Positions 1-64,000 of a stretch of DNA of 64,000 nt are shown here, one piece after another. The stretch is from contig JACRCO010000053.1 in NCBI GenBank assembly GCA_016218975.1, positions 203,523-267,522 on the forward strand. The letters are read 5' to 3'. How positions within the stretch are numbered: the first letter of the stretch is position 1; each line of letters starts with the position of its first letter. The position numbers were made by a program, and so were the translations under genes. Source of the stretch: Deltaproteobacteria bacterium. GTDB lineage: Bacteria; Desulfobacterota; Deferrimicrobia; Deferrimicrobiales; Deferrimicrobiaceae. The notes under the pieces are model-generated. The model was given only the letters and a program-made list of their open reading frames with translations, did not search any database and was not told where the DNA came from.

Positions 1-2
1 TC

Positions 3-152
3 GCCCCTTCCGCCTACTTCATGAAGCACCCGCCGGTCCAGCTCCCCGACGACGAGGCGAGGCGCGAGCTGGAGGAGTTCATCGCCGATTACCGGGCCTG
101 GCGCATTTCGAAAGGAGCCGCACCCACGACGCGGTGCACCTCTCCCACGTAA
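3..152 (+). CDS. C-terminal fragment of an unidentified protein (5' end outside the window)
   Basis: An open frame enters from the left edge and stops at a TAA at 150-152, giving about 49 residues. The first 100 bases have strongly GC-rich third positions and a charged, helical-looking tail (acidic stretch around [11 protein letters not shown]), which supports real coding. The product is not recognisable from this much. Its end overlaps the convergent glycosyltransferase gene by 74 bases, so either the two genes truly overlap tail to tail or this frame is coding only in its first part. Confidence 0.4.
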
Positions 153-1290
153 ATTCCGCCGCGGCCTTCCTGCCTTCTTCGGCGAGGCGTTTTCTCAAGG
201 CGCCGTCCCGGCTTAGAAGGCGAATCGCTCCCGTCAGCCCGTCGCCCCGCCCCGGAGCATAAGCCAGCCCGCCTCCGCGCGAACGGATCCTTTTTCCCCA
301 ATACCCTCCAAGGGGCACGACCGGCGGCGCCCCCGCGGCCATGGCCTCCAGCGGGACGAGCCCGAAGGACTCGTATTCCGACGGGCACAGGACCGCGTCG
401 GCAGCGGCGTACAGCGACGGCATCCCCGCATGGGGGACAGCCCCCGCGAAGGCGATCCCTTCCGATATTTCCCGCCCGGAAGCTTCCTGTCCGGCGACGA
501 GAAGCAGGAGGCGATTCGCCTCATCCTTCCGCAAAGCACGAAACGCCCGGACGGCGGCTTCGACGTTTTTGCCCGGATCCGGCCTGGCGGCGAGAAGGAA
601 CAGGATGGCGTTTCCCGGGACTCCGAGCGTTCGCCGGGCCTCGCGCCTCGACGGCGGACAGCGGAATGAATCCTCCACGCCCGGTGGGACGATCGAGCCC
701 TTGCCCGCTACGGCAGGGAGGATCTTCCGCGTCCGCTCGAAGTCGTGCCGCGAAAGGAAGACCACACGGCCCGCTTCGCGGGAGAGCTTTTCTTCCTCCC
801 GCTTCCTCGCGATGGAAAATCTCCGCGGAGCCGGTCCCGCCGAGGCGGTCTTTCGCGCCTCCAGCGTGTGGTACATCAACAGGAGACGGTTCATGCCGAG
901 ACTGGAGACGCCGAACGGCGCCGGCCTGCGGAAGATCTCCCGCGCCGCGACGCCGGACATCCAGTAATGCGCAGATACCGCGTCATACGATGCGGGACAA
1001 CCGGATAACAGGTCCCTGGCCTCCCGCACGAACCGCGGGAGGGAGCGATATGCCGACTCGCGCGTGGGAGGTTCGGTCCACCCGCACGGGAGATGGAAGA
1101 TGCGGACGCCCGGAAAGGGAGTCGCGGTCCCGCATGTCCTCCTTTTCCCTCTCGTCAGCACGTCCGTGAAGATCCCGTGCGCGGCAAGCCCCGCGAGCAG
1201 CCCCCGCAGGAAAACGTTCATCCCCCCCGCGAGACCGACGCCCGGCTCCTCCATGGGGCATGTATGGTAGGAAACGAGAAGGTGGTTCAC
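79..1290 (-). CDS. Family 4-type glycosyltransferase
   Basis: Predicted retaining GT-B glycosyltransferase that would move a sugar from an activated donor to a cell-surface acceptor. The N-terminal half has the glycine-rich acceptor-domain opening ([15 protein letters not shown]). The C-terminal half has the GT4 donor-site E-x7-E motif in [12 protein letters not shown], followed by the usual PPVVP loop. I place the start at a GTG (1288-1290) that overlaps the TGA of the upstream gene by the GTGA pattern. An in-frame ATG at 1413 would force a 123-base overlap with the upstream acetyltransferase gene and adds a poorly conserved-looking arginine-rich leader. About 403 residues, normal for the family. 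It is the last gene of a five-gene operon. Donor and acceptor are unknown. Confidence 0.8.
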
Positions 1291-2276
1291 GGCGTGTCCA
1301 GGACGGCCCGGTACACGATACGGTCCCGCGCGCCGAGATCGTACTTGTACCTTTCCCTCCCCCGGAGGAAGTCGTATTCCCCAAGCCCCCTGCTTATCGC
1401 GTCCTCGATGCACCGGGCGAGGAGGACCAGCCCGGGGCTTGCGCCCGCCGCGGAGGGGTCGAATCCCGAATTGTAGAGAAAGAGGGTCCCGTCTGATTCG
1501 ATCTGGAACGCCGCGGCGACGTCCCCTTTCGCGCCGCGCAGGAACGCCAGTCGCAGTTTTCCCGCGGAGAAGAACTCCTCCGCCACATCCCTGAAAAAAC
1601 GTTCCATCCGCGAGTCCATGAACCTGCGCTTTTCCGGATGGCTCATGCGATGCAGGGCCACGAAGGAGGGGAAATCCCGCGCAAGCTCTTCCCTGGAGCC
1701 GCTCACCCGGAACGCAAGGGAAGGATCGCTTTCGTAAGCACGGCGAAGCTTGCGCCTCAGCTCGTGGCGCTCCTTCTTCCCGAGTCCCGCGACATACGTC
1801 TCGAAGCTGTTCGGAAGGGGGATGAAAGGGGACCTGTCGGTTTCCACGAGGCGGAACCCGTTCCCCGTTTCCTTGCAGATCGCAGGCAGGATGGAAAGGG
1901 AACGGGATCCCTCCACCAGGTTAGGCATGCTCAGAAACCCGCCGGGGATCGCTTCGCGCGCGCTCGCGAGGAATTCCCGCCAGAACCTCTCTTCCTCCCC
2001 CGCCGCCACCACCGCATCCAGCGAATCGGACACGTCTTCCCCTCCGAGCAGCTCCCATCCCTCGCCGTCCGGACTCCGGCAGAGAAAGAGGAACCCTTCG
2101 GCCTTGCCGTCCCTTTCCCACCGCAGGATGCGCAATTGGAGGCCGGCTGCGAAAGCGCCCGCCCACGGAACGAGAAACCGGGGAGAGAAAAACGGGGATG
2201 GACGGTACGTGCGTGCGATGACTGATTCCCACTCCTGCCGGGACACGTCCTCGATCCGCTCGATGAAACGCAGCAA
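1287..2276 (-). CDS. FemAB/CelD-like GNAT acyltransferase
   Basis: A 329-residue protein resembling the GNAT fold of the FemAB/CelD (Acetyltransf_6) group, which acylates amino sugars or transfers aminoacyl groups in envelope polymers. The family call rests on overall pattern: a basic KKERHELRRKLRR segment near residue 165 followed by a C-terminal half with GDVAAAFQIESDGTLFLYNSGFD and a final RGRERYKYDLG. These features are typical of FemAB-like proteins in exopolysaccharide loci. It lies 19 bases after the sensor kinase gene and overlaps the glycosyltransferase start by 4 bases. This context suggests that both modify a surface glycan. The substrate is unknown. Confidence 0.7.
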   Translation of the reverse strand: MLRFIERIEDVSRQEWESVIARTYRPSPFFSPRFLVPWAGAFAAGLQLRILRWERDGKAEGFLFLCRSPDGEGWELLGGEDVSDSLDAVVAAGEEERFWREFLASAREAIPGGFLSMPNLVEGSRSLSILPAICKETGNGFRLVETDRSPFIPLPNSFETYVAGLGKKERHELRRKLRRAYESDPSLAFRVSGSREELARDFPSFVALHRMSHPEKRRFMDSRMERFFRDVAEEFFSAGKLRLAFLRGAKGDVAAAFQIESDGTLFLYNSGFDPSAAGASPGLVLLARCIEDAISRGLGEYDFLRGRERYKYDLGARDRIVYRAVLDTP

Positions 2277-2295
2277 ATCCAGCCGCCCGGCCGGC

Positions 2296-4131
2296 TCAGC
2301 CCTGCGGATGCAAGGGGATAACGACGAGAAACGTCGATCCCTTGCCCGGATCGCTGGAGACCCGGATCTCCCCGCCGTGATGCTTGACGATGCCGTAGCT
2401 GACGGAAAGCCCCAGGCCCGTCCCTTTCCCTACGGGCTTCGTCGTGAAAAACGGCTCGAAGATGCGGTGAACGAGTTTCGGATCGATCCCCATCCCGTGA
2501 TCGACGAACTCCGCCTCCACGGCATCGCCGTTCCTGCGCGTGCGGACATCCAGCGTCCCGCCGCCGGGCATCGCCTGCACGGCGTTCAGGATCAGGTTGG
2601 TGAAGACCTGCTGCAGCTGCATGCCGTTACCCCGAATGAAGGGCAGGTCACCCGCAAGTTCGGTGTTCACCTTCACGTTGGCATGGGAAAGCTGCTTGTC
2701 GAGGAAGAGCAGCGTCTCCCGGACCACCTCGCTGAGGTTGATGTCCCGGAACTCCTCCGTGTGCTGCCGCGCGAACTTGAGCATGTCGAGGATTATGGTC
2801 CTGCACCGCTGGGACAGCGCGTCGATCTGGGAAAAATAGGAGATCATCTTGGCGATTTCCTGCGGCGTGACCTGTTCGGGCGGCCGGTTCCTGTACAACT
2901 CCAGGGCGATCTCGGAATATCCCATGATGCCGCTCAAGGGGTTGTTCAGCTCATGAGCGACGCCCGCGGCAAGCTGGCCCATCGCGGCCAGTTTCTCGAC
3001 TTCCACCATCCGCCGGTGTATTTTCTCCAGTTCCTCGGTCTTCTCCTCCACGCGGTTCTCCAGCATCCGGTTCCATTCCGAGATCTCGCCCATCGCGTCC
3101 TTGAGCGATACGCTCATGCGGTTGAAGGCCTGCGCAAGGTCGGCCACCTCCCCCTTCCCCTGCACCGGGACCGTTTCCCCGTAACGGCCTTCCATGATTC
3201 CTCCGGCGATCCGGGTCAGTTCGGTCAGGGGACGAAGGGCGCGCGAAGTCAGGAGGAAAAACGCCGTCCCCATGGCGAGCGAGAACGCCAGCGTGCCGCC
3301 GGTGATGCCGAGCGTAGCGTGGTAAAGGGCGCGTCGCTCGCCCTCGCGGGAACGGAAAATGACGATGGCGGCCGTTTTCCCGTCGAAGGTCCGGATCGGC
3401 GTCGCCACCGCGGCCTGGGGGGATGGCTTGCAATCGAAGGTCATATAGATCGATTTCCCGGACTCCAGGGCGGACCACTGCGCGGGGTCGTCGAGGATCT
3501 TTATCAGGCACTCGAGGCATTCGAGGCAGGCGGAGGAGGAGGCGACGATCTCCCCTTTGGAGACAAGCGAAACTTCCCCGCCGACGCTCGCCCTTTTCTG
3601 GCGAAGGAATTCCCTTCCCAGCGAAATAGATGCGCTCGATACCCGCCGGTCCTCGCCGAAGAAGCCGGAGGGGGCGGCGGCAATGATATGCATGCGGCCG
3701 GGACCGTCACCGTAGAACGCGTAGTCTACGGTTGAAATTCCCGAAAACGCCCTGTCCAGGATGCCGGTCGAAGGGACGTTTTTTCCTCCCCAAACATACG
3801 AGTCGATCTCGATTCCCCGGTCCCGGGACCGTTCCACGAGGTTGACCTGTACGGAAGCGCCTTCCATTTCCTGCGCCTGCCCTTGCAGGATGGTGGAACG
3901 GGCGGAGAGCTCGGCGAACAGCGAAAGCTCGTTGCGGAGCTGGTAAAGCTCGGACTCGAGCCGACCCATGGCGCCGACCAGGCTGTCGCGCGTCGATTCC
4001 TCAAGGTCGTGCTGCACGTAGTACCGCACGGTGAGGACAACACCGACGGTCGACACGAGTAGCAGCGCGAGGAACACTCCCGTGATCCGGAACGCGATGC
4101 TGTGGCGGAATCGTTCTATGAAACGTTTCAT
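2296..4131 (-). CDS. Membrane sensor histidine kinase with cysteine-rich periplasmic domain
   Basis: A 611-residue sensor kinase. Membrane helices lie at about 15-35 and 274-295, flanking a periplasmic sensor of about 240 residues. A HAMP linker follows (about 296-350), then a coiled coil, the H-box with His393 in VAHELNNPLSG, and a HATPase domain with the G-boxes DHGMGID and GKGTGLGLS. The periplasmic domain carries a C-x2-C-x2-C cluster (Cys202, 205, 208) and another Cys at 234, unusual for an extracytoplasmic sensor. No receiver domain and no response regulator gene lie nearby. The gene overlaps the end of the upstream binding-protein gene by ATGA, so the binding lipoprotein is the likely sensing partner. 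Confidence 0.9.
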   Translation of the reverse strand: MKRFIERFRHSIAFRITGVFLALLLVSTVGVVLTVRYYVQHDLEESTRDSLVGAMGRLESELYQLRNELSLFAELSARSTILQGQAQEMEGASVQVNLVERSRDRGIEIDSYVWGGKNVPSTGILDRAFSGISTVDYAFYGDGPGRMHIIAAAPSGFFGEDRRVSSASISLGREFLRQKRASVGGEVSLVSKGEIVASSSACLECLECLIKILDDPAQWSALESGKSIYMTFDCKPSPQAAVATPIRTFDGKTAAIVIFRSREGERRALYHATLGITGGTLAFSLAMGTAFFLLTSRALRPLTELTRIAGGIMEGRYGETVPVQGKGEVADLAQAFNRMSVSLKDAMGEISEWNRMLENRVEEKTEELEKIHRRMVEVEKLAAMGQLAAGVAHELNNPLSGIMGYSEIALELYRNRPPEQVTPQEIAKMISYFSQIDALSQRCRTIILDMLKFARQHTEEFRDINLSEVVRETLLFLDKQLSHANVKVNTELAGDLPFIRGNGMQLQQVFTNLILNAVQAMPGGGTLDVRTRRNGDAVEAEFVDHGMGIDPKLVHRIFEPFFTTKPVGKGTGLGLSVSYGIVKHHGGEIRVSSDPGKGSTFLVVIPLHPQG

Positions 4132-5867
4132 TTTTTCCCGAAGGAGTAGCCTGCCTCCTTCGCCATCTCATACAGTGTCCCGTAGTCGGCGTGCGAGGTT
4201 GGAATGAAGCGGTCCGCGCCGAGCACCCGCAACGCGGTCTTCCCCTCCTGCTTCGCGTCCAGGGAAAGCAGGATGTCGCGCAGCTTCGTTCTCTGCTTCG
4301 GATCGATCGACGCGCTGACCACGAAGGCATTCTCGGGGAAGAAGGGTGAGGACTCGATCACACGTATGCGCTCCTTCAGTCCCGGAAACGCGCTCTTCCC
4401 GCGCTCCTCGATCAGCCGTCTCAGGACCAGGTCCTTCACGGCCGCGCCGTCCACCTTGCCCTCCACCACCATCTGGATCGCGTCGGAATGGGTTGATACT
4501 TTCACGACCCGGGAAAAATAATCCCGTTCCCCCGGCGCTCCTCTCCGGTTCAGTAACCAGCGGCAGAAAAGCTCTCCCGCCGAAGTGTCGGGGACATACG
4601 CGAAGGATTTGCCCCGGAGGCCATGGAAGTTCTGTATCCCGCCGTTCGCGCGGACGATTACGACGCCCTGGTAGCGGGACACCTTGCCCGATTCGGGACG
4701 CGCCTGAGGTATCACCCCCATCCGCTCACGCAACCGGCCGTAGATGAGGCTTCCGACGATGGCGGCGTCGATCCTTCCGTCCTCGAACTCGCGGATCACG
4801 CGTTCGTACGTCTCCAGGTGTTTCAGTTGCGTCCTTACCCCCAATTCCTCCGCGACGATCCGGGAGATCCCCGCGTAACGGTTCTCCTGCTGGATCGCCC
4901 CGAGCTCGGGGACGACCGCGATGGTAAACGTGCCGGATAGCGAGGAACCGCGGGACGGGCTGAACGTCCCCTCCGTCGCCCGGCAATGGCAGGAGGAAAG
5001 GGAGAGCTTCCCTGCGGCCGGGACGAGCGCGAAGGAAGCAAGCAGGTGGACGGCCTCGACCGATTGCATGTACGCGGCGAATTCGGTCACCTCCGGAGGG
5101 GCATCCTTCGGAAGGATAAGGCTGTATTCGATCTTCGCGGGGTACTTCGAGACGGGGACGTTGTTGATCAGCGGCGGCATCCCGTCGACGGTCAACGGAA
5201 CGGAAGGGAAATGCTCTACGGTGATCCGGGAAATGGGGGCGAAAGCGATGTACGCGGAAAACGTCCTCATGGCGTGATAGGCGTTCTCGCTGGTCTCCAT
5301 GACGACGGTCGATTTTGAATCCTGGAACTCGCCACCGAACAGGGCGTCGTCGACGGACATGCGAACCGCAGAGTATCGGGGACGATCGATGATTCGGATC
5401 TCGCGGTTCGCCCCGCCGACCTCTTTCCAATTCGTTATCTTCCCCTTCAGGATCTGACGCACCTGCGAGAGGGTAAGCGACCGCACCTTGGCATCCGGAG
5501 CGGCAACGAAGACCGCTCCGTCGTACGCATAGGGGATGTAACTCAAGTTCGGACCCAGCGCCTCCGGGGTGAAGCGGCGGGCGGCGACGCCGATATCAAC
5601 GGTCTTCTTCCCGATCAGCCCCGGGATGTTCTTCCCCTGGGTCATGGAAACGTCGAACCGGACCTCGTTTTTCCGGGAATAGGCCTCGGCCACCTTCATG
5701 AAATTGACGTACGCTTCGTCCGAAGCCGCCACGCGGATCAGTTTCTTGCCGGGCGCGGACCCGGAAAGGACTTCGACTTTCGGCGGACCGCCGCTCCCGC
5801 ACCCCGTAAAAAACACGAGAAGGGCGACAACGACCGGTATGGCGGCGGCGCTGCCCGCGGATATCAT
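4128..5867 (-). CDS. Tandem periplasmic binding lipoprotein (PstS-like plus PhnD-like)
   Basis: A 579-residue lipoprotein with lipobox FTGC (Cys23). Two substrate-binding domains follow. The N-terminal one (about 40-265) resembles phosphate/PstS-type proteins, with the typical LSQVRQILKGKITNWKEVGG segment. The C-terminal one (about 310-570) resembles PhnD, the phosphonate/phosphite-type binding protein, with IDAAIVGSLIYG and GVVIVRANGGIQNF. No ABC permease or ATPase gene is nearby, and the next gene is a sensor kinase overlapping by 4 bases. I infer a ligand-sensing rather than transport role, probably for an oxyanion. A double binding module in one lipoprotein is unusual. Confidence 0.8.
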   Translation of the reverse strand: MISAGSAAAIPVVVALLVFFTGCGSGGPPKVEVLSGSAPGKKLIRVAASDEAYVNFMKVAEAYSRKNEVRFDVSMTQGKNIPGLIGKKTVDIGVAARRFTPEALGPNLSYIPYAYDGAVFVAAPDAKVRSLTLSQVRQILKGKITNWKEVGGANREIRIIDRPRYSAVRMSVDDALFGGEFQDSKSTVVMETSENAYHAMRTFSAYIAFAPISRITVEHFPSVPLTVDGMPPLINNVPVSKYPAKIEYSLILPKDAPPEVTEFAAYMQSVEAVHLLASFALVPAAGKLSLSSCHCRATEGTFSPSRGSSLSGTFTIAVVPELGAIQQENRYAGISRIVAEELGVRTQLKHLETYERVIREFEDGRIDAAIVGSLIYGRLRERMGVIPQARPESGKVSRYQGVVIVRANGGIQNFHGLRGKSFAYVPDTSAGELFCRWLLNRRGAPGERDYFSRVVKVSTHSDAIQMVVEGKVDGAAVKDLVLRRLIEERGKSAFPGLKERIRVIESSPFFPENAFVVSASIDPKQRTKLRDILLSLDAKQEGKTALRVLGADRFIPTSHADYGTLYEMAKEAGYSFGKK

Positions 5868-6589
5868 TTAACCTCTTCGACCTCGATCTTTTCATTCGCC
5901 GGGCCGGGACCCGGCGTTTCCTCCGCGGGGGCCGCTCCGTTCGTTATCGCCGCAGGCGACTCGTGTACGGCGACAAGCCCGGACTTCATCAGTTGGCGGA
6001 CCGCTTCCTCGGCGACGTCGTTGGACGCCCGGTTGACGGCGTGCAGGATATCGCCTGTCATGATGAACAACGGCTCGGGATAGCGATACGAAGAACTCAC
6101 GGTCGTGCTCCACCCGGCAGGCGCGCCCGGGCCCGATCCCTCGATTCTCAACGCGGTGTTCGCCTCGATCTCCACGGCGGTGCCGAGAGCGATCCGCCGC
6201 GCGTTGACGCGGAATTCCTCAACGCGGCCCCGTATCTTCACGGGAACGCCGGCCGGGATTTCCCCATCCCCGGCCGCACGGACGGTGGACACTCCTTTTT
6301 CCGCGAGGACTCCCGCCACAAGGTCGGCCAACGCCTTTCCGGGGTCCCCCTTCCACACGATCGCGCGGACGTTGTCGTAATCGCGGCCGATTTCGGAATC
6401 GGGGTGCGCTTTCCATGTAAAATCGACCACTGCCACGGCAGGACTTCCTTCTGCCTTCGGAACCTCTTTTGCCGCCGGGCGCGACGGTCCGTCGGGGAGG
6501 GAAATCACATTCCCCGAGGCGCATCCGTACGAGCCGATCCAGAGGAGAAGGACGGCGAGAAAAGAAACATTACGGCATGTGTTTTTCAA
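5864..6589 (-). CDS. Putative lipoprotein of unknown function
   Basis: First gene of the five-gene minus-strand operon. I choose a TTG start at 6587-6589 because it has a good Shine-Dalgarno (GGAGGG, six bases upstream) and immediately gives a signal peptide (hydrophobic SFLAVLLLWIGSYGC). The open frame upstream, to 6964, reads antisense to the divergent aminotransferase gene and is not credible. The mature part (about 215 residues) has a stretch like those in lipoproteins that assemble around nucleotide- or metal-stress systems (AVVDFTWKAHPDSEIGRDYDNVR), but I do not recognise a family. It ends with TGA overlapping the ATG of the binding-protein gene. The lipobox is weak (SYGC). Confidence 0.7.
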   Translation of the reverse strand: MKNTCRNVSFLAVLLLWIGSYGCASGNVISLPDGPSRPAAKEVPKAEGSPAVAVVDFTWKAHPDSEIGRDYDNVRAIVWKGDPGKALADLVAGVLAEKGVSTVRAAGDGEIPAGVPVKIRGRVEEFRVNARRIALGTAVEIEANTALRIEGSGPGAPAGWSTTVSSSYRYPEPLFIMTGDILHAVNRASNDVAEEAVRQLMKSGLVAVHESPAAITNGAAPAEETPGPGPANEKIEVEEVK

Positions 6590-6620
6590 GGTAACCCTCC
6601 ACTTTCCCCCGCCGCATACC

Positions 6621-6647
6621 TTATCGGCAGGACTACCGGTAATCTTC
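6621..6647 (-). promoter_or_regulatory. Possible sigma-28-type promoter of the five-gene operon
   Basis: On the minus strand a perfect flagellar-type -10 element GCCGATAA (6621-6628) lies about 30 bases upstream of the TTG start. The -35 position 15 bases further up reads GAAGATTA, only a half match to TAAAGTTT. The call is tentative: the -10 octamer alone can occur by chance about twice in a window this size. Confidence 0.35.
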
Positions 6648-6658
6648 CTAAATTTAGG
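6647..6658. promoter_or_regulatory. Perfect 12-bp palindrome in a divergent promoter region
   Basis: CCTAAATTTAGG is a perfect palindrome between the divergent lipoprotein operon and the aminotransferase gene. It could be an operator for a dimeric regulator, but no regulator is identified. Confidence 0.25.
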
Positions 6659-6760
6659 CCATGCGCATCGAGGTTTCAATGGAATATACGCCCATTTCGC
6701 CTTGATATTCGGCTTACCCATGACGTATCGTGAAAACCATCGATCGACAAAGGAGAAACC

Positions 6761-7963
6761 ATGCCGGCATCCCCGGAAATACGCGAGGCGATTCTGCGGG
6801 GTTCCTTTATCCGGAAGATGTTCGAGGAAGGCGCCGTTCTGAAGGCGAAAAAGGGGCCGGAAAACGTCTTCGATTTCACGCTCGGCAACCCTTACGGCGA
6901 CCCTCCCGCCCAGGTGGCCAGGGAAATCGCGAGACTGGCCGCGTATCCGCCTCCCGATCTCCACAAGTACATGCCGAACGCCGGGTTTGCGGACGTCCGC
7001 GGCAAGGTGGCGGAAGGGATGCGGAAGGGAACGGGTCTCCCCTTCACGCCGGGCCTTGTCGTGATGACGGTCGGCGCCGCCGGGGCCATCAACGTGGCGC
7101 TCCGCGCGATCCTGTCCCCAGGGGACGAGGTCGTGGTGATCGCGCCGTATTTCGTCGAGTATTTCTTCTATGTCAGGAACGCGGGCGGCGTTCCCGTCGT
7201 GGCGGAATCCACGGAAGAATTCCAGCTCGACGTGGAGGCGATCCGCCGGGCGATCACTCCCCGCACGAAAGCGTTGATCGTCAACACGCCCAATAATCCG
7301 ACTGGCGCGGTCTACCCGAAGGAGGCGCTGCTGGCCCTTTCACATGTTCTCGCGGAAGGAGAAGCGCTGACACGCGGGCCGATCTACGTCATCTCCGACG
7401 AACCGTACCGGAAGATCGTGTTTCCCGGCGCGGAGTTTTCGCCTCCCGCATCGACGATCCGGAACACCCTCGTCGCCTATTCGCATTCCAAGGACATGAA
7501 CCTCCCCGGGGAGCGGATCGGCTACCTCGCCGTCAGTCCCCGCGCCGCCGACGCGGCGGAGCTGGCCGACGCCTGCGTGTTCTGCAACCGCGTTCTCGGA
7601 TTCGTCAATGCGCCGTCCCTCATGCAGCGCGCGGTCGCGGATTTCCAGGACGTGAACGCGGACATCTCCGTGTACCTTCGGAACCGGAACATGCTCGTCT
7701 CAGCCCTCCGGGAGGCGGGTTTTTCGCTGGTCGACCCCGGCGGTGCGTTCTATCTTTTTCCCAGGTCTCCTTCCGGAGACGAGATGGAATTAGTCGCGGC
7801 GGCGCGCGAGGAATTAGTGCTGGTCGTTCCAGGAAGCGGATTCGGCCGGAAGGGTCACTTCCGCATCGCGTACTGCACCCCTACGGATACGGTTGAACGC
7901 TCTATTCCGGCCTGGCGAAAGCTGGGGGAAAGGTTCTTCGGAAAGAAGGGAGGAAAGCCGTGA
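6761..7963 (+). CDS. PLP-dependent class I/II aminotransferase
   Basis: A 400-residue fold-type I aminotransferase. It shows the cofactor-binding pattern of the family: FTLGNPYGDPP near the N-terminus, TPNNPTGAVY, the SDEPY aspartate/tyrosine pair that contacts PLP, and the Schiff-base lysine in SHSKDMNLPGERIGY. The start has a clear AAAGGAG eight bases upstream. It overlaps hisC by 4 bases (GTGA), so the two aminotransferases are co-transcribed and probably act in amino acid metabolism. The exact substrate (aspartate, alanine or aromatic) cannot be read from the sequence. Confidence 0.9.
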   Translation: MPASPEIREAILRGSFIRKMFEEGAVLKAKKGPENVFDFTLGNPYGDPPAQVAREIARLAAYPPPDLHKYMPNAGFADVRGKVAEGMRKGTGLPFTPGLVVMTVGAAGAINVALRAILSPGDEVVVIAPYFVEYFFYVRNAGGVPVVAESTEEFQLDVEAIRRAITPRTKALIVNTPNNPTGAVYPKEALLALSHVLAEGEALTRGPIYVISDEPYRKIVFPGAEFSPPASTIRNTLVAYSHSKDMNLPGERIGYLAVSPRAADAAELADACVFCNRVLGFVNAPSLMQRAVADFQDVNADISVYLRNRNMLVSALREAGFSLVDPGGAFYLFPRSPSGDEMELVAAAREELVLVVPGSGFGRKGHFRIAYCTPTDTVERSIPAWRKLGERFFGKKGGKP

Positions 7964-9006
7964 GGCTGCCGTTCCGCGGCAATATCGCCCGCATGAAGGG
8001 GTACGAGCCCGGCGAGCAGCCGCAGGAGGGGGGCTACATAAAGCTCAACACGAACGAGAACCCCTACCCCCCGTCGCAGCAGGTGCGACGCGCGATCCGG
8101 GCGGAGCCGAACGATTCGTTGCGCCTCTATCCCGACCCGGACTCGATGCGCCTCAGGCGGCAGGCGGCGCTTAACTACGGATTCGATCCGTCCCAGGTGA
8201 TCGCGGGGAACGGGTCGGACGATCTCCTGGCGATGATCGCCCGGGCTTTCATCGGGGAGGGGGACGCGGTCTGCTGTCCCGTTCCCACATATTCGCTCTA
8301 CGACACCCTGGTGCGGATCCAGGGGGGGAGGATCCTGGGAATCCCTTACCCGGAAGACTATTCGCTTCCGGAGCGCCTCTTTCGGAACAGGGAGAAGGTC
8401 ACTATCGTGGCCAGTCCCAATTCCCCGTCGGGAACCGCGGTCCCCTGCGAGGTCCTCTCGCGCCTCGCCGACAGCGTGAAAGGACTCCTTGTCGTGGACG
8501 AGGCGTACGCCGACTTCGCGGAGGAAAACGCCCTGTCGCTGGCCAGGGAACGGACGAACGTGATCGTCCTGCGAACGATGTCCAAGTCGTTCTCCCTTGC
8601 GGGTATGCGGATAGGACTCGGATTCGGGCACACCGGCATAATCGGGGGACTGAACAAGGTGAAGGATTCATACAATATGAATCGGCTGAGCATAGCGGCC
8701 GGTGAGGCCGCGCTCAGGGACCTCCGCTGGATGGAGCGGAACGCGGGAAGGATCCAAAAAACCCGCAAGCGACTTTCCGACGGGCTCCCGCGGACCGGAT
8801 TCGAGCCGTATCCGTCGCAGGCGAACTTCGTTCTCGCAAGGCGCGCAGGCGGGAAATCGGCGCGGCCGGTTTACGAGGAACTTAAAAAAAGGAAGATCCT
8901 CGTGCGGTACTTCGACACTCCGAGGCTGTCCGGCTGCCTGCGCATCACCGTCGGCACGGACGCCGAGATCGACGCCCTGCTCCGGGCTCTCGAGAAGATC
9001 GCTTAA
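7960..9006 (+). CDS. hisC: Histidinol-phosphate aminotransferase
   Basis: A 348-residue aminotransferase of the HisC group, which interconverts imidazole acetol phosphate and histidinol phosphate in histidine synthesis. Family marks include KLNTNENPYPPS at the N-terminus, GNGSDDLLAMIARAF, PNSPSGTAVP, VVDEAYADFA and the PLP lysine in RTMSKSFSLAGMRIG. It begins with a GTG inside the stop of the preceding gene. HisC-type enzymes can also act on aromatic amino acids, and no other his genes are present here, so the pathway assignment is likely but not proven. Confidence 0.88.
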   Translation: MRLPFRGNIARMKGYEPGEQPQEGGYIKLNTNENPYPPSQQVRRAIRAEPNDSLRLYPDPDSMRLRRQAALNYGFDPSQVIAGNGSDDLLAMIARAFIGEGDAVCCPVPTYSLYDTLVRIQGGRILGIPYPEDYSLPERLFRNREKVTIVASPNSPSGTAVPCEVLSRLADSVKGLLVVDEAYADFAEENALSLARERTNVIVLRTMSKSFSLAGMRIGLGFGHTGIIGGLNKVKDSYNMNRLSIAAGEAALRDLRWMERNAGRIQKTRKRLSDGLPRTGFEPYPSQANFVLARRAGGKSARPVYEELKKRKILVRYFDTPRLSGCLRITVGTDAEIDALLRALEKIA

Positions 9007-9018
9007 GCCGCCGGCTTA
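9004..9018. terminator. Small inverted repeat spanning two convergent stop codons
   Basis: TAAGCC-gcc-GGCTTA is a perfect short hairpin that contains the TAA of hisC and the TAA of the convergent gene. There is no T run, so terminator activity is only a guess. Confidence 0.3.
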
Positions 9019-9966
9019 TAACGTCACTGTCCAGTTCCCGCCGTCGCGGTTCCGCCATACGGCGGCCACGGAGCCGTCGGCCTTTCGCACCAGCACCTGG
9101 AAACAGTATTCGACGACGCTCCCCTCGGGGCCGTAAACGTACCCCTCGAACGTCCTGGGAAGCGGGAACCCGGCGATCGTGTATGACCGGAGGCGCAGGA
9201 ATTCCTCCCTGTCGGCGGCGAAATAGTTGTCCGACGCCTTACCGCCCGCGGACGCGAAATTCTTGAGCTCCATCACCGTCAAGTTATGCGCCGTCCAGGC
9301 GGCATCGCCCCACAGCAGGCGGGAGCAAAGCACTTCTCCCGTTTCGTCGCGCAATGTTATCCGCGCGCAGTTGATCTTGTCGGCGGCGAGCGAGCCCCCG
9401 TCGCCGGTCGTATGGTAGTGATACAGGAAGTACGGCATCGGCCGGTTCTTCAGCACGGAGAGCGCGGAGGGGACTTCCACTACGGGCACACTCCCCGACA
9501 TGAGATACCCGGCGCGGCAAAGATCCGGCGCCGGTTTTTTGCGCATGGCGCCGAACCCGAAGCGAACAAGTCCCGTCCTCGGCGATTCCTCCCGAAGCGG
9601 AAGTCGAAGCCTGAACATGCCCGTGCCGGCCGCGGGAAGCAGGTTTCCCGGAGATTTCTCCTCCAGCGCGATCATGTCGGGCAGGATGTCATCTCCCGGA
9701 ACGGCAGTCTCGTAAACCTGCGAGAACCACTCCGCCCCCTTGCTCACGGTGGAGAAGAAGTAGCGGACGAGGATCCGGCCCCCCGGCGCAGGAGACGGGA
9801 GAAAGATCCAACTCTCCCGTTTGCCCGGCTCCGCGGACGGCGGCAGAACCAGCGTGGAGCGGGCAAGCACCCGGTCCGGGAATTCTTCCGCCACGGCGGC
9901 GTAGTGCAGCAGCACCAGCTCGGGGCATTCGGCTCCATCGATAAAAACCCGGCGCAGAGCAATCAT
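9016..9966 (-). CDS. Conserved-looking protein of unknown function
   Basis: A soluble protein of about 316 residues that I do not recognise. It has no signal peptide, membrane helix or obvious catalytic motif. The composition suggests a beta-rich protein (PLREESPRTGLVRFGFG, GYVYGPEGSVVEYCFQVLVRK). I prefer the ATG at 9966 (MIALRRVF) over the one at 9984 because a GGGGGT Shine-Dalgarno sits eight bases before it, inside the longer version. It stands alone, convergent with hisC. Confidence 0.6.
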   Translation of the reverse strand: MIALRRVFIDGAECPELVLLHYAAVAEEFPDRVLARSTLVLPPSAEPGKRESWIFLPSPAPGGRILVRYFFSTVSKGAEWFSQVYETAVPGDDILPDMIALEEKSPGNLLPAAGTGMFRLRLPLREESPRTGLVRFGFGAMRKKPAPDLCRAGYLMSGSVPVVEVPSALSVLKNRPMPYFLYHYHTTGDGGSLAADKINCARITLRDETGEVLCSRLLWGDAAWTAHNLTVMELKNFASAGGKASDNYFAADREEFLRLRSYTIAGFPLPRTFEGYVYGPEGSVVEYCFQVLVRKADGSVAAVWRNRDGGNWTVTL

Positions 9967-10052
9967 CGCCCTACCCCCTTTCATCCGGAACGGCAGTTTG
10001 CTTATCGTATACTGTATCCCCGAAACCGGGGGTGCAGGTGAAAATTATCGCA

Positions 10053-10436
10053 CTACCGGTAGCCGAGCCGGTCGAGCTCCGCCTCATCCATCCCGAAATA
10101 GTGCCCGATTTCGTGCAGGAGCGTCAGCCGGATCTGAAGACGGAGCTCCGTCCTGTCGGGGAAATCCTCTTCGAGGGGCCCCCGGTAGACGGAGATCTTG
10201 TCCGGGAGGTTCCCGTAAGAGGACACCGAGCGCTCCGGCAGAGGGACGCCGTGATAGAACCCGTACAGGGTGTCGTCATCGGGGATGCCGAGCTCGTCCA
10301 GCAGCCATTCGGGCGGCCAATCCTCGACGACGACCGCCACGTTGTCCAGCGCCTTCCTGAACATCTCGGGAAGATCGTCCAACGCCTCCCTCATCACCAT
10401 CTGGAACTCTTCACGGCGCAAGGCGGCCCCCGTCAT
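10053..10436 (-). CDS. Small zincin-like metallopeptidase family protein
   Basis: A 127-residue protein with the gluzincin-style helix HEIGHYFGMDEAELDRLGY at the C-terminus (HExxH followed by an acidic region), plus the TLYGFYHGVPLPERS block typical of the small Zincin_1 / DUF1025 proteins. These are predicted cytosolic metallopeptidases of unknown substrate. Length is normal for the family. Its ATG overlaps the TGA of the upstream exported-protein gene, so the two are translationally coupled. Confidence 0.82.
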   Translation of the reverse strand: MTGAALRREEFQMVMREALDDLPEMFRKALDNVAVVVEDWPPEWLLDELGIPDDDTLYGFYHGVPLPERSVSSYGNLPDKISVYRGPLEEDFPDRTELRLQIRLTLLHEIGHYFGMDEAELDRLGYR

Positions 10437-11608
10437 TTCCGGCGGACCGGCATGCCGGGCCGCACCCGCGCGATCGACTCGGCCGGCAGTTCCCCGGTGA
10501 GGCTGTAGCCGCCATCGGGAACGGAGGCTTGAAGGACCGCCGGAATCACCTCCTTACCCTCCGGATCGAGCGCGATCAGAAGGACTTCTCCCGTTTTCGC
10601 GAAGGGCGGCGCGAAGGTGACGGCAACCCGGTTGCCGTGGACCCCGACGACCTTTCCCTCGTTGACGAACCGGTCGACGGCGCTCCGGTCCTTGATGAAC
10701 GGATCGCGGAATTCCTTGACCCGGACCAGTTCCTTCAGCTCGCTTTCGAAATCCTGCCGCTGCAGGTAAAGGGCGCAGTAGATCGCAGCGCCCTCCACCG
10801 TCACGCCGGGATGGAATTCGGACATATTCTCCAGTTTCGAAGGGTCGATAGGTATGAACTCCCTTATGGTGGAAGGGGCGTCGAACACAAAGTCGACCAT
10901 GCTTTCATCGACGCCGTATTGCAGGGTCAGCACCCGGTGGACTTCCCAATAGATGATATCCCGCACGTCGTGCAGGGACCCAAGCGGCGACCCGGATGGG
11001 TTCGCCGCGAACGTGTTGTACCCGATCCTTAAGCTGAGAGGAGCGAGAAACGCACCCAGTTCGTCCCTTTCGCGTGCGAGCTTCAGCGCTTCCTCGGCGA
11101 TCGCGGCCGCTATCCTGTGGAACTTCTCTATTTTATTCAAGGTGAGCCGTGAACTGACCTTGCCGCTCCCACCCCCTTCCTCCAGTACTGCATTGCCGAG
11201 TTCCAGCCGCAGCCGGTTCTGATACGCGTAGATGTCGGTCAACCGTGCCCTTAGGGCTTCCGGATCGTCATGTGTGGCCCATATCACGTACGGAAACCAG
11301 TCGCCGGATCCGGCGGCGCGCAAGATATCTTCGGAAAGGTGTTCGGTATAGCAGATGTCGGGGTAGATCGAGGAAAGAGTGACGGTTTTCTTTTCGCCCG
11401 TTTTCCGGTTTTCGAGCATCACTTCGCGCATTCCGGACAACTCGAAAGAGGAAAGGGAAAGCACCAGTTTCCCGGAGGCCGTGCGAAGGACCTTGCCGTC
11501 CACGCGTACCTTGAAATCTTCCCCCGGCGCGGCTTCCGAAACGCCCAGGAGTAGCAGCAGGACGCAAATCGACGCGACGATACCGTAGCGCAAGGTCGTC
11601 CGCTCCAT
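10433..11608 (-). CDS. Exported protein of unknown function
   Basis: A 391-residue protein with an N-terminal signal peptide (hydrophobic run IVASICVLLLLLGVSEAAPG, likely cleaved after EAA or nearby). The rest is hydrophilic, with a helical middle section (about 130-190) and a C-terminal beta-like segment (about 320-385) that resembles the small-barrel domains of envelope proteins. I do not recognise a family. It is translationally coupled to the small zincin downstream by a 4-base overlap. Confidence 0.65.
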   Translation of the reverse strand: MERTTLRYGIVASICVLLLLLGVSEAAPGEDFKVRVDGKVLRTASGKLVLSLSSFELSGMREVMLENRKTGEKKTVTLSSIYPDICYTEHLSEDILRAAGSGDWFPYVIWATHDDPEALRARLTDIYAYQNRLRLELGNAVLEEGGGSGKVSSRLTLNKIEKFHRIAAAIAEEALKLARERDELGAFLAPLSLRIGYNTFAANPSGSPLGSLHDVRDIIYWEVHRVLTLQYGVDESMVDFVFDAPSTIREFIPIDPSKLENMSEFHPGVTVEGAAIYCALYLQRQDFESELKELVRVKEFRDPFIKDRSAVDRFVNEGKVVGVHGNRVAVTFAPPFAKTGEVLLIALDPEGKEVIPAVLQASVPDGGYSLTGELPAESIARVRPGMPVRRK

Positions 11609-11659
11609 GTGTTTCTACGGTAATTTTATCGCAATTCGGGTAATCGGGGGGTGAAACGA

Positions 11660-11830
11660 TTACTTGAGGCGGCCGCGGATCTCACGCACGGCGTCCCTTA
11701 CGATCTTCTCGGCCACCTTGTCCGATTCCACACGATACTTGCCGTTGGACACGGCGGTTCGAATTTCCTGAATTTTCCGGGAATCGCTGCCCTTCCCGGG
11801 TTCGTTGCCTTTCCTTCCAGACGGTTTCAA
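11660..11830 (-). CDS. flgM: Short FlgM-like anti-sigma-28 factor
   Basis: A 56-residue minus-strand frame, too small to stand out by length. Its C-terminal 38 residues match the sigma-binding part of FlgM (KIQEIRTAVSNGKYRVESDKVAEKI, quoted here in two parts: KIQEIRTAVSNG and KYRVESDKVAEKI). FlgM holds FliA inactive until it is removed. The only in-frame initiator after the preceding stop is a TTG at 11828-11830 with a distant GGAG, so the protein is shorter than the usual 90-100 residues and lacks most of the disordered, exported N-terminus. A sigma-28-like promoter lies about 40 bases upstream, and a FliA-type sigma factor gene lies 1.7 kb away. Confidence 0.7.
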   Translation of the reverse strand: MKPSGRKGNEPGKGSDSRKIQEIRTAVSNGKYRVESDKVAEKIVRDAVREIRGRLK

Positions 11831-11872
11831 GCGGTGCCGGTCTCCGGATCTGAATTCTCCCTCTGCAAATGC

Positions 11873-11900
11873 CTATCGACCGATTCACTGTAAAACTTTA
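11873..11900 (-). promoter_or_regulatory. Sigma-28-like promoter of the FlgM-like gene
   Basis: The minus strand reads TAAAGTTT (11893-11900, a perfect -35 octamer), 12 bases, then GTCGATAG (11873-11880, six of eight matches to GCCGATAA). The spacer is one base longer than the usual 11. It would start transcription about 35 bases before the TTG codon. Confidence 0.5.
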
Positions 11901-11925
11901 TGAAAAGCGATGTATTATTATCCAG

Positions 11926-13323
11926 ATGCCGAAATCGCTACTGATAGCTGACGACGAAGAATTGACGCTTTCCCTCCTTAAGGAGGTGTTTTCGTCGACG
12001 GAAATCCGTCTCCATCTCGCCAAATCGGGCAAGGAGGCGATTTCGATCCTCAATCAATCCGACATCGACGTTGTGCTGACCGACTTCATGATGCCGGGGG
12101 TGGACGGTCTCGGCGTTCTCACACACGCGAAAAAGGTGCATCCGAAGTGCGAGGTCATTATGATGACCGCCTTCGGGACCGTCGAGAACGCGGTGCAGGC
12201 GATGAAAATGGGCGCCTTCCACTACATCACGAAGCCGTTCAAGGTCATGGATGTGACCAGCCTCGTCGGCCGCGCGCTCGAGCTTACGAGCATCCGGAAG
12301 GAAAACATTCATCTCAAGACGCAGGCCATACACCACCACTCCTTCGACAACATCATAGGCGTCAGCGGGCAGATACGGCAGGTGCTCGATCTCGTGCGTA
12401 AAGTGGCCGATTCGGACTCCACGGTTCTCGTCCTGGGGGAAAGCGGGACGGGGAAGGAGCTGATCGCGCGCGCGATCCACTACAACAGCAAGCGGGCGGA
12501 CCGGATGCTGGTGGCGGTCAATTGCTCCGCGATACCTGCCGAACTTCTGGAGAGCGAACTTTTCGGTCACGTGAAGGGCGCATACACGGGAGCCCACGTA
12601 GAGAGAAGCGGAAGGTTCGAGATGGCCCACCGCGGGACGATTTTCCTCGACGAGATCGGCGAGATGAGCCCTCCGCTCCAGGCCAAGCTATTGCGCGTTC
12701 TTCAGGAGCAGTCGTTCATCCCCGTGGGCGGGACCAAGACCGTGAACGTGGACGTCCGCGTCATCGCCGCGACGAATCGCGAACTCGAGCGCGAAATCAT
12801 CGCGGGCCGCTTCCGGCAGGACCTCTTCTTCCGGCTAAACGTGATCCCCATCCACATCCCTCCCCTGCGCGAGCGCATCGACGACATACCCGTTCTCGTC
12901 GGCCATTTTCTCGAAAAATGGAACCGCAAGATGGGCCGCCAGGCGAAAGGGTTCCGCCCCGATGCGACGGAGCGGCTGATGCGCTATCCCTGGCCGGGGA
13001 ACGTCCGGGAGCTCGAGAACATCGTGGAACGGCTCGTGGTCCTGAAATACGACGGTTGGTTCGAAACGGCGGACCTTCCTCCGGCGATGCAGGCGCGGGG
13101 ACGCGAGCCGGCTTCAGTTTTCGACGGGTTCGATCTCGGGTGCGGGAGTATAAACCTAAGGGAGGCGACGGGCACGTTCCAGCACCGCCTGATCGAGAAC
13201 GCGTTGACGATCACCAAGGGGAACAAGAACAAGGCTGCGGCCCTCCTGGGGCTCAAGCGGACCACTCTCCTCGAAATGCTCAAACGGAGGAAGCAGGACT
13301 GTCAAGAATTGTCAGATGCCTGA
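11926..13323 (+). CDS. NtrC-family sigma-54-dependent response regulator
   Basis: A 465-residue activator with three domains. The receiver spans about 1-120 (acidic pocket DDEE, phospho-acceptor Asp53 in LTDFMMPG, lysine in ITKPF). The AAA+ sigma-54 activation domain spans about 140-370 (Walker A GESGTGKE, the sigma-54-contact loop as GAYTGA, Walker B IFLDEIGEM, R-finger region FRQDLFFRLNVIPI). A Fis-type helix-turn-helix lies near 425-455 (NKNKAAALLGLKRTTLLEML). I chose the ATG at 11926 because it begins the receiver fold. No Shine-Dalgarno is visible. A sigma-54 promoter and a FliA-type gene follow within 170 bases, so this is probably their activator. Its cognate kinase is not obvious. Confidence 0.92.
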   Translation: MPKSLLIADDEELTLSLLKEVFSSTEIRLHLAKSGKEAISILNQSDIDVVLTDFMMPGVDGLGVLTHAKKVHPKCEVIMMTAFGTVENAVQAMKMGAFHYITKPFKVMDVTSLVGRALELTSIRKENIHLKTQAIHHHSFDNIIGVSGQIRQVLDLVRKVADSDSTVLVLGESGTGKELIARAIHYNSKRADRMLVAVNCSAIPAELLESELFGHVKGAYTGAHVERSGRFEMAHRGTIFLDEIGEMSPPLQAKLLRVLQEQSFIPVGGTKTVNVDVRVIAATNRELEREIIAGRFRQDLFFRLNVIPIHIPPLRERIDDIPVLVGHFLEKWNRKMGRQAKGFRPDATERLMRYPWPGNVRELENIVERLVVLKYDGWFETADLPPAMQARGREPASVFDGFDLGCGSINLREATGTFQHRLIENALTITKGNKNKAAALLGLKRTTLLEMLKRRKQDCQELSDA

Positions 13324-13420
13324 CTATATGTCAATTATTTGACCCCTTCGCTAGGCACTCCTTCCAGTCGTAAAAAATATATTCCTTTATATTTTAATCA
13401 GTTACCCACCCCCGATTCAT

Positions 13421-13436
13421 TGGCATGCCTGTTGCT
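13421..13436 (+). promoter_or_regulatory. Sigma-54 promoter before the FliA-type gene
   Basis: TGGCAT-GCCTG-TTGCT matches the -24/-12 consensus TGGCAC-N5-TTGCW in all but one position, with GG and GC in exact register. Predicted transcription starts near 13447, about 40 bases before the ATG at 13488. The intergenic AT-rich stretch just upstream would hold the activator sites. Confidence 0.75.
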
Positions 13437-13487
13437 GCATCCTTTCTCCAGCAATCCCACGACGCAAGGAGAAAGGGAGAAGGCAAC

Positions 13488-14249
13488 ATGGCCCCCAGAG
13501 AAGCAGCGATGGCCTGCGAAACATACGATGCCCCTCCCCCCGTGGCGCCGGATCGGAATGCGCTCGTTGATGAATTCATGACCACGATCAAATACCACGC
13601 CGCGCGCATAAAGATGCGCGTCCCTCCGAATATCGACGTGGATGATCTCGTCAGTTCTGGGGTCGTCGGATTGCTGGACGCCGTCGACAGGTTCGATCCT
13701 TCACGCGGAATCAAGTTCAAGACCTATGCGGAATTCCGGATCCGCGGGACCATGCTCGACTATCTCCGGGAAATGGATTGGTTCCCGCGCTCCATCCGGC
13801 AGTCGTCCACGAAGATGCGCAACGCCTACGCGCGACTGGAAGGCATGCTGGGCCGGCCTCCCGAAGAAGCGGAGGTCGCAGAAGAACTGGAAATCCCTCT
13901 GGATGAGTTCCGTAAACGCCTGGCGATGCTCTCGGGCCTGTCCGTCCTTTCGCATGACGAAGGCATGGAAGATGGCGAAGGCTCCGGCATACAGCGCTTC
14001 CTGTGGGAAGCCGCCAAGGACGAGGCGCGAGAGGAAGAGCTGTTGCGGGACCTCAAGGAAGTACTGGCGAAGTCGATCGACACCCTCCCGGAAAGGGAGA
14101 AACAGCTTATCGCCCTCTACTATTACGAAGACCTCACGATGCGCGAGATAGGCGAAATCTTCAATCTCGGGGAGCCGAGGATCTGCCAGTTGCACGCACA
14201 GGCGGTTTTGAGGCTCCGCGGAAGGCTCCACTCCCAGCTGGAGCGCTAA
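13488..14249 (+). CDS. fliA: FliA/WhiG-type RNA polymerase sigma factor
   Basis: A 253-residue group 3 sigma factor. Region 2 is clear (VDDLVSSGVVGLLDAVDRFD, then FKTYAEFRIRGTMLDYLREMDW). The middle matches region 3 (RPPEEAEVAEELEI), and region 4 has the LTMREIGEIFNLGEPRICQLHAQAV helix-turn-helix, given here as LTMREIGEIFNLGEP and RICQLHAQAV. The ATG at 13488 has GGGAG upstream and sits correctly after the sigma-54 promoter. An upstream in-frame ATG at 13425 lies inside the promoter itself and is rejected. Flagellar FliA is the best-known member, but no flagellar structural genes are in the window. Confidence 0.88.
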   Translation: MAPREAAMACETYDAPPPVAPDRNALVDEFMTTIKYHAARIKMRVPPNIDVDDLVSSGVVGLLDAVDRFDPSRGIKFKTYAEFRIRGTMLDYLREMDWFPRSIRQSSTKMRNAYARLEGMLGRPPEEAEVAEELEIPLDEFRKRLAMLSGLSVLSHDEGMEDGEGSGIQRFLWEAAKDEAREEELLRDLKEVLAKSIDTLPEREKQLIALYYYEDLTMREIGEIFNLGEPRICQLHAQAVLRLRGRLHSQLER

Positions 14250-14254
14250 GCGAT

Positions 14255-14283
14255 CCGGAGGGGTACACCCCTCACCCCTCCGG
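14255..14283. terminator. Inverted repeat between convergent sigma factor and rmuC genes
   Basis: CCGGAGGGGT and ACCCCTCCGG form perfect 10-bp arms around a nine-base loop. The repeat covers the stop of rmuC and lies six bases after the sigma factor stop. It lacks a T tract, so it may act as a weak or Rho-assisted bidirectional terminator. Confidence 0.4.
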
Positions 14284-15369
14284 AAGCTCCCCTTCCCCGC
14301 TTTTCAGCGATCCTATCCGGGCGCGGAACCGTTCAACGTCCCTGACCGATTCCATGTACTTGGCCTGCGCGTTGTCAAGGTGCCTGCCGAAAATGCGGAA
14401 ATTGTCGGCAAACCGTTCGAAGTCTTTCCCCACGCGCTCGAGGAGGCCCTGGATCTCCCTCGTCTTCTGCTCTATCCGGAACCCGCGGAACGCGAACGCC
14501 AGCGCCTGCAGGTAGGCGTAGAAGCTGTTCGGGGAGGTCGGGATCACCTGGATCTTCAGGAGCTGCTCGTGCAGGGCGCGGTTGCGCAGCAGGAGATAAT
14601 AGACGGATTCGGCGGGGACGAACAGGAAGGCGAAATCGAGCGTCTTCGGCGGGCGGATGTACTTCGACCGGATCGATTCTGCCTGGACCAGGACGTCCCG
14701 CGCGAACGCCTTCTCGAATTCCTTCCGCTGGTTTTCGTCCAGCTCGCCTTCCAGCAACGGCTGCGCATTGGCCATCGGGAACTTGGAATCGACGCAGACG
14801 AACTGGCTTCTGTCGGGCCGGACGAATATCGCGGCGTCCGCCTTCTCGCCCCCGTCCATCAGGAACTGGAGCTCGAACATTTCCGCGTGGTCCCCGAACA
14901 GGTCCGCGAGCATCTGCGTCAGGGTCAGTTCGCCGAAGACCCCGCGCGCCCTGGGCTGGGTGAGCAGTACATTTAGCTGGTTGATGTCGCGCGACAGGAG
15001 GACCACCTGGCCGGTGGCCGCGGAGAGTTCCTTCAGGTGTCCCGCCACCTGGTCGAAGCCCTTCAGGTTGCGGTCGGCCGTCTCCGACAGCTCCCGCGCA
15101 ACTTCTCCGCGTATCTCCGAAAGCCGCTCGTCCATCCGCCGGGAGATGCCGTCGAGACCCTTCAAGAGGTTTTCCGACACCTCCTGCCGGATGCGCGCCG
15201 CTGCGTCGGCCTGGGCGCGGGCGAGTTCGGCCGCGCTGCCGCGCAGGGCGTCGGAAAAATTCCTTTCGAGGATATCGATCCGCTCGCTCACCGGCGGAGG
15301 ACGGCGCAGCAGCACCACAATGAGCGTGGCGGCGGCCACGCACAGCGTCAGGATCGACAGGAGTTCCAT
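14272..15369 (-). CDS. rmuC: RmuC family DNA recombination protein
   Basis: A 365-residue RmuC homologue. An N-terminal membrane anchor (LSILTLCVAAATLIVVLL) is followed by a long coiled coil (about 30-120) and the conserved nuclease-like core (RGVFGELTLTQMLADLF, VDSKFPMANAQPLLEG, LDFAFLFVPAESVYYLLL, VIPTSPNSFYAYLQAL). RmuC limits inversion at short inverted repeats and is linked to anti-plasmid/phage roles in some bacteria. Length and order are normal. It is a single gene, divergent from a small membrane protein. Confidence 0.92.
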   Translation of the reverse strand: MELLSILTLCVAAATLIVVLLRRPPPVSERIDILERNFSDALRGSAAELARAQADAAARIRQEVSENLLKGLDGISRRMDERLSEIRGEVARELSETADRNLKGFDQVAGHLKELSAATGQVVLLSRDINQLNVLLTQPRARGVFGELTLTQMLADLFGDHAEMFELQFLMDGGEKADAAIFVRPDRSQFVCVDSKFPMANAQPLLEGELDENQRKEFEKAFARDVLVQAESIRSKYIRPPKTLDFAFLFVPAESVYYLLLRNRALHEQLLKIQVIPTSPNSFYAYLQALAFAFRGFRIEQKTREIQGLLERVGKDFERFADNFRIFGRHLDNAQAKYMESVRDVERFRARIGSLKSGEGELPEG

Positions 15370-15408
15370 GTTAGGATGATTCTACATTAAAACCGGAAGG
15401 GGGGATGC

Positions 15409-15684
15409 ATGCGGGTCCCCAAGCCGTTTGCGATCTTCGGGTTCCATTTCTGCACCACGATCTTCATCGGCCTGTCCCTGTACGGCGTCGTCCGGTACAT
15501 GAACGAAGGGCTCGCCGTATCCGATTCCTTCCCGGCGTCCGCCGCGTACGCCTCCGTCGTATTCGTGTCCGTCGCCGGCATCTGTTTCTTCGGCCGGGAA
15601 GCCGACCGCCGCAAAAGGGAAGAGGTCGCAGCAACCCCCGCCGCGCCGCCCAAACACGCGCCGAAGAAAAAGAAAAAGCGCTGA
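15409..15684 (+). CDS. Small membrane protein with two predicted helices
   Basis: A 91-residue protein with two hydrophobic segments (FHFCTTIFIGLSLYGVV and YASVVFVSVAGICFFG) and a lysine-rich cytoplasmic tail ending KHAPKKKKKR. It has a strong GGGGGG ribosome site and a short divergent spacer from rmuC. No family is recognised. The poly-lysine tail could bind nucleic acid or acidic lipid, but this is speculation. Confidence 0.6.
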   Translation: MRVPKPFAIFGFHFCTTIFIGLSLYGVVRYMNEGLAVSDSFPASAAYASVVFVSVAGICFFGREADRRKREEVAATPAAPPKHAPKKKKKR

Positions 15685-16009
15685 ACCGAATTTTATCGAA
15701 GGGATAAGCATCCCGCGCGGGGTACCCATGAAAAGATCTGTTCCGTCGGAAGTTGCGACGCCTTCGGGAGCTCCCCCGTCGCGTGCGCCTCGGCTCCCCT
15801 GCCTGACTTGGCACGTGCAGCGCGATAGTCTCCCAGTTGTCTTCCACCCTTCTCGGTTTGCCGAGACAGCCGATCAATTCGCTTATTACGCCTGATACAG
15901 ATGGTTCCGCCATCGACTCCACGAGGGGGACCGCCTGCGGCGTAACGCAACATCCGCCGGAACACGATAACGCAACGCACGCGATCCTGCGCGCATGAGG
16001 GACGGGCAG

Positions 16010-16145
16010 CCGGAGTTCGGATGTCTCCACGCGGCGGCGTACGAAGCGCAGCGGAGCCAGGGAGGGCGAGAGCAAGCTGAGTCGCAGGCGAGGAGTCCAT
16101 GGACGGACGACGAGCCGTAGCCGCGGGGAGAGCATCCAACTCCGG
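16010..16145. repeat. Large imperfect palindrome, probably a dispersed repeat
   Basis: Outer arms 16010-16035 and 16120-16145 pair over about 26 positions with a few bulges (CCGGAGTT...GGATG against CATCC...AACTCCGG), with an inner perfect 10-mer palindrome GTCCATGGAC. The interior is GC-rich and non-coding. It resembles in style the palindrome at 49618-49752. Confidence 0.5.
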
Positions 16146-16169
16146 CCGGGACCCGGCCTCAGTGTGCGC

Positions 16170-16193
16170 CGAAAATATGCCGTAGTATTTTCG
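16170..16193 (-). terminator. Hairpin downstream of the oxidoreductase operon
   Basis: CGAAAATA and TATTTTCG form perfect eight-base arms around an eight-base loop, beginning 10 bases beyond the minus-strand stop at 16203. A second GC hairpin, GGCCGGG-a-CCCGGCC (16144-16158), follows. There is no long T run. Confidence 0.4.
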
Positions 16194-16202
16194 AATCGGG
16201 CA

Positions 16203-17057
16203 CTACGTGAGCGTGCGCTTGCGGAGCATCTCGCGGATCGCCTCGGGCGGCGTATCGCGCGCATAAAGCGGCGGTCCGGGAATCGCGGGATGCAGCTCCT
16301 CGAACGTCGGGCGCTCCTTGCTGTACAAAACGCCGATCGGGATGCGCTCCTCCCACTCCAGCGAAAGCGCGAACGCCTTCACCCGGTCCGACGTGTCATG
16401 TTCGGGCGGAATCTTGTAGATCATCCTTCCGTACCACTGGTATGTATTTTTCTTGTTGAAGGTGATGCACGGCTGCAGGATATCCACGAGAGCGAAACCC
16501 TTGAACCGGATCGCCTGCAGCATCAGGTCCGACGTGAACCCGATATCCGCGGCGTATCCCCTCGCCACGAAGCCGCACCCGAGGGAGAGCGCGACCGCCA
16601 GCGGAGGGAAAGGCCCGGAGATGACGCCCGTCCGGTTCAGCGATCCCGTCCATCCCGGGTCGCTCGTGGGCGACGGCTGTCCCTTGGTCAGCCCGTAGAC
16701 CTGGTTGTCGTGGACGAAGAGCGCAAGGTCGATGTTCCGCCGGATGTTGTGCAGGAAGTGGTTCCCCCCTTCGCCGTAGATGTCGCCGTCGCCGCTTGTC
16801 ACGACGACCGTCAGCGCGGGGTTCGCCATCCTGATCGCAGCGGCGGCGGGGAGCGCCCTGCCGTGCAGGCCGTCGAAGACATTCACGTCCACGTAATGGG
16901 GCAGTTTGCCTGCCTGCCCGATGCCGGATACGAGCACGATCTCGTGCTTCTCCCTGCCGAGCCTCTCAAGCGTCTTCTTGACCGCGTTCAGGATCCCGAA
17001 GTTTCCGCATCCCGTGCACCACGCGTTTTCGACGCCCGTGTCGAACGCGCTTCCCAT
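16203..17057 (-). CDS. 2-oxoacid:ferredoxin oxidoreductase, beta subunit (TPP-binding)
   Basis: A 284-residue beta subunit that binds thiamine diphosphate and a 4Fe-4S cluster. Visible marks are the N-terminal WCTGCGNFG, GIGQAGKLPHY, GLHGRALPAAAAIRMANP, and the TPP motif GDGDIYGEGGNHFLHNIRRN, quoted as GDGDIYGEGG and NHFLHNIRRN. The start at 17057 lies 70 bases inside the alpha gene. A later start would lose the CTGCG iron-sulfur motif. With the alpha subunit it oxidises a 2-oxoacid (2-oxoglutarate or pyruvate type) to acyl-CoA while reducing ferredoxin. Which acid is used cannot be decided here. Confidence 0.9.
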   Translation of the reverse strand: MGSAFDTGVENAWCTGCGNFGILNAVKKTLERLGREKHEIVLVSGIGQAGKLPHYVDVNVFDGLHGRALPAAAAIRMANPALTVVVTSGDGDIYGEGGNHFLHNIRRNIDLALFVHDNQVYGLTKGQPSPTSDPGWTGSLNRTGVISGPFPPLAVALSLGCGFVARGYAADIGFTSDLMLQAIRFKGFALVDILQPCITFNKKNTYQWYGRMIYKIPPEHDTSDRVKAFALSLEWEERIPIGVLYSKERPTFEELHPAIPGPPLYARDTPPEAIREMLRKRTLT

Positions 17058-18745
17058 ATCTTCTTCCTCGCTTCCGCCGCCAGCTTTTCCGGGGTGAAGG
17101 GGAGGCCGTCGTACCGGGCGATCGTCCCCGGCATCTCCGCCCCCGCCTCACGCCGGATCAGGCGGGCCAGTTGTCCGGTGATGTTGTTTTCCACGGTGAA
17201 CGCCGCATCGTAGCGCGGCAGGATTTCCGCCATCTCTTTCGCAGGGAACGGCCAGACCTGCCGCAGGTGGACCGCGGCGGCGGAAATACCCTCGAGGGAA
17301 AGAATCCCGCGCGCTTCCTCGACGGGTTCCTTCGTCGAGCCGAATCCGACGAGGACTACTTCCCCGTTCGGCGGCCCGGACACCAACGGGGGAAGAGCCC
17401 GCAGCGCCAGCGCCTCCCCTTTCCGCTTCCGCTTCTCCACCATTCGAATCCGCGCGTCGTGATCCTCCGTCAGGTGGCCGTCTTCCGTGTGCTCGTCGCT
17501 CCCCGCAACGACGGTGATCCCCGGTTCGCCAGGCAACGCCATCGGCGATACTCCTTCCGCGGTGACCGCATACCGGAGATACTTTCCATCCTGCGTGCGG
17601 GGAACATCCGCGCCGCTGACGGTGTGCCGCCGCATGGGACGGATCTCGAGCGCCGCGGGGTCGATGTCCGCTATAGTATCGGCCAGGTACTGGTCGGTCA
17701 GGATGATCGCCGGAACCTGGAATTCTTCTGCAAGGTCCATCGCGTGTTGGGCAAGTTGAAACGCTTCTTCGGGCGATCCGGGAGAGAGGACAAGGCGCGG
17801 GAATTCCCCGTGCCCGGCCGATAGAACGAAGTCGATGTCTCCCTGCTCCGTCCGCGTAGGCATCCCCGTGGCAGGGCCGGGCCGCATCCCGACGGCGATC
17901 ACCACCGGGGTCTCCAGCTCCCCGGCAAGTGACAGCGCTTCCACCATCAATGCGAATCCTCCGCCTGCCGTGGCCACCATGGAGCGGGCGCCGGCGTAGG
18001 AAGCGCCAATCGCCATGTTGAGCGCCGCGATCTCGTCCTCCGCCTGTTCGAATACGAGGCCCACGGCGGGGCCGTTATCCGCAAGCGCGGACAGTATCCC
18101 CGTTCCCGGGGTCATCGGGTATCCCGCGGCGAACTTGCAGCCTCCGGCGATCGCCCCCAAGGCGAGCGCCTCGTTTCCGGACAGGACGGTTCGGGGAGAA
18201 AACGGCGCGCGGGGCAGGCGGAAGGATTCACCGACGCGTTCCCGCCCCCATCCCCATCCGAGCGAAAGCGCCTTTCGGTTCTTGTCGAGAAATTCGCCCT
18301 TGAAGTCCGCCGCGATCAGCGGATCGACAACATCGAGGGAGACCCCCAATGCCGATGCCACGATGCCCGCCCCCGCCATGTTAGCAAGGATCGGGCTGCC
18401 CGCGGAAACGGCCATTTCCTTGAGCGGCGCCGCAATTACAGGGAGTTGCGCGGAAGGAACATCTGCAAGCGCCAGCCCCCCGGCGGCCATCTTCGGGAGG
18501 TAATAAGAAAGGTGCTCGGGATTGAGACAGACAAGTATTTCGGCCGCTTCCCTCCCGGCGCGAACCGGTTCCGACCCGATGCGGACGGTGTAGGAATTAC
18601 GCCCCCCCCGGATACGGCTCATGTAGTCCTGCGTGGCGTGGAAGTGATACCCCCACAGGACGGCCATCCGGGAAACGATCGACCCGATGGTGTGAATCCC
18701 CTGCCCCGCGCCGCCGGTTATCCGGATGTTCAAATCGAACTTCAT
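16988..18745 (-). CDS. 2-oxoacid:ferredoxin oxidoreductase, fused gamma-alpha subunit
   Basis: A 585-residue subunit in which the gamma domain (about 1-190, opening ITGGAGQGIHTIG) precedes the alpha pyrimidine-binding domain (GNEALALGAIAGGCKFAAGYPMTPGT, shown as GNEALALGAIAGG and YPMTPGT) and the C-terminal transketolase-like part (VVLVGFGSTKEPVEEA). This is the KorA/two-subunit layout common in anaerobes. It has a GGGAG site before the ATG. The last 70 bases overlap the beta subunit gene in another frame, an unusually long but clearly coding overlap. Confidence 0.9.
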   Translation of the reverse strand: MKFDLNIRITGGAGQGIHTIGSIVSRMAVLWGYHFHATQDYMSRIRGGRNSYTVRIGSEPVRAGREAAEILVCLNPEHLSYYLPKMAAGGLALADVPSAQLPVIAAPLKEMAVSAGSPILANMAGAGIVASALGVSLDVVDPLIAADFKGEFLDKNRKALSLGWGWGRERVGESFRLPRAPFSPRTVLSGNEALALGAIAGGCKFAAGYPMTPGTGILSALADNGPAVGLVFEQAEDEIAALNMAIGASYAGARSMVATAGGGFALMVEALSLAGELETPVVIAVGMRPGPATGMPTRTEQGDIDFVLSAGHGEFPRLVLSPGSPEEAFQLAQHAMDLAEEFQVPAIILTDQYLADTIADIDPAALEIRPMRRHTVSGADVPRTQDGKYLRYAVTAEGVSPMALPGEPGITVVAGSDEHTEDGHLTEDHDARIRMVEKRKRKGEALALRALPPLVSGPPNGEVVLVGFGSTKEPVEEARGILSLEGISAAAVHLRQVWPFPAKEMAEILPRYDAAFTVENNITGQLARLIRREAGAEMPGTIARYDGLPFTPEKLAAEARKKIWEARSTRASKTRGARDAETSGS

Positions 18746-18835
18746 GGCCGCTCCCGGTATTTATCCATACTTTCATTAATATGGATGACCGGGCGGGCAT
18801 CCGGGTTCCGTCCCGAAAATACCTTTATCTATCGG

Positions 18836-21800
18836 TTAGTTATTCGCGACGTCCTCCCTGCCCAGCCGGGGCTGGAGCCTGATGACCTCGAGGACCATGC
18901 CCGGGATGTTTTCCGCCGGACGCCACAGCTTATCCTCCGGACCGGGGGCTGCCTCCTCGTCCAGCGTTCCTTTCGCGTGCTCGAGCCGGACGCGGGCGAC
19001 CAGGTAGTCCCTGCGGGCGCGGGCCAGGTTTCCCCTGGCCTGCGTAAGGTTCAATTCCGCATCCTCCACTTCGAGCCTCGTCTTGACGCCGAATTCGAAT
19101 CCCTTCTCCGCCATCGCAAGAAGGCGCTCCGCCTGCTTAACGGTGCCCGAAAGGGAATTAACGATCTCGCCCGCCTCGCGCACGGCGTTCACCGCGTCCC
19201 GGGTCTCCAGCGCGATCGAATCCAGCAGTTTCGCCTCTTCGATCCGCAGCGACGCCACTTCGCTTTTCGCCTGCGCCACCTTGCCGCGCGTGCGGAAGCC
19301 GTCGAAGATCGGGTAGTTGAAAAACAGGCCCGCCGACCAGGCCTTGCCGTTGGCGTCCGAGCTTCCCACGTCGATTTCCCTCCAGCCGAAACCGCCTTTC
19401 AGATCCAGGCGCGGCTTGTCGCCTGCGCCGGCCACGGTCACAAGCTCCCTCGAAATGCCGATCCGGTGCCGAAGCTCCGAAAGCTCGGGGCGTTTTTTCA
19501 CGGCGATCCCGAGCGTTTCCTCGTAACCGGGATACGGCTCCACGGCCGACAGGAGGGTGCCGCTCGCGTCGACATCCCGCCCTTCGACCGCGAGAAGGAA
19601 GCGAAGCCTCTCCATGGAAGTCCTGATGAGATTTTCCGTGCGGACGATCTCCGGCCGGGCGTTCTGCGCCGCCACTTCGGCAGCGAGGACGTCGTAATCG
19701 GTCGCCGTGCCGGCGGCATTCCTTTTCCGCGCTTCGTCGAGGTGCCGGATCTTCTGTTCCATATTCTGCACGGTGATGGCATGAAGTTCGCGTGCAAGCA
19801 GGATGTCGTAGAAGGCGGCCGAAATGTCGCGGGCCGCCGCCTGGCGGAAGAAACGGAGCTGATCATCGGCGGTGGCGAACCCGATCTTCGCCGCGCGGAT
19901 CCCGGCGCCGATCTGCCCCCACGTGAACAGAGGCTGGGCCACGGACGCCTCGGCCGTGCGGGTTTCCTGTTGCAGGGGAAGAAAGCCGCCGCCGAACACC
20001 GCCTGGCTGTCGTCCCGGAATCTGGTCGCGTTCGAGGATATCGTGACCTGCGGAAGCGCGGCGGCGCGTTCCTCGACGTAGCGGCCCTCGACCTGCCGCC
20101 GGAACTCCATCGCTTTCCGTATGTCCCGGTTCCTTTCCGCGGCGATCCTCTTCGCTTCCTCCAGCGTAAGCGTCATCACGGCGTTGTCCGCCCCCTGCGA
20201 CGCCGCCGGAAGAAAAATCAACGCTGCGATAAACAGGGAAAGGATGAGGGGACGCGCTCCGGCGGCTTCCGGCTCGCCCGCCCATCGGCGGCGTAACCAC
20301 ATGCCGAAATCGTCGAGGTACGTGTATACGACCGGCACGACGAGGAGCGTCAGGAAGGTCGAAGTGATCAATCCGCCGATGACCGCGCGCGCCATCGGCG
20401 CCCGCATTTCGGCCCCCGCCCCCAGCGCCAGCGCCAGCGGCAGCATGCCGAAGATCATGGCGAGCGTCGTCATCATTATCGGACGCAGCCTGGTGCGCCC
20501 GGCCTCGATGACCGCCTCGGCGCGGTCCATCCCCCGGGACCGGAGGACCTTCGTGTAGTCGACGAGGAGGATCGCGTTCTTGGTGACCAGTCCCATCAGC
20601 ATGATCAGGCCGATCAGGGACATGATGTTGATGGTATCCCCCGTCAGGAAAAGCATCCCCGCCATCCCCACGACCGAGAGCGGCAGCGACAGCATGATGG
20701 CAAGGGGGTCGATGAACGACTCGAACTGCGCCGCAAGTATGAGGTAGACGAAGATGACGGCGAGGAGCAGCGCCTCCGCCATGTATCCGAAGGACTCGAC
20801 CATGTCCTCCCCTTCGCCGGAAAAGACCACGCGATATCCGGGGGGAAGCTTCATGCGGGAGGCGGCTTCCTGCACCTTGCTCATGGCTTCGCCAAGGGGG
20901 AGGCCGTCGAGGTTGGCGGAAATCACCACCTGCCTCGTGAGGTCCTGCCGGTCGATTTCCGACGGCGTGTTGCTCATGGCGTAGCTCACCACGCTGCCGA
21001 GCGGCGCAAGGCTCGCTCCTCCCGTCCCGTTGTTCACGGCCAGCCGGAGCCGTCCCACCTGCGAAGGGTCCTGCCGGAGCGCCAGCGGAAGGCGGACGCG
21101 CACGTCCACGGCGTCGCCGTCCTCGTCCTCGTAAGTGGACACGGCCTGCCCGCCGACCAGCGCCCCAACGGACCGGACGACGTCGTTCGTCGTCACTCCC
21201 ATGTCCGCCGCGCGCTCCCTGTCCACACGGAGGCGGAACTCGGGAATGTCCTGTTCCAGGGTCGCTTCCAGGTCGACGATCCCCGGGACCTTGTACATCT
21301 CGTCCTTCAATTTCGCCGCATACAGCTTGAGCAGCGATATGTCCTGCCCGCGGATATTGACCATCAGCGGTTTCTCGCCGTTCATCCGCCCCACGTCGGC
21401 GATGGAGGGGATGATGCCCGGAATGCGGTTGAGCCGTTCCCTCAGGTCCCTCTGAATCCGGTCCTGTGGCGCCTTGCGGTCCTTCTTCTCCTCCAGTTTC
21501 ACGTAGACCGCCCCGTCCCTCACGGTGCCCGCGTCGCCCGCGCCGATCGTCGCATAGGTATGCTTCACGCCCGCCACCTTGCGCAATTCGGCGAGAACCG
21601 CGTCGATCCGGTTCCGCGTCTCGTCGAGGGAGGCATCGGGGGACGTGCGGAAATTCACCTGGAATTCCGCCCGGTCGTATTCGCTGAAGAACTCCTTCTT
21701 AAGGAAGGAAAAGGCCGCCAGCCCGGCGACGAAGGCCACGAAGGCGAGCGCAACGATCGTCCCGCGGTGTTCCAGCGCCCAGCCGATCGCATCGCGGTAC

Positions 21801-23356
21801 CGGTCGGCGGTCCGGTCGAACCCGGCGTTGAACCGGTCGAGTATACGGGCGATGAAGTGCCGCCTGCCCGTCCGGTCGATGTCGGGGTCGCGCCACCTGG
21901 AGGAAAGCATCGGGTCGAGGGTGAAGGAAACGAAGAGGGACACGAGGACCGCGAAGGTCACCGTGATCCCGAACTGGAAGAAGAACCTGCCGACGATTCC
22001 CTTCATGAACGCCACGGGAACGAAGACCGCAACGATGGAAAAGGTCGTCGCCAGTACGGCCAGTCCGATCTCGCTCGTCCCCACCCGCGCCGCCTCGAAA
22101 TGATCCTTTCCGTGCTCCAGGTGCCGCACGATGTTCTCACGGACGACGATAGCGTCGTCGATGAGAAGCCCGATGGCCAGCGAGAGCGCCATCAGGGTCA
22201 TGACGTTCAGAGTCATCCCGAGGAAGTTCATCACGATGAAGGAGGAAACCACCGATATGGGAAGGGTCAGTCCCGTGATCACCGTGGAGCGCCAGGAGTT
22301 GAGGAAGCAGAACACTATGAAGACGGTCAGAATCCCGCCCAGGACCAGCGTCTCCTGCACGTCCCGGACGGATTCCCGGATCATGATGGAAGCGTCACGC
22401 ACCATTTCGACCGCCGTGCCGGGGGGCAGTTCCGGCTGGAGCCGGGAGATCTCCTTCTTCACCGACTCCGCCACCGCCACCGTGTTGGCGCCGGACTGTT
22501 TCTGGATGTCGAGCGCCACCGCGGGTACGCCGTTTACGAGCGCGAGGGACCGTTGCTCCTCAGTGCCGTCCGCGATCCTCGCTACCTCGGAAAGGGTGAC
22601 GGGACGCCCCGCGCGGCGCGCGACCGTCATCGTGCGGAACCGTTCCACGGCGTCCGGCTTGCCGGATACGCGGAGCGGGAACTCGGACCCGTTGCGGTTC
22701 AGCCGACCCAGGGGAGTGTTGACGTTCTCCGACCGGATTCCCGCGATCACTTCGTCGATCCCCATCCCCAGGGACTCGAGCCGCAGCGGGTCGATGTCTA
22801 CGTTCACCTCCCTCTTCGACGCCCCGACTAGGTCCACCCTCCCGACCCCGGAGATGTTCTCGAACCGGCGGCGGATCTTCTTTTCGACAAGGGTCGTCAG
22901 CTCCCGTGGAGAAAGGGAGTCGGACCGCACCGCAAGGGAGACGACCGGCATCGCGGAGAAGTCGAGTTTCTGGATGATCGGTTCCTCGATCCCCTGCGGC
23001 AGTTCTCCGCGGATGGCGGCGATCTTCGCGCGCGCCTCCTGTGCGGCCTCGTTGATCCTGACCTCGAGCTGGAACTGCACGACGACCGTCGAGACGCTCT
23101 CCCGCGACGTCGACATCACGTGCTTTACGCCGGCGATCGGGTTGACGGCCTCCTCGATCCGTTTGCTCACCTCCCGTTCAACGCTTTCCGGGGAGGCGCC
23201 GGGGAACTTCGTGACGACGGTGATCACGGGGATCTCCACGTCCGGGAACATGTCCACCGCGAGCCGCCGGTAGGAAAAAGCCCCCAGCGTCACGAGCGCC
23301 AGCATCATCACCGAAGCGAATATGGGACGTCGTATGGACAGGTCCGACAGGAACAT
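18836..23356 (-). CDS. Fused RND efflux pump and TolC-like outer-membrane channel
   Basis: One uninterrupted frame of 1506 codons. Residues 1-1030 are a complete HAE1-type RND transporter (MFLSDLSIRRPIFA start, proton-relay GLLIDDAIVV in helix 4, VVPVVYTYLDDFG end). After RRRWAGEPEAAGAR comes a signal-peptide-like helix (about 1037-1053, LILSLFIAALIFLPAAS) and then a full-length TolC/OMF protein (about 1060-1506) with the two alternating helical repeats and the DGFRTRGKVAQAKSEV and GVKTRLEVEDAELNL blocks. There is no in-frame ATG or GTG at the junction. Normal systems encode these two proteins separately. The gene starts directly after the adaptor stop. Confidence 0.88.
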   Translation of the reverse strand: MFLSDLSIRRPIFASVMMLALVTLGAFSYRRLAVDMFPDVEIPVITVVTKFPGASPESVEREVSKRIEEAVNPIAGVKHVMSTSRESVSTVVVQFQLEVRINEAAQEARAKIAAIRGELPQGIEEPIIQKLDFSAMPVVSLAVRSDSLSPRELTTLVEKKIRRRFENISGVGRVDLVGASKREVNVDIDPLRLESLGMGIDEVIAGIRSENVNTPLGRLNRNGSEFPLRVSGKPDAVERFRTMTVARRAGRPVTLSEVARIADGTEEQRSLALVNGVPAVALDIQKQSGANTVAVAESVKKEISRLQPELPPGTAVEMVRDASIMIRESVRDVQETLVLGGILTVFIVFCFLNSWRSTVITGLTLPISVVSSFIVMNFLGMTLNVMTLMALSLAIGLLIDDAIVVRENIVRHLEHGKDHFEAARVGTSEIGLAVLATTFSIVAVFVPVAFMKGIVGRFFFQFGITVTFAVLVSLFVSFTLDPMLSSRWRDPDIDRTGRRHFIARILDRFNAGFDRTADRYRDAIGWALEHRGTIVALAFVAFVAGLAAFSFLKKEFFSEYDRAEFQVNFRTSPDASLDETRNRIDAVLAELRKVAGVKHTYATIGAGDAGTVRDGAVYVKLEEKKDRKAPQDRIQRDLRERLNRIPGIIPSIADVGRMNGEKPLMVNIRGQDISLLKLYAAKLKDEMYKVPGIVDLEATLEQDIPEFRLRVDRERAADMGVTTNDVVRSVGALVGGQAVSTYEDEDGDAVDVRVRLPLALRQDPSQVGRLRLAVNNGTGGASLAPLGSVVSYAMSNTPSEIDRQDLTRQVVISANLDGLPLGEAMSKVQEAASRMKLPPGYRVVFSGEGEDMVESFGYMAEALLLAVIFVYLILAAQFESFIDPLAIMLSLPLSVVGMAGMLFLTGDTINIMSLIGLIMLMGLVTKNAILLVDYTKVLRSRGMDRAEAVIEAGRTRLRPIMMTTLAMIFGMLPLALALGAGAEMRAPMARAVIGGLITSTFLTLLVVPVVYTYLDDFGMWLRRRWAGEPEAAGARPLILSLFIAALIFLPAASQGADNAVMTLTLEEAKRIAAERNRDIRKAMEFRRQVEGRYVEERAAALPQVTISSNATRFRDDSQAVFGGGFLPLQQETRTAEASVAQPLFTWGQIGAGIRAAKIGFATADDQLRFFRQAAARDISAAFYDILLARELHAITVQNMEQKIRHLDEARKRNAAGTATDYDVLAAEVAAQNARPEIVRTENLIRTSMERLRFLLAVEGRDVDASGTLLSAVEPYPGYEETLGIAVKKRPELSELRHRIGISRELVTVAGAGDKPRLDLKGGFGWREIDVGSSDANGKAWSAGLFFNYPIFDGFRTRGKVAQAKSEVASLRIEEAKLLDSIALETRDAVNAVREAGEIVNSLSGTVKQAERLLAMAEKGFEFGVKTRLEVEDAELNLTQARGNLARARRDYLVARVRLEHAKGTLDEEAAPGPEDKLWRPAENIPGMVLEVIRLQPRLGREDVANN

Positions 23357-24526
23357 CTATTTCCCCCCGGCGGCCATGGTGACGCTCACCCTGTCGCCAT
23401 CCCGCACGTTGAACCCTCCGCGGGTAACGACGTCTTCACCCTTCGAGAGGCCGGAAGCGATTTCCACCAGGTCTCCCTCCGTGCTCCCGGTTCTCACGGC
23501 ACGCCTCCGCGCAACGTTGTCGCCGACCACGAGCAGATCGCCTTTTTTCCCCGGGACGTCCCAGGAAAGGAGCGACGTACGCGGCACCTGCAGCACGCCC
23601 TGCCGTTTCCCCGTGACGATGCGGCCCTTGACATAGAGGCCGCTTTTCAGTTCCCCGTTCCCGTTCCGGACTTCGGCGACGACCTTCACCGAACGGTCCG
23701 CGTCTCCGACCGTGGGATTGATGTGCTTGATCTTCCCTGCAAACGTTTTCCCCGGGACAGCGTCCGTCGAGAAGGTCAGCGGCTGCCCGACACGGAGCGA
23801 ACAGGATTCTCCGGAGGGAACGCTCACGGTCAGGTCGAGAAGGCTGACGTCGACGATCCTGAAAACGACTTTCTGCATTTCGCCGACCACCTCGCCGGGA
23901 CTGACGCTCCGTTCCGCGATGATGCCGTCGAAGGGGGCCCGAATGACGGCCTTCGAGATGCGCGTCGCAGCCTGGCGGACATCCTCCTCCGCGGCCCGTA
24001 CCTGCGCTGCGGCTGCCGCAACCCGTGCGGCCGACGCCTCCTTCTGCGTCAGGGCGTCATCAAGGCCTTGCTGCGTGACGAGCCCGGCTTCCTTGAGTTT
24101 GCGCGCCCGCTCCAGCTCCCTTTCGGCGCGATTGGCCGCGGCCCGGGCCTCGAGGAGGCCCGCCTTCGCCATTTCGACGGAGGCCTCGGCCCTTTTCTTG
24201 AGAACCTCCGTCTCCCGTGCGTCGACCTTGGCAAGCGGCGCCCCCTTCTTCACGCGGACCCACTCCGCCACGTAGACGTCGGTAACGGTTCCGCCGACTT
24301 CGGACTTCACGTCGGACTGGAACCTCGCGGACAGGGCTCCAGTCACATCGATCCCTTCCACGAGGTCGGACGCCGCCGCACGGGTCGTCTCCACCGCCAC
24401 GACGGGCTTCCCCGATTCCTTCCCCGGAGTCTTGCCGCCTTCCGCCCCCGCCCCTGTCCCCGAGCAGCCTGCCTGGCAAAGTGCGAACGACAGCAGGAAA
24501 CTCCCCGCGATCAACGAACGTTTCAT
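23357..24526 (-). CDS. RND periplasmic adaptor (membrane fusion) lipoprotein
   Basis: A 389-residue HlyD/AcrA-type adaptor with a lipobox (QAGC, Cys20). It shows the lipoyl half motifs around VGGTVTDVYVAEWVRVKKGAPL, a helical hairpin rich in alanine and glutamate (about 105-180), the second lipoyl half (VIRAPFDGIIAERSVSPGEVV) and beta-barrel/membrane-proximal domains. It links the inner-membrane pump to the outer-membrane channel. Its TAG stop is immediately followed by the ATG of the pump gene, and its start overlaps the TetR gene end by 4 bases. Confidence 0.92.
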   Translation of the reverse strand: MKRSLIAGSFLLSFALCQAGCSGTGAGAEGGKTPGKESGKPVVAVETTRAAASDLVEGIDVTGALSARFQSDVKSEVGGTVTDVYVAEWVRVKKGAPLAKVDARETEVLKKRAEASVEMAKAGLLEARAAANRAERELERARKLKEAGLVTQQGLDDALTQKEASAARVAAAAAQVRAAEEDVRQAATRISKAVIRAPFDGIIAERSVSPGEVVGEMQKVVFRIVDVSLLDLTVSVPSGESCSLRVGQPLTFSTDAVPGKTFAGKIKHINPTVGDADRSVKVVAEVRNGNGELKSGLYVKGRIVTGKRQGVLQVPRTSLLSWDVPGKKGDLLVVGDNVARRRAVRTGSTEGDLVEIASGLSKGEDVVTRGGFNVRDGDRVSVTMAAGGK

Positions 24527-25248
24527 CTTGCCTCTCCCCGCCGAATTTTCTTCCGATCCCGCGACGCCGCTCTGCGGAGGAATTTCCCCCTGTCACCGGC
24601 GATTCCCGCGAAGATGACGTCCAGAACCCGGCCGAGCCCCTCTTTGCCGAGGGCGATCTCCGGGTGGCACAACTCCATCTCCATTGCGACATTGACCGCG
24701 CCGATGACGGCCCACGTCATGTCTCCCGCGTCCCCCTTGCGGAATTCGCCGGTTCGTATCCCCTCCTCGACCAATTCCTGGACGTTTTCCTGGAATTTGA
24801 TGTGGTATGCGTCGAAGTCGAAAAACGGCGCCCCTTGAGGCGGGCCGTAATAGATGGCGTACATGAGCCGCGGCACCTCGATGTGCTCGCGGAAGAGCAC
24901 GTACGCGCCTCCGCAAAGCCTGCGGATCCTCTCAGCGGCGCTCCCGCCCACGCCGCGCGAGGCCTCGAGGAGGGCGTCGAACCGGGAGAATTCCTCCCGC
25001 ATCAAGTCGAGGTAGATACCTTCCTTGTTCCGGAAATAGTAGTAAAGGACCGGCTTGGAGACCCCGGCCGCCGCCACGATCTCGCGTACGCTGGCCGACG
25101 CATACCCTTTCCGGTTGAATAATCCGAGGGCGCTTTTCAGCAGCCGCTTCCGGGCCGCTACGTCCTGCGCCGCGGCCGGCGCCGCCGCCCCCGCCGCCGA
25201 TTCCGTGGACGCCGCCTTCTTTCCCGCCGCATTCCGCTTTCCGCCCAA
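24523..25248 (-). CDS. TetR/AcrR family transcriptional repressor
   Basis: A 241-residue repressor with the helix-turn-helix at about 35-80 (NRKGYASASVREIVAAAGVSKPVLYYYFRNKEGIY, in parts REIVAAAGVSKPVLYYYF). An alanine-rich 30-residue extension precedes it. The C-terminal domain is the usual ligand pocket. The start is a TTG with an ideal GGAGGT six bases upstream. It is the first gene of the efflux operon, and two palindromic sites flank its promoter, so autorepression relieved by an efflux substrate is the likely mode of control. Confidence 0.92.
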   Translation of the reverse strand: MGGKRNAAGKKAASTESAAGAAAPAAAQDVAARKRLLKSALGLFNRKGYASASVREIVAAAGVSKPVLYYYFRNKEGIYLDLMREEFSRFDALLEASRGVGGSAAERIRRLCGGAYVLFREHIEVPRLMYAIYYGPPQGAPFFDFDAYHIKFQENVQELVEEGIRTGEFRKGDAGDMTWAVIGAVNVAMEMELCHPEIALGKEGLGRVLDVIFAGIAGDRGKFLRRAASRDRKKIRRGEAR

Positions 25249-25270
25249 GAGATGACCTCCGGCTTGATTC

Positions 25271-25332
25271 TACCTACCGGTAAGTACACCAGGAAGAAGC
25301 GGCTGTCAAGAAAAACCTACCGGGCGGTAGGT
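25271..25332 (-). promoter_or_regulatory. Promoter of the efflux operon with two TetR-type operators
   Basis: Minus-strand -35 TTGACA (25304-25309) and -10-like TACTTA (25281-25286) are 17 bases apart. Operator 1, TACCTACCGGTAAGTA (25271-25286), covers the -10 and start point. Operator 2, ACCTACCG-gg-CGGTAGGT (25315-25332), is a perfect palindrome just upstream of the -35. Both share the TACCG...CGGTA core, so one TetR regulator probably binds both. Confidence 0.72.
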
Positions 25333-25345
25333 AATCCGCTGCCGT

Positions 25346-25395
25346 CGGGCTTGCACGCCTCACGGGGTACCCCTTCGCGGGGCGTGCGAAGCCCG
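25346..25395. repeat. GC-rich intergenic palindrome
   Basis: CGGGCTTGCACGCC pairs with GGCGTGCGAAGCCCG (one bulge) around an inner CGGGGtaCCCC. It lies between the efflux promoter and the end of the thioesterase gene. A related sequence lies at 35099-35141. Confidence 0.45.
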
Positions 25396-25425
25396 CGGGA
25401 TGAAATGGTTGGCCGTACGGGCGGG

Positions 25426-25845
25426 TTACGCCCCGCCGGTCTTTTTGGCGAGCCGCGCGTTGAACTTGGCGAAATCGACGGAGAACCGCTCGTGGGTCCC
25501 CTTGCCGATCGCCTCGACCTCGTCCTTCGCCTCGATCTCCCAGACCGTCCGGCGGCCTTCCACGCCGATGCACCGGACCTGGACCGTCACTTCCATTCCA
25601 GGCGGGGTCGCGGCCGTGTGCGTCACGTTTATCAGGGTCCCTACACTGCCTTCCCCCGGATCCATGTGGGGGGCCATCGCCTCTATGCAGGCCCATTCCA
25701 TCAGCCCCACCATGAAGCCGGTTGCGAACACTTTCGGCATCTCCTGGAACGCTTTGGACTCCGGGTAAAGATACGGTACCGTCTTGTTCTCCGGGACGCG
25801 GAACTTGTGGGTGTGCGTCAGGCCGGCTTTCAGCGTGTCTTTCAT
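25426..25845 (-). CDS. Thioesterase family (hotdog fold) protein
   Basis: A 139-residue hotdog-fold protein resembling the fluoroacetyl-CoA thioesterase-like group: VFATGFMVGLMEWACIEAM (active-site helix with the conserved acidic residue) and GTLINVTHTAATPPGMEVTVQV on the sheet, ending HERFSVDFAKFNARL. It probably hydrolyses a small acyl-CoA, with unknown specificity. It stands alone between the efflux regulator and the helicase gene. Confidence 0.8.
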   Translation of the reverse strand: MKDTLKAGLTHTHKFRVPENKTVPYLYPESKAFQEMPKVFATGFMVGLMEWACIEAMAPHMDPGEGSVGTLINVTHTAATPPGMEVTVQVRCIGVEGRRTVWEIEAKDEVEAIGKGTHERFSVDFAKFNARLAKKTGGA

Positions 25846-25983
25846 TTCGCTCTCCTTCGACCCCGAACCGGGATATAGATAGGCGCTACCCGAAAAGATA
25901 AACGATCCGGGCGCGGAGGTAAAACGAAAGAATAAGAACCGCTGTTCGGAACCGTGACCGGGAGAAGAAGGCCGCCCCTTTTA

Positions 25984-27240
25984 TCAGACGGCCCGGAACA
26001 ACTCCGTGGCGGGGATCATGAACCGTGCGTTGACTGGACGCGCGGGGCGGTTGTCCAGCCTCGTGGGGATGCCCGGCCTAAGGAAAGAACGGAAGGGATG
26101 GTCTTCGACCACCTTCAGGTGCTTGCGGATCATTCGCTCGATCGCGGTCAACAGCGCGCGCTCCTCTATTCCGCAGAAGGAGACGGCGGTCCCCGACGCG
26201 CCCGCACGGCCTGTCCGGCCGATCCGGTGCACGTAGTTTTCGGGCTCCGCCGGAAGGTCGAAATTGAACACGTGGGAAAGTTCGGCGATGTCCAGCCCCC
26301 TGGCCGCGACGTCGGTGGCCACAAGGACGCGCGTCGCTCCGCTCTTGAACTTCGCCAGTGCGCGTTCCCTGGCGCTCTGGGAGCGGTCTCCGTGAATGGC
26401 TTCGGAGCGAATGTTCGCCCGGACGAGCTGGTCGGCGAGCCGGTCGGCCCCTCTCTTCGTCCTGGTGAACACAAGTGCGTTGCGCGCGGCTCCTTCAGAC
26501 AGCATGCGGCGAAGCAATTCCGCCTTGTCCTGCTTTTCGACGTAGTAGACGAGGTGCTCGACGTTTTCCGCAGCCGGGGATGAAGCCGACGAAACGGTAA
26601 CGCGTACCGGGTCGCGCATTATCTTGCCCGCGAGCTTCAGGATCTCGCCGGGTATCGTGGCCGAGAACAGGAGAGTCTGGCGGTCTTCCGGAACCAGTGA
26701 AATGATCCTGCGTACGTCCGGCAGGAACCCCATGTCCAGCATCCGGTCCGCCTCGTCGAGGACGAGCGTGCCGACGGCGCCGAGATGCAGTATCTTCTGG
26801 GATTCCAGGTCCAGGAGCCGGCCCGGTGTGGCGACGAGTATGTCCACGCCGCGGCGAAGCGCCTCCTCCTGGCGGCTCTGGCTCACCCCGCCGTAAACGG
26901 CCGCCGTTTTCAGGCCGGTATGCTTTCCGTAGGCCGCGAAGCTTTCGGTGACCTGCCCGCAAAGCTCCCGGGTAGGGGTAAGCACCAGGACCCGTATTTG
27001 CCGGCGAGGTCCGCATTTCCTGCCGGTATTCCGCTGCGGCGCCGCCGGGATAAGCCGCTGAAGGATGGGAAGCGCGAAGGCCGCCGTTTTGCCGGTTCCA
27101 GTCCGGGCGCACCCGAGCAGGTCCCTGCCCTCCAGCAACCGGGGGATCGCCTCCTTTTGGACGGGCGTCGGCGTTTTGTGGTTCATGCCCTCGAGGGCGC
27201 GCAGTATTTCGGGGCGAAGCCCCAGATGTTCGAAACTCAT
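25984..27240 (-). CDS. rhlE: DEAD-box RNA helicase, RhlE type
   Basis: A 418-residue ATP-dependent RNA helicase with the full motif set: Q-motif (FEHLGLRPEILRAL), motif I ARTGTGKT, Ib TPGR, II VLDEAD, III SAT, and the C-terminal motifs ARGLDI and HRIGRTGRAG. I chose the ATG at 27240 because AGGAG lies just upstream, eight codons inside the longest frame. RhlE proteins act in ribosome assembly and RNA turnover. The short C-terminal tail lacks the long basic extension of some family members. Confidence 0.9.
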   Translation of the reverse strand: MSFEHLGLRPEILRALEGMNHKTPTPVQKEAIPRLLEGRDLLGCARTGTGKTAAFALPILQRLIPAAPQRNTGRKCGPRRQIRVLVLTPTRELCGQVTESFAAYGKHTGLKTAAVYGGVSQSRQEEALRRGVDILVATPGRLLDLESQKILHLGAVGTLVLDEADRMLDMGFLPDVRRIISLVPEDRQTLLFSATIPGEILKLAGKIMRDPVRVTVSSASSPAAENVEHLVYYVEKQDKAELLRRMLSEGAARNALVFTRTKRGADRLADQLVRANIRSEAIHGDRSQSARERALAKFKSGATRVLVATDVAARGLDIAELSHVFNFDLPAEPENYVHRIGRTGRAGASGTAVSFCGIEERALLTAIERMIRKHLKVVEDHPFRSFLRPGIPTRLDNRPARPVNARFMIPATELFRAV

Positions 27241-27407
27241 ACTTCTCCTTTTTCGGATTTTCACTTGTCGCAGCCCGGCGAAACCATACCGTCAACCGGG
27301 TTTGACTCTTCCTTCATGCAGGGAGGGTGTTTGCGATTCGTGAGGATTCAATATTTCAGGAATGTACCATGCCCGGCGCCGGGATGCAACAAAATACCTC
27401 CGTGCGC

Positions 27408-27929
27408 CTAATCTTCCTCTCTCGCCCAGTTTACCCGCAGCAGCTTCGAGTCTTCGGACCACTTGAACACAAGGGTGCCCCTGCAAGCCTTGCGCAGCTC
27501 GCGTCCGATCCGCTGGGCGAGTTTTTCGTCGGTCGTTGCGATTTCGATCTTTCCGTTCCCTTCCTCGATGGAAATGATGCGTTCAAGAGGATTGAACCCG
27601 ATGGCCCGCTTTTCCTCGTTCCGAACGAGTTTCAGTATTTCGTCCCTGTGCTCCCGGAGATAACCCCCGCGAAGCAGCACGACCCCGGAGGGGAAGCCGT
27701 CCGCTATCTTCCTGCAGGCCGGGCAGCGCTCCGGGACCGCCGCGCCCCGCTTCCGGGTCAGCGCCGCGTATTCCTTTTCGTCCAGGTGCCAGCGCTTGTT
27801 CCGGCGTATGGCGTGGCATCGTGTGCATACACCGATGTCCGATGCGCTTTTCCGTGGAATATAGGGATCAGTCTCGTTGTCTACGTTCTTCCTGCTCGCG
27901 GGGCTGAAACGTCCGAGAAGGGCCATCAT
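27408..27929 (-). CDS. BCAM0308-like zinc-ribbon protein
   Basis: A 173-residue protein with two CxxC pairs forming a predicted zinc ribbon (CTRCHAIRRNKRWHLDEKEY and CPACRKIADGFPSG) followed by a helical ILKLVRNEEKRAIGFNPLERI region and a C-terminal beta part. The pattern resembles the BCAM0308 family, which is related to the N-terminal zinc domain of NMD3 and is thought to contact ribosomes or RNA. Two ATG codons follow a GGAGGT; I use the first (27929). The upstream GTG at 27938 overlaps the Shine-Dalgarno and is rejected. Confidence 0.75.
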   Translation of the reverse strand: MMALLGRFSPASRKNVDNETDPYIPRKSASDIGVCTRCHAIRRNKRWHLDEKEYAALTRKRGAAVPERCPACRKIADGFPSGVVLLRGGYLREHRDEILKLVRNEEKRAIGFNPLERIISIEEGNGKIEIATTDEKLAQRIGRELRKACRGTLVFKWSEDSKLLRVNWAREED

Positions 27930-28024
27930 GTTTCCCACCTCCCGTTTCTATGGAACGGTTGGGTGCGGGTACCGCCCTACTCTTAGGATACTTCTTCCGG
28001 GAAAAAGTTCCCTCCCGGCGCGGA

Positions 28025-30403
28025 TCAGAACAAACGGACTTCCTCCCCCTCCTTTCGCAGGACGAGGGGAATTCCCGAAAACGCCCGCCTTGCGAGCTCC
28101 CCCTCGGCGCTCAGGACGCCGATCGGTCCCCGCACATACCGGTCGACCACACGCCCGAGTTCGCGTATCCCGTATTCCGCGCTGTAGCCTGCGACGGCGA
28201 GCCAGTCCTTCGCGTCCGGCTCCACCAGAAGGCTGACACCGTTCACGTTCAGGAGATGTTCGACCAGCGCCGACAGGTGATGGTCGAGCACTTCGCGGAC
28301 ATCGTCCCGGGACAGGGGACGGAAGACTATCTGCTCGTCTATCCGGTTCAGGAACTCCGGCCGGAATCGCTTGCGGGCCTCCGTGAGCGCGCCGGCGGCG
28401 AGTGCGGCCCGGTCTCCCGCGTGGAAGCCCATTTCCTTGCCCACGCGGATATTCGCCGTCATGACGAAGACGGCGTTGCGGGCGTCCGCTGTGCGGCCCT
28501 GCCCGTCGGTTATCTTCCCCTCGTCGAAGAGCTGGAGGAACAGGTCGTATACCCGCGGCGCCGCCTTCTCCACTTCATCAAGGAGGACGACGGAGTACGG
28601 CGTCGTCCGGATGCGGGCGGTCAGCTGCCCGCCCTCCTCATAGCCGATATAGCCGGGCGAAGCGCCCACGAGGCGGGTGGCGCTGGAGTCCTCCTGGTAT
28701 TCCGACATGTCGAGCCGGATGAAAGCGCGCTCGTCGGAAAAGAGGTACGCCGCCATCCGCCGCGCCAGTTCCGTCTTTCCGACGCCCGAGGGCCCGAGGA
28801 AGAGAAACACTCCCAGGGGGCGGCTGCGGTCCCCCAGCCCGGCGTGGGCGAGGAGAAGCCTGCGGCAAACCCGGGAAACGGCGTCCTTCTGGCCGACGAT
28901 ATGCCGGTTAAGGTACTCCTGCATTCCCCGTATCCTGGACTCTGTGATCCCGCCCATTCCGCCCCGCACCACTTCCATGGGGAGACTCATCTTTTCCGCG
29001 ACCACTCTCGCCACCACATCGGGCTTGACCACGGCGACCCCCATGGGCCCCATCCCTTCGGACTCCACCACCCGTGAGAGCAGGGGCACGCGGCAATCGG
29101 CGCAGGCGCGGTCGAGGAGATCTATCGCCTTGTCCGGCATGTAGTGCATCGGGTCGAACCTTGTGGAGAGGTCGACCGCCGCTTCTACCGCCTCGTCCGT
29201 AATAGTGACGCCGAAGTGGGATTCGCGATGGGCGCGCAGCCCAAGGAGTATTTCCAGCGTTTCATCCCGGCTGGGCTCGTTGACCTGGATAGGCTGGAAG
29301 CGGCGCTCGAAGGCGGGATCCTTCTCGACGCTTCGGCGATACTCCGCGATCGTCGTCGCGCCGATGCAGCGCAGCTCCCCCCGGGCCAGGGCCGGCTTCA
29401 TGATGTTCCCGGCGTCCATCGGCGCCCCTTCCGCGCGGCCGGCCCCCACAACGGTATGGAACTCGTCGATGAAAAGGATAACCTCGGGATGGCTCCTCAC
29501 CTCATCGATGAGCCTGGTGAGCCGTTCCTCGAATTCTCCGCGGTATTTCGTTCCCGCCACCAGTTCCGCCATCGAAAGCTCCACAAGCCGCTTTCCTCCG
29601 AGCATCTGGCGGTCCCGGCCCATGGCGATGCGCTCCGCGAGAGCCTCCACGATCGCCGTCTTTCCGACGCCCGCTTCGCCCACGAGGACGGGATTGTTCT
29701 TCGTCGGCATCAGCAACACTTTCAGAAGCTGCCGCAGGGTATTGCGTGTGCGGTCGGAATCGACGAACGGCATAAGCCGCCCCTCTCGCGCCGCCCGCGT
29801 TATGTCCCTGCCGTACCGGTCCAGCATCGGCGTGTCGGAAGTGCGGGGCTCCTCCAGGGAAGCCACGCCGACGGCCTCCTCGCTGCCGACCTTCTGCTTG
29901 CTCTCCTCGCTGTCTCCCGATATGACTTCCTTCCCGAGCGTCGCCGGATCGATCCCCGCGCCTACCAGGACCGCGGATACGATAGGCCCGGGGTCCTCGA
30001 GTATGGCCCCCAGCAGGTGAGAGGCTCGTGTCTCTCCCTCGCCGGCACGCTCCGCCAGCTGATCGGCCCTGCGGAAGAACGCCTTGCATTTCTCGCTGCG
30101 GTGGACCGCCTGCTCGAATTGGTGGGCGTAGCCGGGCCTGAGCCTCGACCGGACCCCCCGGCGAAAGGACATCGAAGTTATCCCCATGCCGCCGATGATC
30201 CGCTCCACCCCGTCCGCCTCGCCGCGGATGGTTTCCGCGGGGAAGGACTCCGCTTTCGAGAACCGCAGAAATCCAAGCGCCTTGTGAAGGCTTAGGATTC
30301 CGATGACAAGGTGCTCCCGTTCGATGAACGGATGCCTTGCGGTTGCGGCCTCGGAAGCGGCGATCTGCCACGCCAGCCCTGCAGCGGCGGATAGTTTGGG
30401 CAT
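28025..30403 (-). CDS. Clp/Hsp100 AAA+ unfoldase (two AAA domains, no middle domain)
   Basis: A 792-residue Hsp100 ATPase. A divergent N-terminal domain (about 1-150) precedes AAA-1 (Walker A GEAGVGKT, pore-loop region GTKYRGEFEERL) and AAA-2 (Walker A GPSGVGKTELARRMA, pore loop GYIGYEEGGQL, RFRPEFLNRIDE). The ClpB coiled-coil middle domain is absent, as in ClpA. The loop before RFRPEF contains MGF, reminiscent of the ClpP-binding tripeptide of ClpA/ClpC. I therefore think it is a protease partner rather than a disaggregase. No clpP or clpS is nearby. Shine-Dalgarno is AGGAG at seven bases. Confidence 0.88.
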   Translation of the reverse strand: MPKLSAAAGLAWQIAASEAATARHPFIEREHLVIGILSLHKALGFLRFSKAESFPAETIRGEADGVERIIGGMGITSMSFRRGVRSRLRPGYAHQFEQAVHRSEKCKAFFRRADQLAERAGEGETRASHLLGAILEDPGPIVSAVLVGAGIDPATLGKEVISGDSEESKQKVGSEEAVGVASLEEPRTSDTPMLDRYGRDITRAAREGRLMPFVDSDRTRNTLRQLLKVLLMPTKNNPVLVGEAGVGKTAIVEALAERIAMGRDRQMLGGKRLVELSMAELVAGTKYRGEFEERLTRLIDEVRSHPEVILFIDEFHTVVGAGRAEGAPMDAGNIMKPALARGELRCIGATTIAEYRRSVEKDPAFERRFQPIQVNEPSRDETLEILLGLRAHRESHFGVTITDEAVEAAVDLSTRFDPMHYMPDKAIDLLDRACADCRVPLLSRVVESEGMGPMGVAVVKPDVVARVVAEKMSLPMEVVRGGMGGITESRIRGMQEYLNRHIVGQKDAVSRVCRRLLLAHAGLGDRSRPLGVFLFLGPSGVGKTELARRMAAYLFSDERAFIRLDMSEYQEDSSATRLVGASPGYIGYEEGGQLTARIRTTPYSVVLLDEVEKAAPRVYDLFLQLFDEGKITDGQGRTADARNAVFVMTANIRVGKEMGFHAGDRAALAAGALTEARKRFRPEFLNRIDEQIVFRPLSRDDVREVLDHHLSALVEHLLNVNGVSLLVEPDAKDWLAVAGYSAEYGIRELGRVVDRYVRGPIGVLSAEGELARRAFSGIPLVLRKEGEEVRLF

Positions 30404-30479
30404 TATCGTCTCCTAAAAGTAAAACGTCCGGAAAGGTCCACGGCGAGGGAAAATGGATATCCAAAATCGCGCATTTGAA

Positions 30480-30509
30480 ATTTTATGCCCCCTTGAGCGA
30501 TCGGGTCAA
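30480..30509 (-). promoter_or_regulatory. Vegetative-type promoter of the Clp ATPase gene
   Basis: Minus strand TTGACC (30504-30509), 18 bases, TAAAAT (30480-30485). It lies downstream of the terminator and about 75 bases before the ATG. It does not match the heat-shock sigma-32 -10 element. Confidence 0.6.
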
Positions 30510-30603
30510 GAAAAGCTCTTCTTAAGATGCCGTCCACGGCATCGGTCACTCACGGAAATTCAGAATTGTCGCCGCTCATGCCGATCCAGGGACTCCGCCA
30601 TTT

Positions 30604-30647
30604 AAAAAAAACGACGGCTCCGCGTGGAGGGGCGCGGCGCCGTCGTT
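30604..30647 (-). terminator. Rho-independent terminator after the hybrid kinase gene
   Basis: On the minus strand AACGACGGC and CCGCG pair with CGCGG and GCCGTCGTT around an eight-base loop, followed by a run of eight T. This is the clearest intrinsic terminator on this strand. It lies about 190 bases beyond the kinase stop, so the transcript has a long 3' region. Confidence 0.85.
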
Positions 30648-30836
30648 CGAACCCGGAGGGAAGGGACGCCCCGGGGAATCGGCCATAGCCATTCGGCTAT
30701 GTGATGCCGAAAATTCTAACAAGTTTCATGCAATTGATTCCAAGGGCGGAAAAACATTTGGATCAGGGGAGTTATCAGTATACAAAAAGAACCATCAAAC
30801 GACGTTTGTCATATGCAATTGCAAATTTGTAATGCT

Positions 30837-33815
30837 TTACACCGTCTCGGTGGCATCAAGTACTTCGCGGATCTTTCGCACCAGGTCGCCGGGGCGGAAG
30901 GGCTTCTGCACGAAATGCATGCCCGGATCCAGAACCCCATGATGTATGATCGCATCTTCGGTGTAGCCGGAGATGTAGATCACCTTTATATCCGGCCTCG
31001 AAGCCAGCATCCGGCGAGCCAGTTCCCTCCCGTTCATCTGCGGCATCACCACGTCCGTTATAAGCAAATGGATCGGCCCTTCGTGCTTCTCGGCGATCCT
31101 CATGGCATCCACTCCATCATGGGCCGGGAGAACGGTATAGCCCGCCTGATTCAGGATCTCTATCACGAGTTCACGGACAAGGTCCTCATCCTCGGCCAGA
31201 AGAACCGTTTCCGCCCCCCCCTGCATGGCGGCGACGGCGCCCCGCGCGACATGGGGAAGTTCCATCTCCCCGGCAAGCACTCTCGGCAGGTATATCTTGA
31301 ATGTCGTGCCCCTGTCCGGCTCGCTGTACGCCCAGATGTATCCCGAGCTCTGCTTTATGATTCCGTACACGGTGGACAGGCCGAGCCCCGTTCCCTTTCC
31401 GACCTCCTTGGTCGTGAAGAACGGCTCGAAGATCCGGGACCGGACGGACTCGTCCATCCCGCACCCCGTGTCGGTAATCGCAAGCATCATGTATGGGCCC
31501 GGCTTGACGTTCAGGTGCGTCTGCACGTATGTTTCGTCGAGCATGACGTTGTCGGTTTCGATGGTGAGCTTGCCGCCCTCCGGCATGGCGTCCCGTGCAT
31601 TGACCACGGTATTTACGATAACCTGCTCGATCTGGGCGGGGTCGATCCGCACGTTCCAGAGATCCTCGCGCAACGATGTCTGCAGGTCGATGTCCTCGCC
31701 GATCAGCCTGCGCAGCATTCCGTCCAGGTTTGCCACGACGTCGTTCATGTCGACGTCCTTGAGCTGAAAAACCTGCTTGCGGCTGAACGCCAGGAGCTGC
31801 CGCGTCACCGCGGCCGCCCGGTCGGCCGCATTCTTGATCCCCTCTACTTCGTGCCGCCAGGGACCGTGTTTCGGGAGCCCGTACAGGATGAGGTCGCAGT
31901 AGCCCGTGATGACCGTCAGAAGGTTGTTGAAGTCATGGGCGACGCCCCCCGCAAGCTTCCCGATCGCCTCCATCTTCTGGGATTGGCGGAGCTGTTCCTC
32001 CATTTCGATCTCGTGTGTGAGGTCGCGTTTCACGGCGACGAAATTCACGATGCGCCCCGAGGCGTCCCGGACCGGGGAAATCACCGCAAACTCCTCGAAC
32101 AGGTTCCCGTCCTTGCTCCTGTTGACGATTTTCCCCGACCAGACCTTGCCTTGCGTGAGGATGTTCCACATGGTCCCGTAAAAATCCTTGTCATGTTTTC
32201 CGCTCTTGAGGATTCGCGGGTTCTTCCCGAGGACCTCGTCGCGGCCGTAACCGGTAAGCCGCTCGAACGACGGATTGACGTACTGGATCGTGCCGTCGGC
32301 GTCCGTGATGACGACGGCTTCTCCCGCCTGCTCGACCGCCATGCCGAGCCGCGCGAGGTCTTCTTCCGCCTGCTTCCTGATAGTGATGTCCTGCGCAACG
32401 CAGACGACGCCCTCGAACCCGCCCGACGGACCGTACATCGGGGAAGCCGAGAGCAGCATGGGTATCTCCCGCCCGTCCGCGGTCCTGTAGGCGAGCTCCC
32501 GGTTACGCAGGAACCCTTGCCTGCGGACTTCCTCGACGATCGACCCCCGGCTTTTTCCGCTCTCCCCCAGGATCGACTCCACCGATTTTCCGATCAGGTC
32601 CCTCTCCTTGTATCCAAGGAGGGAACAGATGGCGGCATTGCAGTTCCGGATCGCGCCGTCCGGCGATACTATGAGCAGCGTATCGATCATGCTGTTCAAT
32701 ATGTTGTTTACATAGTTCTTGGACACGGTGGTGTTCTCGAGGTCGACGGCCAGCCTGTTGAAACTTTCCACGAGAAGAGCGACCTCGCCGCTTGCCTCCG
32801 CCTCGACCTGGGTGGAACGGTCCCCCCTCGCGAGCCTGTCGGCGGCGTCCGCAAGCTTGGTCACGGGCCCCAGCACTTTCCTCGAATAGGAATACATCGT
32901 CGCCAGGCCGAGCGTCATGCATCCGAGCAGGGCGGCCGCAGAGAACAGAACGATCGATTGAACGGGGGAGAAGCACTCCCGCGCGGGGACCTGGGAAACG
33001 ACATACCAGTCCCACGGCTCGAAGTACTGCCAGGAAGCGATTATGTCCTGGCCATGCCGGGTATACCGGATCGAGCCTTCCCGTTTCTTAAGGATTTCCG
33101 CGACGGGCGCGATGCGGGAAGCGTCTTCCTCGGCATCGGCGTCGGGGTGGAACACGATCTTTCCGGCCGAGTCGATTACGTAGGTATAACCGGTCGTCCA
33201 GGCGCGCATCCCGGCAAGGACGTTGCGCAGCGAGCTCAAGTCCTGAAGCTTCACCCCGACGTACAGGCATCCGACAACCTTCCCGTCCACGAAAACGGGA
33301 TCGTACTGGGTCGCGCACCAGTCGTTCACGACCTTGTTGCGGCCCTTGTAAGTTTTTCCCGCCTTCACCGCCTGGAAAACCGGGCTGTCGGAATCGATCG
33401 TCGTACCGACGGCCCGCGATCCGTCGTGCTTCCGGACGGTCGTGGCGACGCGCAGCATGAAGGTGTTGTGCATCCGGAAAATGGTGGCAAGGGAACCGGT
33501 CAGGTCGCTGGTGTGGTCCACGATGGAGAAGTCTTTCCCCTCTTCGGGGATGATTCTCCCGCCGTACTCGAACAGTTCCCGAAGCACCTTGGCATCCTGC
33601 CCGAGCTTACCCTGGGCGAACTCCTCGTTCATCCGGCACATCTGGACCACCTTGCCGGTGATCCCTGCCAGCCGGGCCTCGGCCTCCGCTTCCAGCGTCG
33701 CTTTCGCTTTAAGGGTAAGAAGGACCGCCGTGACGACCAGCGGTATTATGATGGCAAGCCCGCCGATGAGCACCATTCGACGGCTTATGGAACTTCGCCT
33801 TCCCCAAAAACCCAC
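30837..33815 (-). CDS. Cache-HAMP-PAS-PAS hybrid histidine kinase with receiver
   Basis: A 992-residue membrane sensor. Two membrane helices (about 15-35 and 290-315) enclose a Cache-type periplasmic domain of about 250 residues (GTTIDSDSPVFQAVKAGKTY, VGVKLQDLSSL, WTTGYTYVIDSAGKIVFHPD in parts). HAMP, two PAS domains with PAC ends, an H-box [11 protein letters not shown], a HATPase domain ([13 protein letters not shown]) and a C-terminal receiver (AEDEDLVRE, phospho-Asp in LITDVVMPQ, lysine in VQKPF) follow. The start is a GTG after GGGGGT. A histidine kinase ending in its own receiver usually passes phosphate to a separate partner, which is not seen here. Confidence 0.92.
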   Translation of the reverse strand: MGFWGRRSSISRRMVLIGGLAIIIPLVVTAVLLTLKAKATLEAEAEARLAGITGKVVQMCRMNEEFAQGKLGQDAKVLRELFEYGGRIIPEEGKDFSIVDHTSDLTGSLATIFRMHNTFMLRVATTVRKHDGSRAVGTTIDSDSPVFQAVKAGKTYKGRNKVVNDWCATQYDPVFVDGKVVGCLYVGVKLQDLSSLRNVLAGMRAWTTGYTYVIDSAGKIVFHPDADAEEDASRIAPVAEILKKREGSIRYTRHGQDIIASWQYFEPWDWYVVSQVPARECFSPVQSIVLFSAAALLGCMTLGLATMYSYSRKVLGPVTKLADAADRLARGDRSTQVEAEASGEVALLVESFNRLAVDLENTTVSKNYVNNILNSMIDTLLIVSPDGAIRNCNAAICSLLGYKERDLIGKSVESILGESGKSRGSIVEEVRRQGFLRNRELAYRTADGREIPMLLSASPMYGPSGGFEGVVCVAQDITIRKQAEEDLARLGMAVEQAGEAVVITDADGTIQYVNPSFERLTGYGRDEVLGKNPRILKSGKHDKDFYGTMWNILTQGKVWSGKIVNRSKDGNLFEEFAVISPVRDASGRIVNFVAVKRDLTHEIEMEEQLRQSQKMEAIGKLAGGVAHDFNNLLTVITGYCDLILYGLPKHGPWRHEVEGIKNAADRAAAVTRQLLAFSRKQVFQLKDVDMNDVVANLDGMLRRLIGEDIDLQTSLREDLWNVRIDPAQIEQVIVNTVVNARDAMPEGGKLTIETDNVMLDETYVQTHLNVKPGPYMMLAITDTGCGMDESVRSRIFEPFFTTKEVGKGTGLGLSTVYGIIKQSSGYIWAYSEPDRGTTFKIYLPRVLAGEMELPHVARGAVAAMQGGAETVLLAEDEDLVRELVIEILNQAGYTVLPAHDGVDAMRIAEKHEGPIHLLITDVVMPQMNGRELARRMLASRPDIKVIYISGYTEDAIIHHGVLDPGMHFVQKPFRPGDLVRKIREVLDATETV

Positions 33816-34091
33816 CGCGCACCCCCAATCAAGGCTGCAACAGGCGATCCATAACCGCGAATGGGCAAACGACAGTAAAGCTGCCTCTATTAATTATCGG
33901 TAAAATGACGATAAAAATAAATCGCTTTATTGCGGGTCGGCAATTGTTTTGCGACCCTGATTTGCTTATGTTATCCGCCAGATATGGATTTATCCGACCG
34001 CGGCGAGCACTCATTCAAAAGAATATTTATTTGTTTCCTGCTTATTTAGTCGATAAAGATTCTTGTTGGCGGGAGAAATAACGATGATTAA
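33816..34091. other. AT-rich intergenic region
   Basis: About 276 bases clearly richer in A and T than the neighbourhood. It holds the presumed promoter of the hybrid kinase and short inverted repeats (GGGTCG...CGACCC near 33940, TTATCG...CGATAA near 33900). No gene is visible. Confidence 0.4.
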
Positions 34092-35003
34092 TCAGACCCG
34101 GAATTCGGTGAGCGCCCGGAAAGCGTCGACGCGCTCGGCGATTTCACCTGGGGAAAGATTCTGGAGCCGCTCCGTACTGAACGCTTCCACGGTGAAGGAG
34201 GCGATGGCGCTCCCGTACATCGTCGCCGTACGGTAATCCATGTCGGTAAGCTCCTCCCCGTCCCGGGAGGCGAGATAACCCATGAAGCCACCCGCGAAAC
34301 TGTCGCCGGCCCCCGTCGGGTCGAAGATAGTCTCAAGCGGATAGGCGGGAGCGGCGAACATGGTCCCGTCCGAAAGGTGCAGAACCCCGTATTCACCGCG
34401 CTTGACGACCACCCTGGCCGGCCCCCAGCTCATGACGGCGCGCGCGGCCTTTACGAGGTTGTACTCCCCCGAGATTTCCCTTATCTCGCTCTCGTTGAAA
34501 ACCACGATGTCCACCTTCGAGATCACCTCGCGCAACGGTCCCGGGCTGTTTTCGATCCAGTAGTTCATCGTGTCGAGCGCGACCAGCTTCGGATTACGCA
34601 CCTGGCCGAGGATGTCCATCTGGAGCCCCGGAGCGATGTTCCCGAGAAACACGTACGGGCTGTCCCGGTACTCTTCAGGGAGAACGGGCGCAAACTCCTG
34701 GAATACGTTGAGTTCCGTCTTGACGGTGTGCGCGGTGTTCAGGTCGTACTCGTAATATCCTTTCCAGCGGAACGTTTCGCCGTCCGCGATCTTTAGCCCC
34801 CGGGTGTCGATGGCTCGGGCCGAGAGCATCCCGATGACGTTCTGCGGAAAGTCCTTTCCCACCACGGACACCAGCCGGACCGGCGCCAGGTAGCTGGCTG
34901 CCAGGGAAAAGTAGGTGGCGGATCCGCCGACCACCCGCTCCACCTCCCCGAAAGGGGACTTGATGCTGTCGAACGCCATCGAACCGACGACTAACAGGCT
35001 CAT
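34092..35003 (-). CDS. PfkB family carbohydrate or nucleoside kinase
   Basis: A 303-residue ribokinase-fold kinase. It opens with VVGSMAFDSI and a GGSATYFSLAAS substrate-side glycine pair. It ends with the PfkB signature DPTGAGDSFAGGFMGYL, which contains the catalytic aspartate and anion hole. A VVFNESEIREISGEY segment matches the N-x-x-E magnesium motif region. The phosphorylated substrate (sugar, nucleoside or other) is not evident. It is separated from the oxidase operon upstream by 143 bases that contain a palindrome. Confidence 0.87.
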   Translation of the reverse strand: MSLLVVGSMAFDSIKSPFGEVERVVGGSATYFSLAASYLAPVRLVSVVGKDFPQNVIGMLSARAIDTRGLKIADGETFRWKGYYEYDLNTAHTVKTELNVFQEFAPVLPEEYRDSPYVFLGNIAPGLQMDILGQVRNPKLVALDTMNYWIENSPGPLREVISKVDIVVFNESEIREISGEYNLVKAARAVMSWGPARVVVKRGEYGVLHLSDGTMFAAPAYPLETIFDPTGAGDSFAGGFMGYLASRDGEELTDMDYRTATMYGSAIASFTVEAFSTERLQNLSPGEIAERVDAFRALTEFRV

Positions 35004-35098
35004 TTCCGCTCCTTGAATGCGCGTTTCATTAATTGATGATAATAACCCAACAAAAGCGTTGCTGCCATCGGGAGGGACGGCGAAGACCGGATTCTTGA

Positions 35099-35141
35099 CG
35101 GGCTGCCGAGGCGGTGTGCCCCGCGAGGCGTGCCGAGCCCG
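35099..35141. repeat. GC-rich intergenic palindrome, related to the one at 25346-25395
   Basis: Starts CGGGCT and ends AGCCCG with an imperfect GC-rich stem, and shares the GAGGCGTGC/GGGGCGTGC and GCCCGC words with the element at 25346. It sits at the end of the haem-oxidase biogenesis operon and may serve as a terminator. Confidence 0.4.
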
Positions 35142-35146
35142 CAGGG

Positions 35147-36055
35147 CTAGCCTGCGGCGACGTCGACGATGACCGAGAGGAGGAGGCCGAGGATGTAGAT
35201 GATGGACGCGGCGAACGCCTTGCCGAACCGGCGGCTCGCGACGATATTACGGTAGCAGGATACAAGGAACCACGCGCCGAGGAACAGCGCGGCAGCGGCA
35301 AAATGCGGCGAGCAGAACCCAAGCCACCACAAACCGAGGGAAAGTGGCAGCAGTGCGGTCGCATAGAGAAAAACAAGAATCTTCGTATATGGCTCCCCCA
35401 TGGCCACGGGGAGGACGGGGACGCCCGCCGCCCGGTAATCGTCCTGGCACTTCAGCGCCAGCGTCCAGAAGTGGGGGGGTTGCCATAGCAGCATCAGGAA
35501 GAAAAGCAGGAAGCCGTCCGCGCCGATGCGCGGCTCGATCGACGCGTAGCCGATGAGGACGGGAAGCGCCCCGGGGATTCCGCCGGGCACCGTTCCGTAG
35601 GGAGAGCGCCGCTTCAGATACAGGGTATACAAAAGGGCGTAGCCCGAGACCGCCCCAAGGAGAAGCAGCGTCGCCGTCGGGTTCAGGAATAGAACGGAAA
35701 TCGCCAGGGATGCCGCGATCAGGCCCAAAGACAGGAAAAGCGCTCCGCGGCTGCCTACATTTTCCAGCGCCGCCTTTCTTGCCGCGACGCGGCTCATCCG
35801 CGAATCCATCTCCCGGTCCAGGATTCCGTTCAGGATTGCCGATCCGGATGCCGCCATGAGAATGCAGGAAAGGCAGATAAATCCGAAACCGGCCGGCGGA
35901 AGGCTCCGCCCCGCCAGCACCATGCCCGAAAACCCCGCAAGCGTAACGCCGCCCGCGATACCCGGTTTCGATATAAGCAGCGCGGATGCCGCAACGCCAT
36001 CGGAGCGGGACTCCCTTCCGGCTACCGGTCTTGCATGGACCGTTACCGGTTCCAC
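35147..36055 (-). CDS. ctaB: Protohaem IX farnesyltransferase (haem O synthase)
   Basis: A 302-residue UbiA-type prenyltransferase with about nine membrane helices. It has the first aspartate-rich motif (NGILDREMDSRM, Mg-farnesyl-PP site) and the YTLYLKRRSPYGTVPGGIPGALPVLIGY loop, given here as YTLYLKRRSPYGT and GGIPGALPVLIGY. It adds the farnesyl tail to haem B for the aa3 oxidase. The start is a GTG at 36055, 13 bases inside ctaA, with GGAGG ten bases before it. A much longer open frame upstream is antisense-like read-through of ctaA in another frame. Confidence 0.9.
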   Translation of the reverse strand: MEPVTVHARPVAGRESRSDGVAASALLISKPGIAGGVTLAGFSGMVLAGRSLPPAGFGFICLSCILMAASGSAILNGILDREMDSRMSRVAARKAALENVGSRGALFLSLGLIAASLAISVLFLNPTATLLLLGAVSGYALLYTLYLKRRSPYGTVPGGIPGALPVLIGYASIEPRIGADGFLLFFLMLLWQPPHFWTLALKCQDDYRAAGVPVLPVAMGEPYTKILVFLYATALLPLSLGLWWLGFCSPHFAAAALFLGAWFLVSCYRNIVASRRFGKAFAASIIYILGLLLSVIVDVAAG

Positions 36056-36912
36056 GGCAGCAATTCCTCCCTCTTGACCTCCCTGGCCCACATGTGGAAA
36101 AGAACGACCAGCATCCCCAGGGCTATCGCCATGTGCAAGGCTGTGGACAGGTAGTAAAGCTTCGTCAGGACCACCAGTCCACCGACGGCGACCTGTCCCG
36201 CGGCCAGCAGCAGGAGGGCCCGCGCAAGGCCCCTGCTCTCGTCGAGCCGCCGGTCGAGGACCACCGCTGCGTACAGGGCGATGACGGTGAGAAACACGAG
36301 GGCCGCCAGAACGCGGTGGGAAAAGTGGATCAATACGTGGCCCGTCAGAACCTTCGGAAAGAGCCCGTCCGCGCAGAGCGGCCATTCCGCACAGGCAAGC
36401 CCGGCGTCCGCGTGCCTCACGTAGGCTCCAAGGCCCGCCAGCAGGAAAACCAGGATGCCGATTCCGAAAAACAGCGCCGACCGCCCGGACAGGGAGAAGG
36501 CGGGAGGATACCGGACGCCGTCGAAGGATGCCATGTAGACCGCAAGCAGGAATACGGCGAGACCGAGCATGAAATGCACCGTCGTGAGCTGCACCGGTAT
36601 GCCGAAGAGAACCACCGCGCCGCCGAGAACGACCTCCACCGCCAGGAACCCTGCCGCCAGGATGGGAACGGCCTTCGCCGAACCTCGATAGTCCCTGAAA
36701 CGCCGAACGCAAAGGGCGATGAGCGAGATGCCCGCTACGGCGGCGATCACGCGGTGGAGGAATTCCATGTAGATGTCCAGCCGAAGGGGCGGCAGGACCT
36801 TTCCGTGGCACAGGGGCCAGTCCGGGCAGGCGAGTCCCGCCTTCAGGCCCGCCACGAGATTCCCCCAGACCAGGAGCAGGAACAACAGGCCGACCGTCAT
36901 TCTGCCGCGCAT
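36043..36912 (-). CDS. ctaA: Haem A synthase
   Basis: A 289-residue eight-helix membrane protein of the CtaA/COX15 family that oxidises haem O to haem A. The two four-helix halves carry the conserved histidines (EFLHRVIAAVAG and HFMLG in the first, HFSHRVLAAL and ALHMAIALGM in the second), and the extracellular cysteine pairs are visible (ACPDWPLCHG and ACAEWPLCADG). It lies 28 bases after the oxidase subunit IV gene and overlaps ctaB. Confidence 0.92.
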   Translation of the reverse strand: MRGRMTVGLLFLLLVWGNLVAGLKAGLACPDWPLCHGKVLPPLRLDIYMEFLHRVIAAVAGISLIALCVRRFRDYRGSAKAVPILAAGFLAVEVVLGGAVVLFGIPVQLTTVHFMLGLAVFLLAVYMASFDGVRYPPAFSLSGRSALFFGIGILVFLLAGLGAYVRHADAGLACAEWPLCADGLFPKVLTGHVLIHFSHRVLAALVFLTVIALYAAVVLDRRLDESRGLARALLLLAAGQVAVGGLVVLTKLYYLSTALHMAIALGMLVVLFHMWAREVKREELLPWNR

Positions 36913-36940
36913 CTTGCCCTCCGTTCGTACGGCATCCGCG

Positions 36941-37219
36941 CTAACGGAACAACGTGTCCGAAAGCGTCCCTGCGACTATAAGAAGGAGAAAGAGGACAGG
37001 CACCAGCGCGAACGTCCACACCAGCACGCCCTCGTGCTTCAGGTGCATGAAGAAAAGCGCGACCAGCGACGCTTTCACCGAGGCGATGAGCAGAGCCGTT
37101 GCTACATTCCAGAATCCGAGGTCGACATAGGAAACCGCGACGGTCGCGCCGGTCAGGACCAGCAGAGCCGCGAAGACCGCCAGGTAGACTGCATATCCCC
37201 CGCCGCGCCCCTTCATCAT
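36941..37219 (-). CDS. ctaF: caa3 oxidase subunit IV
   Basis: A small three-helix membrane protein of about 92 residues (YAVYLAVFAALLVLTGATVAV, in part; the family signature VKASLVALFFMHLKHE; VWTFALVPVLFLLLIVAGTL). It matches the COX4/CyoD-like prokaryotic subunit IV that stabilises the oxidase. Two adjacent ATG codons (37219 and 37216) follow GGGGAG; the second has the better spacing. It starts seven bases after the subunit III stop. Confidence 0.85.
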   Translation of the reverse strand: MMKGRGGGYAVYLAVFAALLVLTGATVAVSYVDLGFWNVATALLIASVKASLVALFFMHLKHEGVLVWTFALVPVLFLLLIVAGTLSDTLFR

Positions 37220-37226
37220 CGCTCCC

Positions 37227-37850
37227 CTATCCGATAAGGTAAAACAGCGGAAACAGGTAGATCCAGACGAGGTCCACGAAATGCCAGTATAGCCCCGAAA
37301 TCTCGACCGGAGTATTGTAGCTCTCCGAGAACCTGCCCCGGCCCGCCAGGAAGAGCATCGCCCCGAGGACCGCAATCCCTCCCGCGACGTGCAACCCGTG
37401 CAGCCCCGTCATCATGAAATAGAGCGAGAAGAAGATGTCCGTCCCGGGGAACAGCCCGTGGGCGAACTTCTCCGTCCATTCGAAGTACTTGATCACAAGG
37501 AAGACGCCCGCCAGAAAGATGGTCAGGGACAGGAAAAGTTTCAGGAGCCTTTGCTCGCCCTTGCGTATCGATGCTATGGCCAGAGCCACCGTCAGGCTGC
37601 TGGCGATGAGCACGACCGTGTTGGCGGCCCCGAGAACGCGATCGAGATGCAGATAATCCCTGTGGAACATCTCAGGGAACTTGAGGCGGAACACGATGTA
37701 CGTCGTGAACAGGCCGCCGAACAGGAGCACCTCGGTTGCGAGAAACGCCCAGATACCCAGCTTGGCGGCCTCGTACGCAACTGCGGGGCTTGCGTGCACG
37801 GACGGATGCCCGGCGCTTTCCGCCGCCGAATGGGCCATATGGTCAGCCAT
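37227..37850 (-). CDS. ctaE: Cytochrome c oxidase subunit III
   Basis: A 207-residue five-helix subunit III (KLGIWAFLATEVLLFGGLF, EWTEKFAHG, LHGLHVAGG, YWHFVDLVWIYLFPLFYL). The length corresponds to the short bacterial form that lacks the first two helices. It overlaps the end of the subunit I gene by 8 bases and is followed by subunit IV. Confidence 0.93.
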   Translation of the reverse strand: MADHMAHSAAESAGHPSVHASPAVAYEAAKLGIWAFLATEVLLFGGLFTTYIVFRLKFPEMFHRDYLHLDRVLGAANTVVLIASSLTVALAIASIRKGEQRLLKLFLSLTIFLAGVFLVIKYFEWTEKFAHGLFPGTDIFFSLYFMMTGLHGLHVAGGIAVLGAMLFLAGRGRFSESYNTPVEISGLYWHFVDLVWIYLFPLFYLIG

Positions 37851-39477
37851 CGCCCGCCGGTTTCCTCTTTACGTACCCGTACGGCCAGTCGGTGACGACC
37901 GGCACTGTCCCGAAATTCTCCTCCGGCGGCGGCGAAGAGGTCTGCCACTCCAGGGTCAGCCCCTTCCAGGGGTTGGCGGGGGCCGGATCGCCCCGGAAAA
38001 GCCCACGGATGAAATTCGAAAACATGACGAGGATCCCCCCGGCGAGAATCCACGATCCCACCGTGGACACGATGTTCAGCGTCTGGTACTGGGGCGGGTA
38101 CTCCGCCCACCGCCGCGGCATTCCCTTGAACCCGAGGTAGAACTGGACGAGAAAGGTGAGGTTGAAGCCGATGAAGGTCAGCAGCCATCCCCATCGCGCC
38201 GTCTTTTCGCTGAGCATCCTGCCTGTCATCTTGGGCCACCAGTAGTGCAGTCCGGCCAGGAGTCCCATCACCGTCCCCCCCATCATCGTGTAATGGAAGT
38301 GGGCGACGATGAAATAGGTGTCGTGGACGTGGACGTCCGTCGCCAACGCCCCGAGGAACATCCCGGTAAGCCCCCCGATGATGAACAGGGAGATGAAGGT
38401 GAGGGCGTACAGCATCGGCGACTCGAAGGTGATCGATCCCTTGTACATCGTTGCGATCCAGTTGAAGACCTTGACCGACGTCGGGACCGCCACGAAGAAC
38501 GTCAGGAAGGAAAAGATGATGCTGGCCGTCTTCGACATCCCGCTGACGAACATGTGGTGGCCCCAGACAAGGAACCCGATGAATGCGATGGCCAGTGAGG
38601 AGTAGGCGATCGCCTTGTATCCGAAGATGGGCTTACGCGAGAAGACGGGTATCACCTCCGAGATGACCCCCATGGCGGGCAGTATCATCACATACACCAC
38701 GGGATGCGAGTAGAACCAGAAGAAGTGCTGGAAGAGCAGCGGGTCCCCCCCCTTCGCGGGATCGAAAAACCCGATCCCGAAAACCCGTTCCATCGCGAGG
38801 AGCAGGAATGTGATTCCCACTACCGGAGTGGCCAGGACCTGGATGATGCTGGTGGCGTACATACCCCATATGAACAGGGGCATCCGGTGCCAGGTCATTC
38901 CCGGCGCCCTCAACTTGTGGACGGTGACGATGAAATTCAGCCCCGTCAGGATGGATGACATCCCCACAAGGAATATGCCGAAGGAAAGCAAGGCGATGTT
39001 CGCCCCGGTCTTCGCCGAATACGGGGTATAGAAGGTCCAGCCGGTGTCCATCGGCCTTATGAGCGAACCCAGGATGACCAGGATCCCCGCGACGAAGATC
39101 CAGTAGCTCGCAAGGTTCAGCCTGGGGAATGCGACGTCCCGCGCCCCAATCAGCAGGGGGATGAAAAAATTCCCCAGCCCCGAAGGGATACCCGGGATAA
39201 TAAAGAGGAAAATCATCATGGAGCCGTGGAGGGTGAACAGGACGTTATACGTCTGGTTGCTGAAGATTGCCTGCCCTGGGTACATAAGCTTGATCCGGAT
39301 CAGGAGACCGAAGATCCCGCCCAGCAGGAAGAAGAAGAGCGTCGTATAGAGATAAAGCGCCCCGATCCGTTTATGGTCCAGCGTCAAGGCCCAGGACCGG
39401 AAGCCCCTTGCCGCGAGGTACCCGCGGGAACGGCCGTTTTCCGGCAGCGCCATTCCGTTCGCTGTGGCTTCCGTCAT
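37843..39477 (-). CDS. ctaD: Cytochrome c oxidase subunit I (haem-copper, A2-like)
   Basis: A 544-residue, 12-helix catalytic subunit. Haem ligands lie in TLHGSMMIF and HFHYTMMGG, and the CuB/Tyr site is in FYSHPVVYVM. The Y-S pair replaces the glutamate of the A1 D-channel, marking an A2-type oxidase as in many caa3 enzymes. It reduces oxygen to water while pumping protons, taking electrons from subunit II. The chosen ATG has GAGGA directly abutting. An internal ATG nine codons later is possible. Confidence 0.94.
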   Translation of the reverse strand: MTEATANGMALPENGRSRGYLAARGFRSWALTLDHKRIGALYLYTTLFFFLLGGIFGLLIRIKLMYPGQAIFSNQTYNVLFTLHGSMMIFLFIIPGIPSGLGNFFIPLLIGARDVAFPRLNLASYWIFVAGILVILGSLIRPMDTGWTFYTPYSAKTGANIALLSFGIFLVGMSSILTGLNFIVTVHKLRAPGMTWHRMPLFIWGMYATSIIQVLATPVVGITFLLLAMERVFGIGFFDPAKGGDPLLFQHFFWFYSHPVVYVMILPAMGVISEVIPVFSRKPIFGYKAIAYSSLAIAFIGFLVWGHHMFVSGMSKTASIIFSFLTFFVAVPTSVKVFNWIATMYKGSITFESPMLYALTFISLFIIGGLTGMFLGALATDVHVHDTYFIVAHFHYTMMGGTVMGLLAGLHYWWPKMTGRMLSEKTARWGWLLTFIGFNLTFLVQFYLGFKGMPRRWAEYPPQYQTLNIVSTVGSWILAGGILVMFSNFIRGLFRGDPAPANPWKGLTLEWQTSSPPPEENFGTVPVVTDWPYGYVKRKPAGDG

Positions 39478-39564
39478 TCCTCAACACCCCCGACACAATA
39501 CCGCGTTCACCATTGCGATGATGTCGGGGGAGTCGAGGTTGCGCCTTTTCCGGTGTATGCTCCG

Positions 39565-40506
39565 CTATTTCTGCGTTTTGAGAAAAGCGACGATAGCCGC
39601 CATGTCGTCGTCCGAGACCGACCCCTTGAACGTCGGCATCGCGTTCGGGAATCCTTTCACGACTTTCGCCCCGGGATCCACGATGGACTCTCTTATGTAT
39701 TCCTCGTCGGCTTTCGCTTCTCCACCCGCCTCAAGGAGCACCATCCTGCCGAACAGCCCTTTGAAGGTTGGGCCCACCTTGACGCTGCCGTCGACCGAAT
39801 GGCACCCAAGGCAGCCGAACCTTTCCAGGAGCTCCTTTCCCTTCTCGAAAAGCGGCAACGCGGCTTTCGCGCCTTCCGCCTCCGCCTTCCAGGTGGAGTA
39901 GGCATCCGGGGACATCACGATCAGCTTTGCGCGCATGTTGGAATGGCCGACGCCGCAATACTGGGTGCAGAAGATGTCGAACGTCCCTTCCCGGTCCGGC
40001 TGGAAATAGAGATACGTGTACTGCCCCGGCAGAATGTCCTGCTTGATCCGGTATTCGGGGATGAAGAACCCGTGGATGACGTCCCTTGATGTCATTATCA
40101 GCTTCACCGGCGGGCCGATGGGCACGCGCAGCTCGTTCACCGCAGTGCGGCCGTCCGCGTACTTGAACTCGTAAAGGAACTGCCCCGCCGTTACGTTGAC
40201 GTCGGAAGCCCCCGGCTGCGGAGCGGTAACGTCCCGGAAGACCACGTATCCGTAGGTGAAAAAAGCGAGAACCGCGAGCGACGGGACCAGTACCCAAACG
40301 ATTTCGAGGAGGGTGTTGCTCCTTACGTCCGACAGGGCGGCATCCTCCGACGCCTTCCTCCTGCGATACCGGATCGCGAAATAGATCAGCAATCCCTCGA
40401 CCAGGAGGAAGAAGAAGAGCGATACACAGGCGATGAAAAGAAAGACGGCGTCGATCTGCCAGGCCGACGGCGAGGCCGCGGCGCCCCCGGCGAATGCGTT
40501 CGTCAT
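39565..40506 (-). CDS. ctaC: caa3 oxidase subunit II fused to cytochrome c
   Basis: A 313-residue subunit II with two membrane helices (about 18-45 and 68-90), a cupredoxin domain carrying the CuA ligands (VIHGFF, then CTQYCGVGHSNM), and a C-terminal class I cytochrome c domain (haem site CLGCH, distal Met in NAMPTF). The fusion defines a caa3-type oxidase that accepts electrons directly from small cytochromes or the quinol-cytochrome chain. Spacing to subunit I is 87 bases, the largest inside this operon. Confidence 0.94.
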   Translation of the reverse strand: MTNAFAGGAAASPSAWQIDAVFLFIACVSLFFFLLVEGLLIYFAIRYRRRKASEDAALSDVRSNTLLEIVWVLVPSLAVLAFFTYGYVVFRDVTAPQPGASDVNVTAGQFLYEFKYADGRTAVNELRVPIGPPVKLIMTSRDVIHGFFIPEYRIKQDILPGQYTYLYFQPDREGTFDIFCTQYCGVGHSNMRAKLIVMSPDAYSTWKAEAEGAKAALPLFEKGKELLERFGCLGCHSVDGSVKVGPTFKGLFGRMVLLEAGGEAKADEEYIRESIVDPGAKVVKGFPNAMPTFKGSVSDDDMAAIVAFLKTQK

Positions 40507-40541
40507 TTCACCCCCTGGACCCCTGGCCCCCTATCCAGACT

Positions 40542-41369
40542 TCATGATAGCTGCTCAGGCTTACGCCGCTTCATTATGGCGAAATATATCCCTCCGAGAA
40601 AGACAAGGGTCAACACGCCGCCCGCCTTCATGATGTTCCGGGCGTAAAGGGCGTATTTCCTCTGCACCGGGTCGTAATGGAAACAGAACAGGAGTGCGCG
40701 GTTAAACGCCGAAGAATCGCCTATCCGGCCTCCCGCCGCTTCGATGAGCGCAAGTTTCAGGTCACGCGGCTCCTGCTCGATCCCGTACAGGTAGCGGGAG
40801 ATCCTCCCATCGGAAGTAAGGACGACGACGACGTTGGGATGGGCGAATTCTTTCCCGACTTTCGCATACCGGAAGCCGACGGCCTGCGCCAGCCTGTCGA
40901 TTTCCTCGCGTTCCCCGAACAGGAAGGGCCATCGCGAAGCGGGTTCCTTCACCCCTTTCATCATCGCGTGCATCTCGCCAGCCCGGTCCCGGGCCGATTC
41001 GGGCCTATCATCCGGATCGATGCTGACCGTGACGATCCGGTAATCGCGTGAAATGGAGATCCCCCCCATCCGGTCCGCGGCCGCGAGGAGGTTCCGCAGG
41101 ATCAGGGGGCAAAGCATGGGGCATGTGTAATAGTTGAGGGTCAGCAGTACCGGCCCTCCCCCGAAGAAATCCCCCAACCGGACGCGATTCCCCGCGGAGT
41201 CGGTGAAAAGAAGCCCGGGAGGCACTTGTCCTCCGGGCTTCTCGTCCACTCCGATGCGCTTCAGGACATCGTCCGGCGTTTCCCTTTCATGCCCGTACGA
41301 GGCTTGCGCCGGAAAGATCAGCGCGCAGACGGCTGCAATCGTAATCGTCAGGAACGCTTTTCGAGCCAC
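40542..41369 (-). CDS. Sco-type copper chaperone
   Basis: About 275 residues in the SCO1/SenC family, which delivers copper to the CuA site of subunit II. The redox/copper motif is YYTCPMLCPLI with the downstream histidine in FAHPNV. The N-terminus is a signal peptide (FLTITIAAVCALIFPAQAS) and a further helix near the C-terminus (AGGVLTLVFLGGIYFAIM) makes it membrane-anchored at the end, an extra feature. I use the GTG at 41369 with GGAG four bases before it. The longer frame adds a leader unlike any signal sequence. First gene of the oxidase operon. Confidence 0.88.
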   Translation of the reverse strand: MARKAFLTITIAAVCALIFPAQASYGHERETPDDVLKRIGVDEKPGGQVPPGLLFTDSAGNRVRLGDFFGGGPVLLTLNYYTCPMLCPLILRNLLAAADRMGGISISRDYRIVTVSIDPDDRPESARDRAGEMHAMMKGVKEPASRWPFLFGEREEIDRLAQAVGFRYAKVGKEFAHPNVVVVLTSDGRISRYLYGIEQEPRDLKLALIEAAGGRIGDSSAFNRALLFCFHYDPVQRKYALYARNIMKAGGVLTLVFLGGIYFAIMKRRKPEQLS

Positions 41370-41452
41370 CCGTCTCCACCGCCTCGGGATGGACCCATGA
41401 ATAAGAAAGGCGGGCGGGTCCTCTCCCAAAACTCATGATGCGGGCGGGCCGG

Positions 41453-41968
41453 TCATTGTTTCCCGCCTTCCGCCTGTTTCCTGAAGAATTCCTCCGCCCC
41501 GCGGCGGATTTCCTCCTGCGTCAGGTCCTGCTTGCGGGTAGCCAGGCCCCATTCGTACCCGAACGGGTCCGCGACCTTGCCGTACCGGTCGCCCCAGAAC
41601 ATGTCCGCAACGGGCATCCGCACCTGCGCCCCAGCCACCACGGCGCGGTCGAATACGGCGTCCACGTCCTCGACGTAAAGGTGGACCGAAACGGGGGAGC
41701 CTCCGTATTTCTCGGGTGCGCCCGACCCCATTCCGGGAATCTCGTCCCCGAGGAACAGGAACGAATCGCCGATCCGGATCTGGGCATGGACGACGCTATT
41801 GCCGTCGGGGCCGGTCAACCGGTCCAGAAGTTCGGCGCCGAACGCCTTCTTGTAGAATTCGATGGCCCGGTCCGCGCCCCGGAACATCAGGCATGTAGTA
41901 ACCGTGTGAAATCCCTTGGGGATCGATGCAACCCCATGGACAATCTTCATCTTTTTCGCCGCTTTCAT
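41453..41968 (-). CDS. VOC superfamily (glyoxalase/PhnB-like) protein
   Basis: A 171-residue vicinal-oxygen-chelate protein. It has the PhnB-type pattern: TCLMFRGADRAIEFYKKAFGAE, HAQIRIGDSFLFLGDE, SVHLYVEDVDAVFDRAV and DRYGKVADPFGYEWGL. Most relatives have unknown substrates. The ATG at 41968 has GGGAG seven bases upstream. The frame extends much further but without coding character. A C-terminal helical tail (EEIRRGAEEFFRKQAEG) is additional to the core fold. Confidence 0.85.
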   Translation of the reverse strand: MKAAKKMKIVHGVASIPKGFHTVTTCLMFRGADRAIEFYKKAFGAELLDRLTGPDGNSVVHAQIRIGDSFLFLGDEIPGMGSGAPEKYGGSPVSVHLYVEDVDAVFDRAVVAGAQVRMPVADMFWGDRYGKVADPFGYEWGLATRKQDLTQEEIRRGAEEFFRKQAEGGKQ

Positions 41969-42041
41969 CCCGGTTCTCCCTTCCTGAGATCTCCAATAGT
42001 AGATGAAAGGGATACCCAAAGGTTCCAGGGCCCGGCGGCGT

Positions 42042-43442
42042 TCAGATCTCCATCGGTTGCCCGGGGTCGGGAACGACGGCACTCCATCCGAAGCGGTCAC
42101 GCAGAGTCTGCGCGAATCCGATGGAGACCGATTCCTCGCCGTGCGCCACGCATACCCTGGCGGGAGGGGTTCGGAAATTCCCGGCCCAGGCAAGCAGGTC
42201 GTCCCGGTCGGCATGGGCCGACAGGCCGCCTATCGTGTAGACGTCGGCGGCCACCGCGATGTCCTCCCCGAAAACGCGGACCCACTTCGCCCCGTCGACG
42301 ATCCTGCGGCCGAGCGTTCCTTCCGCCTGGAACCCGACGATCACTATGCTGCACTCCTTGCGCCACAGGTTATGTTTCAGGTGGTGCTTGATCCGGCCGG
42401 CCTCGCACATGCCGCTTCCAGCCATGATGATCGCGCCCCCCCGGAGGGAATTCAGCGCCATCGACTCCTCGGTGCTCGTCGTGTAGACCACGCGCAGGGC
42501 TTCGGGATGCTCCTCCCTCCATTTCATCACGCTCAACGTCTCCTCGTCGAAGCACTCGGGGTGCCGCAGGGTGATCTGCGTGGCCTGCGCCGCCAGCGGC
42601 GAATCGATGTAAAGGGTAAGCCCTCTCAATCGCCCCTTGCGGGCAATGTCCGCAAGCAGGTACAGGATGTCCTGCGCGCGGCCGACAGCGAACGCGGGAA
42701 TGATGACGTTGCCGCCCTTCCTTTGAAGCGTGTCCGTCAACGCATGAACGAACTCCTCGATCGAGTCTTCCATGTGCTTGTGCACCCGGTTTCCGTAGGT
42801 GGATTCCATGACGAGCAGATCGGCGTTCTCCACCGGCGCCGGATCCCGCACGATCGGAAGGCCTCGGTGGCCGAGGTCCCCCGTGAAGACGAGATTCCGC
42901 TCCCGGGCGCCGTCGCGGACGGCCACCGTCACGATCGCCGACCCGAGGATATGGCCCGCATCGAGGAAGCGTGCACGTATTCCCGGAGCAGGCTCGGCTT
43001 CGGCCCCGTATTGCGTCCGCTTCAAACGGGGCAGCACGGCCAGCGCGTCCTTTTCCGTATAGAGCGGCTCGCCGTTCCATCTTCCGGATCGCTGCGCCTT
43101 TTTCCTTCGCCACTCCGTCTCCCGCTCCTGGATATGCCCCGAGTCGGGAAGCATCACCCCCAGCAGGTCGGCGGTGGCCGGGGTGGCGTAGATCGGTCCC
43201 CGGAATCCGTCCCGGACGATCTTCGGCAGGAGCCCGGAATGGTCCAGGTGGGCATGCGTCTGGAGGATGAAATCGACCGAAGAAGGCGGGACCGGAAACG
43301 GCCTTGCGTTCTTCCTCTCGCTCTCCGATCCGCCCTGGAACATCCCGCAATCCACAAGAAAACGTTTCCCCGCGGTCTCGACGAGGATGCAGGAGCCGGT
43401 CACCTCCCGCACGCCGCCCAGGAACGTCACGGTGACGCTCAT
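42042..43442 (-). CDS. MBL-fold beta-CASP RNA-processing exonuclease family protein
   Basis: A 466-residue metallo-beta-lactamase/beta-CASP protein similar to bacterial CPSF/YsgH-type nucleases. It has the zinc site HAHLDHSG, the GHILGSA motif, the phosphate-binding FTGDLG, and the beta-CASP inserts (ESTYGNRVHK, IIPAFAVGRAQDIL, AGSGMCEAGRI, GGLSAHAD). It probably cleaves RNA. The ATG at 43442 overlaps the stop of the small membrane protein gene. A longer open frame to 43988 is a shadow of that gene. Confidence 0.92.
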   Translation of the reverse strand: MSVTVTFLGGVREVTGSCILVETAGKRFLVDCGMFQGGSESERKNARPFPVPPSSVDFILQTHAHLDHSGLLPKIVRDGFRGPIYATPATADLLGVMLPDSGHIQERETEWRRKKAQRSGRWNGEPLYTEKDALAVLPRLKRTQYGAEAEPAPGIRARFLDAGHILGSAIVTVAVRDGARERNLVFTGDLGHRGLPIVRDPAPVENADLLVMESTYGNRVHKHMEDSIEEFVHALTDTLQRKGGNVIIPAFAVGRAQDILYLLADIARKGRLRGLTLYIDSPLAAQATQITLRHPECFDEETLSVMKWREEHPEALRVVYTTSTEESMALNSLRGGAIIMAGSGMCEAGRIKHHLKHNLWRKECSIVIVGFQAEGTLGRRIVDGAKWVRVFGEDIAVAADVYTIGGLSAHADRDDLLAWAGNFRTPPARVCVAHGEESVSIGFAQTLRDRFGWSAVVPDPGQPMEI

Positions 43443-43777
43443 GGGACCGCTCTCGTAAGTATCCAGGATATGACGCTGATGAGAAGCGAGCCCGCCACCG
43501 CGCCCGGGAACCCGCTGACGTGGAATCCGGGGACGATGGAGGAGACAAGCAAGAGTAGCAGCCCGTTTACCACGAGGAGGAACAGACCAAGGGTCACAAC
43601 CGTGACAGGTAACGTGAGAAGCACAAAGATCGGGCGGACGACCGCGTTGACCAGGCCCAGCACGAACGCCGCGGCGAGCGCAGCAAGCGCGCCGTCCGCC
43701 GACATGACAGACGGAAGCAGGTATGCGATCAGAAGGATGGCTATGGCGTTGGCGCCCATTCGGACCAGGAACGGCAT
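43439..43777 (-). CDS. Phage holin family / YvlD-like four-helix membrane protein
   Basis: A 112-residue membrane protein with four closely spaced helices, including LVNAVVRPIFVLLTLPVTVVTLGLFLLVVNGLLLLLV (seen in parts as NAVVRPIFVLLTLP and VTLGLFLLVVNGLLL). This is the signature of the widespread 'Mycobacterial 4TM phage holin' family, chromosomal proteins of unknown function that are not true holins. It precedes and overlaps the beta-CASP gene by 4 bases. Confidence 0.88.
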   Translation of the reverse strand: MPFLVRMGANAIAILLIAYLLPSVMSADGALAALAAAFVLGLVNAVVRPIFVLLTLPVTVVTLGLFLLVVNGLLLLLVSSIVPGFHVSGFPGAVAGSLLISVISWILTRAVP

Positions 43778-43881
43778 GGGACAAGTATATCGCGGGAAAA
43801 TTTCCAGTGTGAAAGGTTATACGGATGGCGGCGCGCCGCAGGCATAGAGTGAAATCAGAAGGGGAGAAGGAGGTGAGAGAG

Positions 43882-44100
43882 ATGGAAGGAATCCTGCTTG
43901 AAATCGAGTCGATACTCTCTCCGTTCGCCGTCCTGTCCGGCCTTGCGCTTATCGTGGTCGGCGCATGCGGCATCCTCCTGGGCCACATGAGCGACGAGGA
44001 AGCGGAGGGAAGAAAGGTTTACTGGGCGGAATCGCCGTTCACCGACGTCAGTGAACCGACGGCGCGCGAGGAGACCGTCAAGTATCCGCGGGCCGCTTAA
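43882..44100 (+). CDS. Small single-pass membrane protein
   Basis: A 72-residue protein with one helix (SPFAVLSGLALIVVGACGILLG) and a hydrophilic tail. The ATG at 43882 has a perfect GGAGGT eight bases upstream. The frame opens earlier, at 43825, but without a ribosome site. It is followed by a strong terminator, so this is a real monocistronic unit. The function is unknown. A partial TGTGA half-site lies at 43808-43823 in its promoter region. Confidence 0.7.
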   Translation: MEGILLEIESILSPFAVLSGLALIVVGACGILLGHMSDEEAEGRKVYWAESPFTDVSEPTAREETVKYPRAA

Positions 44101-44126
44101 CGGTCCCGCAAACCATATAAAACAAC

Positions 44127-44161
44127 AGGGGCGCGGGAAACATCCCGCGTCCCCTTTTTTT
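44127..44161 (+). terminator. Rho-independent terminator
   Basis: AGGGGCGCGGGA pairs with TCCCGCGTCCCCT around AACA, followed by seven T. It ends the transcript of the small membrane protein. Confidence 0.9.
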
Positions 44162-44204
44162 GCCGCAGCCGGGGGGAAGGCCGTGAGCTGCGGGACCCCT
44201 TGCT

Positions 44205-45476
44205 TTATGCCGCCCGGGAAATCCTTCCCGGCTCTTCCGCGCCCGCAATGATCGGCGCAACCGGCCGCTTCGCGAGCAGCAGGCTCCCGAGCGCCACGAC
44301 GCAGATCGCGGAGCCTACATAGAACGCGTTGGTGTAGTTCCCGAAAATATCGAACAGGCGGCCCGCGATGATCGGGCCGATGACGCCCGCTACGCCCCAC
44401 GCCGTGAACACGAGGCCATAGTTAACACCGAGGTTCTTCGTGCCGAAGAAGTCGCCCGTCGTGGACGCGTACACGGAAAGCTGCGTCCCGTAGCAGTAAT
44501 AAACGATGAAGACCATCGCGTACAGGGCCGCGACCCCTCCGATGTGCGGAAGGACCACGAAGGCGAGGATGGACACGCCCACCATGAGGCGCAGCGTCTG
44601 CAGCCGTCCGAACGCATCGGACAGCCATCCGGAGAATATCCGCCCGGACGCGTTCCCTACGGCGCCCACGGCGATGGCAAGGTTGGCGGCAGTTTCGACG
44701 ATACCCAACTGCTGCCTTCCGAACGGGACCAACTGGCTGATGAGCATGAGACCGGCGCCTGTGGCCAGCGCATAAGCGATCCACATGAAATAAAACGTTG
44801 GAGTTCTCACCACTTCGCCAGGAGTGAATTCATGCCTGGTGGCGGTCACTTTCGCCGTCGCCGCCGCCGGCTCCCAACCCGCCGGCTTCCAGCCCGCAGG
44901 CGGATTCCGGAGGATGAAGGCCCCGATCATGGTAGCGATGAAGTATCCGATCCCGAGGTACAGGAAGGTGTCCCGCCAGCCGAAAGCCGTGAGCATCGGC
45001 TTACCTATAAGGGAGACTATGAACGATCCGCCGCCGTATCCGGCGACCGCCAGGCCGACCGCAAGACCCCGCCGGTCGGGGAACCATTTGGAAAGCACCG
45101 GGATCGGCGTCGCATATCCGAACCCGCTGCCGATGCCGAGGACGGCCCCCATGGTCAGGTAAAGGTACGTAAGGTTTCTGGTGTACGTAGCAAGTATCCA
45201 TCCGAGGCTGAACAGGACCGAGCCGGTAACGGAAACCCAGAAAGGTCCCTTCTTGTCCTGTATCCGTCCCGCCGCGATGAAACTCAAGCCGAAAACGAAC
45301 ACCGCGATGGTAAACACCCATGAAGTCTGAGTCCGGCTCCAGCCGAACTCATTTTCCAGCGGCAGCACGAAGATGCTCCATGCGTACAGAGCGCCCAGGG
45401 GCAGGTTCATCAACAGGGCCCCGCCGACGCGCCACCACCGGTTCATCATTTTTTCTCCTGCGAACCCCGCTTCCAT
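44205..45476 (-). CDS. OFA family MFS transporter (oxalate/formate-antiporter type)
   Basis: About 423 residues with twelve membrane helices. The OFA-type features are PLGALYAWSIFVLPLENEFGWSRTQTSW (given here as PLGALYAWSIFVLPL and FGWSRTQTSW), KKGPFW, FGYATPIPVLSKWFPDRRGLAVGLA in parts, and GDFFGTKNLGVNYG. The family exchanges small carboxylates such as oxalate and formate, but many members have unknown substrates. The ATG at 45476 follows GGAGG by eight bases. Three Crp-type sites lie 110-195 bases upstream, so regulation by the neighbouring Crp-family protein is likely. Confidence 0.88.
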   Translation of the reverse strand: MEAGFAGEKMMNRWWRVGGALLMNLPLGALYAWSIFVLPLENEFGWSRTQTSWVFTIAVFVFGLSFIAAGRIQDKKGPFWVSVTGSVLFSLGWILATYTRNLTYLYLTMGAVLGIGSGFGYATPIPVLSKWFPDRRGLAVGLAVAGYGGGSFIVSLIGKPMLTAFGWRDTFLYLGIGYFIATMIGAFILRNPPAGWKPAGWEPAAATAKVTATRHEFTPGEVVRTPTFYFMWIAYALATGAGLMLISQLVPFGRQQLGIVETAANLAIAVGAVGNASGRIFSGWLSDAFGRLQTLRLMVGVSILAFVVLPHIGGVAALYAMVFIVYYCYGTQLSVYASTTGDFFGTKNLGVNYGLVFTAWGVAGVIGPIIAGRLFDIFGNYTNAFYVGSAICVVALGSLLLAKRPVAPIIAGAEEPGRISRAA

Positions 45477-45587
45477 CGCATGCGCCTCCTTGTCGCTACA
45501 AATCTTTCGCCGATCGGGTTGAAAATGAATGCCCTCCCCCACGTTCATCGACACGATTTAATCGTAGAACCGCGTCCCGGATCGCTC

Positions 45588-45671
45588 TGTGAAACCTTTC
45601 ACATTCGGTGTGAAACCTTTTACTCCGCGCCACTTTGCGGCCGCACCTCTCTGACTGTAAAAGCTTTCACG
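45588..45671. promoter_or_regulatory. Cluster of Crp-type operator sites in a divergent intergenic region
   Basis: Within the 328-bp gap 45477-45804 are TGTGAAACCTTTCACA (45588-45603, a perfect TGTGA-N6-TCACA), TGTGAAACCTTTTACT (45609-45624, exactly 21 bp on, two helical turns) and TGTAAAAGCTTTCACG (45656-45671). They lie between the OFA transporter (minus) and a Crp-family gene (plus). No other feature is evident in the gap. Confidence 0.75.
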
Positions 45672-45804
45672 GATCTTTTTGACGGGGCCCTGCAACCTGA
45701 AATCGCAGTCAGGGAAGTCGAGACGCGATGACGAAGAACATGGGAAATGCGCCCGGGATCCCGCCTCGTTGATTCGGTGGGTGAGCCGGTTGTAGAGTAG
45801 GGGT

Positions 45805-46503
45805 ATGCCCCTCTCCTACACCTCCGCCGACGAACTGTTCGAGGGGATCTCCGACGCAGAGGCGCAGAAGGTCGCGCACCTCTGCGTCGAACGGAGATAC
45901 CGCAAGGGCGCTACGATCTTCTCCAAGGGTGATCCCGCGGATTCCCTCTATATATTGAAAGAAGGAAGGGTGCGCATGGTTTTCCTGTCGGGCAAGGGGG
46001 CAGAGACGATTCTGCACATACTCAAGCCAGACGCCGTATTCGGGGAGCTTCTGCTTTCGGAGGAGCGGCGGGCGCTTACCGCCATCGCGGGAACGGAAGT
46101 CATTGCCACCGCCCTTCCCAAACGCGGCCTGGTGGAGCTGTTGACCACCATTCCCGCAATTTCCAGGAACTTCCTCCGGATCCTGTCGAGGCGTCTTGCG
46201 AAAGTGGAAAAGGAATTCGGGGATTTCGGCCACACCTGGTCCTACCACCGGCTTGCGCAGATTCTGCTGCAGCTGGCCGACGAGCACGGCCAGGAAACGG
46301 CTCAGGGCACCGTCATATCCCTGCGCCTGACGCATGAGGACATCGCGAACCTGATCGGGACGACGCGTGAGACGGTCACGACACAACTGAACCGGTTCCG
46401 GCGTATGAAGCTTGTGGGAAGGCAAGGGAGTAGCATCGTCGTCCACCGGCGCCGATTGGAGGATTTCGCGTCATCGGTCGAGGCGCGGCGCCCCCTTCCC
46501 TGA
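45805..46503 (+). CDS. Crp/Fnr family transcription regulator
   Basis: A 232-residue regulator with an N-terminal cyclic-nucleotide-like beta barrel (KGATIFSKGDPADSLYILKEGRVRM, in part; FGELLLSEERRALTAIAGTEV), a dimer helix and a C-terminal winged helix. The recognition helix reads TRETVTTQLNRFR, with the R-E pair used by E. coli CRP to read GTGA. This fits the TGTGA sites just upstream. It lacks an Fnr-type N-terminal cysteine cluster. The effector (cAMP, another ligand or none) is unknown. Autoregulation is likely. Confidence 0.9.
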   Translation: MPLSYTSADELFEGISDAEAQKVAHLCVERRYRKGATIFSKGDPADSLYILKEGRVRMVFLSGKGAETILHILKPDAVFGELLLSEERRALTAIAGTEVIATALPKRGLVELLTTIPAISRNFLRILSRRLAKVEKEFGDFGHTWSYHRLAQILLQLADEHGQETAQGTVISLRLTHEDIANLIGTTRETVTTQLNRFRRMKLVGRQGSSIVVHRRRLEDFASSVEARRPLP

Positions 46504-46518
46504 GGCGAAAACCGCCTC

Positions 46519-47760
46519 CTATTCGTGCGGCTTCTTCCCCGGCAGAGGAAAGAACAGCACGTCGAGCTGCATCCTGATCCCGCCGCGCAGGACGGCCACC
46601 GCCGCCCGGTCGCCCTCCTTCTTCGCGCGAACTCGAAGGTAAACGTCCGACATGTCGGAAACCGGCTCCCCATCGATGTAGACGAGACGGTCCCCTTTAA
46701 GGATGCCGGCCTTCGCGGCAGGAGACCCTTCCCTCACGCCTTCCACGAGGACATCGTTATCCTTCGCGGAAAGGACGACGCCCAGAGCCATGCTCTTCCC
46801 TTCCAGGTCTTCGTAAGCGACCATCCAATGGAAATCGGCCGGCAATAGAGGTATTTCCGGGAGCTCGACCTTCATCAGGCGGTCCTTCTTGTCTTCGGGG
46901 ATGCTGATTTCCTCCGGCATGACGATCGTGTACGACAACGGCATCCTTCGGAGAACCTTCTTCGGGATGCCGAACCCGTACCTGACGTGCCATCCGCCGG
47001 TAAGGGTCACCATCTTCTTCCCTTCCCCCCGACGGCTGCGCAGGTAGTCGACGACCCGCACCGCCATCGTCTCCTCCCACAAGAGCTGGACCCGGAAGAA
47101 CGCGTCGAATTTCCCCTCGGTGGCGAGGTGCCCTCCATATACCCCCTTCATGGCCGCGCGCTGGTAGGGGTCGGGCTCGCCGACCACCGGCAGCTTCGCC
47201 TTCAGGGTTTCGGGAATGTTGTCCAGCCCCGCCTTGCGCACCTCCTGCTGCAACTCCCTCGATGGATTCAACGCGATGACGTCGATCCGGCGCTCACGGG
47301 CGAATTGCAGGATCTCCCGGTAGTATCCGAAATCGGAGCCCCAGTTCTCGTACCATTTCGTCGCCTTCAGGAACTCTATCTCCGTCATCTCCCCTTTCGT
47401 CCACCGGTCCAGCGCATCCTGGTCCGGCTCGCGGAACATCTCCATTCCGACGGCGACCTTGCCGGGGAAGCGCCTGTCGAGCTCCCGGATGATCGCCAGC
47501 TCCACGCGATGGGCGTTCATGTTGTCGTGCGTCTCGCCTATGCAGATCAGCCGCGCCGCCGAGATCATGTCCATCGCGCCGTCGAAGGAAAGCGCCAGCC
47601 CGGTGGGAAGATGGCGGATATCATCAGCCCTGGGCGGTTCCTTCGGAGGGTACGGCACGTCGATCCCACCCCTGTACGTCGCGTGCGTGCCGGCGCATCC
47701 CGCCATCGCAAGCATGAAATATGCCGACAAAATCATGAAACGGCCCCGAACGAAGATCAT
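46519..47760 (-). CDS. ChaN-like lipoprotein with C-terminal PDZ domain
   Basis: A 413-residue lipoprotein (lipobox MAGC). The ChaN/Tiki-like domain (about 60-290) has the signature GETHDN, HRVELAIIRELD, VGMEMFREPDQ and LTGGWHVRYG, with paired histidine and glutamate residues as in haem-binding ChaN. A PDZ domain follows (about 315-405, GVREGSPAAKAGILKGDRLVYIDGEPVSD, in part). The fusion suggests binding of a haem or metal plus an exposed peptide, possibly in the outer-membrane leaflet. Monocistronic and convergent with the Crp gene. Confidence 0.87.
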   Translation of the reverse strand: MIFVRGRFMILSAYFMLAMAGCAGTHATYRGGIDVPYPPKEPPRADDIRHLPTGLALSFDGAMDMISAARLICIGETHDNMNAHRVELAIIRELDRRFPGKVAVGMEMFREPDQDALDRWTKGEMTEIEFLKATKWYENWGSDFGYYREILQFARERRIDVIALNPSRELQQEVRKAGLDNIPETLKAKLPVVGEPDPYQRAAMKGVYGGHLATEGKFDAFFRVQLLWEETMAVRVVDYLRSRRGEGKKMVTLTGGWHVRYGFGIPKKVLRRMPLSYTIVMPEEISIPEDKKDRLMKVELPEIPLLPADFHWMVAYEDLEGKSMALGVVLSAKDNDVLVEGVREGSPAAKAGILKGDRLVYIDGEPVSDMSDVYLRVRAKKEGDRAAVAVLRGGIRMQLDVLFFPLPGKKPHE

Positions 47761-47885
47761 CCCGGCTTCCCCCGCTGCTTGTAGGATGTAAGGTTCCCGC
47801 CTTCCGTTACGATAACCCGATTATCGCCGGGAACGGACATCGAAATCCTGTGGCGGGAATCGACTTGAGGTATTATCATCGTACA

Positions 47886-49601
47886 ATGACGAATAAATTC
47901 GAAGCGATGCCCGATTTCTTCTCTTCCATCCTCGATAACATCGTCGAGCAGATCAAGGTCGTGGATCCGCGCGATTGGAAGATTCTTTATGCGAATCGTT
48001 CCTACTTGAATGTTTTCGGTGAAACCCTCGAATCGGCATCGGGGAAAAGCTGCTACGGAACGACGCATAACAAGACGGAACCTTGTCATATGGCCGGGGA
48101 GGAATGTCCCGCGAAAATCGCGTTCGAAACCGGCAAACCAGCGTCGGTCGTCCATGCGCATGAAAACCAGGACGGGATGACGGAATATGTCCGGCTGAAT
48201 GCCTACCCCGGCCGTGATCCGGACGGAGCAGTGGCTTATGTGATCGTCGTCTCTTCAGACATCACAGAGCAGATGCATCTGCACGAAGAACTCCAGAGAA
48301 AATCGGAGCTCTTCGAAATGATCCTGTTCACCAGCCCGGACGGCATCATCGGGAACGATAAAAAAGGGAATATCTTCCTGTTCAACGCGGGGGCGGAAAG
48401 CATATTCGGGTACTCCCGCGACGAGGTCATCGGCAAAATTCACGTTTCGCAAGTGTATCCTCCGGGGATTGCGGCGGAGGTCAAGCGTGCAGTCTATTCG
48501 GAGCATTACGGAGGCAGGGGGCAACTCCACGACTTCGAAACCGAGGTGATCCACAAGGACGGAAGGAGAATTCCCATCCGGCTTGCCGCCAACCTTCTGT
48601 ACGACAACGGCAACGAGATCGGGACGATCGGGTTCTTCCACGACATATCGGTGAAGAAGGCGCTCCGGGAACTTCTGCTTGAATCCGAAGAAAGCTACCG
48701 TGGAATTTTCGAATCCGCAAAGGACGCGATACTTACTGTCGGGGAAGACCGGACAATCACGAAGGCAAACCGCGCCGCCGAGGACATGCTGGGATACGGG
48801 ACGGGAGAACTTGCGGGAAAGAGCATAATCGACGTGCTGCCCGCCGAGTACATGGAACGCTGGGATTGCATCCGCGCCCTTACCCCCGGGAACGCGGCGG
48901 GATCGGGGCCGAATCACTCGGAATTGACGGCCACGAAGAAAAACGGGGAAAAGATCCCGGTTCACGTATCGCTGTCGGAAAACAGGACCCGAACGAAAAA
49001 CATCGTCACGATCATCTTCCGGGACATATCCGAACGAATCGCCTTCGAAGAGGAGCTGCGGATCCTCTCGATAACCGACGCGCTGACGAAACTCTACAAC
49101 CGGCGGCACTTCCACTCCCTCGCGGAAAAAGAAATTCTTCGGGCGAACCGGACGGGTGTTCCGTTCTCCATACTCCTGCTCGACCTGGACAGGTTCAAGG
49201 GTTACAACGACGCATACGGACACCACGAGGGGGACAAGCTGCTCGTCGCTTTCGCGGACCTGATCCGGGATTCTTTCCGGTCTATGGATGCAGGCTTCCG
49301 GTTCGGCGGCGAGGAATTCGTGATCCTCCTGCCGGACACCGATTCCATCGGCGCGATGATCGCGGCGGAACGGTTCCGCATCCGCCTTTCCGAAAAATCA
49401 TTCACGCCGGGACCGTCGGGAATGCCCGTCACGGTGACGGCATCGATCGGCATCTCCGAATACCGGAAGGGCTATAGCCTCGACAAGCTGGTATGCTACG
49501 CGGACCTTGCCATGTACGCCGCGAAGAACGGCGGGAGGAACCGCAGCGTCAGCTACGAACAGCTGATCGCCCAAACCATGAAACCGTTCCCTCCAGAGTG
49601 A
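47886..49601 (+). CDS. PAS-PAS-PAS diguanylate cyclase
   Basis: A 571-residue soluble protein. Three PAS domains (about 10-125, 140-260, 270-390) lead to a GGDEF-family domain with active site FGGEEF and an RxxD inhibitory site (RSMD) five residues before it. It should therefore make cyclic di-GMP with product feedback. The first PAS domain contains four cysteines (SCYGTTHNKTEPC, then EECP), a plausible metal or redox site. I start at the ATG at 47886. An upstream in-frame GTG at 47850 adds 12 residues without a better ribosome site. Confidence 0.88.
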   Translation: MTNKFEAMPDFFSSILDNIVEQIKVVDPRDWKILYANRSYLNVFGETLESASGKSCYGTTHNKTEPCHMAGEECPAKIAFETGKPASVVHAHENQDGMTEYVRLNAYPGRDPDGAVAYVIVVSSDITEQMHLHEELQRKSELFEMILFTSPDGIIGNDKKGNIFLFNAGAESIFGYSRDEVIGKIHVSQVYPPGIAAEVKRAVYSEHYGGRGQLHDFETEVIHKDGRRIPIRLAANLLYDNGNEIGTIGFFHDISVKKALRELLLESEESYRGIFESAKDAILTVGEDRTITKANRAAEDMLGYGTGELAGKSIIDVLPAEYMERWDCIRALTPGNAAGSGPNHSELTATKKNGEKIPVHVSLSENRTRTKNIVTIIFRDISERIAFEEELRILSITDALTKLYNRRHFHSLAEKEILRANRTGVPFSILLLDLDRFKGYNDAYGHHEGDKLLVAFADLIRDSFRSMDAGFRFGGEEFVILLPDTDSIGAMIAAERFRIRLSEKSFTPGPSGMPVTVTASIGISEYRKGYSLDKLVCYADLAMYAAKNGGRNRSVSYEQLIAQTMKPFPPE

Positions 49602-49617
49602 TACGACGCCGAACCCT

Positions 49618-49752
49618 AGCCCGCATTTCTCACCAGGCTTCTACTGCGGCGGCGGAGACGGGCATGTCTACTGCGTTGCGCTCGGTCGCGACGCCTTGCA
49701 TCTATACCCGTCTCCACCGCCTCGCTACGAACCCTGGTGAGAGATGCGGGCT
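49618..49752. repeat. 135-bp intergenic palindrome with nested arms
   Basis: Outer 20-bp arms (49618-49637 and 49733-49752) match at 19 positions. Inner arms (49648-49662 and 49707-49721) match at 14 of 15. The loop contains GACGCCTTGCATCTATAC. It fills the gap between two convergent genes and has the form of a dispersed intergenic repeat and/or bidirectional terminator. A 19-bp word from it recurs at 41368-41386. Confidence 0.6.
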
Positions 49753-49758
49753 TGCGGG

Positions 49759-50685
49759 CTACCGGCGGACCCCGTCGTACATCGCCCGCACTTCGGGATT
49801 GGACTTCCATTTCCTGTGGAACCAGAAGTACAGCTCGGGGGCTTCCCGCACCTTGGCCTCGAGACGGCGGGAATATTCGTCGAGCACTGCGCGCCCGGCT
49901 TCTTCCTGTGTTTTCGCGCCCGATAGATCGATCGGCGGCTGGATTTCGACGAAGGGTTTGCCGTCGACCCGGGTCGTGAACGCGGTGAGCGCGACGGCTC
50001 CCGTCCGGACGGCGAAGCGCGACGGGCCGGCGGGGATGGAGGTCTCCCGCCCGAAAAACACCGACCTGTACCCGTCGGGGCCGGCATCCTGGTCGTTCAG
50101 AACGACAACGATCCCCCCGCCCTTCAGGTGACGGAAGATTTTCATTCCTCCCGAGGAGTCGTTCTGCATGCTGCGGATAGGGATGATGGAGTTGCCGTAC
50201 CGGGTATAGATCTTCTCCAGTTCGACCCGCATGGCGGGGTTGAAAACGGGCTTGGAGACATATGCAAGCGGATACCCCGCCCGCGCGATCAGGTATCCGC
50301 CGAGAACGTAGTTCCCGAGGTGGCCGGTGAATATTATGACGCCCTTCCCCTTTTCCACTCCCGCCCGAAGATGTTCGAGTCCGACGATCCCGGCGTATTC
50401 TCCCGGATTCCCGACGATTCTCTCCTCCCCCAGGATCTCGGCGATCAAACGCCCGTGCTCCCGATAGCAGCTGCGCGTCGCGGTCCTCACTTCCCGGTCC
50501 GTCGCCGTTCCTCCGAGCGCAACGCGCAGGTTCGTCGAAACGACGTGCCTCCGGAGCCCGAGAGCATGGAAAAGGTCCGCAAGTACCCGGAAAAAAACGT
50601 CCAGAAAGGAAAACGGCAACAGGCGTACCAGTCCGTAGATGGCCTTGAAGAGTCCGTATTCGATGTGGTAGCGGAGTTTCATCAT
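49759..50685 (-). CDS. LpxL/lysophospholipid acyltransferase family protein
   Basis: About 308 residues of the bacterial lipid A acyltransferase family (PF03279-like), with an N-terminal membrane segment and the core TGHLGNYVLGGYLI, NDQDAGPDGYRSVFFGR, PAGPSRFAVRTGAVAL and YFWFHRKWKSNPE. It should transfer an acyl chain to a lipid A or related acceptor. The usual catalytic H-x4-E/D reads H-LGNY-V here, so the acidic residue is missing. The start is one of two tandem ATG codons (50685 or 50682). The open frame extends far upstream but only antisense to the FIST gene. Confidence 0.82.
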   Translation of the reverse strand: MMKLRYHIEYGLFKAIYGLVRLLPFSFLDVFFRVLADLFHALGLRRHVVSTNLRVALGGTATDREVRTATRSCYREHGRLIAEILGEERIVGNPGEYAGIVGLEHLRAGVEKGKGVIIFTGHLGNYVLGGYLIARAGYPLAYVSKPVFNPAMRVELEKIYTRYGNSIIPIRSMQNDSSGGMKIFRHLKGGGIVVVLNDQDAGPDGYRSVFFGRETSIPAGPSRFAVRTGAVALTAFTTRVDGKPFVEIQPPIDLSGAKTQEEAGRAVLDEYSRRLEAKVREAPELYFWFHRKWKSNPEVRAMYDGVRR

Positions 50686-50817
50686 TCCGTCCCTGTCCGA
50701 CGAAATATTTATATCAGCGAAACCGATAAAGATGTCGGTTTTCGATCCGATATTATAAAGTAGAGACGGATCCCACCATGTATAAAACGCCATCGATATC
50801 CCACATCGGAGGCGAAC

Positions 50818-51975
50818 ATGCGCTACCGATCGGCAAGCAGCATCAGCACCGATGCCTACCTGGCGGGGCTCGAAATCGGTGAATCCCTCAAGGAAATATC
50901 CCCTGAGACCGTAATTTTTTTCGCCTCCATCAGCTACGAGAGGAATTTCGCGGAGCTGTTCGATGGAATGCGGGACGGCCTCGGCTCCGAGGATGCCGTC
51001 CTCTTCGGCGGAACGGGGGACGGATTCTACGAGACCTCGCAAACCGCGAATTACGGCGCATCCGCGCTGGGCATCCACAGCGGGGGGAAAATCAGATGGT
51101 CGGCCGCCTCGGCGGTCGGGGTCGAGGAGGATTCCTTCCTTGCCGCCAGGTCGTGCGCACTCGCCGCGGCAGCCGGGACAGGGAGTCCGCCCACCTTCGC
51201 ATTCGTCCTTGCGGACGGCACGAAGGCCGACGGCAGCGGGATCGTCGCAGGCGTCGAGAGCGTGATCGGAGCCCCTTTCTTCGGCGGGCTGACGGGAGAC
51301 GACCGCAAGTTCAAGCGAAGCCGGGTTCTGCTCAACGGAGCCGAACTCGAAAACGCCGTGGCCATACTGGCTGCATCCGGGGAAATCCCGTTCGCCGTGA
51401 ACGCGGCGAGCGGCTGGACGCCGATCGGCGCGCCGGGAAACATAGAAGACGGCGAGAGCGGCACGATCCGCCGCATAAACGGGATGACCGCCCAGGCTTT
51501 CATGAAGGAGCAGCTCGGAAAACCGCTGGGCGAAGCCGACCTCGGAATCGTCCCGCTGGCCGCTTACAGGCAGGCCGACGACGAATATTTTTTCTTGAGA
51601 ACGCCATCGCATCTCGATCGGGAATCCGGCGCCATCGCCACGTTCGGCAGCATCGAGGCCGGTACCGCCGTCCGGGTCTGCACGGCGACCCGCCCGGATG
51701 TTCTCGACGGGGTCCTGCGGGCCGCGGAAGGCGTGGAGGCGCGGGGGTTCACTCCCGCCGCCGCGCTGGTCGTAAGCTGCGCGGGGCGAAAGTGGCTGCT
51801 GAGCGATTCGGGAAAGGAAGAAGTCGACCTTGTCCTTTCGGCCTTCGGGGGCAAGATCCCGATGGCCGGTTTTCCCTCGTTCGGGGAAATCAGCCCGTTC
51901 CGGAAGCCGGGAGGTGCGTACACGCAAACGTTTTTCCACAACGTCACGTTCGTGGTCTGCCTCCTCGGAGAGTGA
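50818..51975 (+). CDS. FIST domain sensory protein
   Basis: A 385-residue cytoplasmic protein with FIST-N (about 20-215, including PTFAFVLADGTKADG and PFFGGLTGDDRKFKRSRVLLNG, in part) and FIST-C (about 225-365, GIVPLAAYRQADDEYFFLRTP, in part; VSCAGRKWLL; AGFPSFGEISPF). FIST modules are thought to bind small molecules such as amino acids and feed signalling proteins. The ATG has GGAGG. The stop is one base before the kinase GTG, so the two proteins are made together and likely form a sensor pair. The promoter region has a perfect hairpin AAACCGA...TCGGTTT near 50725. Confidence 0.87.
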   Translation: MRYRSASSISTDAYLAGLEIGESLKEISPETVIFFASISYERNFAELFDGMRDGLGSEDAVLFGGTGDGFYETSQTANYGASALGIHSGGKIRWSAASAVGVEEDSFLAARSCALAAAAGTGSPPTFAFVLADGTKADGSGIVAGVESVIGAPFFGGLTGDDRKFKRSRVLLNGAELENAVAILAASGEIPFAVNAASGWTPIGAPGNIEDGESGTIRRINGMTAQAFMKEQLGKPLGEADLGIVPLAAYRQADDEYFFLRTPSHLDRESGAIATFGSIEAGTAVRVCTATRPDVLDGVLRAAEGVEARGFTPAAALVVSCAGRKWLLSDSGKEEVDLVLSAFGGKIPMAGFPSFGEISPFRKPGGAYTQTFFHNVTFVVCLLGE

Positions 51976-51976
51976 A

Positions 51977-53590
51977 GTGAAACACCCGCTTCTATCTCTT
52001 GCCGAAAACCCCCCACGGGGATTCGTGCACAAACCGGACCTGTCCCGGCGCGACGTACGGTCGAAGACGTTCGCCCTTTTCACCGGATCCGTCGGCGAAG
52101 CCGAACTTCGCCTCCGGGAATTGACGACACGTCCGAACGGCATCTTAGTGACGTGCTCCGGCGATTTCCTGTGGGAACGGCGTGAGGGCTCCCTCTTCCA
52201 CATGGGCGTGCCCGAAGCATTGCGGGAATATATCCACCTGATCCTGCCCGTGTGCCTCGATCTTCTCGAGACGATCCATCGCCAGGCGGACAACGAGAAG
52301 AGACTTTACTTCGAACTGACGCGGGCCGTCGACGATCTCCGGATGTTGAGCGGCGATTTCAGCATGTCCCGGAAGAGTCTTCTCGAGGAAATTTCCGAGC
52401 GCAGGGCCGCGGAAGCCGCCCTGCGCGAATCCAGGGCGCAGCTTCTCCACGCACAGAAGATGGAGGCCGTCGGAACCCTCGCCGGGGGGATCGCGCACGA
52501 CTTCAACAATCTACTCCAGGCGATCACCGGGTTCACCTCGCTGGCCCTTCTCGAAATTCCCGAAGGAAACGACAGCCGCCACTTGATCCGGAAAATCGGG
52601 ATGGCGTCCGACCGGGCGTCCGAGCTGGTGAAGCGCCTCCTGACATTCAGCAGGATGGAGCCTCCGGAAAAGAGGCCTCTCGATCTGAACCGGGAAATTT
52701 CCCACACCGTGAGCCTTCTGGAGCGCGTCATCCCGAAGATGATCGGCATCGAAACCCGCCTGTATCCGAACCTTGTCCCGATCGAAGGCGATCCGACTCA
52801 GATCGAACAGGTAGTGATGAACCTCGGGGCGAACGCCAGGGACGCGATGCCGGAAGGCGGATGCCTGTTATTCGAAACGGAAATCACGGAGGTGACGGCC
52901 GGTGCAGTGCCGGAAACCGCGGATATGCCCCCGGGGGATTACGTATTGCTGCGCGTCAGCGACACAGGCGTCGGGATGAGCCCGGAAACCGTGAATCGCA
53001 TTTTCGACCCCTTTTTCACGACGAAGGAGATCGGATCGGGAACGGGGCTCGGCCTCTCCACCGTCTACGGCATCGTACGGGGTCACGGAGGCTGGATCCG
53101 TTGCAATAGCTCCCCGGGTTCGGGCACGAGTTTCGAAATCTTCCTTCCGCCTTTCCGGTCGACTGATTTGATTACCGCCTTGGAGATCTCCCGGGGAATG
53201 GAGGTAGATCCTTCGGGCGGAACGGAATCGATCCTCATCGTCGACGATGAGTACATGGTAAGGGACGTCGCGAAAATCGTCCTCGAGGGACGCGGTTACA
53301 CGGTCCGTTGCGCCAGGAGCGGTGAAAACGCGCTGGAGATGTTCCTCGCCGACGGGTGGAGCCCGGATCTGGTACTTCTCGACCTGGGCATGCCGGGCAT
53401 GGGGGGCCGCAAGTGCCTCGCGGAAATACTCAAGCGGAAACCTGACACAAAGGTTCTGGTAGCCAGCGGCTATTCGACGGATCACCAGGCAGCCGGGATC
53501 GTGGACGCCGGCGCCCGCGGGTTCATCGGCAAGCCTTATAAAACCATCGAGCTGGTCCGTAAAGTGAGGGACATTCTCGACGGTCCCTGA
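51977..53590 (+). CDS. Soluble hybrid histidine kinase with receiver
   Basis: A 537-residue cytoplasmic kinase. An unclassified N-terminal region (about 1-135) and a short coiled coil precede the H-box [11 protein letters not shown], a HATPase domain ([33 protein letters not shown]) and a C-terminal receiver ([10 protein letters not shown], phospho-Asp in VLLDLGMPG, lysine in FIGKPY). The GTG start has GGAG six bases before it and lies immediately after the FIST stop. No membrane helix is present, so FIST is the probable input. A separate output regulator is not seen. Confidence 0.9.
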
Positions 53591-53639
53591 CGCCCCCCTG
53601 AATTTCGAAAACCGCGGCAAAGACATCAATGAAACTATT

Positions 53640-53871
53640 GGCGGCGCCTTGGAGTTCGAGTCCGGCCACGGCACGGCAACGAAAGAATGGCGCGCCCTGA
53701 GGGACTCGACCGGCTCGCGCTCGGGCATCCTTGCCCTCGCTCCGCCGGCGGCCGCGGCGCCTTACGCTGCCATCCATGGCAGCTCTTCCTCCCTGATCGG
53801 TCGGCGGCGCCTTGGGTTCGAGTCCGGCCACGGCACGGCAACGAAAGAATGGCGCGCCCTGAGGGACTCGA
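53640..53871. repeat. Direct repeat carrying the 3' end of tRNA-Arg
   Basis: Copy 1 (53640-53709, 70 bp) and copy 2 (53803-53871, 69 bp) are identical except for one extra base. Copy 2 contains the 3' 22 bases of tRNA-Arg plus its 3' flank. Copy 1 contains the same 22 bases but no rest of a tRNA. The 93-bp segment between the copies has a perfect hairpin GCTGCCAT-cc-ATGGCAGC. The gap 53591-53849 otherwise holds no gene. Confidence 0.85.
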
Positions 53872-53925
53872 ACCCCCAACCTTCTGATCCGAAGTCAGAA
53901 GCTCTATCCGTTGAGCTAAGGGCGC
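53850..53925 (-). tRNA. tRNA-Arg (anticodon UCG)
   Basis: A complete cloverleaf on the minus strand: acceptor GCGCCCT/AGGGCGC, D-arm GCTCAACGGATAGAGC, anticodon arm TTCTGA-CTTCGGA-TCAGAA (anticodon TCG, decoding CGA and probably CGG), T-arm GGGTTCGAGTCCC and an encoded CCA. Length 76. Confidence 0.95.
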
Positions 53926-53969
53926 GCGCCCGTGACCGTTTTCATCACAAGGAAACGTTTGCGGTCCGA

Positions 53970-54389
53970 TTATTCCTGGCAGCAATCGGAAAAGCAGCCG
54001 CCGGTCCCGGATTCCGGCAGCAGGGAATAATGCGCGGTTACGATCCGCGGCGATCCGTCGGAGATGGAAACCCACAGAGTGGCGCGGATCCGGGCCTCGG
54101 AGATCCCTTCCTCCTCGTCCTGCTCCTCGATCCTCTGCATCGCGTGGATCACCGCGAAATCGCCGAACCGGTCGCAGCGAAGGAGGTCGAACGACATCTC
54201 CGCCGTGGCGTCGAATACGGACTCAAGGATAGCCCGGTAATCGCCCCCGTCGAACAGCTTTCCGGAATAGTCCTCGAATACGGCGAACCTGTGGTCGTCG
54301 AGCGCGAAGAACGTGCGCAACGCCTCCGGGTCCCGGGCGTTATAGGCGTCCGCGTACTCCGCCAAGAATATCTGCGGATCGAATTCCAT
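53970..54389 (-). CDS. NTF2/SnoaL-like protein
   Basis: About 139 residues with the NTF2-like opening FLAEYADAYNARDPEALRTFFALDD, quoted as FLAEYADAYNARD and LRTFFALDD. This is a cone-shaped alpha+beta fold found in small isomerases and ligand-binding proteins. The C-terminus carries a cysteine cluster CFSDCC of unknown meaning. I start at the ATG at 54389, which begins the fold. No Shine-Dalgarno is visible. Function unknown. Confidence 0.72.
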   Translation of the reverse strand: MEFDPQIFLAEYADAYNARDPEALRTFFALDDHRFAVFEDYSGKLFDGGDYRAILESVFDATAEMSFDLLRCDRFGDFAVIHAMQRIEEQDEEEGISEARIRATLWVSISDGSPRIVTAHYSLLPESGTGGCFSDCCQE

Positions 54390-54465
54390 AGTATCGCAAT
54401 TATCACACGTTTCTCCCCGCCATGCCACCGGAGGCAGACCCGCATTCTGCTATAGTGTAATATCG

Positions 54466-56220
54466 ATGAACGGCTCCCCCACCATCGGCTGGCGCGGGAA
54501 ACTCCTGCACATCGATCTTGCCCGCGGCACGGCGCGCACCGAGGATATTCCGCGCGATTTACTTCTCGGCTACCTTGGAGGCAGGGGGCTCGGCGTCCGC
54601 CTGCTTCGTGAAACGTATCACCTGGACCCTTTCCATCCCGGCATGCCGCTGGTGTTCGCCGTGGGCCCGCTCTGCGGCACGGCTGCCCCGACGTCCGCGC
54701 GCCTTGCAGCCGTTTCGCGCTCGCCGCTCACGGGGACCGTCTACGATTGCTCCGCCGGCGGCCGGTTCGCATATCGTTTGAAGGCGTCCGGTTACGACGC
54801 CGTGCGGATCGTGGGAAAAAGCCCCGTCCCCGCGATCCTGTCGATCACGCCCGCAGGCGCGGAATTGTCCGCCGCGGGCGCCTTGTGGGGGAAACCCATA
54901 GGCGAAACGGTACGGGCGCTGGAAGGCGGCGGAAGCGTCGCGGCGATCGGCCCCGCGGGCGAGAACCGGGTTCTCTTCGCCTGCATCATGATGGGCGAGG
55001 GCAATGCGATCGGGCGCGGCGGGCTGGGCGCGGTCATGGGCGGGAAAAACCTGAAAGCCGTCGTCGTGGACGGAGACCTGCCGGTAGCAGTCGCGGACAA
55101 AACCCGCTTCGGACGCGCGCGTCAGGACGTGATGCGCCTCTTCAGGGCCTCTCCCGTCATCTTCGGCGAACTGGGCATCGCGGAATTCGGCACGCCGGCG
55201 CTGGTGGACCTGATGCGGCAGCGCAGGATGGCTCCCACCGAAAATTTTCGCAGGACCGTCTTCGAGGGATCGGGGAATTATTCCGGCCCGGCGATCCGGA
55301 AAGCGTATCGGCCGAAAAAGGACGGCTGCTTCGGCTGCCCCATCCAGTGCAAGAAAAGCACGCAGGAGGGAATGCACCTCCCGGAATACGAGACCGTCTC
55401 CCATTTCGGAGCCCTGAACGGAATCGACGACCTGCACGCGATCGTGCGCTCGAACGCGCTTTGCAACGAACTTGGAATGGACACAATCTCCGCGGCCGCC
55501 ACCCTTGCGGCGTGGGGAGAAGGAAGAGGCAGGTTCCCCGCCGCGGAAGAGGTGGAAGGGTTACTCGCCGACATGGGATACCGGAGAGGCGAAGGCGACC
55601 TGCTGGCGCAGGCATCGCGCCGCGTGGCCGAGGCGATGGGACATCCGGAGCTTTCCATGAGCGTCAAGTCGCTTGAGCTTCCCGCCTACGATCCGCGGGG
55701 GGCTTACGGAATGGCGCTCGCCTACTGCACCAGCAACCGCGGGGGGTGCCACTTGCGCGCCTACCCGATCTCCCACGAAATCCTGCGAAAGCCCGTGGCG
55801 ACGGACCGCTTTTCCTTCTCCGGAAAAGCGCGCATCATCAAGATCGCGGAGGATACGAACGCCGCGGTCGATTCACTGGTCGCCTGCAAGTTTTCCTTTT
55901 TCGGGGCGACGCTCGAGGAATATGCCGAACTTCTCTCGGCGGTTACCGGCGAAGAGTACGGCCCTCAGATGCTGAAGGAAATCGGAGAGCGGATATACAT
56001 GACCGAGCGGTTCTACAATTGCGCCAACGGGTTCGATGCGCGGGACGACCGGCTTCCCGCCCGCTTCTTCCGGGAGCCCGGCTCGGGCGGGGAGGGGATC
56101 GAAATCCCCCCGATCGACGAAAAACGGTTCGAGGAAGAACTGCTGAAGTATTACCGCATCCGTGGTCTCACGCCGGAAGGCGCGTTTTCCGATCCGGATT
56201 TCCTGGGGAAACTGCCGTGA
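54466..56220 (+). CDS. Aldehyde:ferredoxin oxidoreductase family protein
   Basis: A 584-residue tungstopterin enzyme of the AOR family, which oxidises aldehydes to acids with ferredoxin. It shows GYLGGRGLGVRLL and SARLAAVSRSPLTG near the N-terminus, GRGGLGAVMGGKNLKAVVV (pterin site), and the 4Fe-4S cysteines in CFGCPIQCKK with a fourth Cys (DSLVACKFSFF) later. It overlaps the class II aldolase gene by GTGA, and the MFS gene follows, so the three form one operon. The physiological aldehyde is unknown. Confidence 0.9.
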   Translation: MNGSPTIGWRGKLLHIDLARGTARTEDIPRDLLLGYLGGRGLGVRLLRETYHLDPFHPGMPLVFAVGPLCGTAAPTSARLAAVSRSPLTGTVYDCSAGGRFAYRLKASGYDAVRIVGKSPVPAILSITPAGAELSAAGALWGKPIGETVRALEGGGSVAAIGPAGENRVLFACIMMGEGNAIGRGGLGAVMGGKNLKAVVVDGDLPVAVADKTRFGRARQDVMRLFRASPVIFGELGIAEFGTPALVDLMRQRRMAPTENFRRTVFEGSGNYSGPAIRKAYRPKKDGCFGCPIQCKKSTQEGMHLPEYETVSHFGALNGIDDLHAIVRSNALCNELGMDTISAAATLAAWGEGRGRFPAAEEVEGLLADMGYRRGEGDLLAQASRRVAEAMGHPELSMSVKSLELPAYDPRGAYGMALAYCTSNRGGCHLRAYPISHEILRKPVATDRFSFSGKARIIKIAEDTNAAVDSLVACKFSFFGATLEEYAELLSAVTGEEYGPQMLKEIGERIYMTERFYNCANGFDARDDRLPARFFREPGSGGEGIEIPPIDEKRFEEELLKYYRIRGLTPEGAFSDPDFLGKLP

Positions 56221-57386
56221 GGGACCAGATCGAGAAATATGAGGCAAGGCTGCTCGCCGACCGGTCCGCGTTCCCCGGAAAGATAGCCTTCGCGGCGCAG
56301 GACGACACGCTGCTTGCGGACGGGAACCCGGAACTTGCCCGGCTTTGCGGGGATGTCCTTTCCTCCCTGTCGTGCCTCGGAATCGTTGCGGCCCGCCCGT
56401 CGCTTCCCTTCGCGGACTTCCTGGTTCGCCGCGCTCCTCGCACGGAATCCCGCATCGTACCGCGCGACACGGAAACCCGAACGTTCCTCCACGACATCCC
56501 TTTCCTGCGCCGCGAGGAACTCGGTGACGCCGCGGCGGAGAAAATCGCCTTGTTGCTCGGCAATCGCAAGGGAGTGATCGTCGAGGGGATCGGAATCGTC
56601 GCCAACGGGACAGTGACGGTGGAACACGCCTACATCAACTATTCATCGGTCTTCCACGCCGTCTTCGTCAAATACCTGCTGGATGCGCTTGCCGAAGGGT
56701 TCCTCCTGCCGGGAGAAAGGGACGCTTTCCGGGCGTTCCGCGAAGAATGGCTGCAGCCGATTTCCGCGGAGGGGATACCATTCCGCAGCGGGCCGCTGGC
56801 GGACACCGGGGAGATCCTGGAGGAGATCGCGGCGGTCGGGCGGCACACCGTCGAGCGTGGGCTCGTGGACTCGTTCTTCGGCAATATTTCCTACCGCTCG
56901 GGGAACATAGTTTACATTTCCCAGACTGCCGCAAGCCTCGACGAGCTGCCGGGGCGCATCGATCCGGTCCCGATGGATAACTCCTCCACCACGGGGATCA
57001 CCGCCTCCAGCGAGCTGCTTGCCCACCGCAGGATATACGAGGCGAGCGGCGCAAGCGCCATCCTGCACGGGCACCCGAAGTTCACCGTCGCGATGAGCAT
57101 GCTGTGCGAAGAGAAGGATTGCCCGATAAAAGACTGCTGGAAGGAATGCGACCGGGTCAGGTCCCTGGCCGGCGCGCCGGTTGTCGCAGGCGAGATAGGG
57201 GCGGGCGGACTGGCCAAACGCGTTCCTCCCGTAATCTCATCGCCGCGGAAAGCGGTGGTCTACGGCCACGGGGTCTTCACGGTGGGTGAAACCGGTTTCG
57301 CCGAACCCTTCCGGGATATGGTCGCGCTTGAAGGCCTGTGCCGGGAGGAGTATTTCAGGCGCCTCGACGAAAAGCTCTCCGGATGA
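56217..57386 (+). CDS. Class II aldolase/adducin family protein with long N-terminal domain
   Basis: A 389-residue protein. The C-terminal half (about 205-380) is a class II aldolase/adducin domain with metal ligands in LHGHPKF and GHGVF and a FFGNISYRSGN opening. The N-terminal 170 residues are an extra domain I cannot name. The start is a GTG overlapping the AOR stop by 4 bases. Coupling to an aldehyde oxidoreductase suggests that it releases or forms an aldehyde, for example from a phosphorylated or hydroxylated sugar acid. This is inference. Confidence 0.8.
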   Translation: MRDQIEKYEARLLADRSAFPGKIAFAAQDDTLLADGNPELARLCGDVLSSLSCLGIVAARPSLPFADFLVRRAPRTESRIVPRDTETRTFLHDIPFLRREELGDAAAEKIALLLGNRKGVIVEGIGIVANGTVTVEHAYINYSSVFHAVFVKYLLDALAEGFLLPGERDAFRAFREEWLQPISAEGIPFRSGPLADTGEILEEIAAVGRHTVERGLVDSFFGNISYRSGNIVYISQTAASLDELPGRIDPVPMDNSSTTGITASSELLAHRRIYEASGASAILHGHPKFTVAMSMLCEEKDCPIKDCWKECDRVRSLAGAPVVAGEIGAGGLAKRVPPVISSPRKAVVYGHGVFTVGETGFAEPFRDMVALEGLCREEYFRRLDEKLSG

Positions 57387-58639
57387 AGTCGTTTCTCGCG
57401 GTTTTCCGCAGCCCCCGCCTTTTCTGGATCCTGCTGCTCGGGTTTTCGTCGGGCATACCCCTGGCTCTCACGGGAACGACGCTCCAGGCGTGGATGTCGA
57501 AGGAAAAGATCGACCTTGCCCTCATCGGCGTCTTCTCGCTGGTGGGACTTCCCTATACGGTAAAGATCCTTTGGGCGCCCCTTATGGACCGGTTCATCCC
57601 GCCGTTCCTCGGAAGGCGGCGCGGCTGGATTCTCGTAACCCAGTTCGCCCTTGCCCTCGTCATCGCCGCGATGGCTTTCTCCGACCCGAAGGGAGCCACT
57701 ACTATTTTCGCGGTCCTCGCTCTTCTTGTGGCGTTCGCGAGCGCAAGTCAGGACATCGTCGTCGACGCATACCGCACCGAAGTCCTCGAACCGCGCGAAC
57801 TTGGCCCGGGCGCAAGCGTCCACATCCTGGGATACCGCATCGCCATGCTGACCTCGGGAGCGATCGCCCTGATCCTGGCGGACCATCTGCCGTGGAAAAC
57901 CGTCTACCTCCTGATGGCGGGATCCCTCGGAGTGGGTGTCGCAGCCTCTCTTCTTGCCCCCGAGCCCCGCCTTCCGGAGCAGCCGCCGAGAAGCATGAGG
58001 GAGGCGGTGACTGAACCGTTCGCCGAGTTCCTTTCCAGGCCGGGAGCTTTGGAGATACTGCTGTTCATCGTTCTATACAAACTCGACGTCGTGATGGCGA
58101 CGGCTCTTATGACCCCCTTCATCCTGGAAATGGGATTCTCGATGACGGACATCGGCGCCGTGACCAAAGGGTTCGGCATGGCGGCCACGATCGCGGGAAC
58201 GCTGGCGGGAGGGGCCGTCGTTGCCCGGGCCGGAATGAAAGCTTCACTATGGATCTTCGGAATCCTTCAGTCCGTTTCCACCCTGTCGTTCCTCGCGCTT
58301 GCGCGCCTGGGGCATCATTACCCCATGATGGTCACCGCGATCGGGCTGGAAAACCTCTGCAGCGGGATGGGGACGGCAGCGTACGCCGCTTTCCTGATGA
58401 GCCTGTGCGACCGGCGTTTTACCGCAACGCAGTATGCGCTTCTGACAAGCCTTATGGCGCTCACGAGGGTCTTTGTCGGCGCGCCGACCGGTTATCTCGT
58501 CAAGACTTACGGATGGGAGAGGTACTTCCTGATCAGCGCGCTCTCGGCCGCGCCGGGCTTGCTGCTGCTGCTACGGTATCCGCGCTGGACCGAACGCCCA
58601 TCCGGAGAAGCCGCCGCGACGGTCTCCGCGCACCGGTAA
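57383..58639 (+). CDS. AmpG-like MFS transporter
   Basis: A 418-residue, twelve-helix carrier resembling AmpG (GFSSGIPLALTGTTLQAWM, LVGLPYTVKILWAPLMDRF, GRRRGWI, VDAYRTEVLEPRELGPG in part). AmpG imports anhydro-muropeptides, but relatives carry other substrates. The ATG overlaps the aldolase TGA (ATGA). As third gene of the AOR operon it may bring in the substrate that the other two enzymes process. Confidence 0.85.
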   Translation: MKSFLAVFRSPRLFWILLLGFSSGIPLALTGTTLQAWMSKEKIDLALIGVFSLVGLPYTVKILWAPLMDRFIPPFLGRRRGWILVTQFALALVIAAMAFSDPKGATTIFAVLALLVAFASASQDIVVDAYRTEVLEPRELGPGASVHILGYRIAMLTSGAIALILADHLPWKTVYLLMAGSLGVGVAASLLAPEPRLPEQPPRSMREAVTEPFAEFLSRPGALEILLFIVLYKLDVVMATALMTPFILEMGFSMTDIGAVTKGFGMAATIAGTLAGGAVVARAGMKASLWIFGILQSVSTLSFLALARLGHHYPMMVTAIGLENLCSGMGTAAYAAFLMSLCDRRFTATQYALLTSLMALTRVFVGAPTGYLVKTYGWERYFLISALSAAPGLLLLLRYPRWTERPSGEAAATVSAHR

Positions 58640-58647
58640 CGCGCAAA

Positions 58648-58685
58648 CCCGCCAGTATCCGCAACCGTGGATAATACCTGGCGGG
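58648..58685. terminator. Inverted repeat between convergent genes
   Basis: CCCGCCAG and CTGGCGGG pair perfectly with an inner ATCC...GGAT stem. It sits between the MFS stop and the infA stop. There is no T run, so a Rho-type or bidirectional role is possible. Confidence 0.5.
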
Positions 58686-58694
58686 AAGTTCCGG

Positions 58695-58916
58695 CTAAAC
58701 ATTCTGGCGGTGAATGATGAGGCCGTGCGTCGGATCGTACGGGGAGACGCCCACGGTGACCTTGTCCCCGACCAGGACCCGGATCTTGAATCGCTTCATC
58801 TTGCCGGAAAGCTTGGCGGACAGCGTCACGCCGTTTTCCATGGTGACTATGTAGACTCCCCCGCCCCTCGTGTCCGTGACGGTCCCTTCCACCTTCGCCA
58901 GGTCGTCCTTCGCCAT
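58695..58916 (-). CDS. infA: Translation initiation factor IF-1
   Basis: A 73-residue OB-fold protein with the IF-1 pattern EGTVTDTRGGGVYIVTMENG, quoted as EGTVTDTRGGG and ENGVTLSAKLSGKM, then IRVLVGDKVTVGVSPYDPTHG. It starts at an ATG with GGGGAG seven bases upstream. The family is normally 71-72 residues. It is a stand-alone gene here, not in a ribosomal operon. Confidence 0.93.
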   Translation of the reverse strand: MAKDDLAKVEGTVTDTRGGGVYIVTMENGVTLSAKLSGKMKRFKIRVLVGDKVTVGVSPYDPTHGLIIHRQNV

Positions 58917-59049
58917 GCTAGTTCTCCCCTTTGGCGAACACTCTACCATTATATTCCCCGGGAAAGAACCCATTCCCTGTTCCGCTTTTTCCGCAATTAT
59001 CGAAGATCGAATCCGCCGCCGCTTATTTCCTGCTCTCACCCGAAATTTA

Positions 59050-59092
59050 TTGACATGGTGTCTGCCCCCCTGATATAAACAGACCGGTCGGT
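59050..59092 (+). promoter_or_regulatory. Promoter with TetR-like operator
   Basis: TTGACA (59050-59055), 18 bases, TATAAA (59074-59079), then the palindrome ACCG-gt-CGGT (59083-59092) at the predicted start point. It shares the ACCG/CGGT half-sites with the efflux operators at 25271-25332. Confidence 0.6.
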
Positions 59093-59146
59093 ATATTATG
59101 AACAACTACGGTGAGGCGGCATGACCGCCGGAGGGGGGCGATCTTG

Positions 59147-59926
59147 GTGAAACAGGATATCCGTTCCTACATACTGGGGCTCGGAGCCGACGATGCCGGG
59201 TTCGCCGCCGCCGCCGATTACGACAGCCCGAGGTCCCCCCGGCTCGAGACGATCTTCCCGGGGATCCGGTCCCTTGTCCTGCTCGCTTACCGCGAGCTCG
59301 AGAGCTGCGCAAGCCCGGACCCGTACATCGCACAGAACGGGCGATACGACCTTATGGAATTCTCGCGCGGGTGCAACTACCGTCTGGCCAGGTTTCTCGA
59401 AAGGGAGTACGGCGCCCGCTGCATGACGGTGCCGGTGTCGTATCCGATGGCGATGACGCGGGAAACGAAGGGCACGGCAGGACAGGTGTCGCTGCGCCAT
59501 GCCGCGGTGGTAGCAGGTCTGGGGGCGATCGGCCGCCACAACCTCGTCGTTCATCCGGTTTTCGGAACCAGGGTCATATTTTCCGCGGTCCTCACCGACC
59601 TGGATCTTCCATCCGACAGGCGGTTGGATTCGACGCCCTGCACCGATTGCGGCATCTGCGTGGAGAATTGCCCCGGCCGGGCGCTCGACGTTGCGGGCCG
59701 GACGGACGTGATGAAATGCATCAGGAATTCCCAGCCCTACGGATTATCCGGCGCGATCGGTTTCTGGGGCCGTCACGCAGAGGCTTCGGAAGATGAGCGA
59801 AAGACGATGTTCAGGGACGATTTCTTCTGGAAGATGTACCAGGCAGGTCACATCGGACCGCAGTATTTCTGTTTCAAGTGCCTGAGCTCCTGTCCCGTGG
59901 GGCGACCTTCACTTGATATGCCGTGA
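59147..59926 (+). CDS. QueG-like 4Fe-4S reductase family protein
   Basis: About 259 residues. A cobalamin-reductase-like N-terminal part (LGLGADDAGFAAAADYD, RSLVLLAYRELE) leads to GAIGRHNLVVHPVFGTRVIFSAVLTD (in parts) and ferredoxin cysteines CTDCGICVENCP and CFKCLSSCP. The pattern resembles epoxyqueuosine reductase and related small 4Fe-4S proteins, but it is shorter than QueG and probably not the tRNA enzyme. The GTG at 59147 is preceded by a GGAGGG site. It follows a strong promoter. Confidence 0.75.
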   Translation: MKQDIRSYILGLGADDAGFAAAADYDSPRSPRLETIFPGIRSLVLLAYRELESCASPDPYIAQNGRYDLMEFSRGCNYRLARFLEREYGARCMTVPVSYPMAMTRETKGTAGQVSLRHAAVVAGLGAIGRHNLVVHPVFGTRVIFSAVLTDLDLPSDRRLDSTPCTDCGICVENCPGRALDVAGRTDVMKCIRNSQPYGLSGAIGFWGRHAEASEDERKTMFRDDFFWKMYQAGHIGPQYFCFKCLSSCPVGRPSLDMP

Positions 59927-60199
59927 TAAGCACCATACCGGCTCGCCGTTCAGCAGGATCTTCCGCGTCTCGTTCCCGCAGGCGTTGGTGACCGCGATGG
60001 ACGGTTTTTCTTCAACCCTGTAACATATGCCGGATTCGATAAGATCGTTCTGTTTCTTTTCGTCGCCGGAATCAAGAGCCGACTTGTAGGATTTGATGCC
60101 GTCCTTCGTTTTGCAGACGACGGCACCCGATGCAAGCGTTTGCGTCCAGGCGACATTAGCCGACAATGCGACAAGGATCGCCACGTATACGATTCGCAA
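59909..60199 (-). CDS. Small exported protein of unknown function
   Basis: About 96 residues with a signal peptide (RIVYVAILVALSANVAWTQTL) and three cysteines in the mature part (VCKTKDG, GICYRVEE, NACGNET, plus a C-terminal WCLSRHIK). The start is uncertain: a TTG at 60199 places the signal peptide at the front. The frame opens at 60250. Its 3' end overlaps the ferredoxin-protein gene by 18 bases. Confidence 0.5.
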   Translation of the reverse strand: MRIVYVAILVALSANVAWTQTLASGAVVCKTKDGIKSYKSALDSGDEKKQNDLIESGICYRVEEKPSIAVTNACGNETRKILLNGEPVWCLSRHIK

Positions 60200-60714
60200 G
60201 TTGTTACCCGCTCCACGTTTTAAATATCTGCAACCAGTCAAAACAATCAACGGTTACAAACATAATCAGGCATTCTAAAACGGCGATCGACAAAATACAA
60301 TAATCTATTACATAATAATCGGCATCAATACTGGACAAACCGGCACCGCCGCCGATATGCCCAACCTTCTGTCAGTACTCTTTACGGTTTGAAAGGGATC
60401 TTGCTTAAATGAGAATTGCAACCAAGATTCCCCACCCCATTAAACATTAATCAACAGCAACATCCAGACCAAATCATGAATATGTCACAAAGCCTCATAA
60501 ACATTAGCAAATAAATCATAAATGCACATGGCTTCTGTTAGCAAGGGGAGAATATGGTAATTCTTTTCTTTTTTTTGTGAACCCGCCTTCACTTTTTATG
60601 CATGTCGGTAACAGCGTTTGGATATTCCCGCTTAAGGCATTCAAGTTAACTCCGATAAGTATCACGGCAACTTTTGCAAAGCCTAATTGGCTTCAATGAA
60701 AGGAGACCGTAGAG
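60200..60714. other. AT-rich 515-bp intergenic region
   Basis: Much richer in A and T than the genes around it, with no credible open frame. It contains a sigma-28-like promoter (60632-60658), a small hairpin AAGCC-TAATT-GGCTT just before the Shine-Dalgarno of the next gene, and a T-rich run at 60560-60590. Confidence 0.6.
60632..60658 (+). promoter_or_regulatory. Sigma-28-like promoter of the binding protein/chemoreceptor operon
   Basis: TTAA (60632-60635), exactly 15 bases, then TCCGATAA (60651-60658, seven of eight matches to GCCGATAA). The -35 matches TAAA in three of four positions. The start point would lie about 50 bases before the ATG. Confidence 0.5.
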
Positions 60715-61974
60715 ATGAGCAAAAAAACGTTGTTTTTATCGGTTCTGTTCATTTCCATCGCAACCCTTGTTTCCGCAGCCGATGTGGTCAAGATCGGGCT
60801 CACGGCTCCTCTCGACATCAAGCCGCTTGAAGAGAGGGATCCCTACTGGAAACAGGGTCTGGACCAGAAACGCGCCGCGGATATGGCCCTGGAGGAAATC
60901 AATGCGGCCGGCGGGATCAACGGCAAAAAGGTGGAGCTTGTCGTGGTCGACACCCCGAGCAAGCCCTCCGAATCCAAGGTCATCCTCGAAAAGATGTACA
61001 ACGACGGAGCCATCGCGGCTCTCGGCGGAAGTGCGTCCTCCGTCGCGATCGCCAACGGGAAGGTTGCGAAAAAAGCGAAAAAGCTCTTCTTCGGAACGCT
61101 GACCTACTCGACGGAAACTACCGGTGAGGAAGCGCACAAGTACATCTTCAGGGAGTGCTACGACAGCGAAATGGCGGCAAGGGTTCTCGCGAACTATATG
61201 AACAAGAATTTCAAAAACAAGAAATATTTCTACATCACGGCCGATTACTCGTGGGGTTACACGACGGAAGATTCCTTCCGGAAACAAACCGGCACGACGG
61301 ACAAGGACGCGCACCGCGGCGTGCTCACCAAGCTGGGAACCAAGGACTTCACGCAGCCATTGAACGCCGCAAAGGAATCCGGCGCGCAGGTGCTGGTGCT
61401 GGTCCAGTTCGGAAGGGACATGGAAAATTCGGTAAAAAAGGCCTACGAGATGGGCCTCAAGAATTCCATGCAGATCATCGTTCCCAACCTGACCGAAGAC
61501 ATGGCGGAAGGCGGCGGGGCGGAAGCGATGGAGGGCGTCATCGGCGCGACTCCGTGGATATACAAGGAAGCGATGAAATACGAGAAGGGGAAGAAGTTTG
61601 TTGAGACATTCGAAAAGAAATACCAGCGCTACCCGACGACGTCGGCCGCTTCCGCCTACGTGATCCTGTGGCAGTACAAGGAGGCCGTGGAACGGGCGAA
61701 GTCGTTCGATACCGGAGCGATCATCAAGGCGCTGGAAGGGCACAAGTACGTCGGGCTCAAGGATGAGCAGCAGTGGAGGGATTGGGACCACCAGTCCGTA
61801 CAGACCGTGTACGCCGTCAAATGCAAGCCCGCCTCGGATGTGAAAGCCAGCAAGTACGGCCTCGACTTCTACGAAGTGATCGCCACGATGAACGGTGGGG
61901 AAGCGGCAATAAACAAGGACGAATGGGTTGCGGCACGTGCGAAAGTCGGGGCGCCCGCATCCCTCGAAGATTAG
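60715..61974 (+). CDS. Branched-chain-amino-acid-type substrate-binding protein
   Basis: A 419-residue periplasmic binding protein of the LivK/peripla_BP_6 type with a cleavable signal peptide (LFLSVLFISIATLVSAAD). It has the two-lobe pattern: ADMALEEINAAGGINGKKVELVVVD (in parts), the LGGSASSVAIANGKVAKKAKK hinge-side segment, YITADYSWGYTTEDSF and the C-terminal ITATMNGG-like end. No permease or ATPase genes follow; the next gene is a chemoreceptor 15 bases away. It is therefore probably a ligand-presenting protein for chemotaxis. Confidence 0.9.
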   Translation: MSKKTLFLSVLFISIATLVSAADVVKIGLTAPLDIKPLEERDPYWKQGLDQKRAADMALEEINAAGGINGKKVELVVVDTPSKPSESKVILEKMYNDGAIAALGGSASSVAIANGKVAKKAKKLFFGTLTYSTETTGEEAHKYIFRECYDSEMAARVLANYMNKNFKNKKYFYITADYSWGYTTEDSFRKQTGTTDKDAHRGVLTKLGTKDFTQPLNAAKESGAQVLVLVQFGRDMENSVKKAYEMGLKNSMQIIVPNLTEDMAEGGGAEAMEGVIGATPWIYKEAMKYEKGKKFVETFEKKYQRYPTTSAASAYVILWQYKEAVERAKSFDTGAIIKALEGHKYVGLKDEQQWRDWDHQSVQTVYAVKCKPASDVKASKYGLDFYEVIATMNGGEAAINKDEWVAARAKVGAPASLED

Positions 61975-61989
61975 ACGGAGACCTGTGAT

Positions 61990-64000
61990 ATGACGATCAA
62001 AAGCAAACTCCTTCTCAACACGGCGATCGTCCTGGTCAGCATGATCGCCGCGGTCGGGGCGGCGGTCGTCGGTATCCGATCGATAAAAGGCAATATCAAC
62101 CAGCTGACCGAAAAGACGACGCCGTACCAGGTAAAGGCTCTCCGTCATCTCCAGTTGCTTCAAGGGCACGCGGCGAACCTCATTGCCCTGGCCTCTTCCT
62201 CGACACCGGAAGAAGCCGGAAAGCAGGCGGCTCAAGCCAATGATTCGCTGAAGCAATCCCTCGATGCGGCGGACGCCCTGGCCAGGATGAAGGACGAGGA
62301 GTACGCCGGCAAAAAGGCCATCTCGGAATTCACGGCGTCCATCTCGGAAGGTGCGCAGCGGAAAACCGCGGCACAGAAGGATGTCGCCGCCGCCTCGGCT
62401 TCGATCAAGGCGAGGATACAGGCGACGACCTCGAAAATGCGCCAGCTCGACGAATCCGTGAGGAAACTTCAGGGGCAAAGCTCGACGGCGATGGTCGGCT
62501 CGATCGGCGGCCTGATAACGGCCAACCGCCAGACCCACAGCTTCATGCTTTCGCAGGAAGGGATCGGAAAGCTCCAGATATTGATCGGTGAAATCGTCGC
62601 ATCGAAGGACAAACGATCGGTGGGCGTCCGCCGGGATGCGTTCGATGAGACCGTCCGGAAAATCGGCGAAGCGCTGAAATCGACGAACAACGCCGACAAG
62701 TCCGTCGCCGACATCATGAAACCTCTTCATGCGATCAACGAAAAAATGAAAAACCTGTCTTCCCGCCAGATCAAGCGCATCAACGACGAAGACGAGGGCA
62801 TGCGGAACGAGATCGATAATTTCGCCGGCGACATCAAGAAAGAGCTCACGTACATCGTTCCGACGGTGGAGAAGGAAGTGGCCCTCGCCTCCAAGTCGAT
62901 GAAGAGCAATACCCAGAGCATGGAAACCGGGATCAATGCCTTCTCCGCTACCAACCAGATCCTCACGCACGCCTCCAGTCTCACCGTGCTCGCCACTTCC
63001 ATCGAATCCCAGATCAACCGGAGCCTGAACGAGAAGAACCTGAAGGATTTCAACACGGTCTCCGGCGGCGTGGAAAGCATGTTCGCCCAGGCCTTCGACC
63101 ACGGAAAGAAGCTGAACGCCCTTCTCGCGAAGGAAGGCGGGGGCGGGAACGAAGCGAAGCTCCTCGCGGAAGCCTCCGGAGCGCTTTCGGCGGTCCGCGG
63201 CGATTACGCCAAAATTTCCGACAAGATGCGCTCACTGATCAAGGTGACGAACGACCTCGACGGCCTCAACGATCGTATGCGCGGCATGGTTTCGGAAGAG
63301 ATCCAGAAGCGGATGAAAGACGTGTCGAGCGCCGGCACGCTCCAGGAAGAGGCCGTGAACTCCGTAAACTCCGCATCGAGGACGACATTGACGACCATCG
63401 TCGCCGTAGGCGCCCTGGCGATCGTCGTATCGCTGCTCCTGGGGTTGTGGATGGCGGGGTCTATCGGCCGCGGATTGAAAACGATCGTGGCGAAGATCAA
63501 CGAGCTTTCCGGAGACAACGCAGACCTGACGAACCGGCTGGCCGTCGGGCACGACGAGATCGGCGAAATCAGCGGCGGCGTAAACACCCTGATGGACAAG
63601 CTTCACAGCGTCATCGCAGGCATGCGCGAAAAGACACAGACCATCACAGTATCGATCGGCCAGCTCACATCCATATCCGAAGCGTTCGCAAGGAATGCCG
63701 ACAACCTGTCCGGCAAGTCCATCTCACTCGCATCCGCCGCGACCGAAATGGTCCAGACCGCCGTCGATGTCGCCAAAAACGCCGAAGCCACAGCCCATGC
63801 CACCGAAGAAACCAGGCGTGTCGCAACCGACGGCGGGAAAGAGATCGACAGGTCGCTCACGCAGGTCAAAGGCCTTTACGGCGAGATCGAGTCGATATCG
63901 AAAACGATCGACGACCTCGGATGCAGTTCCGCGAAAATCGGCGAAGTCACGGGCGTCATCCGGGGAATCGCGGAACAGACAAACCTGCTCGCGCTGAACG
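61990..64000 (+). CDS. Methyl-accepting chemotaxis protein, cut by the window end
   Basis: An open frame from an ATG with GGAG nine bases upstream to the last base, 670 codons, no stop. Helix 1 (about 7-32) and helix 2 (about 463-487) enclose a very long periplasmic region of about 430 residues that is almost entirely helical. A HAMP domain and the signalling coiled coil follow (SSAKIGEVTGVIRGIAEQTN, in part, with LLALN at the edge). The receptor tip and C-terminal methylation sites lie outside the window. The long helical input domain and upstream binding protein suggest indirect ligand sensing. Confidence 0.92.
   Translation, partial: MTIKSKLLLNTAIVLVSMIAAVGAAVVGIRSIKGNINQLTEKTTPYQVKALRHLQLLQGHAANLIALASSSTPEEAGKQAAQANDSLKQSLDAADALARMKDEEYAGKKAISEFTASISEGAQRKTAAQKDVAAASASIKARIQATTSKMRQLDESVRKLQGQSSTAMVGSIGGLITANRQTHSFMLSQEGIGKLQILIGEIVASKDKRSVGVRRDAFDETVRKIGEALKSTNNADKSVADIMKPLHAINEKMKNLSSRQIKRINDEDEGMRNEIDNFAGDIKKELTYIVPTVEKEVALASKSMKSNTQSMETGINAFSATNQILTHASSLTVLATSIESQINRSLNEKNLKDFNTVSGGVESMFAQAFDHGKKLNALLAKEGGGGNEAKLLAEASGALSAVRGDYAKISDKMRSLIKVTNDLDGLNDRMRGMVSEEIQKRMKDVSSAGTLQEEAVNSVNSASRTTLTTIVAVGALAIVVSLLLGLWMAGSIGRGLKTIVAKINELSGDNADLTNRLAVGHDEIGEISGGVNTLMDKLHSVIAGMREKTQTITVSIGQLTSISEAFARNADNLSGKSISLASAATEMVQTAVDVAKNAEATAHATEETRRVATDGGKEIDRSLTQVKGLYGEIESISKTIDDLGCSSAKIGEVTGVIRGIAEQTNLLALN

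Follow-up and report, generated by a model that had tools for sequence, protein, structure and literature searches.

A sigma-28 promoter probably precedes a binding-protein/chemoreceptor operon in a genome that also carries a parallel flgM2/fliA2 module

At its far end, the window (the whole stretch of 64,000 nt analyzed here, C53:203523-267522 of a 2.95-Mb draft genome in 100 contigs, 97.6% complete) carries a gene for a substrate-binding protein followed by a chemoreceptor gene, and near 13 kb it encodes a FliA-type sigma factor. Is the operon transcribed from a sigma-28 promoter, and which sigma factor would read it? The first-pass annotation had proposed FliA control, citing a -10 element that matches at seven of eight positions and an exact 15-base spacing, and had linked the chemoreceptor with the sigma cascade near 13 kb.

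Results

A sigma-28-like site upstream of the operon

The first gene of the operon (60715-61974, + strand) encodes a Peripla_BP_6 periplasmic substrate-binding protein of 419 aa. The second, which starts 15 nt downstream of the binding-protein stop codon (61990-64000, + strand, with its end at C53:267986 beyond the window), encodes a methyl-accepting chemotaxis protein of 824 aa with a helical periplasmic domain, HAMP and MCPsignal, the latter two matched above their cut-offs. The receptor thus belongs to the chemotaxis apparatus of a genome with flagellar genes, which also holds flagellin, CheA-type and MotA-type genes.

The predicted sigma-28 promoter lies at 60632-60658 on the + strand and comprises the -35 element TTAAGGCA (60632-60639), an 11-nt spacer and the -10 element TCCGATAA (60651-60658). 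The letters of this segment read TTAA-GGCATTCAAGTTAAC-TCCGATAA or, in octamer form, TTAAGGCA-ttcaagttaac-TCCGATAA, with exactly 15 nt separating the -35 tetramer from the -10 octamer, so both features cited in the first-pass annotation were recovered on re-reading. Compared with the E. coli sigma-28 consensus, TAAAGTTT-n11-GCCGATAA as given in PMC2859248, the -10 element matches at 7 of 8 positions, the -35 tetramer at 3 of 4 (TAAA), and the -35 octamer at only 4 of 8, with the 11-nt spacer exact. The TTAAGG of the -35 element is identical to that in the che promoter of the same genome. The site ends 56 nt upstream of the binding-protein ATG (60715), and the predicted 5' leader contains an inverted repeat, AAGCC-TAATT-GGCTT (60679-60693, + strand), a possible operator, between the -10 element and the ribosome-binding site; folding of 60665-60730 yielded -13.4 kcal/mol, a single value without a shuffle control.

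The site exceeds chance under the motif of its own lineage

We scanned the window and the whole genome with the E. coli consensus, allowing up to 2-3 mismatches. With at most 2 mismatches, the window contained 6 sites compared with 2.4 +/- 1.6 in shuffled sequences (4 of 100 shuffles reached 6), and the genome contained 135 matches compared with 143 for the reversed pattern. By the E. coli consensus alone, the 60632 site is within chance, and this consensus was dropped as a promoter finder, the 2-3-mismatch scans being no better than the control. The missing genome-wide enrichment fits a reading in which the vegetative sigma factor transcribes the operon and the sigma-28 likeness is accidental. 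Sigma-70-like matches in the AT-rich DNA upstream (4 in 59800-62100, compared with 1.7 +/- 1.6 expected) make such a promoter conceivable.

The promoters of the lineage itself gave a different result. A single 27-mer matrix blurred the 11- and 12-nt spacings, and we therefore built a two-block matrix on flgM and flagellin upstream regions from this genome and its relatives, using 26 of 30 flgM loci and 28 of 30 flagellin loci (L208 and L210 left out), of which 45 of 54 regions passed the cut. In a corrected version (44 of 52 regions), L186 and L195, which were mis-cut at contig ends and one of which was among the 45, were removed; the shuffle and reversed controls and the leave-out, flgM2, homologue and chemoreceptor scores given below come from matrices that include one or both of them. 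Such position-matrix scoring was the check proposed in the first-pass annotation, and it ranked the 60632 site third in the window at 18.8, after 11900 (minus strand, 22.1) and 50727 (20.3). These were the sole sites above 15, with the next at 14.8; the corrected matrix returned the same three at 22.2, 20.4 and 18.7 and again 14.8 for the next. The site held rank 3 under all four training sets, including one without its own genome, and kept that rank by a thinner margin (15.9 versus 15.3 for the next) when the whole family was left out of training.

Matches of this strength were rare in the controls. The reversed control over 242 kb yielded 0 matches of at least 18 and 6 of at least 14.5; this set counts 4.5 kb twice (in the window and in L046), and its match list is enriched by choice, L052, L055 and L057 having been taken for their pattern matches. 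Any match of at least 18 appeared in 11 of 200 window shuffles and, on either strand, in 24 of 5000 shuffles of 60251-60714, and 3 of 2000 column-permuted matrices reached the score of the 60632 site. When the 300 bp upstream were shuffled, 0 of 5000 sequences reached 18.7 on the + strand, a result that, set against the sigma-70-like matches, led us to reject a vegetative promoter as the sole driver. The exact pattern TWAA-N16-CCGATAA, with 7 occurrences genome-wide (2.95 Mb) and 0 in the reversed control, likewise argues against the vegetative reading. By the lineage's own motif, then, the 60632 site is beyond chance. The first-pass annotation had named numerous equally good matches in coding DNA as evidence against its promoter; the E. 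coli consensus does give such matches, whereas the lineage-specific motif does not. The matrix had a single match within coding DNA, at 20.1 (C72:77123, equivalent to L057:7124, in an open reading frame), which is probably spurious.

Motility and chemotaxis genes share the motif

The other six TWAA-N16-CCGATAA sites precede the che operon (C29:4788, with a HEAT-repeat gene first and cheA later by gene order), flgM (C29:22238), flagellin (C29:40321), a chemoreceptor (C29:60635), a GGDEF gene (C57:8608, L018), and an operon whose first gene encodes a TonB receptor and whose later genes encode an ABC_sub_bind protein and a HAMP- and PAS-containing hybrid kinase (C36:25187 on, L055:5188-10768). 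Each of the six chemoreceptors identified in this genome had an upstream sigma-28 site, with scores of 16.2-26.0, compared with at most 11.0 for reversed and at most 9.0 for opposite-strand controls. The linked sites scored 17.7 (che operon), 20.1 (cheW), 16.2 (C29 receptor), 26.0 (C89 receptor), 20.2 (C57 operon) and 18.8 (window operon); for the che-operon and cheW entries, operon continuity is judged by gene order, and for C89 the start codon is our choice. The C57 entry is another operon in which a chemoreceptor accompanies a Peripla_BP_6 protein (C57:22947-26666, L053:3947-7666).

The site recurs at related operons

We examined 20 homologues of the binding protein, chosen from matches in 47 genomes of which many weaker ones were left out. 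An upstream site of at least 18 was present in 4 of the 20 (G000, G018, G034 and G013). In G018 (25.4) and G034 (20.8), the binding-protein gene behind the site has a window-receptor homologue downstream of it. In G013 (27.5), the contig ends inside the gene, before any receptor, and the fragment may be a paralogue because it is 47% identical to the binding protein over 123 aa. The SKS1 operon, with a binding protein 69% identical and a receptor downstream, had no good site (best score 6.3), so that three of the four operons with the binding-protein gene directly before the receptor gene have one; the receptors of G018, G034 and SKS1 were recognized by similarity to the window receptor, not by Pfam. 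A binding protein 69% identical to that of the window is carried by a Nitrospirae MAG, and on this basis we assign the genome to the phylum Nitrospirota. The remaining 15 of the 20 homologues scored at most 8.5 upstream (G254, at 0.3, was scanned over the 210 bp available). G042 and G079 carry a receptor homologue upstream of the binding protein, and neither gene has a site before it. A Pfam scan of downstream genes at 10 of these 15 loci detected MCPsignal at none and HAMP at 2; these two, G111 and G127, are not clean negatives since HAMP-bearing sensory proteins lie downstream, with an output domain not seen in the Pfam scan.

Sites at two of three related operons and at all six of the genome's own chemoreceptors weigh further against transcription by the vegetative sigma factor, which we now regard as improbable. 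Thus, the 60632 site is very probably the sigma-28 promoter of the binding-protein/chemoreceptor operon, with the flagellar FliA as its most probable reader. The computed evidence consists of the site itself, the small number of such sites genome-wide, the genes that share them (flgM, flagellin, che and the six chemoreceptors identified) and such sites before the related operons of G018 and G034 and before the contig-cut homologue of G013.

The flagellar FliA is the more likely reader

Two FliA/WhiG-family factors in the genome score above the curated cut-off, FliA2 (C53:217085, window 13425-14249) and FliA (C29:4075), and the genome likewise holds two FlgM. The C29 factor (C29:4024-4764, L050) sits in a flagellar/chemotaxis cluster. 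In a tree of 44 rows, it grouped with four g9 genomes and G034 (100/100), and FliA2 grouped with other rows of the family (100/98); horizontal transfer may have brought in the flagellar cluster, given that its FliA groups with that of G034, which belongs to another family, and not with the family's other FliA.

The sites themselves point to the flagellar FliA. Across the five genomes that hold both factors, every flgM or flagellin site compared (9 of 9) carries TAAAGG and an 11-nt spacer, and every flgM2 site (5 of 5) carries TAAAGTTT and a 12-nt spacer. With TTAAGG and an 11-nt spacer, the 60632 site favors the flagellar-FliA type by 13.2 bits, a value based on only 9 and 13 training sites, from which the flgM2 sites of G006 and G024 had been omitted. 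At the other chemoreceptor sites, four of five barely separate the two factors (-0.5 to +4.8 bits), and the che operon stands at +13.8 bits. The C29 FliA is therefore the more likely reader, its genomic setting pointing away from the 13-kb factor and the TTAAGG of the -35 element resembling the flgM, flagellin and che promoters rather than the flgM2 promoter at 11900; some cross-recognition of sites by both factors is likely.

A role for FliA2, alone or together with the flagellar FliA, would place the receptor in a cascade of sigma-54, FliA2 and FlgM2. Both factors are FliA/WhiG-family members above the cut-off, the -10 core CGATA is common to their putative sites, and the sole FliA-type factor detected in G018, whose operon has a site, is FliA2-like. 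The flgM2 sites, with TAAAGTTT and 12-nt spacers, differ from the window site in both respects, and the binding-protein gene is absent (E <= 1e-40) in the genus mates G001-G003, two of which are only 61-75% complete; these three keep FliA2 and gave no flagellin match. On balance, we consider reading by FliA2 possible but rather unlikely. The FliA control proposed in the first-pass annotation thus has good support from the genome-wide context and the related operons. The proposed tie to the 13-kb sigma factor lacks such support: the C29 FliA is the likelier reader, the -35 element is unlike the flgM2 promoter, and, as described below, relatives without a flagellin match retain the 13-kb module.

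Control of the operon by sigma-54 directly would agree with the NtrC-type activator encoded in the window. Upstream of the operon, all GG-N10-GC matches of at least 7 scored positions face the wrong direction, the best being 9/12 on the minus strand; we rejected this possibility and regard it as very improbable.

With the C29 FliA as the most probable partner of RNA polymerase at the 60632 site, we infer the following course. Upon its release by FlgM, the flagellar anti-sigma factor, FliA-polymerase would read the site and start a transcript at about 60665, roughly 50 nt before the binding-protein ATG, and both genes, for the secreted substrate-binding protein and the chemoreceptor, would be carried on this one transcript. 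Such FlgM-gated transcription would mean that the receptor is made alongside the chemotaxis machinery, like class-3 flagellar genes. The chemoreceptor most likely senses the neighboring binding protein, which may bind the receptor and present its ligand to the helical domain, as TorT does to TorS, to which the structural resemblance is weak.

The partner of TorS is the periplasmic binding protein TorT, as PDB titles also record. We modeled the periplasmic domain of the window receptor from its single sequence (mean pLDDT 75), and Foldseek returned McpZ as the sole match with E <= 0.001. Among the top rows of a second structure comparison were TorS, McpS, McpZ and PilJ, at Z about 14, and TTYH, unrelated helical proteins, score as high, so this structural likeness carries no weight. 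The receptor shares with TorT-TorS and with McpZ/McpS-type sensors (PDB 3o1h/3o1i/3o1j, 8f7n, 2yfa) a long all-helical periplasmic domain, a lead only, given that the Z score is near the level of unrelated helical bundles.

A conserved flgM2/activator/fliA2 module

The sigma factor near 13 kb belongs to a module in which flgM2, on the minus strand, is followed by an NtrC-type activator gene and then by fliA2. The flgM2 gene (11660-11830, minus strand) encodes a short FlgM of 56 aa from the mechanical start, which scores 34.7 bits against Pfam FlgM (cut-off 25) and 33.6 against NCBIfam FlgM_jcvi (cut-off 40.75). It is not a full-length FlgM: only profile positions 25-54 of 55 are covered, and the N-terminal part is missing. 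Its predicted sigma-28 promoter (11873-11900, minus strand; TAAAGTTT-N12-GTCGATAG) is the top sigma-28 match of the window. The sigma-54-dependent response regulator lies at 11926-13323 on the + strand, its start probably being near 11926 in a mechanical ORF that begins at 11869. A predicted sigma-54 promoter, TGGCATGCCTGTTGCT (13421-13436, + strand), matches at 11 of 12 scored positions and precedes fliA2 (13425-14249, + strand), which lies outside the flagellar cluster and whose real start is probably near 13488, after this promoter.

Both promoters are conserved. All 15 flgM2 loci examined have an upstream sigma-28 site, scoring at least 20.7, and all 15 fliA2 loci examined have an upstream sigma-54 promoter matching at 10 or more of 12 scored positions, compared with at most 8 for reversed and at most 9 for opposite-strand controls; the two sets of 15 differ, G024 contributing flgM2 only and G017 fliA2 only. 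A flagellin search of 23 family relatives left 14 without a match, flagella being judged absent by flagellin alone and several genomes being incomplete. Among these 14, a FliA-type factor above the cut-off was found in 13, of which ten were typed (G019, G021 and G023 left out), all as FliA2-type, and a FlgM match was found in 12, G001 having none.

Candidate targets of the module can be named from their upstream sites. A conserved GGDEF gene (71-77% identical) lies behind a matching sigma-28 site in G001, G003 and the genome studied here, which makes the C57:8608 GGDEF gene a candidate FliA2 target. In G008, G015 and G021, such sites precede genes whose products appear related by eye, that of G015 being a histidine kinase whose PilS-like match is weak (23.2 bits, cut-off 27), and in G009, the site precedes a gene with a product that reads, by eye, as prepilin-like. 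The flgM2/activator/fliA2 module thus seems to be flagellum-independent and conserved in the family. The chances appear about even that it forms a complete flagellum-independent cascade, in which the activator and sigma-54 would turn on fliA2, and FliA2 in turn flgM2 and the GGDEF, kinase and prepilin-like genes, beside a separately acquired flagellar FliA/FlgM pair, with the chemoreceptor sites possibly shared.

Relation to known systems

Sigma-28 promoters before chemoreceptors are already known, and in the promoters described for E. coli aer and trg in PMC2859248, -35 and -10 octamers at 11-nt spacing precede the receptor gene, as here. Unlike those, the window operon starts with a substrate-binding protein gene, with the receptor in tandem, and the -35 element of the lineage is more variable (TWAAGG), with a spacer that can be 12 nt. 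Retention of FliA and FlgM without a flagellum is likewise known, from the account of non-flagellated Legionella oakridgensis in the review PMC5655016: fliA and flgM are kept, and flgM is sigma-28-dependent, features shared with the window module. The window module differs in having a sigma-54 activator gene between flgM2 and fliA2 and a sigma-54 promoter before fliA2, and in encoding a short FlgM2 that coexists with a second, flagellar FliA/FlgM pair. A literature search for FliA in Nitrospirota, or for such a module in that phylum, judged by titles and the beginnings of abstracts, found none among the papers listed.

The operon itself is therefore ordinary, and the novelty lies in the parallel flgM2/fliA2 module, a side result that outweighs the operon finding in importance. 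The operon work provides a working sigma-28 motif for Nitrospirota and, for a genome that has no genetics, a candidate regulon; in two of its operons, genes for a substrate-binding protein and a chemoreceptor stand together under control of the flagellar type. Because relatives without a flagellin match conserve a module that runs from sigma-54 to sigma-28/FlgM, the roles of sigma-28 and FlgM without a flagellum become testable, as does the relief of a short FlgM without export.

A second strong site in the window

The second-ranking site of the window (50727-50753, + strand; TAAAGATG-N11-TCCGATAT) lies 64 nt before a gene for a FIST-domain protein (50818-51975, + strand), which is followed on the same strand by a gene for a hybrid histidine kinase (mechanical ORF 51830-53590).
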